Positions 1 to 64,000 of a DNA stretch of 64,000 nt are shown piece by piece. Under the pieces are notes generated by a model. The model was not told the origin of the DNA and made no database searches. It saw only the letters and a list, made by a program, of their open reading frames with translations. Numbering within the stretch: the stretch's first letter is position 1; every line of letters begins with the position of its first letter. Origin of the DNA: Rhizobium rhododendri (GTDB taxonomy: Bacteria > Pseudomonadota > Alphaproteobacteria > Rhizobiales > Rhizobiaceae); contig NZ_CP117267.1 in the NCBI RefSeq assembly GCF_007000325.2, forward strand, positions 186,001-250,000, given 5' to 3'. Made by a program: the position numbers and the translations under genes.

Positions 1-300
1 CAGGCACCCGGCGTCGTCGTCGAAAATGTGGATCGGCGTGGCGAAGGCTAGCAGCGCAGCGTTGCCATCATGCCAGCTGGCCTTGGGCTCGGCACTGCGC
101 TCGGCAGCGACGACGCCCCGGGCATTGTCGCGCTGGGTGATGTAATGAGGCTGCTGGCTGCCCTTGGCCGCAGAAAAATTGTTGGTCTCTGTACTGGCGA
201 ACGTTGCAAAGCCGCCACCGAGGGCAAGACCCAGATAGGCAAAGAAAGCAACGATCAACGACGCCATCACGCGGGGCACCGCGCCGCGAGGCTGTCTCAT
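1..300 (-). CDS. Hypothetical membrane-anchored protein, N-terminal part (cut by left edge)
   Basis: An open frame without stops runs from an ATG at 300 down to the window edge, giving 100 residues. A hydrophobic stretch at about residues 12-31 (ASLIVAFFAYLGLALGGGF) looks like an uncleaved signal anchor or signal peptide, followed by a polar region (AKGSQQPHYITQRDNARG). The frame can be extended 13 codons upstream to a TTG (SLSDDGIADSEE) before a stop. I do not recognise the family. It lies downstream of the antiporter on the same strand, 51 bases past its stop, so the two may be cotranscribed. The start is uncertain and the C-terminus lies outside the window. Confidence 0.5.
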   Translation of the reverse strand, partial: MRQPRGAVPRVMASLIVAFFAYLGLALGGGFATFASTETNNFSAAKGSQQPHYITQRDNARGVVAAERSAEPKASWHDGNAALLAFATPIHIFDDDAGCL

Positions 301-351
301 CTCTTCGCTGTCGGCAATGCCGTCGTCGGACAGGCTCAAGGGCTAAACGAC

Positions 352-2178
352 CTATTCACGTGCAGTTACAAGCGTGTCAGCTATTCTATCAGCCGACGGC
401 GCATCTTCATAGAGAGGCCTGTCATGATGCACTTGACGCAGCCGGTCAACCATCCCCAGCGCAATTTCCCGCTCGCCCATGATGACGGTATCGGCGCCAT
501 AGCGCGTCAGTTCGTCCACCTCGGCGTCAGAATGGGCCCGCGCGACGATCAGGATTGATGGATTGAGGCTGCGCGCCTGTTCGGCGACACTGCAGGCCTC
601 AAAGGCATTCGGGATGGCGATCACGAGGCTGCGGGCGGCGGTGAGATTGGCGAACCCCAGAACTTCCGCAGAGGCAGCATTGCCGGAAATTGCCTCTATG
701 CCGCTGTCCCTGAGGTCGATGACGCGTTTTTCTGCATCTTCGATGACCAGGAATGGTGTACCGGAAGACAGGAGGTTCTGGCCAACGATGCTGCCGACCC
801 GGCCGTACCCGACGACCACGACATGTCCGGTGAGTGTCGTCGGGCCAGGGTCCCGCTCGGCGCCGATAACCGGCACCTCCTCTTCCGCAGCGTGCGTCTG
901 TGCCGCTGCATCCGCTTCAGCACTGGCGTCCTGCAACGAGCTGTTTTTGGCATCGAGACGACGCTTGAGCCGGCCGCAGCCATAGAAGACGAGTGGGTTG
1001 AGGATGATCGAGATGATGGCGCCGGCAAGGATGAGGTCGCGGCCCTGCTCGGGCAGCAGGCGGAGTTCGACGCCCATTGCTGCGAGGATAAAGGAGAATT
1101 CGCCGATTTGCGCCAGACTTGCTGAAATCGTCAGCGCCGTGCCGATCGGCTTGCGGAATGCCAGCACGATCAGGAAGGCGGCGGCAGACTTGCCGACCAC
1201 GATGATGAACACCGTCGCCAACACCAGCAGCGGATGCTCCAGCAGGATGCTGGGATCGAACAGCATGCCGACCGAGACGAAGAACAGCACCGCGAAGGCA
1301 TCGCGCAGAGGCAGGCTTTCCTGCGCGGCGCGATGGCTGAGTTCGCTTTCGGCAAGCACCATGCCAGCAAAGAAGGCGCCGAGTGCCAGCGACACGCCGA
1401 ACAGCTTGGCCGCACCGAAGGCGACGCCGAGCGCAATCGCCAGCACGCCAAGACGGAAAAGTTCGCGCGAGCCGGTATGGGCGGTGCGATGCAGGATCCA
1501 CGGAATAACGCGGCGCCCGAAGACCAGCATCAGCGCCACGAACAGCGCCACCTTCAGCAAGGTCATGCCGATGATGCCGCCAATTCCGAGATCGAGATCG
1601 AACAGCCTGTTGACAGCGGCGGAAAGCGGCTCGACCGGCGCATGACCATCGCCGGAAATACTGGCGGCGGCGGGGATCAGCACCAGCGCCAGAACCATCG
1701 CCAGATCCTCGACAATCAGCCAGCCGACTGCGATCTTGCCGCGCTCTGTCTCGACGAGACGACGCTCCTGCAGCGCCTTCAGCAGCACGACGGTAGAGGC
1801 GACAGACAGCGCCAGGCCGAAGACGAGACTGCCGCCGAGCGACCAGCCCATCAATTCGCCGAGCCCCCAGCCGAGCAGTGTGGCAAAGGCGATCTGCACG
1901 AGAGCTCCCGGAACCGCGATGAAGCGCACCGACAGCAGGTCTTTCAGCGAAAAATGCAGGCCGACGCCGAACATCAGGAGAATGACGCCGATTTCAGCAA
2001 GCTCGGGTGCCAACCCTTGGTCGGCGACGAAGCCCGGCGTATAGGGGCCTGCAAGGACACCGGCGACGAGGTAGCCGACCAGCGGCGGCATGCGAAGCTT
2101 GTTGGCGATGGCGCCGAAGATGAAAGCCAGCACGAGACCCATGACGATCGTTGAGATCAAAGGTGTGTCGTGCGGCAT
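352..2178 (-). CDS. ybaL: YbaL-family monovalent cation:proton antiporter (CPA2, with RCK domain)
   Basis: The 608-residue inner-membrane protein should exchange K+ (or Na+) for H+. The N-terminal two thirds is a Na/H-exchanger domain with about 12 hydrophobic segments, including the conserved-looking stretches PPLVGYLVAGVLAGPYTPGF and ILLMFGVGLHFSLKDL. The C-terminal part is a TrkA-N/RCK nucleotide-binding domain with the Rossmann motif VVVGYGRVGS, and it ends in a polar tail. The frame is open for 14 codons further upstream, but I chose the internal ATG at 2178. It follows a GGGGGA Shine-Dalgarno, and its first residues (MPHDTPLISTIV) line up with the start of E. coli YbaL. It is divergent from the XRE gene. 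It is housekeeping rather than motility. Confidence 0.88.
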   Translation of the reverse strand: MPHDTPLISTIVMGLVLAFIFGAIANKLRMPPLVGYLVAGVLAGPYTPGFVADQGLAPELAEIGVILLMFGVGLHFSLKDLLSVRFIAVPGALVQIAFATLLGWGLGELMGWSLGGSLVFGLALSVASTVVLLKALQERRLVETERGKIAVGWLIVEDLAMVLALVLIPAAASISGDGHAPVEPLSAAVNRLFDLDLGIGGIIGMTLLKVALFVALMLVFGRRVIPWILHRTAHTGSRELFRLGVLAIALGVAFGAAKLFGVSLALGAFFAGMVLAESELSHRAAQESLPLRDAFAVLFFVSVGMLFDPSILLEHPLLVLATVFIIVVGKSAAAFLIVLAFRKPIGTALTISASLAQIGEFSFILAAMGVELRLLPEQGRDLILAGAIISIILNPLVFYGCGRLKRRLDAKNSSLQDASAEADAAAQTHAAEEEVPVIGAERDPGPTTLTGHVVVVGYGRVGSIVGQNLLSSGTPFLVIEDAEKRVIDLRDSGIEAISGNAASAEVLGFANLTAARSLVIAIPNAFEACSVAEQARSLNPSILIVARAHSDAEVDELTRYGADTVIMGEREIALGMVDRLRQVHHDRPLYEDAPSADRIADTLVTARE

Positions 2179-2258
2179 CGTGGTGTCCCCCGGCTGGAAA
2201 TCCTGTAAATAATATGACATATATGGTCTAGAGTGACCAATATGGGTATTTTTGAGCC

Positions 2259-2510
2259 GTGAATCAAGGCAGTAAGCCAGCTATTCTGACGCCCGCGCAT
2301 TGTCGTGCGGCGCGCGGCTTCCTGGATTGGACGCAAAGCGACCTTGCGGAAAAAGCCGGCGTCTCGCGCAGCACCATACGCGACTACGAAGGCGCCCGGC
2401 ACGACATCCATCGCGCCACCGAAGCACAGCTTAAACTGGCTCTAGAAGACGGCGGCGTCGTCTTTACCAACATCGATCCGCTTGGATGGACCGTCGGTTT
2501 GCGGAAGTGA
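2259..2510 (+). CDS. Small XRE-family helix-turn-helix regulator
   Basis: The 83-residue protein is almost only a Cro/C1-type HTH: residues 10-70 contain LTPAHCRAARGFLDWTQSDL followed by AEKAGVSRSTIRDYEGA, the standard two-helix recognition unit. The short tail (VVFTNIDPLGWTVGL) is typical of small rhizobial XRE proteins. The start is GTG with only a weak purine stretch upstream. Its start is 80 bases from the antiporter start on the opposite strand, so both promoters share that gap and the protein may regulate the antiporter or itself; this is inference. No toxin partner is visible next to it. Confidence 0.75.
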   Translation: MNQGSKPAILTPAHCRAARGFLDWTQSDLAEKAGVSRSTIRDYEGARHDIHRATEAQLKLALEDGGVVFTNIDPLGWTVGLRK

Positions 2511-2737
2511 AGCATCCACCAGGGTAGGAGTTAGACCTTCGAGCGACTTCGACTGCGAAGAAAGCTGACGATACTTTCCAGCCGGCAATCAATCCTGTCA
2601 ACGCCTGAAGGTTTCATTCAAGATATTGGGACAGGTGGCTCGCTGCCACGAGGAAATGCGTCGGCTTCCGACAACGTATCGAATATCCATCGCGTGGCAG
2701 ATCGCGATATTATTGAAGTTGCGTTTGCGAAGCTTGC

Positions 2738-2851
2738 TTAAAGAACCCGGAGGGCAACCTTTTGCCGCGAGTCGTCGATGCGGCTCAAAATGGTGAATGC
2801 AAACAGCGTTATGCTGGCAATGAGCGTAGCGCTCAGACCAAGAACAATCAT
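2738..2851 (-). CDS. Putative 37-residue single-span membrane protein
   Basis: A short frame starts at an ATG at 2851 preceded at good spacing by GAGGT. It encodes MIVLGLSATLIASITLFAFT followed by ILSRIDDSRQKVALRVL: one strong transmembrane helix and a short basic tail. The frame is open further upstream to 2959, but that start has no Shine-Dalgarno and would add a polar, low-quality extension. I have no homologue in mind. The case rests on the ribosome-binding site and the clean membrane segment, so it is a candidate only. Confidence 0.4.
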   Translation of the reverse strand: MIVLGLSATLIASITLFAFTILSRIDDSRQKVALRVL

Positions 2852-3260
2852 TGCTCTTACCTCAAAGGGGCGTGGACGTGACTCTGACTTTACAGTTAGG
2901 CCGTCAACCTTGCGTGTGACTTGTGGCTCTACTCTAGCAGCAATAATACTTCGCCGCATAAAAGATTTATTCGAATGCGCTCATCTTCGACGGTGTGTTA
3001 ACCTTCAAGCAAGGAATTAACCATAAACATTGAGTTACACGTCGGAATGGGAAGATATTGCTCCTCCCCACCAGGCATGACGCCGCCCCCTCGTACCGGA
3101 TATTGGCCCGGATCTCTCCTAGACAGTTTCAACCTAGATGAACGCGTCGCGCATTGCCGTCGGGTCTCAAGATCCCCAATGCCCGTGCCCCATCGCAGAC
3201 CGTTGATATTGAACGATTGCATAATTCCGCTGGGACATTCGTCCCGGCATCGCGGCGGGA
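2852..3260. other. Upstream region of the chemotaxis operon, no gene recognised
   Basis: About 410 bases without a supported gene. The first half is AT-richer, with GTTAACC-type and TTAACC runs near 2997-3022, and probably carries the promoter of the icpA-che operon. The frames open here on both strands have no ribosome-binding site and odd composition. No terminator-like hairpin or clear operator was found by eye. Confidence 0.4.
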
Positions 3261-4895
3261 ATGGTTTTGACACAGGACTCGATACCAGAGCAGGGACAAA
3301 GGACGCAGGCAGGCAGCCTTCGCGATCGTTTGCGCTTTGCCGGCCTCGATGCCGACCAGTGCGAAGCGCTCCGCCGCCACCGCCCGATGCTCCAGTCGCA
3401 TCTGAAAGCGGGCCTGCGCGATCTCTTCCACCGCTTCCAGTCCATGCCCGATGCGGCACGAAATTTCACCAGCGAAGCGCAGCTCGAGCGGCTGCACGAT
3501 CTGCAATCGTCCCATTGGGATGTGCTGACGGATGCGCGCTTCGACAGTCTCTATGCCGAGCGGGTCAAAGTCCTCGCTGATTCCGAGAGCAAGATGGGCC
3601 TCGACCCGCGTTGGCACGTTGCCGGCCATGGTGTCATATTGGAACATCTGCTGGCGGGCGTCATCGGCGATCTCGCCGGTGGTTCGATGTTGCCGGCCGG
3701 CAAGCGCCGTGCCCGGGAATCTGCCGAACTCGTGGCGAGCCTCGTCAGGCTTGTCATGGTCGACGTCGAAATCGCCGTGTCATTGCGCTTCAATGAAATG
3801 CGCATCCAGCACCAGCGCACCTTGGCAGAGCAGCGCGTCACCGACCAGGCCGAGGCCCGCGCCATCTTCGCCGATGTCATCAGTGGTCTCGGTGAACGTG
3901 ACCTGACGGTGCGCGCACCGACCGACGTCCCCGAAGCCTATGCCGAGCTTGTCGCAATGCTCAACACGACGCTCGAAGCCATACAGGGTGAATTCGGTTC
4001 GCTCTCCGCCCGTGTGCAGACGATAGAGACCGCCGCAGACCGCATCGCCGTCGACAGCCGCAGCCTCGATACATCAGCCGCCGACCACGCCGGGCAGTTG
4101 ATCGCCAATGCACGGCTTCTGGCCGGGCTGGCAGATCAGGTGCGCGACAATGCTGCGACGACGCGCTCGGCCGAGCGGGAAGCGGTCAAGACGCGCAAGG
4201 CCGCCGAAGACAGTGGCCAGATTGTCGGCGAGGCGATTGCCGCCATGGCTGACATCGAGACCTCCGCCGAAAAGATCGGCCAGATCATCGGCAGCATCGA
4301 CGAGATTGCCTTTCAGACCAACCTGCTCGCCCTCAATGCCGGCATCGAGGCAGCCCGGGCCGGGGATTCAGGCCGCGGATTTGCTGTCGTCGCCCAGGAA
4401 GTGCGGGCTCTAGCCCAGCGCTCCGCCGAGGCCGCCCGCGAGATCAAGACACTGGTGACCGGCACCAAGGCGCAGGTCGTTGCCGGCGTCCAGATGGTTG
4501 GCCGCACACAGGATGCCATCGGCGGCATCGTCCTCCAGGTTACCGGTATCAACGACGCCATCTCGGGTATCGCCGATGCGACCGATGCACAGGCAGCCGA
4601 CCTTCGCGCGGTCACCGCAGAAGTCGACATGCTGGGCACGAAGGTCGCCGCATCGAGCAGCCTTGCCCGCAGTTCGGGCGATGAGGCCGATCACCTCCAC
4701 ACGGTGGTGGTCGAGCTCGGCCAGACGATCCGCGAATTCCGCGTGGCGCGCCAGAAGCAGTTTTCCAGCGACAGGGTTGCGCCGGTACGCCCGGACATCA
4801 AGCCCGTCGCACCGCTCGGCGAAGGGGCAGCCGGGGATCACTACGATTTCCCGTTGCGGGTCGCAGGCTTCGGGGGTGACCGGAGTGTTTACTGA
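3261..4895 (+). CDS. icpA: Cytoplasmic chemoreceptor with globin-type sensor domain (IcpA)
   Basis: The 544-residue soluble methyl-accepting chemotaxis protein has no membrane segment. Residues about 20-180 form a protoglobin/globin-coupled-sensor domain ([20 protein letters not shown], then MGLDPRW). A HAMP-like stretch follows at about 195-245, then the signalling coiled coil with its hairpin tip near 350-395 ([20 protein letters not shown]). It has no C-terminal CheR-binding pentapeptide; the end is DRSVY. In the globin motif the residue aligning with the heme proximal His is Glu109, so heme binding is doubtful. It heads the che operon, as icpA does in rhizobia. The ATG at 3261 has only a closely spaced purine run, so the start is less certain than the frame. 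Confidence 0.88.
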
Positions 4896-4955
4896 CGATC
4901 GCACCTCTCGGCCGCATGCGTCGAAGACAGAATTCAACCGACAAGGAAGGCAGTA

Positions 4956-5252
4956 ATGGCAGCGAAGAAGGCAGACAAAAAGATCAGCCTGGTGGCAGTG
5001 CTGGACCTCAACGAGGCCTCGACGCTCCGCAGCAAGCTCATGGGGCTACGTGGAAACAATGTTGTGGTCGACGCCTCCGGCGTCGAACGGGTCGGCGCCC
5101 TCTGCGTCCAGGTGATCATGGCTGCTGCCAAGACCTGGGAAGAGGACAAGCTTTCCTTCACCTTTTCGAAGGTGTCGGATGCATTTCAGAAAACCATGCA
5201 GCTGATCGGGGTCAACATAGATCACCTGCTCGCAAAGGAGATCCGGCAATGA
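4956..5252 (+). CDS. cheS: Chemotaxis protein CheS (STAS-like partner of CheA)
   Basis: The 98-residue soluble protein has an STAS-like fold pattern (VVVDASGVERVGALCVQVIM). It corresponds to the second gene of rhizobial che operons. In S. meliloti, CheS binds CheA and speeds dephosphorylation of CheY1 by strengthening the CheA-CheY1 phosphate-sink interaction. The start ATG follows AGGAAGG. Its stop overlaps the cheY1 start (ATGA), consistent with coupled translation. The usual STAS phosphoacceptor Ser is not evident (DASG at the expected loop), which I take to mean a binding rather than a phosphorylation role. Confidence 0.85.
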   Translation: MAAKKADKKISLVAVLDLNEASTLRSKLMGLRGNNVVVDASGVERVGALCVQVIMAAAKTWEEDKLSFTFSKVSDAFQKTMQLIGVNIDHLLAKEIRQ

Positions 5253-5614
5253 AGAAAAAAGTGCTCACCGTGGATGATTCACGGACAATTCGAAACATGC
5301 TGCTCGTCACCCTCAACAATGCCGGTTTCGAAACGATCCAGGCAGAGGACGGCATCGAAGGCCTGGAAGTGCTGGAAGGCGCCAATCCTGACGTCATCGT
5401 CACCGACATCAACATGCCGCGTCTCGACGGTTTTGGCTTCATCGAAGGTGTCCGCCGCAACGAAAAGTTCCGCGCCATCCCGATCCTGGTGCTGACGACG
5501 GAAAGCGACGCGGAAAAGAAAAACCGCGCACGCCAGGCCGGCGCCACCGGCTGGATCGTCAAGCCCTTCGACCCGGTCAAACTGATCGATGCTATCGAGC
5601 GTGTAACCGCTTAA
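5249..5614 (+). CDS. cheY1: Chemotaxis response regulator CheY1
   Basis: The 121-residue single-domain receiver has the full acidic triad: Asp9, Asp10 and phosphoacceptor Asp53 (VIVTDINMP). It also has the TT switch residue (LVLTTES) and the conserved Lys in IVKPFDP. In S. meliloti CheY1 is the phosphate sink that drains phosphate from CheY2 through CheA, replacing CheZ. It overlaps cheS by 4 bases and precedes cheA by 15 bases. Confidence 0.93.
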   Translation: MKKKVLTVDDSRTIRNMLLVTLNNAGFETIQAEDGIEGLEVLEGANPDVIVTDINMPRLDGFGFIEGVRRNEKFRAIPILVLTTESDAEKKNRARQAGATGWIVKPFDPVKLIDAIERVTA

Positions 5615-5629
5615 TTAGGATTTCTTCCG

Positions 5630-7897
5630 ATGGATATGAACGAAATCAAAGAGATTTTTTTCCAAGAGTGCGAAGAACAGCTCGCCGAACTGGAATCGGG
5701 TCTTCTGAAGTTGAATGATGGCGACCGCGATCCGGAAACCGTCAATGCCGTCTTTCGTGCCGTTCATTCCATCAAGGGTGGGGCAGGGGCTTTCGGTCTC
5801 GAAGACCTTGTTGCCTTCGCCCACGTTTTCGAGACGACGCTCGATTGCGTCCGCTCCAACAAGCTTGAGCCGAACCAGGACGTTCTGAAGGTCATGCTGA
5901 AGGCGGCCGATGTGCTCGCCGACCTCACCAACGTCGCCCGCGACGGCGGTACCGTCGACCAGAGCAGAAGCCGTGGCCTCGTCAAGGAACTCGAAGCACT
6001 GGCTCAGGGGGTCATGCCCTCCGCCTCGTCGCACCATCACGAGGCACCCGCGCCCAAATCTGTCGCGGTTGCTGCTCCCGTTGCTGCGCCCGCACCGAGC
6101 GACGACAGCGGCTTCCAGCCTGTGCCCTTTACCTTCGACGAGTTCGACGGCGCCGAGGACGTAGTGGCCGAGCTGCCGCAATACGATATCAGCTTCAAGC
6201 CTCGCAACGAGCTATATGCCAAGGGCAACGACGCGACGCTCCTGCTGCGCGACCTGTCGCGACTAGGCGAGATGAGCATCCGCTGCAACATGCAGACGCT
6301 CCCCGCCTTGCAGGATCTCGATGCGGAAGGCGCCTATTTCAGCTGGACGATCTCGATCAAGACCGATAGGGGCGAAGACGCGGTCCGTACCGTATTCGAA
6401 TTTGCCGAATGGGACTGCGAACTGGAGATCAAGGTCGCTGAAGATCTCGACGCAGCCGTCTCGGCGGAAGAACTTCCGATGATACCGGTGCCGTTCGATC
6501 TCTCGTCGCTTGATGACGACGTTGCACCCGCAGACGATGAAGTGGCGTCCACGCCGGCCGCCGCCGCTGTCATGGCTGCGGACACCGCAAGCAATGTCAC
6601 GCCCATCGCCTCGGCCGCTGCCCGCGCTGAAAAGAGGGAGCCGCCGGCCGCCGCTGCGAATGCAGCCGGTGCCAACAGCACCGTCGCCGCCGGCCAGACC
6701 ATCCGCGTCGACCTCGACCGCGTCGACAGGCTGATCAATCTCGTCGGCGAACTGGTCATCAACCAGGCAATGCTGTCACAGAGCGTCGTCGAGAACGACA
6801 GCAACGGCACATCGTCGATCAATATGGGCCTCGAGGAGCTGCAGCAGCTCACCCGCGAGATCCAGGACTCGGTCATGGCGATCCGCGCCCAGCCGGTCAA
6901 GCCGGTGTTCCAGCGCATGTCGCGTATCGTCCGCGAAATCGCCGACATGACCGGCAAGCAGATCCGTCTCGTCACCGAGGGGGAAAATACCGAAGTCGAC
7001 AAGACGGTTATCGACAAGCTCGCCGAGCCGCTGACCCACATGATCCGCAACGCCGTCGACCACGGCGTCGAGAGCCCGGAAAAGCGCATTGCGCTCGGCA
7101 AGAACCCCGAGGGCACCGTCCGCCTGACGGCCAAGCACCGCTCCGGTCGCATCCTGATCGAACTGGCCGACGATGGCGCCGGCATCAATCGCGAACGTGT
7201 CCGCCAGAAGGCTATCGAGAACGAGCTGATCCCGTCCGACGCCAATCTGACGGACGAGGAAATCGACAACCTGATCTTCCTTCCAGGCTTCTCGACTGCC
7301 GACAAGATCTCCGACATCTCCGGTCGCGGCGTCGGCATGGACGTGGTCAAGCGCTCCATCCAGGCCTTGGGCGGCCGTATCAACATCACGTCCAAGCCGG
7401 GCCACGGCTCCGTCTTCACGATGAGCCTGCCGCTGACCCTCGCAGTCCTCGATGGCATGGTGGTGACTGTTGCCGGCCAGACCCTCGTCGTGCCCTTGAC
7501 CGCTATCGTCGAAACCCTGCAGCCGGAAGCCGCCGCCATCCACTCCTTCGGCGCCAACCATCGCCTGATCTCGATCCGCAATTCCTTCTGCCCACTGATC
7601 GACGTCGGCCGCATCCTGAACTTCCGTGCCACCCAGGCCAACCCGGTCGAGGGCGTCGCACTGCTGGTGGAATCGGAAGGCGGAGGGCAGCGCGCGCTCA
7701 TGGTCGATGCCATCCAGGGCCAGCGCCAGGTCGTCATCAAGAGCCTCGAGGCCAACTACACCCATGTCCCGGGTATCGCGGCAGCGACAATCCTCGGCGA
7801 CGGTCGCGTGGCCTTGATCCTGGACGTCGATGCCGTCGTGGCGGCTTCGCGCGGCCAGGCACTGAAGGCCGAGATGTCCTACGCGGCGGCGGGGTAA
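5630..7897 (+). CDS. cheA: Chemotaxis histidine kinase CheA
   Basis: The 755-residue kinase has all five CheA domains. P1 Hpt has phospho-accepting His46 (VFRAVHSIKGGAGAFG). The P2 CheY-binding domain lies around 185-285, between two Ala/Pro-rich linkers. P3 is the dimerisation region, about 355-420. P4 is the ATPase, with the N-box HMIRNAVDHG and G-boxes DDGAGIN and GRGVGMDVVK. P5 is CheW-like (about 620-750). It phosphorylates CheY1, CheY2 and CheB under receptor control. A weak GGATTT stretch precedes the ATG. The long low-complexity linkers are usual for the rhizobial protein. Confidence 0.95.
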   Translation: MDMNEIKEIFFQECEEQLAELESGLLKLNDGDRDPETVNAVFRAVHSIKGGAGAFGLEDLVAFAHVFETTLDCVRSNKLEPNQDVLKVMLKAADVLADLTNVARDGGTVDQSRSRGLVKELEALAQGVMPSASSHHHEAPAPKSVAVAAPVAAPAPSDDSGFQPVPFTFDEFDGAEDVVAELPQYDISFKPRNELYAKGNDATLLLRDLSRLGEMSIRCNMQTLPALQDLDAEGAYFSWTISIKTDRGEDAVRTVFEFAEWDCELEIKVAEDLDAAVSAEELPMIPVPFDLSSLDDDVAPADDEVASTPAAAAVMAADTASNVTPIASAAARAEKREPPAAAANAAGANSTVAAGQTIRVDLDRVDRLINLVGELVINQAMLSQSVVENDSNGTSSINMGLEELQQLTREIQDSVMAIRAQPVKPVFQRMSRIVREIADMTGKQIRLVTEGENTEVDKTVIDKLAEPLTHMIRNAVDHGVESPEKRIALGKNPEGTVRLTAKHRSGRILIELADDGAGINRERVRQKAIENELIPSDANLTDEEIDNLIFLPGFSTADKISDISGRGVGMDVVKRSIQALGGRINITSKPGHGSVFTMSLPLTLAVLDGMVVTVAGQTLVVPLTAIVETLQPEAAAIHSFGANHRLISIRNSFCPLIDVGRILNFRATQANPVEGVALLVESEGGGQRALMVDAIQGQRQVVIKSLEANYTHVPGIAAATILGDGRVALILDVDAVVAASRGQALKAEMSYAAAG

Positions 7898-7901
7898 GAT
7901 C

Positions 7902-8369
7902 ATGTCCCAACCGCTCAAGGCTGCAGCACAAGGTATGCGCGAACTGATCGCCTTCCGCATCGGCGATCAGGAATTCTGCATCAATGTCATGTCGGTACGA
8001 GAGATCCGCGGCTGGACGCCGGCAACGGGGATCCCGTACGCTCCACCCTATGTCCTCGGTGTCATCAATCTGCGCGGCGTCGTGCTGCCGATCATGGACC
8101 TGTCCGCCCGCCTCGGCATGCGGCCGTCCGAACCGAGCGTCCGCCACGTTATCATCGTGACGCAGGTGAGAAGGCACACGGTCGGCCTGCTGGTCGAGGC
8201 CGTCTCCGACATTCTGACGATCAACGAAGACATCATCCAGCCGACGCCTGAAATGGCGTCCGACCTGCAGAAGCAGTTCGCCCGCGGGATCTTGTCGATC
8301 GATCGTCGGATGATCTGCCTGATCGAACTCGAAACCCTGTTCCCCGACATCGAAAGCCAAGCAGCATGA
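7902..8369 (+). CDS. cheW: Chemotaxis coupling protein CheW
   Basis: This 155-residue adaptor is a single CheW domain (MRELIAFRIGDQEFCINVMS; VLGVINLRGVVLPIMDL). It links receptor signalling tips to CheA P5 in the core array. The gene lies 4 bases after cheA and overlaps cheR by 4 bases (ATGA). Nothing unusual. Confidence 0.95.
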   Translation: MSQPLKAAAQGMRELIAFRIGDQEFCINVMSVREIRGWTPATGIPYAPPYVLGVINLRGVVLPIMDLSARLGMRPSEPSVRHVIIVTQVRRHTVGLLVEAVSDILTINEDIIQPTPEMASDLQKQFARGILSIDRRMICLIELETLFPDIESQAA

Positions 8370-9274
8370 GTGTTATGGGATTTGCAGAAAGCCGGCAGTC
8401 GCCCGATGAAGTCCTTGCCAGTGGTGAATATCCGCTGACACGCCGGGACCTGATGGAAGTCGCCGCGATGATTTACGCAGATGCCGGTATTTCGCTCAAC
8501 GAGACCAAGGCATCGCTCGTTTACTCACGGCTGTCGAAGCATATCCGCAATCTCGGCATTTCCGGCTTTCGCGAATATTGTCAGCTCGTGTCGTCGCCTG
8601 CCGGAGCTGCTGCCCGCAGGGAAATGCTGTCGCACCTGACCACCAATTTCACCCGCTTCTTCCGCGAAAATCATCACTTCGACCATCTGCGCACAGAAGT
8701 GTTGCCGGGCCTGCTCGCCCGTGCCAAGGCCGGCGGCCGGGTGCGGATATGGTCGGCAGCCAGTTCAGACGGTCAGGAGCCCTATTCGATCGCGCTCACC
8801 GTACTGTCGTTGATGCCGAACGCCGCGGATTACGATTTCCGGATCCTGGCGACCGACATCGACCCGAAGATCTTGGCTATCGCACGCACCGGCGCCTATG
8901 ACGAAGCGGCTCTCGAGACGGTCTCGCCTGCGATGCGCAAGCAATGGTTCCAGGAAGTCGAGATCCAGGGCCGCAGGAAGTTCCAGGTCGACGATCGCGT
9001 CAAGCGGCTGGTCACCTACAACGAATTGAACCTGATGGCACAATGGCCGTTCAAGGGCAATTTCGACGTCATTTTCTGCCGCAACGTCGTCATCTACTTC
9101 GACGAGCCGACCCAGGTGAAAATCTGGCAGCGCTTCGCCGGTCTTCTGCCGGACAAGGGGCATCTTTATATCGGCCACTCCGAGCGCGTGTCCGGCCCGG
9201 CCAAGGACGTCTTCGACAATATCGGCATCACCACCTACCGCTATATCGGCAAAGGCGCGGGGAACAAGTCATGA
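8366..9274 (+). CDS. cheR: Chemoreceptor glutamate methyltransferase CheR
   Basis: The 302-residue protein has the CheR all-alpha N-domain (about 22-95), which ends with the conserved stretch TNFTRFFRE. The SAM-binding domain follows, with motif I at 127-142 ([17 protein letters not shown]), ATDID and [10 protein letters not shown]. It methylates Glu residues of receptors for adaptation. Since IcpA lacks the tethering pentapeptide, CheR must act on it directly or mainly serve other receptors; this is inference. Start and stop overlap cheW and cheB by 4 bases each. Confidence 0.95.
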
Positions 9275-10317
9275 GCGCTCCGGCCCGCGTCCTTGTCGTT
9301 GATGACTCCGCCACCATGCGGGGTCTGATCACGGCGATCCTCAGTTCCGATCCCGGGGTCAACGTCGTTGGCCAGGCGAGCGATGCCCTGGAGGCCCGTG
9401 CCGCCATCAAGGAACTCAATCCCGACGTCATCACGCTCGACATCGAGATGCCGAACATGAACGGCCTGGAGTTCCTCGAGAAGATCATGAAGCTTAGGCC
9501 GATGCCGGTGATCATGGTATCGACCATGACACACCGGGGCGCCGAGGCGAGCCTCGCGGCACTGGAGATCGGCGCCTTCGATTGCGTCGGCAAACCTGTC
9601 GCCGGCGAGCGTAACCCCTTCGGCGATCTCGTCGAAAAAGTGAAGGCTGCGGCCCGCTCGCAGCGCCAGTTTGCCAGCCAGGCGGCCCGCCAGGCTCCGG
9701 TAACGCCAACTGCCGTCGCCGACTTCCGGGTCGGCCGGAAGATCGTTGCCATCGGCTCGTCGACAGGTGGTGTAGAGGCGCTGATCGCCGTCCTGCAGAA
9801 ATTCCCGGCAAACTGTCCGCCGACCGTTATTACCCAGCACATGCCGCAGACCTTCACCAAAAGCTTTGCCGAGCGGCTGAACCGTCTCTGCGCACCGGTG
9901 GTGCAGGAAGCGACTGACGGTGCACGGCTGGAGATCGGCAAGATCTATCTCGCACCCGGTGGCGAGCGTCATCTGCAGGTCGCCAGTGCCTCGGCGCCGC
10001 ATTGCCGTCTGATCGACCGCGATCCGGTAAACGGTCATCGGCCCTCCGTAGACGTTCTGTTCGATTCGGTTGCAGAACTGGCCGGGCGCAACGCCGTGGG
10101 TGTGATCCTGACCGGGATGGGTCGTGACGGGGCCGCAGGTTTACAAAAAATGCGCCATGCTGGTGCAAGAACCATCGGACAGAACGAAAAAACCTGCGTT
10201 GTTTACGGAATGCCAAGAGTTGCACACGAACTTGGCGCGGTTGAGCAGCAGCTTGCACTGTCTGCCATCGGTGACGAAATATTGAAAATGACAGCCGCCC
10301 GAAAGGAGAGCGAATAA
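9271..10317 (+). CDS. cheB: Chemoreceptor methylesterase/deamidase CheB
   Basis: This 348-residue protein has an N-terminal receiver (Asp11, Asp12, phosphoacceptor Asp57 in ITLDIEMP). It has a C-terminal esterase domain with catalytic Ser in IGSSTGG (163-164), His190 (ITQHMPQTF) and Asp near 285 (GMGRDGAAG). It removes methyl groups from receptors when phosphorylated by CheA. The start is the ATG overlapping the cheR stop at 9271; the open frame upstream inside cheR is not used. It ends TAATG, sharing one base with cheY2. Confidence 0.95.
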
Positions 10318-10706
10318 TGTCTCTTGCGGAGAAAATCAAAGTCCTGATCGTTGATGATCAGGTCACCAGCCGCCTACTCTTGAGTGATGCCTTGACCCAA
10401 CTCGGCTTCAAGCAAATCACGTCGGCTGGCGACGGCGAACAGGGGATGAAGATCATGGCGCAGCAGCCCCATCATCTTGTCATCTCTGACTTCAACATGC
10501 CGAAGATGGACGGCCTGGGCTTGCTCCAGGCGGTCCGGACGAATCCGGCCACCAAGAAAGCCGCGTTCATCATCCTGACCGCGCAGGGCGACCGTGCCCT
10601 GGTGCAGAAGGCGGCGGCCCTGGGTGCAAACAACGTTCTCGCCAAGCCCTTTACCATCGAGAAGATGAAGGCGGCTATCGAGGCTGTGTTTGGAGCCCTG
10701 AAATGA
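10317..10706 (+). CDS. cheY2: Chemotaxis response regulator CheY2 (motor-binding)
   Basis: The 129-residue receiver has Asp13, Asp14, phosphoacceptor Asp58 (LVISDFNMP), the Thr in ILTAQG and Lys in LAKPF. In S. meliloti CheY2-P is the main regulator of the motor, acting through FliM to slow rotation, while CheY1 dissipates the signal. It overlaps cheB by one base and cheD by four, so stoichiometry is probably set by coupled translation. Confidence 0.93.
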
Positions 10707-11257
10707 TCACCGAGGGTGCAGTCCGGCGCGTGCACATCATACAAGGCGAGTACAAGGTTCTCAGCGACCCGGATGCGGTGCTGTCGACCATTCTCGGCTC
10801 GTGCGTGGCTGCATGTTTGCGTGATCCTGTCGCCGGTGTCGGCGGCATGAACCACTTTCTGTTGCCGGGCAATGCCGGCTCGCCGATGACCGGCGGAGAT
10901 GCGACGCGCTATGGCGTCCATCTCATGGAATTGCTGATCAACGGGCTCCTTAAGCAGGGAGCCCGCCGCGATCGGCTGGAAGCCAAGATATTTGGGGGTG
11001 CGAAGACGATTGCGACCTTCTCGAATGTCGGCGAACAGAATGCCGCATTTGCCGTGCAGTTCCTGCGTGACGAAGGCATTCGTGTCGTCGGCTCCAGCAC
11101 GGGGGGCGACCACGGGCGCAAGGTTGAATTCTGGCCGGTATCGGGTCGGGCGCGGCAATATCCGCTGACCGGTGCCGAAACCAAGAAGACGGTCGATCTT
11201 GAGCGCCGTCCGGTCGTTGCAGCCAGGCCTGTCGAAAACACGGTCGAATTCTTTTGA
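10703..11257 (+). CDS. cheD: Chemoreceptor glutamine deamidase CheD
   Basis: This 184-residue CheD-family enzyme carries catalytic Cys34 in [12 protein letters not shown] and His51 in GGMNHFLLP, plus the Ser/Thr at 28-29. It deamidates specific receptor Gln residues. No CheC is encoded in the window, so the CheC/CheD feedback known from Bacillus is not expected here. The ATG overlaps the cheY2 stop (ATGA). Confidence 0.93.
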
Positions 11258-11273
11258 AAAGCGAGGTCTACTC

Positions 11274-11660
11274 ATGAACGCTATCTCGTCTACGGAGGCT
11301 TCGACTGTCGAGGAGGCGCTGCCCGCCATCCTCATGCGGATAGTTTCTGAGTTGCATGACGTCGCCTACCTGATCGAGCGCATCGAGCCGCAACTGCTGG
11401 AACTGAAAGGCATCGACGCGCAGTCGCCGGATTCCATGAAGGTCATGCAGGGCATCGATCTCGCCGTGCAGAAAACCCGCGGCATCGCCGAGTTCATCGA
11501 TACCTTTACGGCTGAAATTCCGGAAGCGTGGATCGTCGACGTCGCGACCGCACTGAGCCTGGTGAAGCTCTCCGAAATGCAAAGGGCCCTCGGCGGCGGC
11601 GTTCGTCACGGCCATTCGCAGCCGCTAAGTAAGGCTGCCGGCGACTTCGACTTCTTCTAG
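11274..11660 (+). CDS. cheT: Chemotaxis protein CheT (CheZ-like DxxxQ motif)
   Basis: The 128-residue protein is the last chemotaxis gene before fliF, the place of orf10/cheT in rhizobial operons. It is mostly helical. Residues 62-66 read DLAVQ inside MQGIDLAVQKTRGIAEFI, which resembles the E. coli CheZ phosphatase motif DLTGQ. S. meliloti CheT is reported to act in signal termination and adaptation. The ATG at 11274 has GCGAGG upstream; the frame open upstream into cheD is not used. Identity rests on position and motif, as the family is small. Confidence 0.78.
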   Translation: MNAISSTEASTVEEALPAILMRIVSELHDVAYLIERIEPQLLELKGIDAQSPDSMKVMQGIDLAVQKTRGIAEFIDTFTAEIPEAWIVDVATALSLVKLSEMQRALGGGVRHGHSQPLSKAAGDFDFF

Positions 11661-11822
11661 TCGCCACGCAAATCGAAACGCAAGACGCGGTCTTCCGCGG
11701 CTTACTCCGAGCCCACGCGACCCCCGACCGCGTTGGAAGAAACGCTCGCGCAAGCTTCGCTGCCTATCTTCGCTGCAGGGCACAAAGCCAGTTTGGTCTT
11801 TGACGAAGCGTGCGAGAACAGA

Positions 11823-13514
11823 ATGAATCTGTTAAATCAACTACTTCAGATATTGAAGAATGTTCAGAATCTAGGCCGAAACCGCCTTATGGCGTTAGGC
11901 GGCGTCGCAGTGCTTTCCATTGCCGTGGTTCTGGGCGCAGCCCTTTACGTCAATAAGCCCGCCCAGGAGACACTTTACGTCGGCCTGGACAAGCCGGACC
12001 TCAACCAGATCAGCATCGCGCTTGCAGAAGCCAATATCGCATTCCAGGTCGGCACCGACGGGACCAGCGTCACGGTCCCTGCAGGCACCACAGGCAAGGC
12101 GCGTCTGCTGCTCGCCGAAAAAGGCCTCCCCAACAGCACCAATGCCGGCTACGAACTGTTTGACAATGTCGGCTCTCTCGGCCTGACCTCCTTCATGCAG
12201 GAAGTCACTCGCGTTCGCGCTCTCGAAGGTGAGATCGGTCGCACCATCACCTCGATCAACGGCATCAGCGCCGCCCGCGTTCACATCGTTATGCCCGATG
12301 TCGGCAACTTTCGCAAAGCCGGGCAAAAGCCCACAGCCTCCGTCATGATCCGCGCCGGCTCCGAAGCTGGCCGCAAGTCTGCCCAGTCCATTCGCCATCT
12401 CGTCGCCTCGGCCGTGCCCGGCCTCGAAGTCGACGACGTTACGATCCTGGATTCCACCGGCCAGCTGCTCGCCTCCGGCGACGATCCGGGCAACAATGCC
12501 CTCAACCGTAACCTCGGCATTGTCCAGAACGTCCAGAGCGAGGTCGAGAAGAACATCGACAAGGCGCTTGCTCCGTTCCTCGGCATGGACAATTTCCGCT
12601 CCAGCGTCACGGCGCAGCTGAATACGGACACGCAGCAGATCCAGTCGACGGTCTACGATCCGGAATCCAAGGTCGAGCGCTCGGTCCGCACCACCAAAGA
12701 AAACCAGAAATCACAGCAGCAGCAGTCTGACACGGCTGCGACGGTCGAACAGAACATCCCCCAGGCGGCGCCCGCATCGGGTGGCGCCAGCCCGCAAAAC
12801 AGTGACCAGACCGACAAGAAGGACGAGCAGACCAACTACGAGATCAACAGCACGACCACGGCCACCGTCCGTAACAGCTACAAGCTCGAGAAGCTTTCGG
12901 TCGCCGTCGTCGTTAACAAGGGTCGCATCGCCAAGATGGTTGGTGAACCCGCCGACCAGGCGAAGATCGACGCCTATATCGCCGACATGCAGAAGATCGT
13001 CGCGACGGCTGCCGGCCTCGACCCCAAGCGCGGCGATATCATTACCGTCAACGCCATGGATTTCCTCGACACCCAGTTGCTCGACGACACGGCCTCTAGC
13101 CCCGGCATCATGGACATGCTGAGCCGCAACATGGCTGGCATCATCAACTCGCTCGCCTTCGTCGTCGTCGCCTTCCTGATCATTATGATGGGCTTCCGTC
13201 CTTTGATCCGCTCGGTAGCCGGTGGACGCCTGGCCGGTACAGAAGCCGATAGCGCCCTGCCGGATGCAGCAGGCCTGGAGCTGCCGGACTTTGCTCCGGG
13301 CGGTGCCGGCGCCGGTGGCGCCCTGATGGACGGCTTCGGCTCCGACTTCGGCTTCGACAGCACCGACGACCTGCTGACGATGGGCGACGACGACGGCAAC
13401 TTCAATCGCCGCGTCAAGGAAGGCCCGGAACGTCGCCTGTCGCGCATGGTGGAAATGAGCGAAGAACGCGCTGCGAAAATCCTCCGAAAATGGGCAGTCG
13501 ACGTCGCCGCCTGA
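11823..13514 (+). CDS. fliF: Flagellar MS-ring protein FliF
   Basis: The 563-residue inner-membrane ring protein has a first transmembrane helix near residues 22-41, PRK/YscJ-like ring domains (ETLYVGLDKPDLNQI; LLLAEKGLPNSTNAGYELFD), a low-complexity Gln/Asp-rich region near 295-350, and a second helix near 445-465. The C-terminal FliG-binding segment (MVEMSEERAAKILRKWAVDV) is intact. I chose the ATG at 11823, since the frame upstream begins only with TTG and adds 30 atypical residues. The Shine-Dalgarno is poor. It follows cheT by 160 bases with no terminator between, so it is probably transcribed with the che operon. Confidence 0.93.
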   Translation: MNLLNQLLQILKNVQNLGRNRLMALGGVAVLSIAVVLGAALYVNKPAQETLYVGLDKPDLNQISIALAEANIAFQVGTDGTSVTVPAGTTGKARLLLAEKGLPNSTNAGYELFDNVGSLGLTSFMQEVTRVRALEGEIGRTITSINGISAARVHIVMPDVGNFRKAGQKPTASVMIRAGSEAGRKSAQSIRHLVASAVPGLEVDDVTILDSTGQLLASGDDPGNNALNRNLGIVQNVQSEVEKNIDKALAPFLGMDNFRSSVTAQLNTDTQQIQSTVYDPESKVERSVRTTKENQKSQQQQSDTAATVEQNIPQAAPASGGASPQNSDQTDKKDEQTNYEINSTTTATVRNSYKLEKLSVAVVVNKGRIAKMVGEPADQAKIDAYIADMQKIVATAAGLDPKRGDIITVNAMDFLDTQLLDDTASSPGIMDMLSRNMAGIINSLAFVVVAFLIIMMGFRPLIRSVAGGRLAGTEADSALPDAAGLELPDFAPGGAGAGGALMDGFGSDFGFDSTDDLLTMGDDDGNFNRRVKEGPERRLSRMVEMSEERAAKILRKWAVDVAA

Positions 13515-13520
13515 CACAAG

Positions 13521-13546
13521 GGCCGGGTTCATTCCCGGCCTTTTTT
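13521..13546 (+). terminator. Rho-independent terminator after fliF
   Basis: GGCCGGG and CCCGGCC form a 7-bp GC stem with a six-base loop, directly followed by six T. It lies just after the fliF stop and ends the che-fliF transcription unit before visN. Confidence 0.85.
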
Positions 13547-13806
13547 CGTGATCGGTCCGACGCCTTTGTTCTTCCCGAAAGCCGGCCATTGATGGTTTTG
13601 CAGAATCGTTTTAACGTTGAACCGGGGAATGGATCAGGGGGCCGATTTTGATCGTATATTCAAATACAGAGAATAGATGTCTCCGAAATCCTTAGAACTT
13701 GGAGGTCTGCTGCTCCAGGGTGTACGTTTGTTCATAGTGATTCGGGGACAGAGAGTTAAAACACTCAAGGTCAGATTTAGTCCAGGCAGGACGTCCTAGC
13801 GCCCAC

Positions 13807-13820
13807 GTTAAACGTTTAAC
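13807..13820. promoter_or_regulatory. Perfect 14-bp palindrome upstream of visN
   Basis: GTTAAACGTTTAAC is a perfect inverted repeat ending 16 bases before the likely visN start. Its place between promoter and ribosome-binding site fits a repressor or autoregulatory operator. No regulator is assigned. The rest of the 290-base gap (13547-13836) is AT-rich in its first half and shows no gene. Confidence 0.5.
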
Positions 13821-13836
13821 ATGGCAGGAAATGCAA

Positions 13837-14577
13837 ATGGACATGAATATACTTCAGGCGAGCCGCAGCGAAGGGGATGTTATTCTCCCAACGCTTCCCG
13901 CCAAGAGCATGACCCGTGACCAGCTTATCCTGCGTCTGATGGACGTCGCAGGCTCCCCCTACATCCATTCGGGCCTGCGCGCCCTGACCGATTATATCGG
14001 CGCCTCCCACTATATGCTCGCCCGCTGCGACCTGCTCCAGGAGAGCGGCCTCGATTTCGTCATGTCGTCCGACTGGCCGTTCGATCTCGTCCGGCGGCTG
14101 GCATCCCATCTCGTCGGCGCCTATGTGCGGACCACCGAGATCGAGAAGTGCATGTTGCTGTTCCAGCCAAGCTTTTCGGTTTTGCCCGACGACGTGACCT
14201 TGCCGGAGGGATCGAGCCGCCAGTACTGCTCGCTGACACTCAATGTCGGCCGCACCCGGCTGTCGCTGATGCTGCTCTATCGTGACGGTTTCATCCTGTC
14301 GCCCGAACGTCTTCGCGAAGTCGGGTTGCTGACGGCCTATTTCGCGAGCTTCGGGCATTGCGTCGAGGGCAAGGGCGAGCGCAGCTTCGAATTGACGGAC
14401 CGGGAGCTGGAATGCCTGTTCTGGATCGCCGAGGGCAAGACCAGCGACGAAATCGCCATGATTCTCGGCATCTCACGCAACACGATCAACAATTACATAA
14501 CCAGCGTCATGCGCAAGACCGCAACCAAGACCCGGTCCGAAGCGATCGCGTTTGCGGTCAGAAACAATCTGGTCTGA
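13837..14577 (+). CDS. visN: LuxR-type motility master regulator VisN
   Basis: The 246-residue protein has an N-terminal ligand-binding-like region (GAF/autoinducer-type fold, about 25-170) and a C-terminal LuxR HTH (about 180-245: LTDRELECLFWIAEGKTSDE, IAMILGISRNTINNYI). In S. meliloti VisN and VisR work together as class IA activators, at the top of the flagellar hierarchy and upstream of rem. Three in-frame ATGs lie at 13831, 13837 and 13843; the second has AGGAA at six bases and is preferred. It is followed after 9 bases by visR. Confidence 0.9.
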   Translation: MDMNILQASRSEGDVILPTLPAKSMTRDQLILRLMDVAGSPYIHSGLRALTDYIGASHYMLARCDLLQESGLDFVMSSDWPFDLVRRLASHLVGAYVRTTEIEKCMLLFQPSFSVLPDDVTLPEGSSRQYCSLTLNVGRTRLSLMLLYRDGFILSPERLREVGLLTAYFASFGHCVEGKGERSFELTDRELECLFWIAEGKTSDEIAMILGISRNTINNYITSVMRKTATKTRSEAIAFAVRNNLV

Positions 14578-14586
14578 GGGGTCACG

Positions 14587-15330
14587 ATGAAATACGCGCC
14601 GGACAGAACGACCGTATCGCGCGAACTGAAGATGACGCGGGTTCACCGTATCTCCAGCCGTTCCGACCTTTTCCCGCGCCTAGTCGCGATGCAGAAACTG
14701 ATCGACGCCCAGAATTTCGCAATTTACCGCGTCGCCGGTTCTGGCCTTCCCAACAGGCTGCGTCTGGTCTGCGAGCTGGAAAACTTCGGTCCGGCCAATC
14801 CCCTGGTCACGAAGGCCATTCTCGACGCTTACGGCGATGACATGCTGGAGCATCTCGAAAAATCGCTGCTGCCGCTCATGTGGAACGGCGTTGACGACGA
14901 GAGCACGGCCGAAGCCATCGATTTTGCCTCGTTCACATTGCGGCTGAAATCCAAGATGCTGCCCTATGCCGGCATTGTGTTTCCGGTCCGGCTGGGAACC
15001 GTGGGTAACGGAATCGTCCTGTTCACCGCCAATTTTATCGACGTCAGCAGCGACGTCATCGTCGATTTGCATGGTCGAAGCTGCCAGATCATGATGGATC
15101 TGCTATCGCTGGACGAACGGCGCAACTCTGCGGTGGAATCGTTGAGCGAGCGGGAAATCGCCTGCCTGCAACTGGCCGGAGACGGCCGGATCAGCGAAGA
15201 AATAGCGGACAAGCTTGGCCTTTCCGTGCATACGGTCAACGCCTATCTCGGCTCGGCGACGATCAAGCTCGATAGCGTCAATCGCATCCAGGCAATCGCG
15301 AAGTCCATCCGGCTTGGCTATATCAGCTGA
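14587..15330 (+). CDS. visR: LuxR-type motility master regulator VisR
   Basis: The 247-residue partner of VisN has the same layout: a sensor-like N-domain and LuxR HTH at about 183-245 (LSEREIACLQLAGDGRISEE, IADKLGLSVHTVNAYL). It is cotranscribed with visN. Known role in S. meliloti: needed with VisN for expression of all motility and chemotaxis genes. The ligand is unknown. Confidence 0.9.
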   Translation: MKYAPDRTTVSRELKMTRVHRISSRSDLFPRLVAMQKLIDAQNFAIYRVAGSGLPNRLRLVCELENFGPANPLVTKAILDAYGDDMLEHLEKSLLPLMWNGVDDESTAEAIDFASFTLRLKSKMLPYAGIVFPVRLGTVGNGIVLFTANFIDVSSDVIVDLHGRSCQIMMDLLSLDERRNSAVESLSEREIACLQLAGDGRISEEIADKLGLSVHTVNAYLGSATIKLDSVNRIQAIAKSIRLGYIS

Positions 15331-15369
15331 CATCACCGTCATCCATTCCTTCACTGCAGGCCGAAACGC

Positions 15370-15397
15370 GCTTCACCCGGCGTGTGCCGGGTGAAGC
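15370..15397. terminator. Bidirectional hairpin between visR and degP
   Basis: GCTTCACCCGGC and GCCGGGTGAAGC form a perfect 12-bp stem with a GTGT loop, in the gap between the convergent visR and protease genes. There is no T-run on either side, so it may end transcription only partially or protect the 3' ends. Confidence 0.6.
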
Positions 15398-15414
15398 TTG
15401 AGCTCTGGACAGTA

Positions 15415-16917
15415 TCAGGCAGCGGCGAAAGGCACGGCCACGAAGGTCTTTGTGCCGTCCCGTTCGATCATCAGCAGAACTGACTTGCGACCGGCCTTGC
15501 TGGCCTGCGCCACCTCAGCCTGAACGTCATGGGCGTTGCGGGCCGGCTTCTGGTTGACCGAGACGATCACATCGCCTGGCTGGATGCCGGCGGACGCTGC
15601 AGCCTTGTCGGGATTGACGCTTTCCACCACGACGCCTGTGACGCTATCGGGAAGATTGAGCGACTGGCGAACTTCCGGCGTCAGTTCCGCAAGCCCGATG
15701 CCCAGCGCAGGCTTGTGACCCTGCTGCGCGTCGCCGCTCTCGACGGAAGCCTGCTCGTCGCCTTTGTCGTTGCCGCCAACCGTTACCGGCAGGTCAACGG
15801 ACTTACCGTCGCGCCACACTGTCAGGCTCTCCTTCGTACCCGGCGACAGGTCGGCCACGAAGCGCGACAGGTCCTTCGGCATTTTCACGGACCTGCCGCC
15901 GAGCCCGGTGATGATGTCGCCGCTCTTGACGCCGGCATTTGCGGCCGGCGTCCCGTCGCTTACCAGCGCCACCAGGGCACCCTGCGGCTGGGTCAAGCCA
16001 ACGGCTTCGGCGATATCCTGCGTCACCGGCTGGATCTCGACGCCGAGATAGCCATGGTCGATCGAGCCGCTCTTCTCGAGCTTGGCGACGATGGTCTTTG
16101 CCTCGTCGGACGGAATGGCGAAGCCGACGCCGACGCTGCCGCCGTTGGGCGAGTAGATCGCCGTGTTGATGCCCACCACCTGGCCGTCGCTATCTACCAG
16201 CGGACCGCCGGAATTACCGTGGTTGATCGGCGCATCGATCTGGATGAAATCGTCGTAGGGGCCGCTGTGCAGGTCGCGGCCACGGGCGGAAACGATGCCG
16301 GCGGTGACCGTCGTGCCGATGCCGAAGGGATTGCCGATGGCGAGAATCTGGTCGCCGAGCTTCAGCTTGTCGGAATCGCCCCATGCGATGGTGGCAAGGG
16401 GCTTGGGAGACTGGATCTTGATGACGGCGAGGTCGGACTTCGGATCGGCGCCGAGCAGCTTAGCCGGGAGCTCCGTCCCGTCATCGAGGGTCACCTTGAT
16501 GTCGATGGCCTTGTCGATCACGTGGTTGTTGGTGACGATCACGCCATCCGAGCTGATGATGAAGCCGGAACCGAGGGCCTGGCTGTGACCCTGGCGGCCC
16601 TGCGGCGCCTGTTGCGGCATCGGCATGCCCTGACCGCCGAAGAACTGGCGGAACTGCTGGTCCATCGGCGAACTGTCGCTGTCGTCGCTGACATTGTCGG
16701 CTTTCATCGTCGTGGTGATGGTGACGACCGCAGGCTTGTCGGCGCTGACGATCGGCGCAAACGAGCCGTTGGCGGCGATGATCCCGCCGACAGCGCCGGA
16801 TTGGCCTGCGGCATTGGCGGCCGTGCTATTGAAAACCAGCGGCAGCGAGGCCGCCCCCAGGATGAAAGCAGCGCCAACGAGGGCTGCGGTCCGGTGTCTC
16901 TGAAGAATTGACGACAT
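15415..16917 (-). CDS. degP: Periplasmic Do-family serine protease (DegP/HtrA)
   Basis: The 500-residue protease-chaperone for misfolded envelope proteins has a signal peptide (residues about 10-36, ending AANA), a trypsin-like domain with triad His132 (TNNHVI), Asp162 (SDLAVIKI) and Ser236 (NHGNSGGPL), and two PDZ domains (about 290-375 and 410-495). I chose the ATG at 16917, preceded by AAGGGA; ten extra codons are open upstream. A Gly/Gln-rich loop before the His domain is usual for the family. It is not a known part of the flagellar regulon and interrupts the motility cluster. Confidence 0.92.
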   Translation of the reverse strand: MSSILQRHRTAALVGAAFILGAASLPLVFNSTAANAAGQSGAVGGIIAANGSFAPIVSADKPAVVTITTTMKADNVSDDSDSSPMDQQFRQFFGGQGMPMPQQAPQGRQGHSQALGSGFIISSDGVIVTNNHVIDKAIDIKVTLDDGTELPAKLLGADPKSDLAVIKIQSPKPLATIAWGDSDKLKLGDQILAIGNPFGIGTTVTAGIVSARGRDLHSGPYDDFIQIDAPINHGNSGGPLVDSDGQVVGINTAIYSPNGGSVGVGFAIPSDEAKTIVAKLEKSGSIDHGYLGVEIQPVTQDIAEAVGLTQPQGALVALVSDGTPAANAGVKSGDIITGLGGRSVKMPKDLSRFVADLSPGTKESLTVWRDGKSVDLPVTVGGNDKGDEQASVESGDAQQGHKPALGIGLAELTPEVRQSLNLPDSVTGVVVESVNPDKAAASAGIQPGDVIVSVNQKPARNAHDVQAEVAQASKAGRKSVLLMIERDGTKTFVAVPFAAA

Positions 16918-17247
16918 GATATTGGTCCCTTGCGAGCGTGTGAACACGATGCCGGGCCGCCTGTCTCGCGTTAGCGGTCGATTGCATCAAAGGCTCAGGC
17001 AGGTCTGCCATGCAGCAGATGGGTTCGCCTGAACTTCGACGCCAAGTAATAGCCCGCTCGAAACGGGTGTCATGTTAAACATAAATAATCAGAATATCGC
17101 GGATATGACCACATTTTCGCCGATAAAGCGGGATTAGGGGTCGGAATTACAGAAAAGTAATTCAAATCGCAGCCAGCATTACTCCGTGGCAATGTTGGCC
17201 GCCATGCCGTGTAATGCTGCAGGGATGCGGGGCTGAACACGTCGGAC

Positions 17248-17284
17248 AAAAAACCAGGGCGACGGTCATGCGTCGCCCTGGTTT
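17248..17284 (-). terminator. Strong terminator of the motA operon
   Basis: A perfect 14-bp inverted repeat (AAACCAGGGCGACG and its complement) surrounds a six-base loop. Read on the minus strand it ends in a run of T, 30 bases after the last gene of the motA-fliM-fliN-fliG-flhB unit. The remaining 330 bases up to the degP start (16918-17247) hold no gene that I can see; the degP promoter must lie there. Confidence 0.88.
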
Positions 17285-17313
17285 CGTAATGGGATTTCGG
17301 CAGTTCAGACGCT

Positions 17314-17754
17314 TCAGGCGTCCATCGCCGGGGATGTCGGTATGGTGTAACGTGCCTGGCTGAGGCTCTGGGCGAGCATAGCCGTATTTTCGTCCGGATC
17401 GCTCGACGGATTGTCGAAGGCGATGTGGTTGATCTCCACGCCGGCATGGTGTTCGGTCAACGCCAGCTTGGCGTAGACGGTTATGCCGACCGGTTTGATC
17501 TCGAGGTCGATGCTGACTTCCGCCGGGCCGCCCCATTCGAGGGCATAGTCGCCCCCTAGGCCAAAATTGACCGTGCCCGGAAGGAAGTAGAGTTCTGCGG
17601 CAGAGGCAACCAGGTCGGCAAGGTTGCCATAGGATTCAAAACGCAGCAGGGAAATCAGGTCCGCTGCGTCAAGCAGTCTCAGTTCGCTTGCCACAGGGCT
17701 AATGGCCTCGGCAAGGATCTGTTCGCGTTTTTCGGAGTAGGGGCATCTTTTCAT
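17314..17754 (-). CDS. Conserved protein of unknown function, last gene of motA-flhB operon
   Basis: The 146-residue soluble protein has no signal peptide or membrane segment. The N-terminal part is helical (SEKREQILAEAISPVASELR) and mentions a possible small domain up to about residue 60. The C-terminal part is beta-rich (VSIDLEIKPVGITVYAKLAL). I do not recognise a domain. Its start lies 4 bases after the flhB stop, and the equivalent gene follows flhB in other rhizobial clusters (SMc03017 in S. meliloti, from memory), so a link to motility is likely but unproved. Confidence 0.75.
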   Translation of the reverse strand: MKRCPYSEKREQILAEAISPVASELRLLDAADLISLLRFESYGNLADLVASAAELYFLPGTVNFGLGGDYALEWGGPAEVSIDLEIKPVGITVYAKLALTEHHAGVEINHIAFDNPSSDPDENTAMLAQSLSQARYTIPTSPAMDA

Positions 17755-17757
17755 TCG

Positions 17758-18837
17758 TTATGGTACCCGCTTATTATTTGATTTCGCCGCATAGATACGA
17801 TGAATCAGTTCTGCGACGGCCTTAAAAAATACTGACGGGATGACACTATCGACCGAGACTTGCGCAAACATGGAGCGCGCAAGTGGCGGATCCTCGAACA
17901 CCGGGATGTTGTTTTCCTCGGCAATTTCCCTGATTTTGAGTGCAATCAGGTCCTGGCCTTTTGCCACGACGACCGGCGCATCGTTTTCCGACCTGACGTA
18001 ACGTAGCGCCACGGCAAAGTGGGTCGGGTTGGCGATGACAAGTGTTGCGCGCGAAACGTTCTTCATCATCCGCCGGCGAGCCCTGTCGCGGGCGATCGAT
18101 CTCTGGCGTGCCTTGACGATAGGGTCGCCCTGCGACTGCTTGAATTCGTCCTTGACGTCCTGCTTCGTCATGCGCAGCTGGTCGTACCAATGGTAGCGCG
18201 TCCAGAACAAATCGATGATACCGACGATCGCGGTCGCCAGCAGCACGACCACAAGGATTTTCTTGATGATGCTCGCAAGCCGGACGAAAATCGTCTGCGG
18301 ATCGGAAAACATCGAATCGATCGAGCTGAAGAACTCGCTGCGCAGCACGAAAAACATGATGATCCCGACAACGACGATCTTCATCATCGATTTGCCGAAT
18401 TCCACCAGTCCGGGGACGCTGAAGATGCGCTTCCAGCCGGCAACCGGCGAAATGCGCGATATCTGCGGCCGGATGCGATCGAGCACGGGTGAGGGCAGGT
18501 GCTGGGCGACCGAGGAACTGATGCCGAACAGGAAGAACAGCACGACCGCCGGTAACAGCAGGTTGCCAACTTCCCAGCCGATCTTGACGAACAGCGACAT
18601 CACGTCAGAGCCGGTTTCCAGGCTCCATTGGTCCGGATTTTCGAACAGGTCGCGAAGCACCTGGCCCATCCGGGCCATCCGATCCGGCAGGAAGAAGATC
18701 ATGTAGATGAAGGTGGCAAGCATGGAGGCAAACAGCGTTGCCTCCCGTGACATCGGGATATTGCCCTTGTCTGTCGCTTCCCGAAGTTTTTTCTCGGTCG
18801 GATTCTCGGTCTTGCTGTCTTTGTCCTCGTCGGCCAA
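17758..18837 (-). CDS. flhB: Flagellar type III export switch protein FlhB
   Basis: The 359-residue inner-membrane protein has four hydrophobic segments (about 30-215) and the autocleaved cytoplasmic domain with the NPTH site ([15 protein letters not shown]). It switches export from rod/hook to filament substrates, with FliK. No ATG is available at the N-terminus. The likely start is TTG at 18837, eight bases after AAAAGGG, giving [17 protein letters not shown]; another TTG at 18855 would add six residues. It sits between fliG and the unknown gene, with a 130-base gap after fliG start side. Confidence 0.92.
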
Positions 18838-18965
18838 ATCCGCTGCCCTTTTCAAACCGAAAGGCCGCGCATCATGCGCAGCCTGATCTTTGTGAGAGTC
18901 TAGACCTCCCGGTCGCCGGGTTCAACTCGGGCTATGTGCCGTAACGGCCTTGTCAACAGCTGCGG

Positions 18966-20006
18966 TTAAGCGGCCTCGGTGTCGGCAACGACGGGTTCCT
19001 TGAGCTGGATCTGGCCGGAATTGGCCAGCCGGATCGCTTCCTGGGCAATTGCGCGGCGGGCGATGGCGATCTCGCGTGGGTTGATACCGTTCGTACCGGC
19101 GGCAAGATCCGATTCGATCATGCGACGCTGGCGCGGGCTGATCGAGGCAAGCACCGTCTCGCGCATCTCGCCGGAAGACCCGCGCAAGGCCATCGTCAGG
19201 ATGTCGGCGGAGATGTCGTTGAGCAGCAGGACGCGGCCGCGCTGCGGCATAAGCATCAGGTCGTCGAACAGGAAGATCTTCGGACGGACCTTGTCGACGG
19301 AAGCCTGGCTCAACGTTTCGAGCGAGCTCAGCAGCGTATCGACCTGCGGCTTCTCCATTTCGTTCATCAGTTCCGCAACCTTGGCCGAGCCGCCTGCGTT
19401 GCGTTCCATCTCGATCTCCGCCAACAGCGCCACGACGCGGTTTTCGATGATCTGTGCCGCCTTCGGACTGACGTCCTTGAGGTTGACCGTCCGGTTCATG
19501 ATGTCGGCGCGCTGGGCGTCCGGGATCTGCATCAACACCTTGGCACCGAACGACGATGGCATCATCGACAGGATGTAGGCGATGGTCTGCGGATGCTCTT
19601 TCAGGAGGAAGCTGCCGACAAAAGCCGGTTCGCCTTCGCCGAGGCGGTCCCAGATCGACGTTTCGAAGGCCTGGAAGGCTGTGCGACGGCCGAGCAGGCT
19701 GTCGACCTCGTCTGGCGTCAGGCCCTCCTCGAGAATGCTCTCGATAGCCTTGGCGTTATCCATCAGACCGGCACCTTCGGTGAACAGGTCTTCGAATTCG
19801 GCAACGAGGATTGCCAGTTCGTCCGGGGGAATGGGGCGCAGCGACTGGGCGGACGAAATGATCAGCTGCAATTCGTGCTGGGTAAAATATTTCAACAAAC
19901 GTCCCGCGACCTCCTTGCCCATGGCAAGAAGGACGGCCGCGGCTTTTTCAGCCTGAGATAACGGTTTCTCGGCTACAGCGCCGCCGAAATCGTCAAAGTC
20001 CATCAT
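18966..20006 (-). CDS. fliG: Flagellar motor switch protein FliG
   Basis: The 346-residue switch component binds FliF by its N-domain, FliM by its middle domain, and the stator by its C-domain. Visible are the EHPQTIAYIL motif of the middle domain (about 135-150) and the C-terminal region (LLNDISADILTMALRGSSGE). It ends with a short acidic tail. It is transcribed with fliM and fliN. Start MMDFDD: either of the first two Met codons is possible. Confidence 0.93.
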   Translation of the reverse strand: MMDFDDFGGAVAEKPLSQAEKAAAVLLAMGKEVAGRLLKYFTQHELQLIISSAQSLRPIPPDELAILVAEFEDLFTEGAGLMDNAKAIESILEEGLTPDEVDSLLGRRTAFQAFETSIWDRLGEGEPAFVGSFLLKEHPQTIAYILSMMPSSFGAKVLMQIPDAQRADIMNRTVNLKDVSPKAAQIIENRVVALLAEIEMERNAGGSAKVAELMNEMEKPQVDTLLSSLETLSQASVDKVRPKIFLFDDLMLMPQRGRVLLLNDISADILTMALRGSSGEMRETVLASISPRQRRMIESDLAAGTNGINPREIAIARRAIAQEAIRLANSGQIQLKEPVVADTEAA

Positions 20007-20035
20007 GGTCTTCTCCGTCCCAGACTTGGGGGGTA

Positions 20036-20590
20036 TTAGGCTTTCTTCGTGCCCAAGACTTCAATTAGCTTGATCCCGAAGCGCGTATCGTCATTTTCCA
20101 GCACGGTGATTTCGCCACGAGCAATCCGCCGACCGTTGACCGTGATCTCGACCGGCTCGCCGATTTTCTTGTCGAGGGCGATGATCGCCCCTTCCGTCAA
20201 ATTCATCAGGCCGGAGACCTGCATGCGGCTGCTGCCAAGCACGATCTGGACATCGATCGGGATGTCCATGATCAGGTCCATGTTCGACGTCAGCGCGCTG
20301 CCTGGCGCCTGCTGTGTCTCGAACGACGAACCGCCGAAATCTCCGAGGTCGCTAAGATCCGAATCTGTCGATGCGCTATCATCGCCGAAATCGCCAAAAC
20401 TGGAAAGGCTCATCGGCGAGGCTGCAGCGTCGTCGTCCTCAGCGCCGAAATCGCCGCCGAAGTCTGAAAGGTCGCCGGCATCCTTTTTCAGGACGCCGCG
20501 CAAACCGTCGATCGCATCGTTCAACTCGTCCTCGTTGCCGGGCAGGTCGAGAGCGTCTTCGCCAACAGTTTTTGTTTTCCTGGGTGCCAT
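20036..20590 (-). CDS. fliN: Flagellar motor switch protein FliN
   Basis: The 184-residue C-ring protein has a typical SpoA domain at about 100-180 ([35 protein letters not shown]). The N-terminal 95 residues are acidic and Asp/Ser-rich and make the protein longer than enteric FliN (about 137). It lies between fliM and fliG on the minus strand. Confidence 0.92.
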
Positions 20591-20656
20591 AACTTTACTA
20601 TTCCATTTGAAACTTGCCTCAAGCTGCCGTTGGCAGCCCCGGGCTTTGGAAACCGA

Positions 20657-21598
20657 TCAATTCATGAGGTGCTTGAGCAATTCGCTATCGGAGTTGACGG
20701 TGTCCTTGACACGCACCGTGTAGTTTTCGCCGGACTTGCCGAATTCGCAGATGTAGATGTCCTTGCCGTTGGCGCTGACCTCGACGTTCACATCGCTGCT
20801 GTCCATGAACGGAATGACGTCGCCGACGGCAAGCTTGGAGATTGTCTCCAGCGTCAGCGATTGCAGCCGGATGCGGGCGTCGATCGTCACATGGGAACGG
20901 TGAACCTGCTCCGTGATCTGTTGGGTCCAAGCTTCCGACTTCACCGTCTGGTTCTTCGCCTTCGGTGGCGTGACGACGGTTTTCAAGAGGACCTTCTGCG
21001 GCACCACCAGCATGAAATGCGATGTGGCGGCGCCCAGCTTGATCGACATCTTGATGGCTGCCGCATACTCGTCCGGCTGGCCTTCCGCCGGCGGCTTGCC
21101 GTCTTCGATATTCTGCGCTGGCTCGAGGTAGGGCTCGAAACCGCCCGGTGCGTTGACGGCGGAGCGCAGCACGCTGGCGATCTTGTCGAACACCATGACG
21201 GCAAGGTCGAGCTCCATTAGCGAGAGCGGCCGCAGCTTCGGCGTTGTGATGGTCTCGGGCATCGCGCCCAGCATCCGCTCCATCAGCGTCAGGATAAATC
21301 CGGCGCCGCAGCCGAGCACGAAGTTCGGCGACCAGTTGCGCAACGAGCCGTGGACGACGGCGACGTTCGCGCCGAGCCCTTCGATCAGCTCGTCCATGGC
21401 GCCGGTCTTGCTGCCGGCATAGGAGACGACGACGTCGATGCCGATCTCGCTCTTGATAAGGTCAGGCAGGAATTCGCTGTAGACCTGACCGATCGAGGCA
21501 CAAAGTTTCTCGACCCGTTGGTGATCGCCCAGGCCGCCGGTCAGCTTGGCGAGAAGGGTCGGACTCATCGGCGTACGCGGTGTATCATCCATCATCAA
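20657..21598 (-). CDS. fliM: Flagellar motor switch protein FliM
   Basis: The 313-residue C-ring protein has a CheC-like middle domain ([20 protein letters not shown]) and a C-terminal SpoA domain (about 230-310). It should bind CheY2-P, but the usual N-terminal CheY-binding peptide (consensus around EIDALL) is not visible; the start reads [20 protein letters not shown]. Its ATG overlaps the motA stop (ATGA). Confidence 0.88.
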
Positions 21599-22467
21599 GC
21601 TGCCTTGTTCTCGCCGCCCGGATTCATCATTTCCTGCTCGACGGCATCGATCGAGGGACGCTCATAAGCCGAAATTGTCTTGCGGCCGTATTCCAAGGCA
21701 ACCTGCGGTACGGAGCCGTTCATGTAGGCGAGCAGCGTTTGCTTGACGATGACATAGAGGCGATGCTGCTTGCTGCGGACGATCTTGATCTGCGAAACCA
21801 GCGGCGCGCACACCGAATAGGACAGCAGGATGCCGAGGAAGGTGCCGACCAGTGCCGAGCCGATCAACTCGCCCAGCACTTCCGGCGGATCGTTGATATG
21901 GCTCATGGCCTTGATGACGCCGAGAACGGCCGCGACGATACCGATAGCCGGGAAGGCGTCGCCCATCGTCGTGATCGCGTAGAATGGCTTCATCTTGTCA
22001 TGCAGGATGGTGTTGATTTCCTCGTCCATCAGCGCCTCGATCTCGTGTGAGCGGGCATTGCCGATGATGATCAGGCGGACATAGTCGCAGATGAAGGCCG
22101 TCAGTTCCTTGTTCTTCAGGATCGTCGGAGCCGTCTGGAAGATCGAGGATTCGTCCGGATTGTCGATGTGTGCTTCGATCTCGTTGCGCGACTTGGTGCG
22201 CAGGTCGCGCATCAGGGCATAGAGGACGCCGAGCACGTCGAGGTAGTTGCGTTCCTTTGGCACCGAATGCTTGAACGCCTCGCCCAGTGCCTTCCCGGAA
22301 TCCTTGATGACTTTCATGGTGTTGGCCATGATGAAGCCGCCGAAGCCGGCACCCCCGATCACCAGGAACTCGAATGGCTGCATAAGCGCACCGAGATGGC
22401 CACCCATGGCCATAAAGCCACCGATGATGCAACCAAAGGTCACAACGAATCCGATTATGATGTTCAT
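21595..22467 (-). CDS. motA: Proton-channel stator protein MotA
   Basis: The 290-residue inner-membrane protein has four transmembrane helices (two near residues 1-50, two near 170-225) around a large cytoplasmic loop. The conserved proline-containing stretch reads [20 protein letters not shown]. With MotB it conducts protons and drives rotation. I chose the ATG at 22467 ([12 protein letters not shown]), which begins with the first helix; the frame is open 24 codons upstream, but that adds a polar extension. motA heads the minus-strand operon and is divergent from flgF. Confidence 0.93.
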
Positions 22468-22693
22468 CGACGGTCCATACCTGACGTTGTTTCTGATGTC
22501 TGGAGTAGGTTGCCTATCTTGCGTGAGGCTGTTTCCCACGCCGTTTTTGCCAAGTCTTCCATAGTGTCAGCTTCGCACAAGGAAGTGCTGAGATAAGGCA
22601 GGGCAAGGGCATCCATGCCCATCTAACGAATGGACATGCACGTCACCGGCGGCTTCCATTTCCGTTATTCTCCAATGTCCGGAGGGCGTTGCC
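22468..22693. promoter_or_regulatory. Divergent regulatory gap between motA and flgF operons
   Basis: These 226 bases separate the starts of two large flagellar operons on opposite strands and must carry both promoters. A small inverted repeat GGGCA...TGCCC lies near 22600-22622. I cannot place the promoter boxes or VisNR/Rem sites by eye. Confidence 0.5.
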
Positions 22694-23431
22694 ATGCAGT
22701 CTGGTATCTATGTGTCTCTATCCTCGCAGATGGCCCTCGAGCGGCGGCTGACGACGATCGCCGATAACATGGCCAATGTGAACACCACTGGCTTTCGCGG
22801 CACGGAGGTCAAGTTCAACCAGGTGCTCAGCAACACCGACAACAAGCTCGGCTCCAAGGTCGCCTTCGTGACGCAAGGCAACGATTATCTTTCAACCGAG
22901 TCCGGCGAACTGCAGAATACCGGCAGCCTGTTCGACTTCGCGGTCAAGGGCGATGCCTGGTTCGGCATCAATACTCCCGCCGGCACAGTTCTGACACGCG
23001 ACGGACGGTTTTCGATGACATCGACTGGAGCCCTTGTATCGGAGCGGGGCTTCCCTGTCCTCGATCCCAATGGCGGGCAGATCCAGCTCAATCCGCAGGG
23101 CGGAGAGCCTAATGTCACGGCCAACGGCGAGATCTTCCAGAACAACAAGCAGATGGGCACGATCGGTCTCTACACCGCCGACCTCAGCAAGGGCTTCGTG
23201 CGATATTCCAACAGCGGCATCATTGCCTCGCAGACACCGCAGGCGGTCGTCGACAGTTCCAAGGTCGGCGTTGCTCAAGGATATCTCGAAAATTCCAACG
23301 TCAATGGCATGCGCGAGATGACGCAGCTGATCGAAGTCAGCCGCGCCTTCGACAACATATCGACGCTGACGGGCTCGAGCGAAAGCTCGCTCGACGAGGC
23401 AATCAAGACCCTCGGCAGCAAGTCATCTTAA
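22694..23431 (+). CDS. flgF: Flagellar proximal rod protein FlgF
   Basis: The 245-residue axial protein has the N-terminal rod signature (LTTIADNMANVNTTGFRGTE) and the C-terminal motif (GYLENSNVNGMREMTQLIEV). Without a signal peptide, it is exported by the flagellar type III system. It is the first gene of the long operon to fliP; fliI starts 11 bases later. Confidence 0.93.
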   Translation: MQSGIYVSLSSQMALERRLTTIADNMANVNTTGFRGTEVKFNQVLSNTDNKLGSKVAFVTQGNDYLSTESGELQNTGSLFDFAVKGDAWFGINTPAGTVLTRDGRFSMTSTGALVSERGFPVLDPNGGQIQLNPQGGEPNVTANGEIFQNNKQMGTIGLYTADLSKGFVRYSNSGIIASQTPQAVVDSSKVGVAQGYLENSNVNGMREMTQLIEVSRAFDNISTLTGSSESSLDEAIKTLGSKSS

Positions 23432-23442
23432 GGGGTCGGTAG

Positions 23443-24894
23443 ATGGATCAACTCGAAGACACGATCTTGGATCCGCTAGGCCTCGAAGATCCGGATGAGA
23501 CGCCGGCGGCCCCTGTGCTCCCGGAAATACCGATTTCGCAGAAGCTTGGGCAACTCGCCGAGCTTGCCCGCTACTACGGCACGCCGGAGAACGCCGTTGC
23601 CCATGGCGGCCATGTCAGGACCATTGCCGCTGGCCACTACACCGTCTCCGGCCTCTCGCGGCACGTCCGGCTTGGCGAATTCGTCGGCCATCTGTCTCCG
23701 ACGGGCGTCCACCTCGGCGAAGTCGTGCGGGTCGAGCAGGACCTGATCTTCGTCTGCCCGATCGAGCCGGGCGAGCCGATCGGCATTCACGACAAGGTCA
23801 TCCAGAAGGGTGCCTTCCGTATCAGCCCATCCAGCGACTGGTGTGGGCGCACGATCAATTCGCTGGGCGAGCCTATCGATGGGCTGGGTCCCCTGACGCA
23901 AGGCTCCACGCCCCGCTCGATCTCAAACCTCGCCCCGCCGTCGATGACCCGTCAGCGCGTTGAGACCGGGTTCAAGACCGGCGTCCGCGCCATCGATATC
24001 TTTACGCCGCTGTGCCTCGGCCAGCGCCTCGGCATTTTTGCCGGCTCTGGCGTCGGCAAATCGACGCTGCTGTCGATGCTGGCGCGCGCCGAGGCTTTCG
24101 ACAAGGTCGTCATCGCGCTGGTCGGCGAGCGTGGCCGCGAAGTCCGCGAGTTCATCGAAGACACGCTCGGTCCGCATATGAGCAAGTCGGTCGCAGTCGT
24201 CGCCACCAGCGATGAAAGCCCTATGCTGCGCAAGATGGCGCCGCTCGCAGCCATCACCATCGCCGAACATTTTCGCGATGCCGGCGACAATGTGCTTCTG
24301 ATCGTCGACAGCGTCACGCGCTTTGCCCACGCCATCCGCGAAGTCGCGACGGCGTCCGGCGAGCCGCCGATTGCCCGTGGCTATCCGGCCTCTGTGTTTA
24401 CCGAACTGCCGCGCCTGCTCGAGCGCGCCGGTCCCGGCCCGGAAGGTACCGGGACGATCACCGCGATCATCTCGATCCTGGTCGACGGCGACAATCACAA
24501 CGACCCGATCGCCGATTCCACCCGCGGCATTCTCGATGGCCATATCGTCCTGCAGCGCAGCCTAGCCGAAGAGGGACGCTATCCGCCGATCGATCCGCTG
24601 TCGTCAGTCTCGCGTCTTGCCCGAAAGGCATGGACGCCGGACCAGGAGAAGCTGGTGTCGCGGCTGAAGTCTCTCGTCCACCGCTTCGAGGAAACTCGAG
24701 ATCTCCGTCTCATCGGCGGTTACCGGGCCGGCAGTGACGCGGACGTCGACATGGCGATCAAGCAGGTCCCGCTCATCTACGACGTTCTTAAGCAGTTGCC
24801 GAACGATCGCCCCTCGATCGATGCCTTCACCGACCTTGCAACGGCGTTGAAGAATGGTGCTGCCGCCCCGGCCAACGCAAGACCCAGAGGCTGA
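23443..24894 (+). CDS. fliI: Flagellar export ATPase FliI
   Basis: This 483-residue F1-beta-like ATPase has a Walker A GSGVGKST at 201-208, the Walker B segment NVLLIVDSVTRFAH and the DGDNHNDPI loop. It energises substrate unloading at the export gate. Its usual partners FliH and FliJ are not adjacent; candidates lie at 40019 and 55060. Confidence 0.95.
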   Translation: MDQLEDTILDPLGLEDPDETPAAPVLPEIPISQKLGQLAELARYYGTPENAVAHGGHVRTIAAGHYTVSGLSRHVRLGEFVGHLSPTGVHLGEVVRVEQDLIFVCPIEPGEPIGIHDKVIQKGAFRISPSSDWCGRTINSLGEPIDGLGPLTQGSTPRSISNLAPPSMTRQRVETGFKTGVRAIDIFTPLCLGQRLGIFAGSGVGKSTLLSMLARAEAFDKVVIALVGERGREVREFIEDTLGPHMSKSVAVVATSDESPMLRKMAPLAAITIAEHFRDAGDNVLLIVDSVTRFAHAIREVATASGEPPIARGYPASVFTELPRLLERAGPGPEGTGTITAIISILVDGDNHNDPIADSTRGILDGHIVLQRSLAEEGRYPPIDPLSSVSRLARKAWTPDQEKLVSRLKSLVHRFEETRDLRLIGGYRAGSDADVDMAIKQVPLIYDVLKQLPNDRPSIDAFTDLATALKNGAAAPANARPRG

Positions 24895-24895
24895 C

Positions 24896-25453
24896 GTGAA
24901 AGCAATCGATACAGACGCCGGCGCAAAGCCGTTGACGGAGCAGAAGCGCAAGCGTGTCTTGCGTGGCGATACGGCGCTGAAGGGTGCTGGTCTGGCGCTG
25001 GCCGCACTGTCGGCTTTCTTCCCCTGGTATGTATTCCTGAACCCCGACAAGTTCGGCATGCAGGTGGCTGAGGGCGAACGCACCCGTGCTTTGCCGAGCA
25101 GCTGGGAGCAGCGCAACGTCTTCAGCGTCTCTCCGATGGGATTGGCCAACAGCAACGAGACGGACAGCAAGCCCCTGGTCGATACCGATCGATTGACCAC
25201 GGCGACGACCGGCACCGCCGCTCCCGCCGACGTCAAAGGCGCCGATGCCGAAAACCAGCCGTTTCCGGGCGTGTCCGATTTTCGCCTGCTGCACGTTTCC
25301 AACGGGCGTGCGCTCATCCAGGATGCAGCCGGCATGTATGTCGTGAGGATCGGGTCTGTCCTTCCCGACAACAGCCGCCTTTCGCGCCTCGAGCAGCGCA
25401 AGGGCAAGTGGGTGATGATCACCTCGACCGGCGCTGTCTACGACGCCAACTGA
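24896..25453 (+). CDS. Flagellar-cluster protein of unknown function, single membrane span
   Basis: The 185-residue protein has a basic N-terminus, one hydrophobic segment (about 33-52: GAGLALAALSAFFPWYVFLN), a Thr/Ala-rich linker and a C-terminal beta-rich domain (FRLLHVSNGRALIQDAAGMY). The topology suggests an inner-membrane anchor with a periplasmic domain. The start is GTG at 24896, with AGAGG upstream, one base after the fliI stop. The same position holds an uncharacterised gene in other rhizobia (SMc03026, from memory). No known flagellar name fits; FliO is possible by size but I see no specific similarity. Confidence 0.75.
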   Translation: MKAIDTDAGAKPLTEQKRKRVLRGDTALKGAGLALAALSAFFPWYVFLNPDKFGMQVAEGERTRALPSSWEQRNVFSVSPMGLANSNETDSKPLVDTDRLTTATTGTAAPADVKGADAENQPFPGVSDFRLLHVSNGRALIQDAAGMYVVRIGSVLPDNSRLSRLEQRKGKWVMITSTGAVYDAN

Positions 25454-25652
25454 CGGCGCGCCTTTTGGGCGCTTCGTTTCATGGAAAAACCTCCCGACGG
25501 AAGGACGGCAGCATCGCCCGCGCGGTGCTGGGCGGAGAGGCGTATCGGCGACGGCCGCGCATATTCGAAGTTACGCAATCAAACGCGTTTGCCGCAAGTC
25601 CCACGCAAGATTACCGGCCTAGTGTCTAGGCATACGAATGGAGATGATCCCC

Positions 25653-26045
25653 ATGCAACCGATCCAGCTTTTTGACCTAGCATCGCGCCAAGCAGAATGG
25701 TTGTCGGTGCGTCAGCAGGTGGTTGCAGGCAACATCGCCAACGCCAACACCCCCAAATTCCATGCCAAGGACGTCACGCCGTTCGAAGCCGTGCTCAACA
25801 ACCAGACGGTTGGCATGGCGCGCACGAACCCGGCGCATCTTTCAGGCACCGAAATGGGCAGCACCGACAAAATCGGTGTCGAGGAAGCCTCTCTAAACCA
25901 GGAAATCGGTGTCCAGGAATCGGGCAACACCGTTGGCCTGGAATCCGAACTGACCAAGACCGGTGAAATTCAGCGGCAGTACGGTTTGAACACCGCCCTC
26001 GTCAGTTCCTTCAATCGCATGATGATGATGGTCGTGGGGAAATAA
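25653..26045 (+). CDS. flgB: Flagellar proximal rod protein FlgB
   Basis: The 130-residue rod protein has the N-terminal axial motif (VVAGNIANANTPKFHAKDVT). I chose the ATG at 25653 (MQPIQLFDLASRQ), with GGAGA upstream; an ATG at 25638 would add five residues. A 200-base gap separates it from the preceding gene, so an internal promoter is possible. flgC follows after 3 bases. Confidence 0.92.
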   Translation: MQPIQLFDLASRQAEWLSVRQQVVAGNIANANTPKFHAKDVTPFEAVLNNQTVGMARTNPAHLSGTEMGSTDKIGVEEASLNQEIGVQESGNTVGLESELTKTGEIQRQYGLNTALVSSFNRMMMMVVGK

Positions 26046-26048
26046 AAA

Positions 26049-26462
26049 ATGGATCCATTAACTGCTGCCATGAAGGTGGCAGGCTCAGGTCTCGAAGCTC
26101 AATCGACCCGCCTGCGCATCGTTTCGGAAAATATCGCAAACGCCCGTTCGACGGGCGACACGCCGGGCGCCAACCCCTACCGCCGCAAGACGGTAACCTT
26201 TGGCGCCGAACTCGACCATACCAACAACCTGACCACGGTCGGCGTCAAGAAAGTCGGTCAGGACCAGGGCAAGTTCGTCGAGGAATACGACCCCGGCAAT
26301 CCAGCTGCGGACCAGAGGGGCTACGTCAAGATGCCGAATGTCAACGTTCTCGTTGAAATGGCCGATATGCGCGAAGCCAATCGCTCCTACGAGGCCAATC
26401 TCCAGACGATCAAGCAATCGCGCGATCTAATCAATTCCACCATCGATTTGTTGAAGTCCTGA
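26049..26462 (+). CDS. flgC: Flagellar proximal rod protein FlgC
   Basis: The 137-residue rod protein has the conserved [13 protein letters not shown] motif near the N-terminus and [20 protein letters not shown] toward the C-terminus, as in all FlgC proteins. It forms the rod with FlgB, FlgF and FlgG. It is tightly packed with flgB and fliE. Confidence 0.94.
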
Positions 26463-26464
26463 TC

Positions 26465-26839
26465 ATGATTGACGCTATCAAAAGTCTCACCTCACTTTCT
26501 TCGATGACGCGCGGCCTCGGCAGCGTTTCGGAAGATGCGTCCTCGTCGCTGACAACAGGCTTGATGCCCGGCCTGTCGACTGGCGTGACCACCCCGGGTG
26601 CAACGCCTGGCGCCGACACCGGCATGAGCTTTGCTTCTGTCATGAGCAACATGGCCAAGGATACGGTCAGCACCCTGAAGGGAGCTGAAGCGGCTTCCTT
26701 CGCCGGTATCAAGGGCACCATGGGCACTCGCGAGGTGGTCGATGCCGTCATGCAGGCCAACCAGACCCTGCAAACGACCGTCGCAGTCCGTGACAAGCTT
26801 GTTTCGGCCTTCCTAGACATCACGAAAATGCAGATTTAA
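26465..26839 (+). CDS. fliE: MS-ring to rod adaptor FliE
   Basis: The 124-residue protein has the FliE C-terminal signature ([34 protein letters not shown]). The N-terminus is variable and Thr/Gly-rich. It connects the rod to FliF and is the first rod substrate exported. It starts 2 bases after flgC. Confidence 0.92.
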
Positions 26840-26856
26840 CGGGATCGGACGAAGAC

Positions 26857-27645
26857 ATGAGAGCGCTTGCCATTGCGGCTACGGGCATGGATGCCCAGCA
26901 GACCAATCTCGAGGTCATCGCGAACAATATCGCGAACATCAACACGACGGCTTACAAGCGCTCCCGCGCCGAGTTTTCGGACCTTCTCTACCAGACGGAA
27001 CGGGCCAAGGGCATCTCCAACCGCCCCAACCAGGCAGCCGTACCCGAGGGCGCCAATATCGGTCTCGGCGTGCAGACGTCCGCCGTCCGCAACATTCATA
27101 TCCAGGGCGAGCTGTCGCAGACCGAGAACGATCTCGACGTCGCGGTTGTCGGTCGTGGCTGGTTCCAGATCCAGATGCCTGACGGCACGACGGCCTACAC
27201 CCGCGCCGGCTCCTTCAACAAGAGCGACACCGGCCAGATCGTCACCGTAGACGGCAATGTCCTGCAGCCTGGGATCACCGTTCCAAGCAACGCCAGCAAG
27301 ATCACGATCAGCACCTCCGGCGAAATTTCCGCCACCATCGGCACGTCGGCCACGCCGACGATCCTTGGGCAAATGCAGCTCGCCAATTTCGTCAACGAGG
27401 CAGGCCTGCAGCCCATGGGCAGCAATCTGTTCACCCAGACCCCGGCCTCTGGCGATCCCGTCGTTTCCAATCCCAATCTCGATGGCTTCGGCGCGATCAA
27501 GCAGGGCTACCTGGAATCGTCGAACGTCGACCCGGTGAAGGAAATCACCGAGCTGATTACGGCCCAGCGCGCTTATGAAATGAATTCCAAGGTTATCACC
27601 ACGGCCGACGACATGGCCTCGGTGGTCAGCAAAAACCTCAAGTAG
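26857..27645 (+). CDS. flgG: Flagellar distal rod protein FlgG
   Basis: The 262-residue distal rod protein begins [20 protein letters not shown] and has the axial motif [20 protein letters not shown], the family-typical core ([12 protein letters not shown]) and the C-terminal motif ([18 protein letters not shown]). It is of full family length. Confidence 0.95.
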
Positions 27646-27662
27646 CAAAGAGAGAGCCGGAC

Positions 27663-28154
27663 ATGATCGTTCGCCAGGCAAAAAGCGTTGCAGTCGCGTG
27701 GCTCGCCGTCGTCGGCCTGGCCTGCGGGTTCGTGCTGGCCCCCAGCGCCAGTGCGGAAGATCTGGGAATGGGCAAGGCGGTCGTTCCGACGGAAGCCATC
27801 TATCCCGGAGACGTTATCAGCAGCGGTCAGCTGGAAGAGGTGCAGATCACCAATCCGAACCTCACCGGCGACTTCGCCCGCTCGATCGACGAGGTCGTCG
27901 GTCGGGTGTCGAAGCGGACATTGCTCTCCGGACGTACGATCGCGATCTCTGCGCTTCGCCAGCCCTTTGCCGTGACGCGCGGTTCCAACGTCCGGCTGGT
28001 GATGAGCATGGGCGATATGATGATTTCGGCTGCCGGAACGCCCCTCGACGACGGTTCTATCGGTGACAAGGTCCGCGCCCGCAACATCGATTCCGGCATC
28101 ATCGTCAACGGCACGGTCCTCGAGAACGGTACGATCCGTGTGGTAGCAAAATGA
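27663..28154 (+). CDS. flgA: P-ring assembly chaperone FlgA
   Basis: The 163-residue periplasmic protein has a Sec signal peptide (about 1-32, ending PSASA) and an SAF domain (ALRQPFAVTRGSNVRLVMSM; DKVRARNIDSG). It assists FlgI in P-ring assembly. Its stop overlaps the flgI start by 4 bases. Confidence 0.92.
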   Translation: MIVRQAKSVAVAWLAVVGLACGFVLAPSASAEDLGMGKAVVPTEAIYPGDVISSGQLEEVQITNPNLTGDFARSIDEVVGRVSKRTLLSGRTIAISALRQPFAVTRGSNVRLVMSMGDMMISAAGTPLDDGSIGDKVRARNIDSGIIVNGTVLENGTIRVVAK

Positions 28155-29269
28155 GAAGCCTGCGTCTTTTCCTGGCCATCCTGCTGATGCTGCCGAGCCT
28201 GACCGCACCCGGTCCGGCGGCAGCGATGAGTTCGCGCATCAAGGACATTGCCTCGCTGCAGGCCGGCCGCGACAACCAGCTGATCGGCTACGGCCTGATC
28301 GTCGGCCTGCAGGGCACCGGCGACGGCCTGCGCTCGTCGCCGTTCACCGAGCAATCGATGCGCGCCATGCTCCAGAATCTCGGTATCTCGACGCAAGGCG
28401 GCCAGTCCAGCGCGAAGAACACCGCCGCTGTCATGGTCACCTCGAACCTTCCGCCATTCGCCAGCCCCGGCAGCCGCATCGACGTGACGGTCAGCTCGCT
28501 TGGCGACGCAAGCTCGCTGCGCGGTGGTACGCTGATCATGACATCGCTCAGCGGTGCCGACGGCCAGATCTATGCCGTCGCGCAAGGCTCCGTCATCGTT
28601 TCGGGCTTTCAGGCCCAGGGCGCGGCAGCAACGGTGACCGAGGGCGTCACGACTGCCGGTCGCGTGCCCGGAGGCGCCATCGTCGAGCGCGAGCTGCCGT
28701 CGCGCTTCAAGGACTCGGTCAATCTCGTCCTGCAGCTGCGCAACCCCGATTTCTCGACCTCGATCCGCATCGCCGACACGGTCAATGCCTACGCCTCGTC
28801 CCGTTTCGGCGCGCCGATTGCCGAAGCCAAGGATTCGCAGGAAGTGGCGATCGCCAAGCCGAAGACGGCCGATCTTACCCGATTGATGGCCGATCTCGAA
28901 AATCTCGAAGTCCAGACCGATACGCCGGCCAAGGTCGTCATCAACGAGCGCACCGGAACGATCATCATCGGCGCCGACGTCCGGGTCTCGCCGGTTGCCG
29001 TGAGCTATGGAACGCTGACCGTTCAGGTCAGCGAGAACCCGCAGATCATCCAGCCGCAGCCATTCAGCAACGGCGAGACGGCCGTCCAGGACCAGACCGA
29101 CATCTCGGCGACCAAGTCCGGCGGCCGCGTCGCAGTCCTGCAGGGGCCCGACCTGAAGACCCTGGTGTCCGGTCTCAACAATATCGGCGTCAAGCCCGAT
29201 GGCATCATCGCCATTCTCCAGGGCATAAAATCGGCTGGCGCACTGCAAGCGGAGCTCGTTCTTCAATGA
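28151..29269 (+). CDS. flgI: Flagellar P-ring protein FlgI
   Basis: The 372-residue periplasmic ring protein has a signal peptide (about 1-25). The conserved N-terminal block reads SRIKDIASLQAGRDNQLIGY and the C-terminal block ends LNNIGVKPDGIIAILQGIKS. It forms the rod bushing in the peptidoglycan layer. It is flanked by ATGA overlaps with flgA and motE. Confidence 0.95.
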   Translation: MRSLRLFLAILLMLPSLTAPGPAAAMSSRIKDIASLQAGRDNQLIGYGLIVGLQGTGDGLRSSPFTEQSMRAMLQNLGISTQGGQSSAKNTAAVMVTSNLPPFASPGSRIDVTVSSLGDASSLRGGTLIMTSLSGADGQIYAVAQGSVIVSGFQAQGAAATVTEGVTTAGRVPGGAIVERELPSRFKDSVNLVLQLRNPDFSTSIRIADTVNAYASSRFGAPIAEAKDSQEVAIAKPKTADLTRLMADLENLEVQTDTPAKVVINERTGTIIIGADVRVSPVAVSYGTLTVQVSENPQIIQPQPFSNGETAVQDQTDISATKSGGRVAVLQGPDLKTLVSGLNNIGVKPDGIIAILQGIKSAGALQAELVLQ

Positions 29270-29817
29270 TGGGTAGAGACGTCCTCGTGCATCTTCGGGC
29301 GAACTGCAAGACTGTCGCCCTGGCGGCGGTCGGTGCGGCGCTGCTGATCATCCCCGGTGCGTTTGCCGAGGATACGGCAAAGCCGGCGGTCGATCCATCG
29401 AGCAGCCAGGATGAGATCCGCCAGTTCTGCACCAATATCGCGGAGCCGGCTCGCGACCAGCGCTACCTGCTGCAGAAGCAGGCGCTTGAAAAACTTCAGG
29501 CCGATGTCGACGTCCGCATTGCCATCATGGACCAGCGCAAGGCTGAGTACGAGGACTGGCTGAAGCGCCGCAACGATTTCCTTGCCAAGGCTGATGACGG
29601 CCTGGTCCAGATCTACAAGAACATGAAGCCGGATGCCGCCGCCGCCAGCCTCAACGACGTGAAGATCACCATCGCTTCTGCGATCATCATGAAGCTGAAA
29701 CCAAGCCAGGCAAGCCTCATCCTCAGCGAAATGGACCCGCAGAAGGCGGCGACCGTGACCAACATCATGTCCAGCGCGTCTGATCCGAACACGTCGAAGG
29801 CCAAGGACACACAATGA
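29266..29817 (+). CDS. motE: Periplasmic MotC chaperone MotE
   Basis: This 183-residue protein has a signal peptide (about 15-34, ending GAFA), a central coiled coil (QKQALEKLQADVDVRIAIMD) and a MgtE-N-like C-terminal part (MKLKPSQASLILSEMDPQKA). In S. meliloti MotE is a disulfide-linked dimer that folds and stabilises periplasmic MotC. Cys55 is the only mature Cys and fits the reported dimer cysteine. It is encoded between flgI and flgH, with 4-base overlaps on both sides. Confidence 0.88.
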   Translation: MMGRDVLVHLRANCKTVALAAVGAALLIIPGAFAEDTAKPAVDPSSSQDEIRQFCTNIAEPARDQRYLLQKQALEKLQADVDVRIAIMDQRKAEYEDWLKRRNDFLAKADDGLVQIYKNMKPDAAAASLNDVKITIASAIIMKLKPSQASLILSEMDPQKAATVTNIMSSASDPNTSKAKDTQ

Positions 29818-30527
29818 ACAAGTCGCTCCCCGTCACATTGGCTGCAATGGTGTTCCTCGGCGGTTGCCAGTCGCAGGCGATCAAGGAAATCGGTCGGGCG
29901 CCGGCCATGAGCCCGATCGGCAGCGGGCTGCAATATGCCCAGACGCCGCAGATGTCTCTCTATCCGAAGCGGCCGCATCAGGTGGCACAGGGCTATTCGC
30001 TGTGGAGCGATTCGCAGGCGGCGCTGTTCAAGGACGCCCGCGCGTTGAATGTCGGCGACATCATGACGGTCAACATATCGATCAACGACAAGGCCAACTG
30101 GGATAACGAGACCAATCGCGACCGGACCAACAAGAGCGGCATGAACTACGACGTCAACGCCAATATTCTGGGCTGGAACCCGAAGACGTCGGGCGCCGGG
30201 ACATACGGCTCTGACACCTCAACCGATGCCAAGGGCAAGATGCAGCGCTCCGAGCAGGTCACACTGCTGGTGGCCGCCGTCGTCACCGGCATCCTGGAGA
30301 ATGGCAACCTCGTCATCAGCGGCTCGCAGGAAGTTCGCATGAACCAGGAAATCCGCATTCTCAACGTCGCCGGTATCGTCCGGCCGCAGGATGTCACCGC
30401 TGAGAATACCATCTCATACGAGAAGATCGCCGAAGCCCGCATCTCTTACGGCGGTCGCGGTCGCCTGACGGAAATCCAGCAGCCGCCGCGCGGCCAGCAG
30501 GCTGTCGACCTTCTGTCGCCATTGTAG
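29814..30527 (+). CDS. flgH: Flagellar L-ring lipoprotein FlgH
   Basis: The 237-residue outer-membrane ring lipoprotein has a lipoprotein signal with lipobox LGGC at Cys18, the ALFKDARALNVGDIMTVNIS block and a C-terminal beta domain (GRGRLTEIQQPPRGQQAVDL). It is the outermost rod bushing. It overlaps motE by 4 bases. Confidence 0.95.
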   Translation: MNKSLPVTLAAMVFLGGCQSQAIKEIGRAPAMSPIGSGLQYAQTPQMSLYPKRPHQVAQGYSLWSDSQAALFKDARALNVGDIMTVNISINDKANWDNETNRDRTNKSGMNYDVNANILGWNPKTSGAGTYGSDTSTDAKGKMQRSEQVTLLVAAVVTGILENGNLVISGSQEVRMNQEIRILNVAGIVRPQDVTAENTISYEKIAEARISYGGRGRLTEIQQPPRGQQAVDLLSPL

Positions 30528-30563
30528 CGGCTGTAGACGAGATACAATGAAAGGCGGACCGTC

Positions 30564-31070
30564 ATGGCAGACGACGAAGACGGCAAGAAAAAGAAGAGTA
30601 CCCTGATCCCGTTGATCGGCGGCGTGCTGGTGCTGACCCTGGTCGGCGCCGGCGGCGGCTGGGCCATCGGCAATATGGTCGCTCCGAAGATACTTACAGC
30701 TGAAAAGGCCCAGGCAGCCGAGGCCAAGCCCGAGGCCGGCGGCAAGAAGGGTGAGGACGGCGCGTTGCCAACCGTTGTCCCCGAGGCCAACGGTATCCTC
30801 CAGCTGGACCCCATCACGTCCAACCTTGCCTACCCGTCGGAAAACTGGGTTCGGCTCGAGGTCGCGCTGATGTTCAAGGGGCCGACGGACGTCAAGATGG
30901 CCGAAGATATCCACCAGGATATCCTCGCCTATATCCGCACGGTTTCCCTCCAGCAGATCGAGGGTCCGCGCGGCTTTCAATATCTTAGGGACGACATTCA
31001 GGAACGTGTTGACCTGCGCTCGGAAGGGCGCGTATCGAAGGTGATGTTCAGAACCTTCGTCATCGAATGA
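30564..31070 (+). CDS. fliL: Stator-associated membrane protein FliL
   Basis: The 168-residue single-pass protein has a short charged cytoplasmic N-terminus, a TM helix at about 14-36 (LIPLIGGVLVLTLVGAGGGW) and a periplasmic stomatin-like FliL domain (about 75-168). It supports stator function around MotA/MotB. A second FliL-like protein is encoded at 56489. It overlaps fliP by 4 bases (ATGA). Confidence 0.92.
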   Translation: MADDEDGKKKKSTLIPLIGGVLVLTLVGAGGGWAIGNMVAPKILTAEKAQAAEAKPEAGGKKGEDGALPTVVPEANGILQLDPITSNLAYPSENWVRLEVALMFKGPTDVKMAEDIHQDILAYIRTVSLQQIEGPRGFQYLRDDIQERVDLRSEGRVSKVMFRTFVIE

Positions 31071-31804
31071 TTCGATTTCTATGCCTTTTCATCGCCATCA
31101 TGGCGGTGCCCGAGTTGGCGGCGGCGCAACAGCTTCCGACAGACCTGTTCAACGCGCCTGTCAGCGGCTCGGCGGCGGCCTGGATCATCAGGACATTCGG
31201 CCTTCTGACCATCCTGTCGGTGGCTCCGGGCATCCTGGTGATGGTCACCAGCTTCCCGCGCTTCATTATCGCATTTTCGATCCTGCGCTCCGGCATGGGC
31301 CTCTCCACCACCCCGTCCAACATGATCCTGCTAAGCCTGGCGCTGTTCATGACTTTCTATGTCATGGCACCGACTTTCGACCAGGCATGGAAGGATGGCG
31401 GCGCGCCGCTTCTGGCAAACCAGATTAACGAGACGGAGGCCGTGCAGCGCATTGCCGAACCGTTTAGAACCTTCATGTCCGCCAATACGCGTGAGAAGGA
31501 CATCAAGCTGTTCGTCGATCTCGCCCAGGAGCGCGGCCAGACGGTCGTCGTCGACAGCAAGATCGACTACCGTGTTCTTATCCCGGCCTTCATGATTTCC
31601 GAGATCCGCCGCGGCTTCGAAATCGGCTTCCTCGTCGTACTGCCGTTCCTGGTGATCGATCTCATCGTCTCGACCATCGTCATGGCGATGGGCATGATGA
31701 TGCTGCCGCCGACATCCATCTCGCTGCCGTTCAAGATCCTGTTCTTCGTGCTGATCGACGGCTGGAACCTGCTGGTCGGCAGCCTCGTCCGATCCTTCCA
31801 CTGA
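31067..31804 (+). CDS. fliP: Flagellar export gate protein FliP
   Basis: The 245-residue export-gate subunit has a cleavable signal peptide (about 1-20), four hydrophobic segments and both family signatures (MTSFPRFIIAFSILRSGMGL and FEIGFLVVLPFLVIDLIVST). It is the last gene of the flgF-fliP operon. fliQ and fliR are about 20 kb away at 51817 and 54292; no FliO is recognisable. Confidence 0.95.
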   Translation: MIRFLCLFIAIMAVPELAAAQQLPTDLFNAPVSGSAAAWIIRTFGLLTILSVAPGILVMVTSFPRFIIAFSILRSGMGLSTTPSNMILLSLALFMTFYVMAPTFDQAWKDGGAPLLANQINETEAVQRIAEPFRTFMSANTREKDIKLFVDLAQERGQTVVVDSKIDYRVLIPAFMISEIRRGFEIGFLVVLPFLVIDLIVSTIVMAMGMMMLPPTSISLPFKILFFVLIDGWNLLVGSLVRSFH

Positions 31805-31831
31805 CCTGATTTGATGTAAGTCGTGACGCCA

Positions 31832-31863
31832 GCGCGCCGGCGCCGGAGTATCCCCCGGCGCGC
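31832..31863. terminator. GC-rich hairpin between fliP and the glycosyltransferase gene
   Basis: GCGCGCCGG and CCGGCGCGC form a 9-bp stem in the 64-base gap between the two convergent genes. There is no clear T-run, so it is a likely but not certain shared terminator. Confidence 0.55.
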
Positions 31864-31868
31864 GCGAA

Positions 31869-33812
31869 CTATTCTGCGGCGATAGCGTGCGGATTTTCGT
31901 CCTCGACCATGAACGGCACGGTGCGCGGGGGCAGGGCAGGCACATCGAAGTGCTCTGGCTCCAGCCCCTGTCTGCCGCGCTCGTACATCGTTTCAAAAGC
32001 CATCTGCAGGTGATCGCAGAAGCGCTCCGCGTCGAACAGCGGCATGACGTAGCGGTTGCGGATCAGCCGTTCCTTGTATTCCTGCACGCGAGCGCGATCG
32101 TTGGCCAGCGCAACGGCCATGTCCTCGTAGCCCTGCATGTCCGGGGCAACCAGTTCGGGTACGCCGATGGCATTCAGCAGGCTCTCGCTGACCCTGGAGG
32201 CGAAGTTCGTACCCTTGAGAGTGAGGACGGGCAGGCCGCCCCAGAGCTGTTCGGACGTCGTTGTATGGCCGTTGACCGGGAAGGTGTCGATGCCGAGGTC
32301 GGCCAGCGCCTGGCGGTCGATATGCTCGTCATAGCGGATGCGGGTGGTGAATACGATGCGCTTGCGATGAATGCCGCGTGCCTCGAAGCGGGCGGCAAGA
32401 TTGGCTTCCGCGCGCGGTCCGTTGCAGACGACCCAGAGCACGGTGTTCTTGGTCCGCCTGAGGATATTGCACCAGACGTCGACCATCTGGGAGGTAATCT
32501 TGCGGTTGCCGTTGAATGACGCAAACACGAAGGCGTCTTCCGGCAGGCCGTGCTTGGCACGGCTGGTCGGGCGCGGCTTCGGGCGATGGGTCGGATCGTT
32601 CGGCTGGTAGCATTCCGGCAACCTGCAGAACTTTTCGTGGAAATGCGCCTTGGAGTGATCGGGAAGCACATAGTGGTCGCCGATGATGTAGTCGAGGTCG
32701 ATGTTGACGGTCGTGCCGGGAAAGCCAAGCCAGGCTACCTGGATCGGCGCCGGCATGTGGTTGAGGATCTTTGCCCTGGTATCCTTGGTGTGGCCCTTGA
32801 GATCGACGAGAATGTCGATGTTATGCGACCGGATGAGATCCGCTGCTGCCTTGTCGCTCATGTCGCGGACATCGACGACACGGCCCCATTTGGAAAAGTC
32901 GAAAGGTTGGGCCTGCTGGCTGTCCAGCGGAGAATGATCGAAGAGGACGATCTCGAAGCGATCCCTGTCCTGCAACTCGAGAACACGCTGCATCAGCTTC
33001 ATCGTCGCATGGCCAGGCCAGAAGTCCGATGACAGATAGCCGAGGCGGATCTTCTCGCCCCATGTGTGTGGCATCTTGCGGCGCTTGTCGCTGTGTCCCT
33101 CGGCAATCGGCGACGAATCGTGCACCGCAAGCTTGTTCAGCGCCTCGTCGCCACACCAGTGCAGGTGGAAGAAGGGGTTGTCGTAGCGGACGTAGTCGAG
33201 CTTGCCCGCAGCCGTTGCCGCATAAACGGGTGCTGCCTGGATATCGATGGTGGCAAGATCCGAGAACTCGCGGCTGAAGATCAGGCTGAGCGTCCGGAAG
33301 GTGATGTTGTCGGGATATCGCTTGAAAAGCGTTGTCGCGATATGGCGGTTGCCATCGTCGTAGAGATCGTCGCTGAGAAGCTTGGCCGCCAGCGTCAGAT
33401 GGCGCAGGTGCAACCCGTCTGCCAGGATTTTCTTGAGGCCGCCCAGCAGTGCCTTCTGCTGTCGCGCGAGCAGGATGGTGGCCAGCACATAGGCCACGTC
33501 GGGGTCCTTGAGCGCCAAAGGGAAGATCAGCGAGCCGATGGCCAGTGCTGCGTCTTCATTGCCGCTCTCGAAGTGCAGCAGCAGGGCGTCGCGCAGATAT
33601 TCCTCCCGCACGGGCTTCTGGCGACCCGCGAGTTCGAACGAACTGGCCGCCTCGGATTTGAAGCCGAGTTTCTGCAGTGTCTTCCCAAGCAGGGCGTAGG
33701 TCTTCGGCGAGGTATCGACGTCGATCAGCGCGTTGAGCGCCTCGAGGGCCCGCGTGTAGTGGCCTTTTCGGTAGTGATCGGAGGCGATCGAAAAAGCAGC
33801 TTTGTAATTCAA
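31869..33812 (-). CDS. TPR plus GT41 O-linked glycosyltransferase (SPINDLY/FlmG type), candidate flagellin glycosyltransferase
   Basis: The 647-residue soluble protein has TPR-like helices at about 1-180 (HYRKGHYTRALEALNALIDV; KTYALLGKTLQKLGFKSEAA). A GT-B glycosyltransferase of the O-GlcNAc transferase family follows at about 250-625. By alignment from memory with human OGT, the key residues are kept: His268 (SSDFWPGHAT), His341 (DLKGHTKDTRAK), the APIQVAWLGFPGT block, Lys438 (ASFNGNRKIT) and His516 (VNGHTTTSEQLWGG). The layout matches Caulobacter FlmG, whose TPR part binds flagellin. It is divergent from the five-flagellin cluster, which suggests flagellins as substrate; this is inference, and donor sugar genes are not in the window. 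Confidence 0.85.
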   Translation of the reverse strand: MNYKAAFSIASDHYRKGHYTRALEALNALIDVDTSPKTYALLGKTLQKLGFKSEAASSFELAGRQKPVREEYLRDALLLHFESGNEDAALAIGSLIFPLALKDPDVAYVLATILLARQQKALLGGLKKILADGLHLRHLTLAAKLLSDDLYDDGNRHIATTLFKRYPDNITFRTLSLIFSREFSDLATIDIQAAPVYAATAAGKLDYVRYDNPFFHLHWCGDEALNKLAVHDSSPIAEGHSDKRRKMPHTWGEKIRLGYLSSDFWPGHATMKLMQRVLELQDRDRFEIVLFDHSPLDSQQAQPFDFSKWGRVVDVRDMSDKAAADLIRSHNIDILVDLKGHTKDTRAKILNHMPAPIQVAWLGFPGTTVNIDLDYIIGDHYVLPDHSKAHFHEKFCRLPECYQPNDPTHRPKPRPTSRAKHGLPEDAFVFASFNGNRKITSQMVDVWCNILRRTKNTVLWVVCNGPRAEANLAARFEARGIHRKRIVFTTRIRYDEHIDRQALADLGIDTFPVNGHTTTSEQLWGGLPVLTLKGTNFASRVSESLLNAIGVPELVAPDMQGYEDMAVALANDRARVQEYKERLIRNRYVMPLFDAERFCDHLQMAFETMYERGRQGLEPEHFDVPALPPRTVPFMVEDENPHAIAAE

Positions 33813-34004
33813 GAGCCAAACTCCACGCGGATCGTGATGACAGTCAGGGACGGACGACGCCCGTCTCCAGAGATTCGAGTGCCATAATGGCGCCCGGACC
33901 TTGCGTCAGGCCGGAGCGTAAATTAGCGGATTCAGCAGTCGTTAATGATGACTCCAAGGACTCCGGCGGTTCCAAAAGGATTTAAGTAGTTGGAAATAAA
34001 TAGA

Positions 34005-34020
34005 TGTGATTTTGATCACA
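34005..34020. promoter_or_regulatory. CRP-type palindrome upstream of flaA
   Basis: TGTGATTTTGATCACA matches the CRP/FNR-family consensus TGTGA-N6-TCACA at every defined position. It is centred about 124 bases before the flaA ATG and about 200 bases from the glycosyltransferase start. It is in the 324-base divergent gap (33813-34136), which otherwise contains no gene and must carry both promoters. Confidence 0.6.
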
Positions 34021-34098
34021 CATGACGGGTTTGGTGTCCATTGCGATGGCACCGAGGCATGAAGCCGCTCCGTGATCGCCGGTAAAGAAGTCCGGTAA

Positions 34099-34130
34099 TG
34101 TCCCTCCATTTGTATCCAGTCCAGGGGACA
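34099..34130 (+). promoter_or_regulatory. Flagellin leader hairpin masking the flaA ribosome-binding site
   Basis: TGTCCCT (34099-34105) can pair with GGGGACA (34124-34130): six Watson-Crick pairs plus one wobble. The 3' arm is the Shine-Dalgarno of flaA, 8-9 bases before the ATG at 34137. The same element precedes the next three flagellins; here the second-arm A replaces the G of the others, giving a T-A instead of a T-G pair. Confidence 0.6.
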
Positions 34131-34136
34131 AGCCTA

Positions 34137-35051
34137 ATGACGAGTATTCAGACCAACAACTCCGCAATGGCAGCACTGCAGACACTGCGGAATGTCAACA
34201 CCAACCTGAACAGCACGCAGACCGCTGTTTCTACCGGCCTGCGCATTTCCAAGGCCTCCGACAACGCCACATACTGGTCGGTTGCCACGACGATGAAGTC
34301 TGACGTCGGCGCCCTCAGTGCCGTCTCCGATACGCTCGGTCTCGGTGCTGCAAAGGTCGACACAGCCTACACCGCAATGGACAGCGCCATCGACATCGTC
34401 GGCCAGATCAAGGACAAGCTCGTCACTGCCAAGGAAGGCAGCGTCGACAAGACCAAGGTTCAGGCTGAACTTACACAGCTCCAGGCGCAGCTGAAAAGCG
34501 TTGCCCAGTCGGCTTCGTTCAACGGCGAAAACTGGGTCGTTGCCGCTTCCGGTGGCGATGCTTCGGTCGTCTCTTCCTTCGTTCGCAATTCCTCGGGCGG
34601 CGTGTCGGTATCTTCCGCAAGCTACACCTTCAACGCAGGTGCAAAGGGCAACGTTCTGTTCGGTTCGAGCGGTGGCAGCATCGATCTGACGTCGGGCATT
34701 CTCGGCACCAAGGACACCAGCGCCGGCAACTTCTCGGTCGCCAGCCTTGATATCTCCGGCATGACCGGCGGCCAGATCGACAGCGCCATGAACATGGTGG
34801 AAACAGCTCTGTCGTCGATGACAAGCGCTGCTGCACAGCTGGGTTCGCTGTCCAGCCGTATCGACCTGCAGACGACGTTTGCATCGTCGCTGAGCGACGC
34901 CATCACCTCGGGTGTTGGCAAGCTGGTCGACGCCAACATGGAAGAAGAATCGAGCAAGCTGTCTGCCCTGCAGACACAGCAGCAGCTGGCCATCCAGTCG
35001 CTCTCGATCGCTAACTCCTCGTCGCAGAGCATCCTGTCGCTCTTCCGTTAA
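34137..35051 (+). CDS. flaA: Flagellin FlaA
   Basis: The 304-residue filament subunit has conserved D0/D1 helices at both ends (MTSIQTNNSAMAALQTLRNV; LQTQQQLAIQSLSIANSSSQ) and a short variable centre (about 150-215), without D2/D3 domains, as in complex rhizobial flagella. I chose the ATG at 34137, with AGGGGA upstream; the frame stays open to an ATG at 34098 that lies inside the leader hairpin and would place 13 atypical residues before the export-competent N-terminus. As the first gene of the array it is probably the principal flagellin, by analogy with S. meliloti. Confidence 0.95.
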   Translation: MTSIQTNNSAMAALQTLRNVNTNLNSTQTAVSTGLRISKASDNATYWSVATTMKSDVGALSAVSDTLGLGAAKVDTAYTAMDSAIDIVGQIKDKLVTAKEGSVDKTKVQAELTQLQAQLKSVAQSASFNGENWVVAASGGDASVVSSFVRNSSGGVSVSSASYTFNAGAKGNVLFGSSGGSIDLTSGILGTKDTSAGNFSVASLDISGMTGGQIDSAMNMVETALSSMTSAAAQLGSLSSRIDLQTTFASSLSDAITSGVGKLVDANMEEESSKLSALQTQQQLAIQSLSIANSSSQSILSLFR

Positions 35052-35060
35052 GGCTAAAAA

Positions 35061-35082
35061 TACCGATCGTTCGCGATCGGTA
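35061..35082 (+). repeat. Perfect stem-loop with TTCG loop after flaA
   Basis: TACCGATCG and CGATCGGTA form a perfect 9-bp stem closed by a TTCG tetraloop, 10 bases after the flaA stop. It has no T-run and is followed 22 bases later by a true terminator, so it more likely stabilises the flaA mRNA 3' end than ends transcription. Confidence 0.6.
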
Positions 35083-35103
35083 AACCTTCCTAAACAAAGA
35101 ATT

Positions 35104-35134
35104 AACCGCGCCTCTCTAAGGCGCGGTTTTTTTT
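35104..35134 (+). terminator. Terminator after flaA
   Basis: AACCGCGCC and GGCGCGGTT form a 9-bp stem with a seven-base loop, ending in eight T. It is nearly identical to the terminator after flaB, which points to tandem duplication including the 3' end. It separates flaA from flaB transcription. Confidence 0.92.
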
Positions 35135-35178
35135 AATCTATTTCTTCTTTGACGTTCTTCTTTCCTTAACTGTATTGG

Positions 35179-35243
35179 TGTCATCTAGGCCTATGAAACG
35201 GTGAGTTAACCCTAACATTAAAGGTTAACAGGCATGATGCTGG
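35179..35243 (+). promoter_or_regulatory. flaB: Conserved promoter block upstream of flaB
   Basis: The block reads TGTCATCT, then AACGG, GTTAACC, and GGCATGATG, with fixed order and nearly fixed spacing (52 bases from the first to the last element). It recurs upstream of the next two flagellins. Here GTTAACC (35205) and GGTTAAC (35223) form an inverted repeat. It probably contains the class III promoter and an activator site; the elements are not assigned individually. Confidence 0.55.
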
Positions 35244-35269
35244 ATGCCGTTTCCGGCCCTGACCCGGAA

Positions 35270-35301
35270 TGTCCCTTCTATTAACCAGTGCCAAAGGGGC
35301 A
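35270..35301 (+). promoter_or_regulatory. Flagellin leader hairpin masking the flaB ribosome-binding site
   Basis: TGTCCCTT (35270-35277) pairs with AAGGGGCA (35294-35301): eight pairs including one T-G wobble, with a 16-base loop. The 3' arm is the only Shine-Dalgarno-like sequence before the ATG at 35311. Confidence 0.6.
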
Positions 35302-35310
35302 ATGAATCCT

Positions 35311-36231
35311 ATGACGAGCATCAACACCAACAATGCAGCAATGTCCGCTCTGCAGACACTGCGCAATGTCAATGCCAATTTGACGAACACGCAGACCGCC
35401 GTTTCGACAGGCCTGCGCATTTCCAAGGCTGCCGACAACGCTACCTATTGGTCGGTCGCTACCACGATGAAGTCCGACGTCGGCGCCCTCGGTGCCGTAT
35501 CCGACGCCCTCGGCCTCGGTGCTGCCAAGGTCGACACAGCCTACACTGCCATGGACAGCTCGATCTCCATCGTCAGCCAGATCAAGGACAAGCTCGTCAC
35601 TGCCAAGGAAGGCAGCGTCGACAAGTCCAAGGTCCAGGGCGAACTCACCCAGCTGCAGGCGCAGCTGAAGAGCGTTGCCACGTCGGCTTCGTTCAACGGC
35701 GAAAACTGGGTCGTTGCAGCTTCCGGCGGTTCCGCTTCGGTCGTGTCTTCCTTCGTTCGTAATGCTTCCGGCGGCGTTTCCGTCACCACGTCGGCCTTTG
35801 CCTTCGACGCCAGCTCGCAGGGCAACGTCCTGTTCGGCTCCGACGGCTCCGGCGGTGCCAACCTGACCACCGGTATCCTCGGCTCCGCCGAGACAATCGG
35901 CTCGTCGAGCTTCTCGGTCTACAGCCTTGACATCAAGGGCATGACCGGCGCCGGCATCGATAGCGCCATGAACATGGTTGAAGCTGCTCTGTCTGCCATG
36001 ACGAGTGCTGCTGCACAGCTGGGTTCGCTGTCGAGCCGCATCGATCTGCAGACATCGTTTGCCTCTTCGCTCAGCGACTCCATCACCTCGGGTGTTGGCA
36101 AGCTGGTCGATGCCAACATGGAGCAGGAATCGAGCAAGTTGTCTGCCCTGCAGACGCAGCAGCAGCTGGCCGTCCAGTCGCTGTCGATCGCCAACTCCTC
36201 GTCGCAGAGCATCCTGTCGCTCTTCCGTTAA
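35311..36231 (+). CDS. flaB: Flagellin FlaB
   Basis: The 306-residue flagellin is very close to FlaA and the next gene in its terminal helices (MTSINTNNAAMSALQTLRNV; C-terminus IANSSSQSILSLFR). The differences are concentrated in the central third (about 150-215). The start is the ATG at 35311; the in-frame ATG at 35269 lies within the leader. It has its own promoter block and terminator and so is an independent transcription unit. Confidence 0.95.
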   Translation: MTSINTNNAAMSALQTLRNVNANLTNTQTAVSTGLRISKAADNATYWSVATTMKSDVGALGAVSDALGLGAAKVDTAYTAMDSSISIVSQIKDKLVTAKEGSVDKSKVQGELTQLQAQLKSVATSASFNGENWVVAASGGSASVVSSFVRNASGGVSVTTSAFAFDASSQGNVLFGSDGSGGANLTTGILGSAETIGSSSFSVYSLDIKGMTGAGIDSAMNMVEAALSAMTSAAAQLGSLSSRIDLQTSFASSLSDSITSGVGKLVDANMEQESSKLSALQTQQQLAVQSLSIANSSSQSILSLFR

Positions 36232-36282
36232 GAACCGCAGGGTAAAAGCTTCGGCCGCTGATCGAACTCTTAAAAATAGGTT

Positions 36283-36313
36283 AACCGCGCCCCTCTAAGG
36301 CGCGGTTTTTTTT
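36283..36313 (+). terminator. Terminator after flaB
   Basis: AACCGCGCC and GGCGCGGTT form a 9-bp stem with loop CCTCTAA, followed by a run of T to 36313. It is a near copy of the terminator after flaA. Confidence 0.92.
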
Positions 36314-36357
36314 ATCTAAATTTTCATCAGGTGTTCAGTTTTCATTAACCATGATGG

Positions 36358-36423
36358 TGTCATCTAGGGTCATTGAAACGGCAAGTTAACCTCTGCGATT
36401 TGGGTTGCTAGGCATGATGCTGA
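36358..36423 (+). promoter_or_regulatory. Conserved promoter block upstream of third flagellin
   Basis: This has the same ordered elements as before flaB: TGTCATCT at 36358, AACGG, GTTAACC, and GGCATGATG at 36411 (53 bases apart). The second half of the GTTAACC inverted repeat is degenerate here. Confidence 0.55.
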
Positions 36424-36449
36424 AAGCTGTTTCCGGCACAGACCCGGAA

Positions 36450-36479
36450 TGTCCCTTTTAATCACGCCGCCAAGGGGCA
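36450..36479 (+). promoter_or_regulatory. Flagellin leader hairpin before third flagellin
   Basis: TGTCCCTT (36450-36457) pairs with AAGGGGCA (36472-36479), with a 14-base loop. The 3' arm is the Shine-Dalgarno for the ATG at 36488. The loop sequence differs from the other copies while the arms are kept. Confidence 0.6.
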
Positions 36480-36487
36480 AAAATCTT

Positions 36488-37408
36488 ATGACGAGCATCA
36501 ACACCAATAATGCTGCGATGGCAGCCCTTTCCACATTGCGTGGAATCAACAGCAGTCTCCAGTCGACCCAGAGCGCTGTCTCTTCGGGCCTGCGTATTTC
36601 CAACGCTTCCCAGAACGCAGCCTATTGGTCGATTGCAACCACAATGAAGTCGGATATCGGCGCGATCGGCGCAGTATCGGACGCCCTCGGTCTGGGTGCT
36701 GCCAAGGTCGACACGGCCTACACGGCGATGGATAGCGCCATCGACATCGTCGGCCAGATCAAGAACAAGCTCGTCACAGCCAAGGAAGGCAGTGTCGACA
36801 AGGCAAAGGTCCAGGAAGAACTCGGCCAGCTTCAGGCGCAATTGAAGAGCGTCGCCGAATCGGCCTCCTTCAACGGTGCAAACTGGGTTGTTGCCGCCTC
36901 CGGCGGTTCTGCTTCGGTCGTCTCCTCCTTCGTGCGCAACGGTTCGGGCGGCGTCGCTGTCACAGAGTCCTCCTACTCGTTCAACACAGGGTCGCAGGGC
37001 AACGTGTTGTTCGGCGTCAACAGTAGCGGCGAAGCCGAAACCAGCTCCGGCATTCTGGGCACGACCGAACACATCGGCTCCTCGGACTTCTCCGTTTACA
37101 GCCTCGATATCCGCGGCATGACGGGTTCCGGCATCGACAGCTCGATGAACATGGTGGAATCTGCCCTGCAGGCCATGACCACTGCTGCTGCCCAGCTCGG
37201 TTCGCTGTCCAGCCGTATCGACCTCCAGACGACGTTCGCCTCGTCGCTGAGCGATGCCATCACCTCGGGTGTCGGCAAGCTCGTCGATGCCAACATGGAA
37301 CAGGAATCGAGCAAGCTCTCGGCGCTGCAGACGCAGCAGCAGCTGGCGGTCCAGTCGCTGTCGATTGCCAACTCCTCTTCGCAGAACATCCTGTCGCTGT
37401 TCAAGTAA
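36488..37408 (+). CDS. Flagellin (third of five tandem copies)
   Basis: The 306-residue paralogue of FlaA/FlaB has conserved ends (MTSINTNNAAMAALSTLRGI; IANSSSQNILSLFK) and variable centre (about 150-215). The start is the ATG at 36488; an in-frame ATG at 36449 is part of the leader. I do not assign a letter, because flagellin naming differs among rhizobia. It is probably a secondary filament subunit. Confidence 0.94.
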   Translation: MTSINTNNAAMAALSTLRGINSSLQSTQSAVSSGLRISNASQNAAYWSIATTMKSDIGAIGAVSDALGLGAAKVDTAYTAMDSAIDIVGQIKNKLVTAKEGSVDKAKVQEELGQLQAQLKSVAESASFNGANWVVAASGGSASVVSSFVRNGSGGVAVTESSYSFNTGSQGNVLFGVNSSGEAETSSGILGTTEHIGSSDFSVYSLDIRGMTGSGIDSSMNMVESALQAMTTAAAQLGSLSSRIDLQTTFASSLSDAITSGVGKLVDANMEQESSKLSALQTQQQLAVQSLSIANSSSQNILSLFK

Positions 37409-37441
37409 GCGTACGCCTTACTACATAAGCCGATCACTGAG

Positions 37442-37471
37442 CCGCGCCCCAAGGGGCGCGGTTTTATTTTT
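37442..37471 (+). terminator. Terminator after third flagellin
   Basis: CCGCGCCCC and GGGGCGCGG form a strong GC stem, followed by TTTTATTTTT. It is the same location as the terminators after flaA and flaB but with a diverged loop. Confidence 0.88.
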
Positions 37472-37518
37472 ACGATACATAAAAAAGGCCAGAGTTAACG
37501 ATCTGTTAACCAAATTTG

Positions 37519-37585
37519 TGTCATCTCGAGCTAACGCAACGGTTGGTTAACCTGTCCTAATGGTCTGTTAACAGGCATGACGCCG
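37519..37585 (+). promoter_or_regulatory. Conserved promoter block upstream of fourth flagellin
   Basis: TGTCATCT at 37519, AACGG, GTTAACC, a second GTTAAC and GGCATGACG at 37574 (55 bases from first to last element) repeat the arrangement before flaB and the third flagellin. Confidence 0.55.
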
Positions 37586-37610
37586 GTCTCCGTTCCCGGC
37601 CCTTCCGGAA

Positions 37611-37642
37611 TGTCCCTTCTAATTCACGCCGATCAAGGGGCA
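37611..37642 (+). promoter_or_regulatory. Flagellin leader hairpin before fourth flagellin
   Basis: TGTCCCTT (37611-37618) pairs with AAGGGGCA (37635-37642), with a 16-base loop. The 3' arm is the Shine-Dalgarno of the ATG at 37650. The leader ATG at 37610 is out of frame with the flagellin here, unlike in the three other genes, so the leader's conserved function is not coding. Confidence 0.6.
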
Positions 37643-37649
37643 CCTCGAC

Positions 37650-38570
37650 ATGACCAGCATTCTTACCAACGTTCCAGCCATGTCTGCATTGCAGACACTG
37701 CGCAGCATCAATACCAACCTGCAGGACACGCAGAGCCGGGTATCTTCCGGATATCGCGTCGGTAAGGCTTCGGACAATGCGGCCTACTGGTCGATTGCGA
37801 CCACGATGCGCTCCGACAACAGCGCCCTTTCAGCTGTCTCCGACGCCCTTGGCCTTGGCGCCGCGAAAGTCGATACAGCCTACACGGCTATGGATAGCGC
37901 CATCGAGGTGGTCCAGAACATCAAGAACAAGCTCGTCACCGCCAAGGAAGGCAGCGTCGACAAGAAGGATGTCCAGGAAGAAATCTCCCAGCTCCAGCAG
38001 CAATTGGAAAGCGTTGCCGAGTCCGCGTCCTTCTCCGGCCAGAACTGGATGATCGCTTCAGACGGTGCCTCAGCCTCGGTCGTATCGTCGTTCGTGCGCA
38101 CCAGCACCGGCGGTGTCGCGGTCAACAGCACCAGCTATCGCTTCAATGCCAGCTCGCAGGGCAATGTCCTGTTCGGCTCCAACGCCTACGGAGAGGTCAA
38201 CACCTCCAGCGGCATCATCGGCAGCGGCTCCCTTTTTGGCGCGACGACATTTTCTGTCTACAGCCTCGATATCAAGGGCATGACCTCCGGACAGGTCGAC
38301 AAGGCCCTGACCATGGTCGAATCAGCGCTGCAGGCGATGACCACAGCGGCATCGCAACTGGGCTCGCTTGCCAATCGCATTGATCTGCAGACGAACTTTG
38401 TCTCGGCGCTGGGCGACACGATCGATGCCGGCGTCGGCAAGCTCGTCGATGCCAATATGGAAGAGGAATCGAGCAAGCTGACTGCCCTGCAAACCCAGCA
38501 GCAGCTCGCCATCCAGTCCCTGTCCATCGCCAACAGCAGCGCCCAGAACGTCCTGTCGCTGTTCAAATAA
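37650..38570 (+). CDS. Flagellin (fourth of five tandem copies)
   Basis: The 306-residue flagellin is somewhat more diverged than the first three (MTSILTNVPAMSALQTLRSI; IANSSAQNVLSLFK), with the same length and short central region. It is preceded by its own promoter block and leader hairpin. Only a weak 5-bp hairpin without T-run (CCGCC/GGCGG near 38574-38587) follows. Confidence 0.94.
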   Translation: MTSILTNVPAMSALQTLRSINTNLQDTQSRVSSGYRVGKASDNAAYWSIATTMRSDNSALSAVSDALGLGAAKVDTAYTAMDSAIEVVQNIKNKLVTAKEGSVDKKDVQEEISQLQQQLESVAESASFSGQNWMIASDGASASVVSSFVRTSTGGVAVNSTSYRFNASSQGNVLFGSNAYGEVNTSSGIIGSGSLFGATTFSVYSLDIKGMTSGQVDKALTMVESALQAMTTAASQLGSLANRIDLQTNFVSALGDTIDAGVGKLVDANMEEESSKLTALQTQQQLAIQSLSIANSSAQNVLSLFK

Positions 38571-38806
38571 CGGCCCGCCATCCGGCGGTCTCAGAGGCCA
38601 AGCCTTGAGTGTAGCTTGCGCGGCAATTGCTAAGGTCGATTTAGCGCTTGCCGCGTGGCTTCATCGCTTGTTAATGATAATACGCAGCAGTTTGTTGCAA
38701 GCGACAGGCCGAGCCGGAGAACATCCGCGCAGGCTGGCATGAAGCCGAAAAGTCGCCGCCGGTCAGCCCGGCCTGGCACCTTCACACACATCGCGGGCAT
38801 CATTCC

Positions 38807-39781
38807 ATGAGCAGCTTGACCACGAACGCTTTTGCGCTTGGCGCACTCACTGTCTTGCGCGGTGTCAACAAGGACCTGAGCACGGCCCAGCAGCAGGTGT
38901 CGTCCGGCTACCGTATCGGCTCTGCCGCTGACGATCCGTCCTACTGGTCGATGTCCATGACGATGAAGTCGGACAGCTCGAGCCTGAAGACCATCGGCGA
39001 CGCGATGTCGCTTGGCGCCAGCAAGGTCGACACCGCCTACACCGCGATGACCTCGGTGATCGACGTGCTCACGGAGATCCAGGCAAAGCTCGTCAGCGCG
39101 AGCGAGACGGGTGTCGACAAGGACAAGCTCAATACGGATATCCAGGCACTCAAGGCGCAGTTGCAATCCACCGTCGAATCCGCGTCCTTTGCCGGTTCGA
39201 ACTGGCTGTACAATTCGCAAGGGGTCGCCGACACGAGCCAGTCGGTCATCAGCAATTTCGTTCGCGGTACCTCAGGCCAGGTCACGCTCAACACGATCGA
39301 CTACGATTCCTCGCAGTCCCTGATGATCGATACGGCCGATCCCAGCCGCGGCTTGCTCACCAAGACCGTCGATGCCAACAGCATCGCTTCCGACGGCACA
39401 GGCACGGCCCGCAATTACTATCTTCTGGCGCCGGCAGGCTCGACAGGGACGTCTGGAGGCACGGAAATCTCGCTGAGCGCCGCCACGACGTCCGGCCAGG
39501 TGACCGACATGCTAAATGTCACGCATTCGCTGCTGACGGCAGCAACGTCTGCGGCATCGAACATGGGCGTCACCAAGGCGCGCATCGACAGCCAGACGAC
39601 CTTCGTTGCGGGTCTTCAGGACGCCATCGACACCAGTGTCGGCGACCTCGTGGATACCAACATGGAAGAGGCCTCGGCGCGCGTCACGTCTCTGACGACA
39701 GCCCAGCAACTGGGCGTCCAGTCGCTTTCCATTGCAAACACGATGGCCAGCAAGATCCTGGTCTTGCTGCAGAACGGCTGA
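38807..39781 (+). CDS. Divergent flagellin (fifth copy)
   Basis: The 324-residue flagellin has weaker similarity to the others: MSSLTTNAFALGALTVLRGV at the N-terminus, LTTAQQLGVQSLSIANTMAS at the C-terminus, and a longer, different centre. Its upstream region shares only GGCATGAAGCCG with flaA and has neither the Shine-Dalgarno hairpin nor the TGTCATCT block. No good ribosome-binding site is visible before the ATG. It is probably a minor or position-specific filament subunit with separate control. Confidence 0.92.
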   Translation: MSSLTTNAFALGALTVLRGVNKDLSTAQQQVSSGYRIGSAADDPSYWSMSMTMKSDSSSLKTIGDAMSLGASKVDTAYTAMTSVIDVLTEIQAKLVSASETGVDKDKLNTDIQALKAQLQSTVESASFAGSNWLYNSQGVADTSQSVISNFVRGTSGQVTLNTIDYDSSQSLMIDTADPSRGLLTKTVDANSIASDGTGTARNYYLLAPAGSTGTSGGTEISLSAATTSGQVTDMLNVTHSLLTAATSAASNMGVTKARIDSQTTFVAGLQDAIDTSVGDLVDTNMEEASARVTSLTTAQQLGVQSLSIANTMASKILVLLQNG

Positions 39782-39926
39782 GGGTCGATCGAACGGGCCG
39801 GGTGGCATCATTCACCTTCGCACAAGTTTGAACTCCTACTTTCCCGTCATCGGGTACGAACCTGTCGATCGAACGACTGGGCGTGCCGGACGGAATTTGC
39901 AGTCGCTTGACGGAACCGGAAGCGGA

Positions 39927-40022
39927 ATGATCAACGTGTTGAACACCAAAGTCCCACCGACGGCGCCAGCCGCCGCACGTCTGAAGACGGTTTTCCGGCA
40001 GGCATTCGGGGTAGCATCATGA
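39927..40022 (+). CDS. Putative 31-residue leader ORF before the FliH-like gene
   Basis: A short frame from ATG 39927 (MINVLNTKVPPTAPAAARLK, then TVFRQAFGVAS) ends in TGA that overlaps the next ATG (ATGA at 40019). Purine-rich CGGAAGCGGA precedes the start. The overlap matches the coupling style used throughout the cluster, which supports real translation, but no homologue is known to me. Confidence 0.4.
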   Translation: MINVLNTKVPPTAPAAARLKTVFRQAFGVAS

Positions 40023-40666
40023 CCCGGATGCTATCGCGTTACCTGAAGGACTTCGGTGCGGAGCAGCCGGCCCCGGCAGCCGCCCCGGCGCCGGTGCTCA
40101 GAAGCATGCCTTTCGAAGACACCATGATCTTTCCGGAACCGGAAGAACTACCGGTGGTCGATCTCGCGGCCGAGCGTCGCGAAGCCTATGCCGAAGGCCA
40201 CGAGGCTGCCACGCTTTCGTTGTCCGAGGCGCACCAGGAGGAACTGGACGCGATCATGCTCGCCCATGAAGCGGCGCTGGAAGAATTGAAACAGAAATTT
40301 GAAACCGAAGCGGTGGAGCGCATCGCCGAGAATTTCAAGCAGATGGCGACTGCAATCGGTCTCGCCGTCAGTGCCGAGGTTGCTCGCGCGCTATCGCCGA
40401 TCCTCACCGAAACGCTCACGCAGAAGGCAATCGACGAACTCGCAAGCCGCGTCACGGCGGCGGTTCTCGACGGCGCTGTGGGCCCGATTGCCGTTAGTGG
40501 ACGGCGCGTCATGTTCGACAGCCTTGCCGCCAAGATCGATCCGGACGGCGTGCTTCTGACCTTCGTCGAGGCGCAGGACGTCGACCTCTGCGTTACCATT
40601 GGCGACGCCGTGCTCGTGACCCGCATGTCGGCCTGGGCCGATAGCCTGAGGAACGTCCTTTCATGA
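40019..40666 (+). CDS. FliH-like flagellar export regulator (candidate)
   Basis: The 215-residue soluble protein has a Pro/Ala-rich N-terminus, a long charged helix at about 50-105 (ERREAYAEGHEAATLSLSEA; HEAALEELKQKFETEAVERI) and a globular C-terminus (about 110-215, with FVEAQDVDLCVTIGDAVL). This layout and the EAYAEGHEAA stretch resemble FliH, the stator-like partner of FliI, which is otherwise missing from the window. It overlaps motB by 4 bases. The equivalent gene in S. meliloti (SMc03041, from memory) is unnamed. Identification is by architecture and position only. Confidence 0.65.
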   Translation: MTRMLSRYLKDFGAEQPAPAAAPAPVLRSMPFEDTMIFPEPEELPVVDLAAERREAYAEGHEAATLSLSEAHQEELDAIMLAHEAALEELKQKFETEAVERIAENFKQMATAIGLAVSAEVARALSPILTETLTQKAIDELASRVTAAVLDGAVGPIAVSGRRVMFDSLAAKIDPDGVLLTFVEAQDVDLCVTIGDAVLVTRMSAWADSLRNVLS

Positions 40667-42030
40667 GCGACGCTGAAAATCACCACAACGGCAAGAATGA
40701 AATCATCATCATCAAGCGGCACGGCGGCGGCGACCACGAGGGTGGCCACGGCGGTGCCTGGAAGATCGCTTATGCCGACTTCATGACCGCTCTGATGGCC
40801 TTCTTCCTGGTGATGTGGCTGGTCAATGCATCGAATGCGGAAACCAAGGCGTCCGTTGCGTCCTATTTCAATCCCATCAAGCTTGCCGATACCAAGCCCA
40901 CCGAAAAAGGCCTTAAAAAGCCTGTGGACGCGGCGGAAGGTGAGCAGAAGCAAGAAAAATCCAAGGAAAACTCCGACCAGCAGACCAATGGCGCCTCGGC
41001 CGCTTCCGGCGAGGACCAGACGTCGACGGCTGGCGACCAGACCAATTATTCCGAAGCCGATTTCTTCGAGAACCCCTATTCGGTTCTGTCGGAAATCGCC
41101 CAAGAGGTGGGTCAGCAGGCCAATGTCAGCGCCAAGGGCGATGGCGGTGCCAGCACCTCCGGTCCGGCAACCGGCGCCGATGGCGGCAAGGCCTACCGAG
41201 ATCCCTTCGATCCCGATTTCTGGACAAAGCAGGTGAAGGTTACTCCTAGCTCCAAACCGGACGGCGGCGAAGCCAGCAAGACGGACGACGAGCCAAAGGG
41301 CGAGGTGGTTGCCATGGCAAAGGCCACCGCGTCCGATAACGGTCCGGTATCCGACAAGCCGCAAATACCCGAGACGCAGGCCTCTGCCAGCGATCAGGCG
41401 CAGCAACCGCCGCCCACCAATCCGCCGATTCCCGAAAAGATGCCGGAGGGTATGCAGAAGCCGATGGATGCTGCCGAGAAAGCAGCAGCCGATGCTGCGC
41501 AGGCTGCAGAGGCCGCTGCAGAAAAGGCTGCCGATGCGGCAAAGCCCGCATCGACCGCCGCCGAGACGCAGGATGCCAAGACGCTGCAGGCGACGATCCA
41601 GAAGGAGATCGGTGGCGTCGCCGGGAAACTCGCCGAAGGTCTGGTCGTCACACCGGCCGAGGGTGGGTTGCTGGTGACCATTTCGGACCAGAGCAACGAT
41701 CCGATGTTCAATATCGGCTCAGCCGTGCCGCGCAAGGAGATGGTTCTGGCAATGGCGAAGATCGGCAAGATCCTTGCTGACCGCCCCGGCGCCATTGTGC
41801 TGCGCGGACACACCGACGGCCGGCAGTACAAAGCTGGCGAGAGCGACAACTGGCGCCTGTCGCTGGACCGCGCCCAGAGCGCCTATTACATGCTCGTCCA
41901 CGGCGGCCTTGATGAGAAACGCATTTCGCAGGTCTCAGGCTTCGCAGACCGTCGCCTGAAGATGCCAGAGGACCCGTTCAACAACGCCAATCGTCGTATC
42001 GAGATCCTGGTTCAGGGGAGCCAGGGATAG
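40663..42030 (+). CDS. motB: Stator protein MotB (proton-binding, peptidoglycan-anchored)
   Basis: The 455-residue protein has a single TM helix with the essential proton-carrying Asp39 (IAYADFMTALMAFFLVMWLV). A very long low-complexity Ala/Lys/Asp-rich linker (about 85-310) follows. The C-terminal OmpA-like peptidoglycan-binding domain contains IVLRGHTDGRQY and NNANRRIEILV. The linker is longer than in enteric MotB (308 residues), as in rhizobia, where MotC acts with it. It overlaps the FliH-like gene by 4 bases. Confidence 0.95.
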   Translation: MSDAENHHNGKNEIIIIKRHGGGDHEGGHGGAWKIAYADFMTALMAFFLVMWLVNASNAETKASVASYFNPIKLADTKPTEKGLKKPVDAAEGEQKQEKSKENSDQQTNGASAASGEDQTSTAGDQTNYSEADFFENPYSVLSEIAQEVGQQANVSAKGDGGASTSGPATGADGGKAYRDPFDPDFWTKQVKVTPSSKPDGGEASKTDDEPKGEVVAMAKATASDNGPVSDKPQIPETQASASDQAQQPPPTNPPIPEKMPEGMQKPMDAAEKAAADAAQAAEAAAEKAADAAKPASTAAETQDAKTLQATIQKEIGGVAGKLAEGLVVTPAEGGLLVTISDQSNDPMFNIGSAVPRKEMVLAMAKIGKILADRPGAIVLRGHTDGRQYKAGESDNWRLSLDRAQSAYYMLVHGGLDEKRISQVSGFADRRLKMPEDPFNNANRRIEILVQGSQG

Positions 42031-42033
42031 TTC

Positions 42034-43335
42034 ATGGCGCGCAGCAAGCATCGATACGGGCTGACGCTCACCCTGGCTCTCGGCGCGTTGTTGCCGGGAG
42101 TAGGGCATGCCGACGACAAGGATCTGGCGCCCCACAAGATGCTGAGATCCCTGCAGTTCGTGCAGGATTCGGTGGTGCTCGGCGATCACTCTGCCGAGGA
42201 GATGCAGCGCTTCATGTTGTCCACCATCGACGATCGCCTGCGATCTGCCGACAGGTCCGTCTTCGAGGATGTCCGCAATGTCGATGCGGCGCTGGTGTAT
42301 ACGATGAGCGGCGGTAATCCGGACACTCTGGAATTTTTGATGGCACGGGATGTCGACGGTCATTTCGACAACCGCGTCGCGGATGTCCTGCGCAAATACC
42401 TGAGTGGCAAAGGCCTTCTCATCGTCAAGACGCTGGCCGACACGGCCAAGGAATATCGCGACAAGAAGATCGGTCCCTACCTGTCGCTGGTCGCAGCCAA
42501 TGTCATGAGCGCCAAGGACCCCAAGGCTGCTCTCAAGCTCTATGACTGGGCGCGCCTGACGAGCCCCGGGACAATCGTCGAAGAGGCGGCCCTCAGGCGC
42601 TCGATGGCTTTGTCGACCGAGGCAAAGATGGTTCCGCAAAGCCTTACCTACTCGCAGCTCTACGCCCGCCGCTTCCTGCATTCGCCCTATGCCAGCCAGT
42701 TTGCCGATCTCTTCGTAAAGCTCGTGGTCGATCACAACACCGAGATTAAGCCGGAGGACATAATCGATATCCTCTCCTTCATGGACGGGGCGCGAAAGCG
42801 TGAGGTTTATCTTCGTATCGCCAGGAGCGCGACTATTGCCGGCAAGAACGATCTAGCCCGGATGGCATCGGCCCAGGCGGCGGCTATTCCGAGCGATGGC
42901 GGCGACTCGTTCAACCAGCTTGCCAACTTCTACGGTGGCGTCGCCAATGTCTCGACGGACAAGGCTGACGCCGCGGCCCACGATATCAACGAAATTCCAG
43001 AGGGCGAGTTGAACGCCAGGGACCGGGCGCTGCGCGACGCTGCGAAGACGGTCGCCGACGCGGTGACGCGGCTTCCCGAGCCGCAAAGCCTGACGCAAGC
43101 TTCACGCACTAAGCCTGCTAACGGAGAGACCCGACACGATGGAGCCGCAAGCGTCGAGACGCTAGGGACGAAAAGTCCCGCTGCGGCGGCTGTCGGGCAA
43201 GGAGCCGCCGCAAGCGCGGCTCAACCCCATGATGGAGGGGGGCAGGATGCCGACTCTTCGTTCACCACATTCGTGACATCAAGCCAATCGAAGCTCGACG
43301 CGCTTGACGGACTTTTGAAGCAGGAAGGCAATTGA
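42034..43335 (+). CDS. motC: Periplasmic motor protein MotC
   Basis: This 433-residue protein has a signal peptide (about 1-25, ending GHA) and a mainly helical body. The C-terminal tail is low in complexity and Ala-rich. In S. meliloti MotC binds the periplasmic part of MotB and is needed for rotation; it depends on MotE for folding. The family is found only in alphaproteobacteria. It lies 3 bases after motB. Confidence 0.9.
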   Translation: MARSKHRYGLTLTLALGALLPGVGHADDKDLAPHKMLRSLQFVQDSVVLGDHSAEEMQRFMLSTIDDRLRSADRSVFEDVRNVDAALVYTMSGGNPDTLEFLMARDVDGHFDNRVADVLRKYLSGKGLLIVKTLADTAKEYRDKKIGPYLSLVAANVMSAKDPKAALKLYDWARLTSPGTIVEEAALRRSMALSTEAKMVPQSLTYSQLYARRFLHSPYASQFADLFVKLVVDHNTEIKPEDIIDILSFMDGARKREVYLRIARSATIAGKNDLARMASAQAAAIPSDGGDSFNQLANFYGGVANVSTDKADAAAHDINEIPEGELNARDRALRDAAKTVADAVTRLPEPQSLTQASRTKPANGETRHDGAASVETLGTKSPAAAAVGQGAAASAAQPHDGGGQDADSSFTTFVTSSQSKLDALDGLLKQEGN

Positions 43336-43337
43336 CC

Positions 43338-44930
43338 ATGGCCGGTATCGGTATCACCAGCGCTTCCGCCGGGTCTGATGTCGTTTCTCTTTCAAAAAGC
43401 AGCAGCCGGAGCAAGGGCTCGGGTAGCGATTCCCAGCGGTTCCAGGATGCGCTCAGCAGCTCCGGAAACAGCACGGATGCGAATGCCGCGTCTAAGCGCA
43501 GCACTGCCGATACAAATTCGGTCGACACGACCGCTTCTGAGCCCGATACCGGCAAGGCAACAGGCGAGACCCTGCTTCAAGCCAGCAACTCGGCCACTGG
43601 GTCGGCCACCCCGGCGCCAGTCGGCGACGGCACGTTGCTTCCCGTACCTCCGGTCGCGCCACCCGTGCCCGGCGCCCCCCTCGTTTCGCTGCCCGCTGCC
43701 CCGGTGGCCGTGCCCGCTGCCCTCGCTCTTGTCGTCCCTGCAGATGATGGTGCTGCGGTGAAATTGCCAGCCGCCGATATCGCCCAGCAGCTGGCCGATG
43801 TCGTTGCCGGCGCGGCGACAGGCGAGCCAGCCACACCCGTCAAAGGCGATCTTCCCGGCGTCAAGGGCAGCAAAAGCGGCGCTGCCGCCGACGATAGCAA
43901 GGACGCCGATGCCAATGCATCCGACCCCAATGCCGCCAGCGGTGCCGTGACCGACGTGCTGTCGCTGCTCGGAGCCGGTTTGTCGGCCGCTGCCATCCCC
44001 GCGCAGACCTCCGCCAGCGTCCTTGCCGCAGCCGGGCAGCTCCACACCGGCAATGGCAAGATCGATCCCGGCGCGGCCTCTGTTGCAAATGCGCTTCCGG
44101 CCGACGCCGCGGACGACAGCGGCGACGCCGTTGCCGTGGGCATGGCCATGCTGGCGCCGTCAATGGGCAGCGCTGGCCAGGGCAATGCCGTTGCCGGCAC
44201 ATCTACCGACGGTGACGCCCCCGTAACGTTTAACGTCGACCGGGCGAGTGGCAAGGTACAGTCGCTGGATCTCTCTGCGAGCCGGAATGCCGACGATACG
44301 CCTCAGCTCGACATCAAATCGGCAAGCGGCGACACCGGGGCCACCGTTACGGTCCTCGACTCCCGACGTTTCGTCGGCCTCGCCGATGGCTCGAATTCGG
44401 CACTGGTTGCCAATTCGCTGACGGGCAACAAGGACTGGGCAGCGGCCATGCAGCCCAATGCGGCGCTGACCGGAGCATCGGCGACGACCAGTGCCAGCAA
44501 AGTCATGAACACTCTGAAAATTCAGATGAATCCGGATAATCTCGGGATCGTCACCGCGACCATGCGGCTTTCGGGCGAGCAGCTTTCCGTCGATCTCAAG
44601 GTCCATTCTGCCGAGGCCTACAGGCAGCTCAGCAACGACCAGAGCGCGATGATCGATTCACTGCGCCAGCAGGGCTACAGCGTCGATCGCATGACCGTGA
44701 CCTACACCGCGCCGGACACATCGAGCAACAACCAGCAGAGCCCCCAGGGCCAGCAGCAGCAACAACCCGGCACAAGCCAGGGGCAGGGCAGCGATGGCCA
44801 GGCTCGCAGACAGAATTCAGGACGACAGGCCGGTGATCAAGATGGTATCTCGCGCGCAGGCAACGTGGGTACGGACGATAGCGTTGCTGGCAGTGCTCAG
44901 CGGGCTCGTGCCGGGGGCGTCTATCTCTGA
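43338..44930 (+). CDS. fliK: Hook-length control protein FliK (formerly MotD)
   Basis: The 530-residue export substrate is Ala/Ser/Asp-rich and disordered up to about residue 380, then has a Flg_hook domain at about 385-465 (LKIQMNPDNLGIVTATMRLS; GYSVDRMTVTYTAP) and a Gln-rich tail. It measures hook length and triggers the FlhB switch. The ATG at 43338 follows AGGAAGG; a TTG at 43332 overlapping the motC stop is an alternative. The gene was first named motD in rhizobia. Confidence 0.88.
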   Translation: MAGIGITSASAGSDVVSLSKSSSRSKGSGSDSQRFQDALSSSGNSTDANAASKRSTADTNSVDTTASEPDTGKATGETLLQASNSATGSATPAPVGDGTLLPVPPVAPPVPGAPLVSLPAAPVAVPAALALVVPADDGAAVKLPAADIAQQLADVVAGAATGEPATPVKGDLPGVKGSKSGAAADDSKDADANASDPNAASGAVTDVLSLLGAGLSAAAIPAQTSASVLAAAGQLHTGNGKIDPGAASVANALPADAADDSGDAVAVGMAMLAPSMGSAGQGNAVAGTSTDGDAPVTFNVDRASGKVQSLDLSASRNADDTPQLDIKSASGDTGATVTVLDSRRFVGLADGSNSALVANSLTGNKDWAAAMQPNAALTGASATTSASKVMNTLKIQMNPDNLGIVTATMRLSGEQLSVDLKVHSAEAYRQLSNDQSAMIDSLRQQGYSVDRMTVTYTAPDTSSNNQQSPQGQQQQQPGTSQGQGSDGQARRQNSGRQAGDQDGISRAGNVGTDDSVAGSAQRARAGGVYL

Positions 44931-45441
44931 CGCCAGCGCTTCCACCACGGAAGGAATGTGCGAGCGGGAAATCCAGGCGGCGGCGCTGAAATACGGAATT
45001 CCCGAAGGCATACTCTACTCGGTCGGGTTGACCGAAACGGGCCGCAAGGGCTCCCTCTACCCCTTCGCCATGAATATCGAAGGCAAGCCATTTTTCCCGG
45101 CATCTGAAAATGCGGCACTGCAGCTCTTCGCGCAAGCGCATCAGAGCGGTGCCAAATTGATCGATATTGGTTGTATGCAGATCAACCAATACTTTCATGG
45201 CGAGAACTTCGCGTCGGTCGAGGCGATGTTCGATCCGCACAGCAATGTCGAATATGCGGCCAAGTTTTTGAGCGTTTTGCACGACAAGCACGAGACCTGG
45301 ACGATGGCGGTGGCGCGCTATCATGCGGGTCCGAACAACAACCCGGCGCAGAAGGTTTACGTCTGTCGGGTGATCGCCAATCTCGTCGCCACCGGTTACG
45401 GAAAATGGACGCCTAACGCAGCCACATTTTGCCGGGAATGA
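44842..45441 (+). CDS. Flagellar-cluster lytic transglycosylase (SLT domain)
   Basis: The 199-residue protein has a signal peptide (about 8-33) and a soluble-lytic-transglycosylase fold: catalytic Glu in VGLTETGRKG, then IDIGCMQINQYFHG and AVARYHAGPNNNP. Cys pairs (CERE, GCMQ, YVCRV, TFCRE) suggest disulfides. It probably opens peptidoglycan for the rod, replacing the muramidase domain missing from the rod-binding protein at 55511. The start ATG overlaps fliK by about 90 bases; another ATG at 44794 is possible. Confidence 0.85.
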   Translation: MVSRAQATWVRTIALLAVLSGLVPGASISDASASTTEGMCEREIQAAALKYGIPEGILYSVGLTETGRKGSLYPFAMNIEGKPFFPASENAALQLFAQAHQSGAKLIDIGCMQINQYFHGENFASVEAMFDPHSNVEYAAKFLSVLHDKHETWTMAVARYHAGPNNNPAQKVYVCRVIANLVATGYGKWTPNAATFCRE

Positions 45442-45722
45442 CCCCCGATAAAGTTGTATTAATGCCACATTTTAGCGCTTCTCAATATGGCGAGAACGTG
45501 AACGAAAAAGGCATGGCAATAGCCGTCTTCAAAATGTATTAATTTTTCCACCGCTTTCTTGTGTTAAAATGATGCGCCACCCACTAGATGTGGTTCAAAT
45601 CGGGGCGTCAAACTTAAGCAATTATTAACTCTCGCCACTCACTTCCCACAGTTGTTCGCGATTCGCTCGATTCGTACCCATAGCGACATTGGAAACATCC
45701 ACAACTGATTCGGAGGCGGCGA
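45442..45722. promoter_or_regulatory. rem upstream region with repeated TGTATTAAT
   Basis: This AT-rich 281-base gap precedes rem. TGTATTAAT occurs twice, at 45455-45463 and 45535-45543, exactly 80 bases apart. In S. meliloti rem is activated by VisN/VisR, so this is the place to look for their binding site. No gene is visible. Confidence 0.45.
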
Positions 45723-46394
45723 ATGATCGTAGTGGTTGACGAACGCGGACTTGTTAAAGACGGCTACACATCTCTCTTTGGGCGAGAGGGAATTCCTTCA
45801 ACGGGGTTCGACCCCGAGGAGTTCGGCGAGTGGGTCCAGACGGCAGCAGATAGCGATATCGCGGCAGTCGAGGCCTTCCTCATCGGCCAGGGCGAGCATG
45901 TACATCAGCTCCCCCGGGCGATCCGCGATCGGACACTTGCGCCGGTCATCGCGGTCAGCGATCACCCCTCGCTTGAAGCGACGCTTGCACTTTTTGATTG
46001 TGGTGTCGACGATGTCGTCCGCAAGCCAGTGCACCCTCGCGAGATCCTGGCACGGGCAGCGGCCATCCGCCGTCGCCTGAAGGCCGTTGCAAATTTCACC
46101 GACGTCGGTGCCATCCGGGTTTTCTCCGATGGCCGCGATCCGGAAGTGCACGGCGAAGTTTTCGCCCTGCCGCGCCGCGAGCGCCGCATCTTGGAATATC
46201 TGATTTCCAACCGCGGACGTCGCGTCACCAAGACCCAGATCTTCAACGCGATCTACGGCATCTTCGACGAAGAAGTCGAAGAGAACGTCGTCGAAAGCCA
46301 TATCTCCAAGCTGCGCAAGAAGCTGCGCAGGAAGCTCGGCTTCGACCCGGTCGATTCCAAGCGTTTCCTTGGCTACTGCATCGACTGGAGCTAA
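45723..46394 (+). CDS. rem: Orphan OmpR-type activator Rem
   Basis: The 223-residue protein has a degenerate receiver domain (1-120) and an OmpR/PhoB winged helix (about 128-222: [39 protein letters not shown]). The phosphoacceptor position reads Glu50 (AAVEAFLIG) and no kinase gene is nearby, in line with phosphorylation-independent control of Rem. In S. meliloti Rem is class IB: it is turned on by VisNR and activates class II flagellar genes in exponential growth. Confidence 0.92.
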
Positions 46395-46404
46395 GCCTGC
46401 GGCT

Positions 46405-46433
46405 TCGACTGGGAATGATTTCCAGTCGATTTT
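46405..46433 (+). terminator. Probable terminator after rem
   Basis: TCGACTGG and CCAGTCGA form an 8-bp stem with a nine-base loop, followed by four T, 10 bases after the rem stop. Confidence 0.6.
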
Positions 46434-46544
46434 GAACTACCCGAAAAGCCGCCTCATGATGATCTGCTTTTCCTCTCCCCACCAGACAGCTTCACGCAAG
46501 GCCCATTGATTAGTCTTGCGATAACGGGAAAACGAGGATTTCAG

Positions 46545-47810
46545 ATGAGTCTTTTCGGTAGCATGAAGACGGCGGTTTCGGGGATGAATGCCCAAGCAAA
46601 CCGCTTGAGCACGGTCTCCGACAACATCGCCAATTCGGCAACGACGGGCTACAAGTCCTCGTCGACAAGCTTTTCATCGCTCGTCCTGCCGACCACGGCC
46701 GGCACTTACAGTTCCGGTGGTGTTGCCACCTCGGTACAGTATGCGATTTCACAGCAGGGCGGTCTCTCCTACACCTCGTCCACGACGGACTTGGCCATCC
46801 AGGGCGAAGGATTTTTCGTCGTCCAGGATGCGGCCGGAACCCCTTACCTGACACGCGCCGGTGACTTTTCGCCGGATGCAAACGGCAACCTGGTCAATGC
46901 TGCGGGCTACAGCCTTATGGGTTATTCCTACGGCTCCGGTTCGCCGTCGGTGGTCGTCAACGGCTTTGATGGTCTCGTGCCAATCAATACGGAATCCCAG
47001 GGCCTGACGGCTGTCGCATCCACCACAGCTTCGTTCTCCGGCAATCTCGATTCGACAGCGGCAGTCGCCACCGGTAACTTGCCCGCAAGCAACACGGCTC
47101 CGGTGACAACCGATACCAAGAAGACTTCGCTGATTGCCTACGATACCCAGGGCAACAAGGTGCAGTACGACTTCTACTACACGAAGACGGCGGCTGATAC
47201 CTGGGACGTCTCGGTCTATCGCGGCTCCGATGCCGCCACCGGCGGCACGTCATCCTTTCCGTATTCATCTGCAGCAGTCGGCTCCGGGACGTTGGCCTTC
47301 GATTCCAGCGGCAAGATTACCAGTGGTGGTACGCTTGCCATCAGCGACCCCAATGCTGTCAGTGGTACACAAGACATCGCTGTCGACATCTCGGGCTTCT
47401 CGCAGCTCGCCGCCTCTTTCGGCGCGACCGGCAAGGCAGACGGTCAGGCACCGAGCGCAGTCAACAAGGTCACCGTCGGCACCGATGGCACCGTAACGGC
47501 GCAATATGCAGACGGCACCAGCAAGCCACTGTATCGCATTCCGCTGGCGAATGTGGCGAGCCCGGACAATCTGACGGTTCTCAGCGGCAACGTTTACTCC
47601 GCCAATGGACAGTCAGGCGTGACGGTCACCGGTTTCCCGCAGTCGAGCGGTCTTGGCTACATCCAGGCAGGGGCGTTGGAAGAATCCAACGTCGATCTCG
47701 CCGGCGAACTGACGACGATGATCCAGGCACAGAAAAGCTATACGGCGAATTCCAAGGTGTTTCAGACCGGTTCGGATCTGATGGACGTTCTTGTGAACCT
47801 CGTCCGATAA
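46545..47810 (+). CDS. flgE: Flagellar hook protein FlgE
   Basis: The 421-residue hook subunit has the axial N-terminal motif (MSLFGSMKTAVSGMNAQANR; VSDNIANSATTGYKSSSTSF), hook beta domains in the centre and the C-terminal motif (LTTMIQAQKSYTANSKVFQT). I chose the ATG at 46545 with GAGGA upstream; the frame reaches a TTG 13 codons earlier. It opens the hook-filament operon after rem. Confidence 0.94.
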   Translation: MSLFGSMKTAVSGMNAQANRLSTVSDNIANSATTGYKSSSTSFSSLVLPTTAGTYSSGGVATSVQYAISQQGGLSYTSSTTDLAIQGEGFFVVQDAAGTPYLTRAGDFSPDANGNLVNAAGYSLMGYSYGSGSPSVVVNGFDGLVPINTESQGLTAVASTTASFSGNLDSTAAVATGNLPASNTAPVTTDTKKTSLIAYDTQGNKVQYDFYYTKTAADTWDVSVYRGSDAATGGTSSFPYSSAAVGSGTLAFDSSGKITSGGTLAISDPNAVSGTQDIAVDISGFSQLAASFGATGKADGQAPSAVNKVTVGTDGTVTAQYADGTSKPLYRIPLANVASPDNLTVLSGNVYSANGQSGVTVTGFPQSSGLGYIQAGALEESNVDLAGELTTMIQAQKSYTANSKVFQTGSDLMDVLVNLVR

Positions 47811-47831
47811 TAAATTAAGGTACTGCCGAGC

Positions 47832-49298
47832 ATGACACTCACCCAGGCACTCAATACCGCGCAGGCGATCTTCAACAACACGGGCAAGCAAAGCGCCGTC
47901 GTGTCGAACAACATCGCCAACTCCAGCAACGCGGATTACACCCGACGTCAGGCGATGACTACCATCTCCGCCGACGGTGCGACGGTGGTACAGATTGCCC
48001 GCTCGGCAGAACCCTCGCTTCAGCGCCAGCTGCTGGCGTCAACCTCGGCAGATGCCGCCCAGCAGCGGCTTCTGACCGGCCTCGGCGATATCCAGTCGAC
48101 GATCGGCGGCAACGACAGCGAGACAGCGCCGTCAACCTACCTTGCCAATTTCCGAGAGGCTCTCCAGGCTTATGCTGCGGCCCCGAACAGCAACACGACA
48201 GCGCAGGCCGCTGTGACGGCGGCCCAGGACGTTGCAAATTCGCTGAACCAGTCTACTGCATCGGTGCAGACCATCCGCACCAATGCCGACAAGGAAATCG
48301 CTACCACTGTCGGTACGCTGAACTCACTGCTCGGCCAGTTCCAGACCGCCAACGATGCCGTCAAGACGGCGACGGGCTCGGGCGCAGACGCCAACAACGC
48401 GCTCGATCAGCGCGATGCGATCCTCAAGCAGATCTCTTCCATCGTAGGGGTCAAGACGGTCAATCGCGCTAACGGCGACATGGCACTGTATACGTCTGAC
48501 GGCGCGACCCTGTTTGAAACACTTCCCCGGGCAGTCACCTTCACCCCGACCAATGGCTATTCGGCCGGTAGCCCCAGCAACAGCGTCTATATCGACGGCG
48601 TTGCCCTCGCACCGGGAAGTGGCGCCAACACCACGGCCAAGGGTACGCTGCAGGCTCTGCTTCAGATCCGCGACGTCGAGGCACCGACCTATCAGAAGCA
48701 ACTGGACGAGATCGGCCGCGGCCTGGTCACGATGTTCTCCGAGACCAACACGACGGATGGTTCCAAGCTCCCGGGCCTGTTCACTTATACGGACTCCGGC
48801 GGCAATCCGGGCGACACGCCGACATCGGCTACCGTTATCGACGGCATGGCTGCCTCGATCACCGTCAATCCGGCGGTCATTACCTCGGCGGGCGGCAACC
48901 CGAACCTTCTGCGCGATGGTGGTATCAACGGTACCGACTACGTCAACAATACGTCCGGCGACGCAGGCTATTCAACGCAGCTGGATGCTTACGACACGGC
49001 AATGGGCACAGCCATAGATTTCGATCCCAGCGCCGGCGTCGACAGCAATTCCAGCATCATGGATTTTGCATCGAACTCAGTCGGCTGGGTGGAAAGCGAA
49101 CGCAGCGCCGCATCGACCGCAGCTGAAAATACGGCAGCTTCCTCGTCTCGCTCGACGGAAGCCTATTCGAACGGAACGGGGGTCAACCTCGACGAAGAAC
49201 TCACTTTGATGATGGACATCGAGCAGTCCTACAAGGCCGGCACAAAAATCCTGAGCGCGGTCAACGATATGCTCACTGCCCTCCTTCAACTGAACTGA
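47832..49298 (+). CDS. flgK: Hook-filament junction protein FlgK
   Basis: The 488-residue HAP1 has conserved ends (VVSNNIANSSNADYTRRQAM; LTLMMDIEQSYKAGTKILSA) and a central variable domain. It caps the hook and joins it to the filament with FlgL. It lies 21 bases after flgE. Confidence 0.94.
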   Translation: MTLTQALNTAQAIFNNTGKQSAVVSNNIANSSNADYTRRQAMTTISADGATVVQIARSAEPSLQRQLLASTSADAAQQRLLTGLGDIQSTIGGNDSETAPSTYLANFREALQAYAAAPNSNTTAQAAVTAAQDVANSLNQSTASVQTIRTNADKEIATTVGTLNSLLGQFQTANDAVKTATGSGADANNALDQRDAILKQISSIVGVKTVNRANGDMALYTSDGATLFETLPRAVTFTPTNGYSAGSPSNSVYIDGVALAPGSGANTTAKGTLQALLQIRDVEAPTYQKQLDEIGRGLVTMFSETNTTDGSKLPGLFTYTDSGGNPGDTPTSATVIDGMAASITVNPAVITSAGGNPNLLRDGGINGTDYVNNTSGDAGYSTQLDAYDTAMGTAIDFDPSAGVDSNSSIMDFASNSVGWVESERSAASTAAENTAASSSRSTEAYSNGTGVNLDEELTLMMDIEQSYKAGTKILSAVNDMLTALLQLN

Positions 49299-49309
49299 CG
49301 GGTTAAGCC

Positions 49310-50368
49310 ATGAAACTCTCCGCCATCTCAAGTAGTGCCATTCAGAACGCCATGCGGCTGACGATCAAGCAGTCGCAGAACGAGATGACCAAGGCCTCTC
49401 TGGAGGCAACGACTGGCGTCTATGCCGACATGGGCGTATCGCTGGGTGGCAACATCTCGCAGAGCATCGACATGACGCGCGACGTTTCCCGTCTCGACTC
49501 GCTTACGGCCAGCAATTCCACGGCGGCGGCGCGCATGACCGCGACGCAAAGCGGGCTTGCGGATATGACGAGCCAGTCGCAGACATTCCTGGATCAGCTG
49601 GTAGCCTTGCAGGGCAATCAAGATGCAAGCAGCATCGCGCTGTCCCAGACCACGGCAACATCGACGATCTCCTCCTTCGTTGCCGACGCAAACACGCAGC
49701 TGAACGGTCAGTACATCTTTGCGGGCACCAATACCGACGTCCAGCCCGTCACCGATCAGACCACGGCCGCAACGGCAGCAATACAGTCGGCACTCACAGA
49801 CTACATGGCGGCCCAGTCGCCACCGGTGACTGCCAAGAGCGACCTGACTGCCGACCAGATGAACGATTTCATCAGCACCAAGGTGCAGCCGATGTTCCTG
49901 GACGACACGTCGCCGGCCCCGAACTGGAGCAGCTGGTCGAGTGCTTCCGACCAGAACATGACAAGCCGGATCAACAACTCCGAAGTGATCGAGACGTCGA
50001 CGAACAGCAACGCTTCCGGCATGCGCTACATGGCGCTGTCGGCCACGGTCGCAAAGGCGCTGATGGGAACCGATATCAGCAAGGCGGCGCTGAACGCGGT
50101 GACGACGAACGCCATCAGCTTCGCCCGCCAGGGCATCGACGGCATGAATGCGCAGGCCAGCCAGCTTGGCCTGTCGCAGTCCCGGGTCACCAAGGCGAAC
50201 GACGCCATCAGTGCCCAGAAGGACATCATCAACAACCGGATCGTCGACCTCCAGGGCGTCGATCCATACGAGGCATCTACCAAGGTCAACAGTTTGGAAA
50301 CCCAGCTGCAGACTGCCTACACCATAGTCTCGAAAATTCAGCAGTTGAGTCTCGTAAATTACCTTTGA
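49310..50368 (+). CDS. flgL: Hook-filament junction protein FlgL
   Basis: This 352-residue HAP3 resembles flagellin in its terminal helices (MRLTIKQSQNEMTKASLEAT; LETQLQTAYTIVSKIQQLSL). It follows flgK by 11 bases. No fliD or fliS gene is in the window, as expected for alphaproteobacteria. Confidence 0.92.
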   Translation: MKLSAISSSAIQNAMRLTIKQSQNEMTKASLEATTGVYADMGVSLGGNISQSIDMTRDVSRLDSLTASNSTAAARMTATQSGLADMTSQSQTFLDQLVALQGNQDASSIALSQTTATSTISSFVADANTQLNGQYIFAGTNTDVQPVTDQTTAATAAIQSALTDYMAAQSPPVTAKSDLTADQMNDFISTKVQPMFLDDTSPAPNWSSWSSASDQNMTSRINNSEVIETSTNSNASGMRYMALSATVAKALMGTDISKAALNAVTTNAISFARQGIDGMNAQASQLGLSQSRVTKANDAISAQKDIINNRIVDLQGVDPYEASTKVNSLETQLQTAYTIVSKIQQLSLVNYL

Positions 50369-50405
50369 TGATCAAAGGGGCGTAATGACCAGGAAGGATG
50401 CATGA

Positions 50406-50753
50406 ATGTATCAGTTCTCATATGCAGAAATCATGCAGGACGCAGTGGCCGACGCCAAGGAGCGGGAACGCCAGGTCCTTGATCGGTCGGTCGCTCTTCT
50501 GACGGCTGCGATGCAAAAAGAAAAATACGGTCGAGAATCGATCGAGGCACTTTTTTACACAAGACGTGTCTGGGTTGCCTTCATCGAGGATCTCAAGAAC
50601 CCCGAAAATCAGCTTGATGTCACCCTGCGTGCGAACCTTATCTCTATCGCCATCTGGATCTTGAAGGAATGCGACAGGATCAGGCGACGGAAGTCGACAA
50701 ACTACCAGGGTATCATCGACGTCACAACCATCATCAGGGATGGACTTAAATGA
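50406..50753 (+). CDS. flaF: Flagellin biosynthesis regulator FlaF
   Basis: The 115-residue soluble helical protein has the FlaF signature ([30 protein letters not shown]). In Caulobacter and Brucella FlaF is needed for flagellin production, binds flagellin as a chaperone and acts opposite FlbT. It overlaps flbT by 4 bases (ATGA). Confidence 0.93.
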
Positions 50754-51199
50754 AAAGTACACTTCGCATATCGCTTAAAGCCGGCGAACGGATCTTCATC
50801 AACGGAGCCGTGCTGCGCGTCGACCGCAAGGTCGCTCTCGAATTCCTGAACGACGTGACATTCCTCCTGGAAAACCACGTTCTCCAGCCCGAGGACGCAA
50901 CGACTCCATTGCGCCAGCTCTATTTCATCGCCCAGATGATCCTGATCAATCCGGAAGGCAAGGATCAGTCGACGGTGCTGTTCCGCAAGTCGATCGTCAT
51001 GCTGCTCAGCTGCTTCAAGAATGAAGAAGTCCTGGCCGAACTGAAGCGCATCGACGGGCTGGTCGCGACCGGCAAGGCATTCGATGCACTGAAGTCTATC
51101 CGCGGCCTCTACGTCGTTGAAGACAGCATCCTCAACAGCCCGGAAATGCCGGCTGCCACCATTGAGCAGATCCGCCGAGAAATCGCACCATGGCGGTAA
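50750..51199 (+). CDS. flbT: Flagellin mRNA regulator FlbT
   Basis: The 149-residue protein has conserved FlbT blocks ([38 protein letters not shown]). In Caulobacter FlbT acts on the 5' leader of fljK flagellin mRNA to limit its translation and stability until the hook is built. The hairpin leaders of four flagellin genes in this window are the obvious candidate targets. It overlaps flgD by 10 bases. Confidence 0.93.
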
Positions 51200-51705
51200 C
51201 ACCAGTCAGCACCGTCGCAGGTGCTACCGCGACGGGGGCCACGGCAACTGCTACCGCCACGGGGACAAGCAGCGCCGCAGCAACCAACGCGACGACTGCG
51301 GCGGCAAGCGCATCGCTGAACTACAACGACTTCCTTCAGCTGCTGATTGCCCAGATGAAGACGCAGGATCCGACGTCACCGATGGACGCCAGCGCGCAGA
51401 TCTCGCAGCTCGCCAGCTTCTCGCAGGTGGAACAGCAGATCAAGACGAACGCCCATCTGGAAACTGTCCTGTCGAACCAGATGCTGTCCCAGGCGGCAAG
51501 CTACGTCGGCAAGACGATCGTCAGCGCCGATGCCACGGTAACCGGCGTCGTCAAGGAAGTCAGCGTCTATTCGGACGGTATCCTTGCAATTACCGCTGCC
51601 GGCGATAAGGTCCTGATACAGCCGGGAATCAGTGTCACCGACGGAACAGTGGTGAAGCCGACAGGCACGAGCACGACGACAGACACCGCTTCGACAGCCA
51701 AATAG
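51190..51705 (+). CDS. flgD: Hook cap protein FlgD
   Basis: The 171-residue hook scaffold has an Ala/Thr-rich N-terminus and the FlgD core ([33 protein letters not shown]). It is shorter than enteric FlgD (about 230), since the C-terminal Tudor/FnIII part is reduced to the stretch around residues 95-150. Confidence 0.92.
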
Positions 51706-51816
51706 AGCTTTCGATCTGGCTTCAGTCACTCCTGCTGTGGAGGTCCACTGAAACCGAAAATATATTGGCGCGGTCGCGGCTGGCGAGCGTGCCTTGAACA
51801 CAGGAAATTGGCCGAG

Positions 51817-52083
51817 ATGAACGAAGCCGATGCATTGGATATCTTTCAGGCGGCGATCTGGACCGTGCTGATATCGGCCGGTCCGGCGGTTGCCGCAGCG
51901 ATGATCGTCGGCATCGTCATTGCGCTCGTCCAAGCGCTGACGCAGGTTCAGGAAGCGACCTTGACGTTCGTGCCGAAGATTGTCGCTGTTTTCGTGACGA
52001 TCGGCATCACGGCGCCGTTTGTCGGTTCGCAGATCGGCATTTTCACTAATCTGGTCTTTTCCCGTATCCAGTCTGGCTTCTAG
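51817..52083 (+). CDS. fliQ: Flagellar export gate protein FliQ
   Basis: The 88-residue protein has two TM helices (about 12-38 and 50-78) and the family motif ALVQALTQVQEATLTFVPKI. I chose the ATG at 51817; the frame extends to a TTG at 51808. It is of standard length. A 124-base gap without recognisable features separates it from flhA. Confidence 0.93.
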   Translation: MNEADALDIFQAAIWTVLISAGPAVAAAMIVGIVIALVQALTQVQEATLTFVPKIVAVFVTIGITAPFVGSQIGIFTNLVFSRIQSGF

Positions 52084-52207
52084 CGGACCAGATCGGGCTG
52101 CAGGCGTGTGAGCCATCCTCGCGCAAGCTTCATCCCGTAACTCGACAGGAGAATACGGCAAGCGGTTCGTCCGCCGGCCTCCTCTCATGAAGAGACGGAC
52201 CTGAAGA

Positions 52208-54295
52208 ATGGCGTTACCTCCTTCGCTGCCCCTGCCGAAAGTCGCCCCGAGTTTCCGCGACGTAGGATTTGCCGTCGGCATCGTCTCGATGCTCTGCATC
52301 CTGTTCCTGCCGATCCCGCCGTTCCTCATCGACATGGGCCTGGCTTTCTCGATCGCGCTGTCCGTCCTCATCCTGATGGTCGCGCTGTGGATCCAGAAGC
52401 CGCTTGAATTCTCGTCGTTCCCGACCATTCTTCTGATCGCCACGATGACCCGCCTGGCGCTGAATATCGCGACGACGCGCGTGATCCTGGCCCATGGCTA
52501 CGAGGGCGACTATGCGGCCGGCGGCGTTATTGCAGGCTTCGCCAATCTCGTCATGTCCGGCGACTTCGTCATCGGACTGATCGTCTTCCTGATTCTCATC
52601 ACCATCAACTTCATAGTCATCACCAAGGGTGCAACGCGTATCGCTGAAGTCGGCGCCCGCTTCACCCTCGATGCCATTCCCGGCAAGCAGATGGCCATCG
52701 ACGCCGACCTTTCGGCCGGCCTCATCGACGAGCGAGAGGCACAGCGCCGGCGCAAGGAGCTGGAAGAGGAGAGTTCCTTCTTCGGCGCGATGGACGGTGC
52801 GTCGAAGTTCGTGCGCGGCGATGCGGTCGCCGGCCTGATCATCACCTCGATCAACATCTTCGGCGGCATCATCATCGGCTATTTCCGCCATGGCATGCCG
52901 ATCGGCCAGGCGGCCGATGTGTTCGTCAAGCTTTCGGTCGGTGACGGCCTTGTGGCGCAGATGCCGGCGCTGATCATCTCGCTTGCAGCCGGCCTGCTCG
53001 TTTCGCGCGGCGGCACGTCAGGGTCCACCGACCAGGCCGTCGTCAACCAGCTGAGCGGCTATCCTCGTGCGCTCGGCGTTGCCGCCGGCATGATGTGCCT
53101 GCTGGCTATCATGCCCGGACTTCCGTTCATTCCGTTCATCACACTTGGCGGCATCATGGGCGCCGGCGCCTGGTTCATCCCGCGCCAGGCAGAGGCTCTC
53201 AACAAGCTCCGCCGCGACGCCGAAGAACAGAAGGTCAGCCAGTCCAAGGATCTCGAGAAGGATTCGGTCAAGAACGTCCTCAAGACCTCCGAGATCGAGC
53301 TGGCACTCGGCAAGATCGTCTCGACAAGGCTGCTCGGCGCCCATCAGGAACTGGCATTCCGCGTCGGCAAGATGCGCAAGAAGTTCGCCTCGCAATACGG
53401 CTTCGTGGTTCCGGAGATCAAGGTCACCGACGATATCTCCATTGCCGACAAATCCTACCAGATCCGAATCCACGGCACGACCATCGCGTCCAACCTGCTG
53501 CGCGTGGGCGAAGTCCTGGTGGTCACCGGCGCCGGCCGCAAGCCGACCGTTCCGGGCGACGATATCCGCGAACCAGCCTTCGGCATGCCGGCCGTCTCGG
53601 TCCTCGAAGCCTTCACGGAAGACCTCAAGCGCGAAGGCTTCCAGCCGATCGACAACGTCTCGGTGGTGCTCACCCACATGAGCGAAGTCATCCGGAACAA
53701 CCTTCCGGCGCTGCTGTCCTACAAGGACGTCAAGATCCTGATCGATCGCCTCGACCCGGAATACAAGAAGCTCGCCGATGAGATCTGCTCCTCGCACATG
53801 TCCTACTCGGGCCTGCAAGCCGTGCTGAAGCTGCTGCTTGCCGAGCGCGTGTCCATCCGCAACCTGCATCTCATTCTCGAAGCGGTCGCCGAACTGGCGC
53901 CGCATGTGCGCAAGACCGAGCAGATCGTCGAGCACGTCCGGGTCCGCATGTCGCAGCAGCTCTGCGGCGACCTTGCCGACAATGGTGTGCTGCGCGTCCT
54001 GCGGCTGGGCTCGAAATGGGATCTGGTGTTCCACCAGGCATTGAAGCGCGATCCAAAGGGCGAAATCATCGAGTTCGACATCGATCCACGCAATCTCGAG
54101 GAATTCAGCGAGCAGGCGACGCGAGTTATCCGTGAATTCATGGACAAGGGCTTGCCTTTCGTACTTGTCACGTCGCCGGAAACACGCTCCTATGTGCGCA
54201 TGATCATCGAACGCCTGTTTGCGACGCTGCCTGTCCTGTCGCATGTGGAATTGGCCAAGGGAATCGAGATCAAGATTCTGGGCGCTATTTCATGA
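52208..54295 (+). CDS. flhA: Flagellar export gate protein FlhA
   Basis: The 695-residue protein has eight TM helices in the first 330 residues, the FHIPEP signature ([20 protein letters not shown]) and a large cytoplasmic docking domain (about 345-695). It forms the nonamer ring for substrate docking and proton-driven export. It overlaps fliR by 4 bases. Confidence 0.96.
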
Positions 54296-55044
54296 TTACA
54301 GACCCTCAGGGGACCGTCCTCGCACTCTTTTTGTGCTTCTGTCGCATCGGCGGCTGCGTGATGGTTCTCCCGGGGTTCTCATCGGCCCGCGTGCCGCAGC
54401 AGATTCGCGTGCTGCTGGCGGTGGCGCTGTCGATGGCGGTTCTGCCAGTGCTGTGGGACACTATCTATCCGAAGGCCTCACTCGGTGGGCCGCAATATGT
54501 GATGCTGATCGCCACCGAATCGCTGATCGGCGTGATGTATGGAATGATGGCCCGGCTCTATACGCTGGGATTGCAGTTCGCCGGGACGATCATCGCCATG
54601 ATGATCGGTTTGACGTCTCCGGGCGGTGCCGATCCGGTGGAAGACGGCAGCGAAACCGCCATTTCCGGCGTGATTACCTTCTGCGGCCTGATGATCCTCT
54701 TCATCATGGATTTCCACCACTACGTTTTCCGCGCGCTTATCGATTCCTACACGCTGATCCCCTTCGGCGGTCATATCGAGATGCAGGCGACGCTGATCTC
54801 TTTTACCGATACCCTGCAGGCGACCACCTACATCATGCTGCGGCTTGCCAGCCCTTTTCTGATCTACGGCCTGATGTTCCAGGTTTCGATCGGCTTCATC
54901 AATAAGCTCGCACCTCAGATCCCGGTCTACTTCATCTCTACGCCCTATCTGCTGATGGGCGGACTTTTCATGCTCTATCTCAGTCTGGCGGCGATGATCA
55001 GCCAGTTTTCCGATGCGTTCCTCAGCGTCTACAACGGTCATTAG
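54292..55044 (+). CDS. fliR: Flagellar export gate protein FliR
   Basis: The 250-residue membrane protein has about six hydrophobic segments and conserved FliR stretches ([40 protein letters not shown]). It completes the FliPQR gate with FliP (31067) and FliQ. Confidence 0.94.
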
Positions 55045-55059
55045 CGGGCAGGGCACGAA

Positions 55060-55479
55060 ATGGCGGAACAGAGCCGATCCAAGAAACTGAAGCGTCTCGT
55101 GGCCGTTCAGCGCCATCTGGAGCAGATGGCCGAGCAGGAGCTGGCGGAGGCCATGCGCGTGCGCGCCGAGGTCGGGCACTCCATCGACCAGGTGGTGGAT
55201 GCCATCGGCTCGATCGATGTAGTGCATATGGCCTTTGCCCAGCAATATGCCTGGCGGTTGGGTCGCCTGACACTGCGCGACCAGCAGCTTGAGGGTATGC
55301 AGGCGCTTATCGAGATGAATGTGCTGAAGGAGCGGACCAAGGCGGACCGGCTCGAGGAGCATATGATGGATGCCCGCGCCGCAGAATTACGCGAATCCGA
55401 CGACAATGCGGTCTACGATATCATCGATCAGCGATTTGCCGCCGTCGCACCAGCCTCCAGCAAGGTTCAAAAACCATAG
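55060..55479 (+). CDS. FliJ-like coiled-coil protein (candidate)
   Basis: The 139-residue highly charged protein is predicted to be almost wholly helical (KKLKRLVAVQRHLEQMAEQE; RLTLRDQQLEGMQALIEMNV). Size and long antiparallel coiled-coil character fit FliJ, the rotor-like partner of FliI, which is not otherwise found. It is 15 bases after fliR. It has no clear sequence signature, so the call is by architecture and location. Confidence 0.6.
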   Translation: MAEQSRSKKLKRLVAVQRHLEQMAEQELAEAMRVRAEVGHSIDQVVDAIGSIDVVHMAFAQQYAWRLGRLTLRDQQLEGMQALIEMNVLKERTKADRLEEHMMDARAAELRESDDNAVYDIIDQRFAAVAPASSKVQKP

Positions 55480-55510
55480 TCGTCACGAGTTCATACGAAA
55501 GGAACGTGAC

Positions 55511-56110
55511 GTGGCTATTTCGCCCCCCAGTGATTTGGTCCTGGATGTTGTAAGAGCAGCCGACCCGACAGACCTGCAGGCAGCGCAGGCCAAGCTTCAG
55601 GCCAACCGCGCAGCCTTTGCCGCCACCAGCCTTGCAGAAGCCGGAAACGGCTTTGCGTCGACGGTCGACGTTCTGAACAAGGCCGGCACGCAGGCGGGTC
55701 TCGCCAATGCCAACGAACGATCGACGACGGGCAAGGTGCCTGCCGCCTATCAGAAGTTCGAGGCCATGGTCCTCCAGAATTTCGTCAAGAACATCCTGCC
55801 AAACAGCGACACGCTCTACGGCAAGGGTACTGCCGGTGAAATGTGGAAGGGCATGATGGCCGAACAGCTCGGTAACACCATGGCCAAGGATGGCGGCGTC
55901 GGCATCGCAGCGAAGATGTACCACGAGCAGCTTTCCAAGACCCGGGGAACCGGCGCCGACCACGTCGAGACGAGCGACAACGACAAGCGGCAGGCACTCA
56001 GCATGATCGACGACTTCGAGCGCAAGACGTTCGGAACGCCGTCGGCAGAAAACGACAATACCGGTACGACCGTGACCAATCAGGATTCCCTGACGTCGCA
56101 GAAAGTGTAA
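55511..56110 (+). CDS. flgJ: Rod-binding protein (FlgJ N-terminal type)
   Basis: The 199-residue protein has the rod-binding domain at about 80-140 (YQKFEAMVLQNFVKNILPNS; GEMWKGMMAEQLGNTMAKDG). There is no C-terminal muramidase domain; enteric FlgJ has about 313 residues. The likely start is GTG at 55511 with AAAGGA upstream; the frame open inside the FliJ-like gene is not used. It probably caps the growing rod, with the transglycosylase at 44842 supplying the cell-wall cutting. Confidence 0.82.
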   Translation: MAISPPSDLVLDVVRAADPTDLQAAQAKLQANRAAFAATSLAEAGNGFASTVDVLNKAGTQAGLANANERSTTGKVPAAYQKFEAMVLQNFVKNILPNSDTLYGKGTAGEMWKGMMAEQLGNTMAKDGGVGIAAKMYHEQLSKTRGTGADHVETSDNDKRQALSMIDDFERKTFGTPSAENDNTGTTVTNQDSLTSQKV

Positions 56111-56123
56111 GTGGGGCAAGGCT

Positions 56124-56492
56124 ATGGAAATTATTTCGAACGACTACCGGATCAAGTCTGTCCTGGGCCGGCTGGAACTGATCATCGACAACGAGAACAA
56201 CCGCATCGGCAAGGACGCGGAATTCGATCTCAAAGTCTCCAACGCCCACAAGAGCCGTTGCCTTTATGAACTGTCGATGCTGTTTCGCGATACCGACCCC
56301 GCTGAAATGGCAGCTGCCCACATCGAGCAGCTGCACGGCCTGAAGAAGAAGCTGGTGCTTAACGCGCGTCGCGTCGAAGCCCATCTGGAAGCCGTGCGCG
56401 CTGTGGCTGAAATTCTGAAGAATGCCGTGCAGGATGCCGATGCAGACGGCACCTATTCCCAGGAACAGTTCGCGGTGCGTCAGGCAGGATGA
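56124..56492 (+). CDS. FlgN-like flagellar chaperone (candidate)
   Basis: The 122-residue helical protein (RIKSVLGRLELIIDNENNRI; LHGLKKKLVLNARRVEAHLE) has the size and pattern of FlgN-type export chaperones for FlgK and FlgL. The LIIDNENNRI stretch near the N-terminus is reminiscent of the LLxxExxxL segment of FlgN. It is placed between the rod-binding protein and a FliL-like protein and overlaps the latter by 4 bases. Confidence 0.6.
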   Translation: MEIISNDYRIKSVLGRLELIIDNENNRIGKDAEFDLKVSNAHKSRCLYELSMLFRDTDPAEMAAAHIEQLHGLKKKLVLNARRVEAHLEAVRAVAEILKNAVQDADADGTYSQEQFAVRQAG

Positions 56493-57034
56493 TCAAGCTC
56501 GTCGCCACAGGCCTTTGGGTGTGCGTCGTCACCTTGGTGGCGGTCTACTTTTCCATCCAGATGGCGACAGCCCCGGCCGCAAGCCCGGATGCCAAGCCTT
56601 CTGCCAAGGAATTCGTCAAGGGCGAGTCGATCAATGTCCCGATCATTGGCGACACAGGCGTCAGCGGCTATTTCATCACCAAGATTTCCTACATGATGGA
56701 CAAGGACAAGGCGAAGGATCTCGAAACACCTTTGCCGGCCCTGACGACGGATGCTTTGTTTACGCTGCTGGTCGGCAACAAGATGATCGATATGTCAAAG
56801 CCGAAGGCGTTCAATGTCGAAGCCTTTCGCGACGAGATCAAGAAGAACCTGAACGGCCATCTGGGCGGCGAGTATGTCGACAGCGTGGTGATCGAGCAGC
56901 TCGACTATCTCTCCAAGGACGAGGTGCGCGCCAACGAGGGCGCGCCTGTCAAGAAAAACATGAAGACGGTACCGATTGTCCCACCGGAAGCCCCGCCCGG
57001 CGGCGACGCGGTGAAGGCTGAGAAAACGCACTAA
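56489..57034 (+). CDS. Single-span periplasmic protein, FliL-like
   Basis: The 181-residue protein has an N-terminal TM helix (about 4-25) and a periplasmic domain. A section at about 90-150 (TTDALFTLLVGNKMIDMSKP; FRDEIKKNLNGHLGGEYVDS) follows the order of elements in the FliL C-terminal domain. The Pro-rich tail is low in complexity. It is the last gene of the flagellar block. A FliL paralogue is a reasonable guess, not proof. Confidence 0.6.
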   Translation: MIKLVATGLWVCVVTLVAVYFSIQMATAPAASPDAKPSAKEFVKGESINVPIIGDTGVSGYFITKISYMMDKDKAKDLETPLPALTTDALFTLLVGNKMIDMSKPKAFNVEAFRDEIKKNLNGHLGGEYVDSVVIEQLDYLSKDEVRANEGAPVKKNMKTVPIVPPEAPPGGDAVKAEKTH

Positions 57035-57170
57035 AACAGCGCGCTAATCGTGGAAAGTCGCTTGCCGCGGCCGACTGTTAACCTTTTCTTTCCTATCAAA
57101 ATTTACAATCGGTTAATCATCCGAAGTTGCCGCCGATTGATCGACGGTCCTGTGCGCGAGATCGGCCGTC

Positions 57171-59096
57171 ATGGTACAGAGCGATTTTAATAACAGAGTG
57201 TTCCAGTCCGACAACGACCGGATCGACACTACTCCCGACCGCCGCCAATCCGGGCTGAGCCAGGCCGAATTGCTGGATTTCCTGCAGCGGTCCCTGGCTG
57301 GCGAACCTTTTCCCGTTTCCGCTCCTGGTGCCCGCACTGCGCCGGAAGCGACAGTGCCGCTTGCCCTGCGGATTCGGGAAATCCTGCGCACCGATGACAG
57401 CCGACCGGCTGCTCCGGAGATGGACGAACCGGCTCAATCCATGGCGATAGACGAGCCAGCGCCCGTTCAGCCTGCGTCGGCCGAATCATCAGCGGTGGAT
57501 GCCGCGTATTTCGACGCCGATTTGCAGCCCCCGACCGAGTACTCTCCGTCGCTCTCCGAGCCGCAAAAACGCGCAGCCATTTCCTGGGGATCTGCAGCCT
57601 TCATCCTCGCGGTCACGGCCGGAAGTGCTCTCGTGCCGACGATGCTTGCGACCCCGCCACACTACGCCGCCCAATCCCGCCTGCAGTTTCTGGGCGCTGC
57701 CCGCACCACGCCCGGCTTCATGGACGCGACCCTCCAGCGGATCACCTCGCAGCATGCGCTGGCCCAGGTCGTGACGCGCCTGAAACTGGATCACGATGCG
57801 GAGTTCAGCGGCGGAAAGGCGACGGCCTATAGCGTCATCAGGGACCTCTTCACCGACAGCGGTGCTGCAGCCGACAGTTTTTCACGCGCCCAGCTTGCCC
57901 TCAAGCAAAGACTGACCATCGCTCCCGATCTGCAATCTGGCGCCATTGCGCTTGTGGCGCGGTCGGAAGATCCGGCAAAGTCTGCCCGCATCGCCAACCT
58001 TCTTGCCGACATCGCCGTCCGCGACGCCGCGACCAATCCTTTGGCTTCAGTGCCCGGCGCGGCTGAGCTTGCGCTCGAAAGCGACCGCAAGCGTTTCGAC
58101 GACGCGACCTCCGCCCTTGCGAATTTCAAAGCGGCTGCCGGTGACGAGAAGATAGCCGCCGCGACCGATCTGATGGCCAGCCGCGAGGCTCTCGGCAACC
58201 GGCTTGCCACGGCAAACGCTGCAGTCCAGGCAGCTTCCATCCGCCTGACAGCGGCCAAATCTGTCAGGATGGCCGACGTGCTCGATGGTGCGATCTCCCC
58301 AGACCTCGGCTCGCCTGCAGCGCTCGAAGACCTGCGCAATCGCTATGCAGCGGCGAGGAGCACGCTCAGTCAGTTGTCGACGCAGCTCGGCCCGCGCCAT
58401 CCGCGCCTGATCGCGGCTCAGTCGAGCATCGATACCCTGGGGGCGTCGATCCTTGCCGAGATCCGCAAACTGGTGGTTGCCAGCGACGCCGAAGTCAAGA
58501 CGACCACGACTGAGGTGAAACAGTTGAAGGATCGCCTCGCCGAACTCGATGGCCAGAAGGTCGATGTCGATCTCGAGGCATTCCGCCGGTTGCAGGAGAA
58601 TGTCGAGACCGCCCGGCAGGCCTATGATGCGGCACTCACGGCATCTGAAGAAACAGCCCCGCAATCGAAGCCCTCCGAGGTTCCGCTGGCGCTGACCACA
58701 CCTGCCGTGCCTGCAGCAACACCCATCGATGACGATATGACATGGCGGAGCCTTCGCAGCGCGCTCGGCGGTCTTGCCATCGCGCTGGCGCTCGTGGCCG
58801 CCCGTCTGCTGGTCCGGAGATCGTTCCGACGCCCGTCGGACGACCATCACGCCGTCGATTTCGATAAGGTCGATCTACTGGTGGATTTTCCTCAGGATCA
58901 GGCGCCGGTTCGGGTGCCGCTGGATCAGCCGCAGAAACGTTTTGACGCCAGTGTCGCTGTTGCCAACGACCGCCTGGAACCGGTTGCCGGGCGCACAGAG
59001 CCTGAAACAGCACTGGCCGCAATCATCGATGATGTGGCCTTGCTGCGCGAAAGGGTCGCCAACTACGCTTCGCGGCGCCAGGCCGCTGGCCGCTGA
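57171..59096 (+). CDS. Wzz/GumC-like polysaccharide co-polymerase protein
   Basis: The 641-residue inner-membrane protein has a disordered cytoplasmic N-terminus (1-130), TM1 (about 135-155), a long periplasmic part with Wzz-like start (HYAAQSRLQFLGAARTTPGF) and coiled coils (about 290-510), TM2 (about 548-568), and a 75-residue cytoplasmic tail. No Walker A or Tyr-rich kinase domain is present. Such proteins set polysaccharide chain length or help export. No glycosyltransferase or polymerase genes adjoin it, so its substrate is unknown. It is preceded by an AT-rich 136-base promoter region. Confidence 0.75.
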   Translation: MVQSDFNNRVFQSDNDRIDTTPDRRQSGLSQAELLDFLQRSLAGEPFPVSAPGARTAPEATVPLALRIREILRTDDSRPAAPEMDEPAQSMAIDEPAPVQPASAESSAVDAAYFDADLQPPTEYSPSLSEPQKRAAISWGSAAFILAVTAGSALVPTMLATPPHYAAQSRLQFLGAARTTPGFMDATLQRITSQHALAQVVTRLKLDHDAEFSGGKATAYSVIRDLFTDSGAAADSFSRAQLALKQRLTIAPDLQSGAIALVARSEDPAKSARIANLLADIAVRDAATNPLASVPGAAELALESDRKRFDDATSALANFKAAAGDEKIAAATDLMASREALGNRLATANAAVQAASIRLTAAKSVRMADVLDGAISPDLGSPAALEDLRNRYAAARSTLSQLSTQLGPRHPRLIAAQSSIDTLGASILAEIRKLVVASDAEVKTTTTEVKQLKDRLAELDGQKVDVDLEAFRRLQENVETARQAYDAALTASEETAPQSKPSEVPLALTTPAVPAATPIDDDMTWRSLRSALGGLAIALALVAARLLVRRSFRRPSDDHHAVDFDKVDLLVDFPQDQAPVRVPLDQPQKRFDASVAVANDRLEPVAGRTEPETALAAIIDDVALLRERVANYASRRQAAGR

Positions 59097-59214
59097 ACAA
59101 GTCTTCCCGCCGTCTTGCAAATATCGTGTTTTGACATCATAGGGCGTAGACAGGCAAATCCCCGCTGCAGGGCAGGGCTAGATTGCCGCGGCATCGATAT
59201 CCGGGAGAATACGC

Positions 59215-60114
59215 GTGGCGACAGTAATCGACGGCAAGCAGGTGGCGGCATCGGTCATCGAGGCCGTGAAGGCGGCTGCATCCGTATTGGCAACGGAAAC
59301 CGGCAAAAAAACCGGCCTTGCGGTCGTGATCGTCGGTGACGACGCCGCCAGCCACACCTACGTCGCCGCCAAGAGCCGCATGGCCAAGGAATGCGGCTTC
59401 AATTCAATCCAGCATACCTTGCCTCTGGAGACGAGCCAGGACGAACTCGCAACCCTGGTTTCAACTCTCAATGCAGATCCGGCCATCGACGGCATCCTGG
59501 TGCAGCTGCCCTTGCCGAAGCACCTGGATTCGGACGCGATCATCCAGTCTATCCTGCCTGAAAAAGATGTCGACGGCCTGCATGTCGTCAATGCTGGCAA
59601 GCTCGCTACCGGCGATCTCGCGACAGGACTGATCTCTTGCACGCCAGCCGGCGCCATGCTCTTCGTCCGCCAGACCCACGGTGACGATCTGTCGGGTCTC
59701 AATGCCGTGGTCATCGGTCGCTCCAATCTGTTCGGAAAGCCAATGGCCCAGCTCCTGCTCAATTCCAATGCGACGGTGACCATCGCTCATTCGCGCACGA
59801 AGGATCTGGCCACCGTCTGCGCCCGCGCCGATATCCTTGTAGCGGCCGTCGGCCGGCCCGAGATGGTCAAGGCCGATTGGGTGAAGCCGGGCGCGACGGT
59901 GATCGATGTCGGCATCAACCGCATTGCCGCACCGGAGCGCGGCGAGGGCAAGACCCGATTGGTCGGCGATGTCGCCTTTGCCGAATGCGCCGATGTCGCT
60001 GATGTCATCACACCCGTTCCCGGCGGTGTCGGCCCGATGACGATCGCCATGCTGATGGCAAATACGGTGATTGCCGCCTATCGCGGCGCCGGCCGGACCG
60101 CGCCGACATTCTAA
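59215..60114 (+). CDS. folD: Bifunctional methylenetetrahydrofolate dehydrogenase/cyclohydrolase FolD
   Basis: The 299-residue enzyme interconverts 5,10-methylene-THF and 10-formyl-THF with NADP+. Catalytic Tyr49 and Lys53 are in [16 protein letters not shown]; also present are [10 protein letters not shown], the Rossmann motif [12 protein letters not shown] and the [10 protein letters not shown] signature. The start is GTG at 59215 with a GGGAGAA ribosome-binding site. It is convergent with aglR, with 7 bases between. Confidence 0.95.
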
Positions 60115-60121
60115 AGCAACG

Positions 60122-61147
60122 TCAGGAGGCTGGTGCGGCCCCCGTGGATGCGCGCACGATAAGTTCGGCCTTCCAGAGTTCGTGTTCAGGGTAGGGGCCC
60201 TGGTTCTTGATCCCGCCGATCAACCGCTCCGCGACGCGGACGCCGGCTGCCCGCAGCGATGAACGGGTGGTCGTCAGCGGCACCGAGAAATTCTCCGGCT
60301 TCAAGAGCGCCAGCACGTCGTCATGGGCAATCAGCGAGATATCCTCGCCGAGCCGGAGGCCGGCCTGATTGACAGCGCGGATCGCACCCAGCGCCAAAAC
60401 GGTGCTGGAACAGAGGATGGCTGTCGGTCTTTCCGTCATCTGCAGGAAACGCTCCATTGCCACAAAGCCCTGTTCGTCGGTCATCGGCGTGTTGCTGACA
60501 GAGGTCTCGTCAAGCATCAGGCCGCGTTCGGCGAGCGCCGCGACCACGCCGTTTTGACGGCGCATGGCGAAGTCGAGATGGGCCGGCCCGTTCATCAGCG
60601 CGAACCTCCGATGCCCGAGTTGCAGCAGCAGCCGTGCCGCATCGTAAAAGGCGGCCTCGTTGTCGATGTCGACGAACGGGTAGTCAGGCTCGCTGCCGAA
60701 CGAGCGCCCGTGTACAACGAAAGGAATCGACAGCGATTTCAGCATGACGACGCGCGGATCATCGGCCCGCATATAGGCGACGAACAGCGCATCGACGTTG
60801 CCACTGACCGCCAGGCGCCGCAGGGCCGCCACTTCATCCTCCGGATGCGCCGGCATGATGACGAGGTGAAAATCGTGCCGCAGCGCCTCCTCGCCAAGCC
60901 CCGTGAGAAATTCTCCGAAATGCACGTCGGACGGATGTCCGGGCGCTGTCGGCATGACGAGCCCGATCGAGCCCGCCTTGCCCGTGGCTAGCCGTTGCGC
61001 CGCCGTGTTCGGTCGATAGCCGGTGTCGCGGACAGCGGCCAGCACCCTTTCGCGTGTCTCGCGGCTGACTTCCGGGTATCCGTTAAGGGCGCGGCTGACA
61101 GTCGTCTGGGACAGGCCGAGCATTTGCGACAGCTGTTTCAGGTTCAC
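60122..61147 (-). CDS. aglR: LacI-type repressor of the alpha-glucoside operon AglR
   Basis: The 341-residue repressor has an N-terminal HTH (VNLKQLSQMLGLSQTTVSRA, LNGYPEVS) and a periplasmic-binding-like effector domain. The likely start is GTG at 61147 with GGGGAGG upstream, because the HTH begins directly there; the 27 extra codons open upstream look non-coding. It is divergent from aglE, with two AAAGCGCTTT palindromes in between. In S. meliloti AglR controls uptake of sucrose, maltose and trehalose via AglEFGK. Confidence 0.88.
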   Translation of the reverse strand: MNLKQLSQMLGLSQTTVSRALNGYPEVSRETRERVLAAVRDTGYRPNTAAQRLATGKAGSIGLVMPTAPGHPSDVHFGEFLTGLGEEALRHDFHLVIMPAHPEDEVAALRRLAVSGNVDALFVAYMRADDPRVVMLKSLSIPFVVHGRSFGSEPDYPFVDIDNEAAFYDAARLLLQLGHRRFALMNGPAHLDFAMRRQNGVVAALAERGLMLDETSVSNTPMTDEQGFVAMERFLQMTERPTAILCSSTVLALGAIRAVNQAGLRLGEDISLIAHDDVLALLKPENFSVPLTTTRSSLRAAGVRVAERLIGGIKNQGPYPEHELWKAELIVRASTGAAPAS

Positions 61148-61226
61148 ACCGATGACCTCCCCACGCGCATTCCATACAGTGGACAAAGGGCCACCCAAAC
61201 CCGGCAGCTCCGCCCAAACGCCTCCC

Positions 61227-61236
61227 AAAGCGCTTT
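61227..61236. promoter_or_regulatory. LacI-type operator near aglR
   Basis: AAAGCGCTTT is a perfect palindrome of the kind bound by LacI/GalR family proteins. It lies 80 bases before the aglR start and probably mediates autoregulation or looping with the operator at 61386. Confidence 0.65.
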
Positions 61237-61385
61237 CAATTATGATGTCTTTGCCATCCTTGACTCAAGAAAAATCGCGTCATATTTCGTTTATTCGATG
61301 TTGCAATGCGAGATTTCGCATCTGCAGTCGTCGTTTCGTAAAATCGCTTGACTCAAGAGAGCCGCAGTAGAATGAATTCGCAAGC

Positions 61386-61397
61386 CAAAGCGCTTTG
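61386..61397. promoter_or_regulatory. LacI-type operator upstream of aglE
   Basis: CAAAGCGCTTTG is a perfect 12-bp palindrome sharing the AAAGCGCTTT core with the site at 61227. It is 67 bases before the aglE ATG and directly after a TTGACT/TAGAAT-like pair at 61349-61374, so bound AglR would block aglE transcription. Confidence 0.7.
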
Positions 61398-61464
61398 AGG
61401 ATAGCGTGTCACTCGCTGTTTTGTGGGAGATGCTTTTGGATATTGTGACGGGAGGGAAAATCAC

Positions 61465-62826
61465 ATGAAGACATCATTTCTGATGAGCATTGCTTTGGCC
61501 GCAGTGATGGCCGGCTCCGTATCGGCCGCCGACCTGAAGTTTAAGCCGAATGAAGACTCCAAGTTCAACTGGAAGAGCTACGACACCTTCAAGACGGCCC
61601 ACGCCGATCTGAAGGGCCAGACGCTCACGATCTTTGGACCGTGGCGTGGCGAAGACGAAAAGCTGTTCGCCAGCGTTCTCGCCTATTTTACCGAAGCTAC
61701 CGGCATTGACGCGAAATACTCGTCGTCGGAAAACTACGAGCAGCAGATCGTCATCGACACCCAGGCCGGTTCGCCGCCGAATGTCGCGATCCTGCCGCAG
61801 CCGGGCCTGCTCGCCAATCTCGCCAGCAAGGGCTACCTGACGCCGCTCGGCGACGACCAGGCCAACTGGGTGAAGACCAACTACGGCGCCGGCGACAGCT
61901 GGGTCAGCTACGGCACCTACAAGGGTAAGGACGGCAAGGATGCCTTCTACGCCTTCCCCTACAAGGCCGACCTGAAGTCGCTCGTCTGGTACGTGCCGGA
62001 AAACTTCGAGGAAGCCGGCTATAACGTGCCGAAGACGATGGAAGATCTGATCAAGCTCTCCGACCAGATCGTCAAGGACGGCGGCGTGCCGTGGTGCATC
62101 GGGCTCGGATCGGGCGGCGCGACCGGCTGGCCGGCAACCGACTGGATCGAGGATCTGATGCTGCGCACGCAGTCTCCGACCGACTACGACAAGTGGACCA
62201 CCAACGAGCTGAAGTTCAACGATCCGAAGGTCGTGGGGGCTATCGAGGAATTCGGCAAGTTCGCCAAGAACGCGAAATATGTCGACGGTGGCGTTGCAGC
62301 CGTTGCCTCGACCGATTTCCGCGACAGCCCGAAAGGCCTCTTTTCGGTGCCGCCGAAGTGCTATCTGCACAAGCAGGCTTCGTTCATCCCGTCTTTCTTC
62401 CCTGAGGGAACGAAGCTCGGGCAGGACGCCGACTTCTTCTACTTCCCGCCCTATGCCTCGCATCCTGAGCTCGGCAAGCCGGTTCTCGGCGCCGGTACTC
62501 TGGCTGCGATCACCAAGGATTCGAAGGCCGCCCGTGCTTTCATCGAATTCCTGCAGACGCCTATCGCCCATGAAGTGTGGATGGCACAATCCGGCTTCCT
62601 GACGCCCTACAAGGCCGTCAACACCGGTGCCTACGCCAACTACACGCTGAAGAAGGAAGGCGAGCTTCTGACTTCGGCCACAGCCTTCCGTTTCGACGGA
62701 TCGGACCTGATGCCGGGCAAGATCGGCGCCGGCGCCTTCTGGACCGGCATGGTGGATTTCGTCGGCGGCAAGTCCGCACAGGCCTCGGCAGACGATATCC
62801 AGAAAGCCTGGGACGGCATCAAGTAA
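61465..62826 (+). CDS. aglE: Alpha-glucoside ABC transporter substrate-binding protein AglE
   Basis: The 453-residue periplasmic family-1 sugar-binding protein has a signal peptide (about 1-22, ending SVSAA), LTIFGPWRGEDEKLFASVLA near the N-terminus and the usual two-lobe pattern. The start ATG is 9 bases after GGAGGG; 14 open codons upstream are ignored. The place next to aglR and aglF and the divergent operators fit the S. meliloti agl system for sucrose, maltose and trehalose. Confidence 0.9.
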   Translation: MKTSFLMSIALAAVMAGSVSAADLKFKPNEDSKFNWKSYDTFKTAHADLKGQTLTIFGPWRGEDEKLFASVLAYFTEATGIDAKYSSSENYEQQIVIDTQAGSPPNVAILPQPGLLANLASKGYLTPLGDDQANWVKTNYGAGDSWVSYGTYKGKDGKDAFYAFPYKADLKSLVWYVPENFEEAGYNVPKTMEDLIKLSDQIVKDGGVPWCIGLGSGGATGWPATDWIEDLMLRTQSPTDYDKWTTNELKFNDPKVVGAIEEFGKFAKNAKYVDGGVAAVASTDFRDSPKGLFSVPPKCYLHKQASFIPSFFPEGTKLGQDADFFYFPPYASHPELGKPVLGAGTLAAITKDSKAARAFIEFLQTPIAHEVWMAQSGFLTPYKAVNTGAYANYTLKKEGELLTSATAFRFDGSDLMPGKIGAGAFWTGMVDFVGGKSAQASADDIQKAWDGIK

Positions 62827-62842
62827 GACCCTCATCTGAAAA

Positions 62843-62867
62843 GCCGCCGCCGGTATCCGGCGGCGGT
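62843..62867 (+). repeat. GC-rich stem-loop between aglE and aglF
   Basis: CCGCCGCCGG and CCGGCGGCGG form a 10-bp stem with a three-base loop, 17 bases after the aglE stop, without a T-run. Such elements often stabilise binding-protein mRNA and lower expression of the following permease genes. Confidence 0.65.
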
Positions 62868-62946
62868 CAGGATGGCCGCCAGCGTCGGGGAGGACGACGA
62901 TGGCGGCCGCCACAAGCAGCAATCAAATGCGCAAGGGGAGGGACTT

Positions 62947-63963
62947 ATGATCTGGCAGATCGCTTCGGCACTGGGCGCCGTGGTTCTGGGCGTCGCCGCC
63001 TGCGCCGCCTATTTCCTGTTTTCCAACAAGTTGCTCGATTTCGCATTCCCGGCCCGGGATGGCGACGACGTTTTCGTCGCATCACGCAATCTGCGGCGTC
63101 GCTCGATCATCCGCCCCTGGCTGTTCATCGGGCCGGCACTGCTGTTGCTGGTCGTCTATCTCGTCTACCCGGTCGTTGCCACGTTCATCCTGTCCTTCTA
63201 CGACAAGGGCGGCGAGCAATATGTCGGGCTCGCCAATTACCAGTGGGCAATCGGTGACCGCGAGTTCCACCAGGCCATTTTCAACAACATCCTTTGGTTG
63301 GCCGTCGTGCCGGCCGCCTGCACCTTCTTCGGCCTCGTCATCGCAGTGATGACCGACCGGATCTGGTGGGGAAATATCGCGAAAAGCATCGTCTTCATGC
63401 CGATGGCCATCTCCTTCGTCGGCGCCTCCGTCATCTGGAAGTTCATCTACGAATATCGTGGTGGCAACGACACCCAGATCGGCCTGCTGAACGCCATCGT
63501 GCAGTTGTTCGGCGGCACGCCTGAGGTCTGGATCTCCATTCCCTTCTGGAACAACTTCTTCCTGATGATCATCCTCATCTGGATCCAGACCGGCTTTGCG
63601 ATGGTCATCCTGTCGGCAGCCCTGCGTGGCATCCCGGAGGAGACCATCGAGGCTGCCGTCATCGATGGCGCCAACGGCTGGCAGATCTTCTGGAAGATCA
63701 TGGTGCCGCAGATCTGGGGAACGATCGCCGTCGTCTGGACGACGATCACCATCCTCGTGCTGAAAGTCTTCGACATCGTTCTCACCATGACCAACGGTCA
63801 GTGGGACTCGATGGTACTCGCCAACCTGATGTTCAACTGGATGTTCCGTGGCGGTGGCGACAGCGGCCGTAGCGCCGTTATCGCCCTCATCATCATGGTC
63901 GCCGTCATGCCGATCATGATCTGGAACGTCCGGCGCGCCAACCAGGAAACGGGAGAGCACTGA
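62947..63963 (+). CDS. aglF: Alpha-glucoside ABC transporter permease AglF
   Basis: The 338-residue inner-membrane permease of the MalF type has about seven to eight TM helices and the EAA loop (ALRGIPEETIEAAVIDGANG) that contacts the ATPase. The start ATG follows GGGGAGGGA; the frame open upstream is not used. It is one base before aglG. Confidence 0.9.
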   Translation: MIWQIASALGAVVLGVAACAAYFLFSNKLLDFAFPARDGDDVFVASRNLRRRSIIRPWLFIGPALLLLVVYLVYPVVATFILSFYDKGGEQYVGLANYQWAIGDREFHQAIFNNILWLAVVPAACTFFGLVIAVMTDRIWWGNIAKSIVFMPMAISFVGASVIWKFIYEYRGGNDTQIGLLNAIVQLFGGTPEVWISIPFWNNFFLMIILIWIQTGFAMVILSAALRGIPEETIEAAVIDGANGWQIFWKIMVPQIWGTIAVVWTTITILVLKVFDIVLTMTNGQWDSMVLANLMFNWMFRGGGDSGRSAVIALIIMVAVMPIMIWNVRRANQETGEH

Positions 63964-63964
63964 G

Positions 63965-64000
63965 ATGACCTTCGACAGGAGCTTCTTCAGCATTGGCCCA
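63965..64000 (+). CDS. aglG: Alpha-glucoside ABC transporter permease AglG, first 12 codons (cut by right edge)
   Basis: An open frame begins with ATG one base after the aglF stop (MTFDRSFFSIGP) and runs off the window. Position alone suggests the second permease, as in the agl operon of S. meliloti. Confidence 0.55.
   Translation, partial: MTFDRSFFSIGP

Follow-up and report, generated by a model that had tools for sequence, protein, structure and literature searches.

Flagellin leaders that look like an undescribed on/off switch for filament production in rhizobia and relatives

Described flagellin leaders and the window locus

Control of flagellin production at the mRNA leader has precedents in distant bacteria. 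In Bacillus the hag flagellin leader is controlled by CsrA-FliW, and in Caulobacter crescentus the leader regulated by FlbT is reportedly that of fljK. The Caulobacter work (Anderson and Gober 2000), as related in passages that cite it, describes an FlbT that binds flagellin 5' untranslated regions and represses, together with the divergent flagellin FljJ. Reviews describe a proposed activating role for FlbT in Brucella flagellin production and translational induction by FlbT of the lateral flagellins of Bradyrhizobium, and one of them calls its mode of action unresolved. In A. fabrum, flbT and flaF were both found in a screen for motility genes.

We analyzed a 64,000-nucleotide stretch of the Rhizobium rhododendri genome (the window), in which flbT and flaF lie in the flagellar cluster, as the initial annotation had stated and as their PF07378 and PF07309 domains confirm. 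As far as the citing passages describe the Caulobacter system, the two are alike in a flagellin 5' untranslated region as the site of post-transcriptional control (proposed in the present case), in the presence of flbT and flaF in the genome, and in a divergent flagellin beside the filament flagellins; they differ in that FlbT is a repressor in Caulobacter. The Bacillus system is alike in placing translational control of flagellin, tied to assembly, at a leader containing the Shine-Dalgarno sequence (SD), but a CsrA/FliW switch was rejected because CsrA (PF02599) was found in none of 21 genomes (that of R. rhododendri and 20 relatives). RF01736, the flg-Rhizobiales RNA, is likewise a candidate structured RNA beside flagellar genes in the same order. 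It was rejected as the identity of the leaders because nothing in the window reaches its gathering cut-off. In 61 genomes it gave two matches below the cut-off, one preceding a flgF-like gene and one next to a fliL-like gene (named from their reading frames), and neither preceding a flagellin. Rfam 15 gave no match at family cut-offs in the window, to an RNA thermometer or any other known family, and the six weak matches up to E = 1 at 33850-40100 include none to RF01736.

Leader anatomy and pairing over the SD

In the leaders of four flagellins, a first hairpin, P1 (NCCGG…CCGGN), is followed by an AUG and by a second, abutting hairpin, P2, in which UGUCCC… pairs with the SD arm GGG(A/G)CA of the flagellin gene (Table 1). 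A sequence check located all four P2 pairings where the initial annotation had put them, and the flaA 3' arm keeps pairing as claimed, with U-A at pair 3 where the other three leaders have U-G. P1 directly upstream of P2, and a fifth flagellin with P1 and without P2, are both absent from that annotation. The leader alignment took in 116 of 123 representative leaders (7 were left out). Of its 116 rows, 76 have canonical, in-register arms, and 40 of these went into the covariance model R1, which therefore favors such arms. Resemblance to flaB decided what entered the family set (30 loci and 40 regions of the 126 genomes with a match, from 151 searched), and divergent genera are therefore thin in it.

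Table 1. Flagellin leaders, coding sequences and candidate regulatory genes, in window coordinates
Feature	Position	Strand	Evidence or remark
GCATGA box of flaA, candidate promoter element	34057..34062	+	box-P1 spacing
flaA P1 (GCCGG...CCGGT)	34078..34096	+	alignment to model R1; closing pair covaries
flaA P2	34099..34130	+	UGUCCCU 34099-34105 with SD arm GGGGACA 34124-34130; R1 48.8 bits; P(SD paired) 0.79
flaA flagellin CDS	34137..35051	+	PF00669/PF00700
GCATGA box of flaB	35232..35237	+	
flaB P1 (UCCGG...CCGGA)	35252..35268	+	R1 alignment
flaB P2	35270..35301	+	UGUCCCUU 35270-35277 with AAGGGGCA 35294-35301; R1 49.1 bits; P(SD paired) 1.0
flaB flagellin CDS	35311..36231	+	
GCATGA box of third flagellin	36412..36417	+	
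Third flagellin P1 (UCCGG...CCGGA)	36432..36448	+	R1 alignment
Third flagellin P2	36450..36479	+	UGUCCCUU 36450-36457 with AAGGGGCA 36472-36479; R1 52.1 bits; P(SD paired) 0.97
Third flagellin CDS	36488..37408	+	
GCATGA box of fourth flagellin	37575..37580	+	
Fourth flagellin P1 (CCGG...CCGG; non-standard closing pair)	37596..37608	+	R1 alignment
Fourth flagellin P2	37611..37642	+	UGUCCCUU 37611-37618 with AAGGGGCA 37635-37642; R1 45.9 bits; P(SD paired) 0.98
Fourth flagellin CDS	37650..38570	+	
Fifth flagellin leader	38737..38772	+	box 38737-38742, P1 38758-38772; CUG replaces AUG after P1; without P2; no R1 match at E ≤ 10
Fifth flagellin, divergent, candidate exempt or regulatory	38807..39781	+	flagellin domains; R. 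leguminosarum FlaD group, support 99
flaF	50406..50753	+	PF07309, 6.5e-34
flbT, candidate trans-acting factor of the switch	50750..51199	+	PF07378, 5.8e-41; element-linked FlbT subfamily

P1 starts about 15 nucleotides past the promoter-like box, and the distance from box start to the CCGG of P1 is 21-23 nt in 349 of the 362 leaders (out of 409) that have both within 40 nt. Because this distance is fixed, P1 probably lies near the mRNA 5' end, and the mRNA would start upstream of it. An inverted repeat near a promoter-like box, followed by an AUG whose frame runs into flaA, flaB and the third gene, might also work as DNA, in a promoter or operator, or encode an N-terminal extension, rather than work as RNA. 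We find this most improbable, since the loops of P1 and P2 vary in length between leaders, which suits hairpins and not an operator, and the AUG (or CUG) after P1 is in the gene's frame in only 64 of 286 leaders; with the other 222 out of frame, the upstream AUG was also rejected as a start codon. Two further pairings were rejected, namely a lengthening of P1 by CRU-AUG pairing, whose three pairs can all form in no more than 67 of 165 rows, and a competing proximal arm (UGCC near the SD), with a mean pairing of only 0.04 by folding.

RNAfold places the SD in a helix with probabilities of 0.79 to 1.0 in the four leaders; the mean for 17 other gene starts of the window is 0.51, with some as high (motB, 0.90), and the best purine window of the P2-less fifth flagellin is still 0.74 paired. 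The pairing energy of single leaders is not beyond that of dinucleotide-shuffled upstream sequence, since only 11 leaders out of 409 reach or pass below the 2% point of the shuffled distribution and those of the window's four flagellins lie at 0.26-0.70. A strict stem rule (UG and four further pairs with a GG-containing arm close to the start), used for the counts because a looser rule gave false calls, one of them on the fifth flagellin, was satisfied by 276 of the 409 leaders versus 47.8 from shuffles; the "order" group in this count (60 of 64) is biased, having been picked by R1 matches. RNAalifold on a plain MAFFT alignment of the 116 leaders gave no structure, the SD arm being out of register in several rows.

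A covariation test had been proposed along with the initial annotation, and our version of it (our own script after the R-scape idea, with 40 simulated alignments per null and 165 of 166 rows used) bears out P1 and leaves P2 short of significance. The P1 closing pair covaries best of 2080 column pairs, with a rough E of 0.0002 and 0.001 in a 14-pair set under two nulls and of 0.025 over all pairs, and the P2 pairs, whose arms are nearly invariant, gave no statistically significant covariation in the 165 rows. The pair-preserving substitutions expected among relatives do occur: at pair 3, 94 of the 165 rows have U-A and 60 have U-G, and a few arms are compensated (UGUUCC/GGAACA, UGCCCU/GGGGCA and UGUUCC/GGGACA). 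Of 311 leaders, 187 have both the 5' arm UGUCC and the 3' arm GGG(A/G)C(A/G) and 94 have neither, and independent comparisons count 9.9 changes together versus 0.5 in opposite directions (median p 0.004, range 0.001-0.27); gain or loss of one arm thus tends to go with that of the other. When arms are exchanged between leaders, pairing energy is lost over the whole set of 123 (z -4.1). This effect partly reflects P2 presence versus absence, since exchange carries no cost among the 89 whose 5' arm is canonical (a leader's own arms pair slightly less strongly there, z +2.0) and no significant cost among the 34 without it (z -1.2).

Nearly invariant arms without covariation would also fit a linear binding site, AUGUCCC, for a protein or small RNA, to which the SD complementarity is incidental or secondary. 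The AUG is kept in many P2-less leaders (27 of the 42 P1-bearing leaders of one genus, for example), which means that something other than P2 pairing conserves part of the motif. We nevertheless hold a linear site to be decidedly unlikely, given that the P2 arms tend to come and go together, that the U-A/U-G exchange and the compensated arms preserve pairing, and that the stem is found so far above its shuffled expectation.

Distribution among genomes and flagellin paralogs

R1 finds exactly four sites in the 5.96-Mb genome (E 3e-13 to 4e-11; next match, E 0.12). Within the order, matches at E ≤ 5e-5 occur in 47 of 247 genomes, and all 47 encode FlbT; such strong matches thus cover only a part of the 191 genomes with flagellins. 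The 29 loci retrieved for the best R1 matches of the order each have a flagellin start 2-8 nt inside the 3' end of the model, and 27 of 40 further loci (four of the 40 from genomes already among the 29) contain a flagellin, with matches lacking one beginning at E 7.7e-5. Outside the order, in 289 genomes of the class, none of the 18 weak matches is near a flagellin. These sequence comparisons support the view that the element is a conserved, flagellin-specific leader RNA with a predicted SD-masking hairpin, spread over many families of the order. The pattern of a translational switch that the initial annotation read from the four leaders is thereby upheld in the conserved hairpin, but not in P2 covariation; the FlbT-dependent hook-to-filament checkpoint that it suggested is still a hypothesis. 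P2 is not indispensable, because one genus of the family, whose seven examined genomes all encode FlbT, has it over the SD in no more than 3 of 54 distinct leaders, many of the others retaining P1 and the AUG.

In R. johnstonii 3841 the element is on exactly flaA, flaB and flaC of seven flagellins and not on flaD, flaE, flaG or flaH, and flaA, flaB and flaC are the only flagellins reported in its filaments. The element marks filament flagellins. The P2-less flagellins are not wholly outside the filament, because flaE and flaH mutants of 3841 have shorter filaments and a flaD mutant of VF39SM has thinner ones.

Hairpins at the 5' end can stabilize mRNA, and P1, at its fixed distance from the box and probably close to that end, would suit hairpins that do no more than fix a steady rate of translation or shield the 5' end of the mRNA, with no regulator involved. 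The choice of flagellins in 3841 suggests control instead, as does the association with one FlbT subfamily described below, and we regard such passive tuning as very unlikely.

The fifth flagellin of the window is 44% identical to the fourth. P2 was found in 0 of 49 members of the Rhizobium FlaD group, two of which (L081 and L083) keep UGUCCC with a CAGGGA remnant, and absence is consistent only in this group. That the P2-less flagellins form one clade was rejected, as the P2 label (loose rule) has to change 24 times along the tree, versus 43.1 times when labels are shuffled. Comparison with solved structures did not discriminate between a FljJ-like and another nature of the fifth flagellin, and the one structure matching FlbT did so at a chance-like level (E 0.14).

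FlbT subfamily and the proposed switch

An FlbT tree was made from 20 element-linked loci, with the window as the 21st, and 20 others, both sets picked by linkage. All 21 element-linked FlbTs fall on one side of a branch with a support of 100 and all 20 others on the opposite side. Nearly throughout the order, however, FlbT and flagellins are found together (in 190 and 191 of 247 genomes, respectively), and the linkage could therefore simply mark the lineage of the flagellar system. In the five genomes with two FlbTs that were looked up, the element is 12-13 kb from one FlbT and the other is not near. Genomes with two flagellar systems, which we take for Bradyrhizobium-like, bear the element on such lateral flagellins, and the element-linked subfamily is probably the type reported to activate lateral flagellin translation.

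We propose that the four leaders act as one cis-acting RNA element. P2 would form in the cell and hold the ribosome-binding site closed, so that in the default state filament flagellin transcripts would yield little protein. The lateral-type FlbT, whose gene lies 13-17 kb downstream, would recognize the leader, probably through P1, the AUG and the P2 5' arm, and as an activator would open P2 once the cell needs filament subunits, taking its cues from FlaF and the state of export. The fifth flagellin, having the box and P1 but no P2, would escape the block. We give about even credence to the statement that P2 keeps the filament flagellins off until FlbT opens it.

The same leaders could also be closed by FlbT. 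In repression of the Caulobacter type, FlbT and a flagellin partner, such as the fifth flagellin, would bind the leader and stabilize closed P2, and secretion of the partner after hook completion would free the mRNAs. The Caulobacter FlbT and FljJ, as the citing passages present them, are a precedent; the fifth flagellin is divergent and lacks P2, as expected of an early-made co-repressor, and R. leguminosarum flaD is highly transcribed, its peptides not being found in filaments. Against this stand the activating or inducing roles reported for FlbT in Brucella and for the Bradyrhizobium lateral flagellins, the A. fabrum motility screen, which fits activation more simply, and the separate subfamily of the element-linked FlbTs. 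We consider repression unlikely here, and the Caulobacter model may be the wrong one to carry over to these leaders.

Opening of P2 by an activating FlbT can be extended, tentatively and as a possibility we do not favor strongly, to an undescribed P1-AUG-P2 RNA family that would accompany lateral-type flagella throughout the order and be read by a separate, P2-opening subfamily of FlbT. The divergent P2-less flagellin of the FlaD group would evade the lock, be made first and report export readiness by binding FlbT or FlaF, mirroring FljJ-FlbT.

Reports on how FlbT works point in two directions, against flagellin mRNA in Caulobacter and in favor of flagellin in Brucella and Bradyrhizobium. The element gives this question a specific target with positive and negative controls built into one genome, because it is on the filament flagellins, P2 is absent from the candidate exempt paralog in the cluster, and the element goes with one FlbT subfamily. 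The leader is a candidate family missing from Rfam, and the model can serve for annotating flagellin leaders throughout the order. If true, the extended reading would explain why FlbT represses in one lineage and activates in another.

Architecture of the flagellin leader

The window carries a Rhizobium flagellar cluster (see table), and its flaB protein is 100% identical to a chromosome 1 protein of Rhizobium sp. L51/94. The initial annotation had named four complementarities, before flaA, flaB and the third and fourth flagellins, that place the Shine-Dalgarno (SD) sequence in the 3' arm of a hairpin (P2); all four were recovered at their positions, as was the U-G to U-A exchange described for flaA. 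The element is larger than this, with another hairpin, P1 (NCCGG and CCGGN around a loop of variable length), directly upstream of P2 and the A of a conserved AUG as the sole spacer between them. The two loops and the distance from SD to start vary across leaders. Of 409 leaders examined, 362 have a GCATGA box and the P1 CCGG within 40 nt of each other, and in 349 of these the box starts 21-23 nt upstream of CCGG. The box is a candidate core promoter element of rhizobial flagellin genes, and P1 would, on our reading, lie close to the 5' end of the mRNA. In two leaders, L111 (start 2929) and L127 (start 3371, reverse), the AUG after P1 precedes a near copy of the start of the same gene (ATGTCGAGTA), which abolishes P2; where a gene begins with ATGTCC, its start codon region could itself pair with the GGGACA arm.

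Features of the flagellar cluster in the window
Feature	Position	Remark
Four tandem flagellins	starts 34137, 35311, 36488, 37650	
Fifth, divergent flagellin	start 38807	after the four tandem ones; 44% identity to the fourth
flaF	start 50406	
flbT	start 50750	
GCATGA boxes	34057-34062, 35232-35237, 36412-36417, 37575-37580, 38737-38742	last belongs to the fifth flagellin
TPR-like and glycosyltransferase family 41 protein	31869-33812 (-)	divergent from flaA; TPR matches below the Pfam cut-off
CCGCGCC...GGCGCGG hairpins with T runs	35106-35134, 36285-36313	near-identical; 3' of flaA and flaB
215-residue reading frame	40019-40666	before motB; no Pfam match at E<=0.001

The T-run hairpins 3' of flaA and flaB, which also give rise to weak Rfam matches, suggest separate flagellin transcripts; a similar CCGCGCC-type hairpin lies 3' of the third flagellin gene. 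The glycosyltransferase family 41 protein resembles, in the domain make-up described for it, the Caulobacter flagellin glycosyltransferase FlmG.

Distribution among flagellin genes

A covariance model of the P1-AUG-P2 leader (R1) gave exactly four hits in its own genome (E 3e-13 to 4e-11), the next match having an E of 0.12. Across 247 Rhizobiales genomes, 191 of them with flagellins, R1 hit 66 at E<=0.01, a number that falls to 47 at E<=5e-5, in a search whose stricter filters lost weak matches. The element is specific to flagellins: in all 29 fetched loci of the best hits a flagellin start lies 2-8 nt inside the 3' end of the model, and a flagellin is also present at 27 of 40 further loci, the 13 lacking one having E values of 7.7e-5 to 0.0096. 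Outside the order, among 289 alphaproteobacterial genomes, weak hits (E 7e-4 to 0.009) occurred in 18, with a flagellin in none of the 18 fetched loci. Nothing in the window matched an Rfam 15 family at the family cut-offs. RF01736, the flg-Rhizobiales motif, was rejected as the identity of the element; it is a separate RNA, and its two matches in 61 genomes, both below the cut-off, lie in front of a flgF-like gene and next to a fliL-like one. A plasmid-borne flagellin of Rhizobium sp. L51/94, 91% identical to flaB, bears the full P1-P2 leader.

In R. johnstonii 3841, R1 matches three of seven flagellin genes (E<1e-12), namely flaA, flaB and flaC at the head of the tandem; the next match (E 0.002) lies away from flagellin positions. 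Tambalo and colleagues report that mass spectrometry of 3841 filaments found FlaA/B/C alone, that FlaE and FlaG were found in VF39SM, and that FlaD was undetected in both strains though flaD was strongly transcribed (PMC2936354). The same report describes shorter filaments in 3841 flaE and flaH mutants and thinner ones in a VF39SM flaD mutant (PMC2936354), which counts against a clean division between flagellins with the element in the filament and those without. Neither strict P2 nor a GGG(A/G)C(A/G) arm occurs in any of 49 Rhizobium FlaD-like flagellins, assigned by best match to the fifth flagellin of the window; two members retain UGUCCC with a CAGGGA remnant. P2 is present in 128 of the 145 other Rhizobium flagellins, and the 17 exceptions comprise 16 genes of flaB-like type whose leaders are altered, represented in 3841 by flaE on pRL11, and one gene (L101) with an unsure start. 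Beyond Rhizobium, flagellins lacking P2 occur at scattered places in the tree, which means that exemption is not the mark of any one orthologue. One genus of the Rhizobiaceae (L284-L313) keeps P2 over the SD in only 3 of 54 distinct leaders. There P1 and the AUG are often retained (AUG in 27 of 42 leaders with P1), and P2 and its SD arm are jointly altered to another sequence; the AUG thus seems to serve some purpose independent of P2.

Pairing, covariation and arm history

Pairing energy did not set P2 apart from dinucleotide-shuffled upstream sequence, because a GGGG run pairs easily: the 2% point is reached by just 11 of the 409 leaders, and the window's own four have values of 0.26-0.70. 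In folding, the predicted probability of the SD lying in a helix was 0.79-1.0 for these four versus 0.51 on average at 17 other starts, and the SD of the fifth flagellin, which has no P2, also reached 0.74. It is by comparison across leaders, not by energy, that the P2 stem exceeds chance. Of the 409 leaders, 276 have a stem of UG and four further pairs across the SD region, against 47.8 expected from shuffling. By group, the count is 4 of 5 for the window, 124 of 189 for Rhizobium, 88 of 141 for the family and 60 of 64 for the order, where model hits had served to choose the leaders.

The covariation by which the initial annotation had proposed to judge the hairpin supports P1 and is not significant in P2. 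Among 165 non-redundant leaders, whose two ends were aligned independently to keep each arm blind to the other, the P1 closing pair came first among 2080 column pairs. Its rough E was 0.0002 and 0.001 for the 14-pair structure under two tree-based nulls, and 0.025 over all pairs under the one of the two that preserves column rates; no P2 pair was significant. The P2 arms hardly vary, with 0-19 changes on the tree in the six 5' columns and 3-25 in the SD columns versus 34-81 in the loop columns between. Pair 3 is U-A in 94 rows and U-G in 60, and compensated arms are few (UGUUCC/GGAACA, UGCCCU/GGGGCA and UGUUCC/GGGACA). Scored as present or absent, the two arms do tend to co-occur: of 311 flagellins, 187 have both, 94 neither and 30 only one, and in phylogenetically independent comparisons same-way changes numbered 9.9, opposite changes 0.5 and no change 10.6 (median p 0.004, range 0.001-0.27). 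Whole-leader exchange could alternatively be the source of this joint gain and loss. An arm-swap test was significant overall (z -4.1, 123 leaders) and not within the canonical set (z +2.0, n=89) or the rest (z -1.2, n=34).

Association with FlbT and proposed control

Of the 247 genomes of the order, 190 have FlbT and 191 have flagellins, a near-complete overlap, and all 47 genomes with an R1 hit at E<=5e-5 have FlbT. The element is associated with one FlbT lineage. In the five two-FlbT genomes inspected, one FlbT has it at a distance of 12-13 kb and the other has none nearby, and a quick-search tree of 41 FlbTs is parted by one long branch into 21 element-linked and 20 other proteins (SH-aLRT support 100). 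The stem is found in 0 of 10 flagellin leaders from loci around the other FlbT type. The 41 FlbTs compared (L244-L283 and that of the window) form two very distant subfamilies, a division that seems to follow that of the flagellar systems into two; a phylogenomic study describes lateral and subpolar systems in the order and only the lateral one in Rhizobiaceae (PMC6406911). In Bradyrhizobium, according to a review, the flbT product induces translation of the lateral flagellins LafA1 and LafA2 (PMC8429497). Two-FlbT genomes that we take for Bradyrhizobium-like bear the element on flagellins of this kind. Brucella FlbT is described in a review as enabling production of FliC. In Caulobacter it acts as a repressor, together with the regulatory flagellin FljJ (PMC7591256).

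A switch worked by CsrA is unlikely here, CsrA having been found in 0 of 21 genomes. What the sequences show directly is the anatomy of the leader, its specificity for flagellins, the joint history of the P2 arms and the link with one FlbT lineage. We infer that P2 would form in vivo and act as a default lock on translation of the filament flagellins, and that lateral-type FlbT would contact the leader and open it, a positive direction of control. The main points against FlbT-opened locking are the lack of P2 covariation, the near loss of P2 in the L284-L313 genus, and that the FlbT type may mark only the flagellar lineage. Text searches of open-licence papers, and Rfam, gave no account of the element, of how widely it occurs or of the FlbT type that goes with it; the original Caulobacter, Brucella and Bradyrhizobium FlbT papers may hold one. 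A flagellin leader under post-transcriptional control, with FlbT suspected, is a kind known in Caulobacter.
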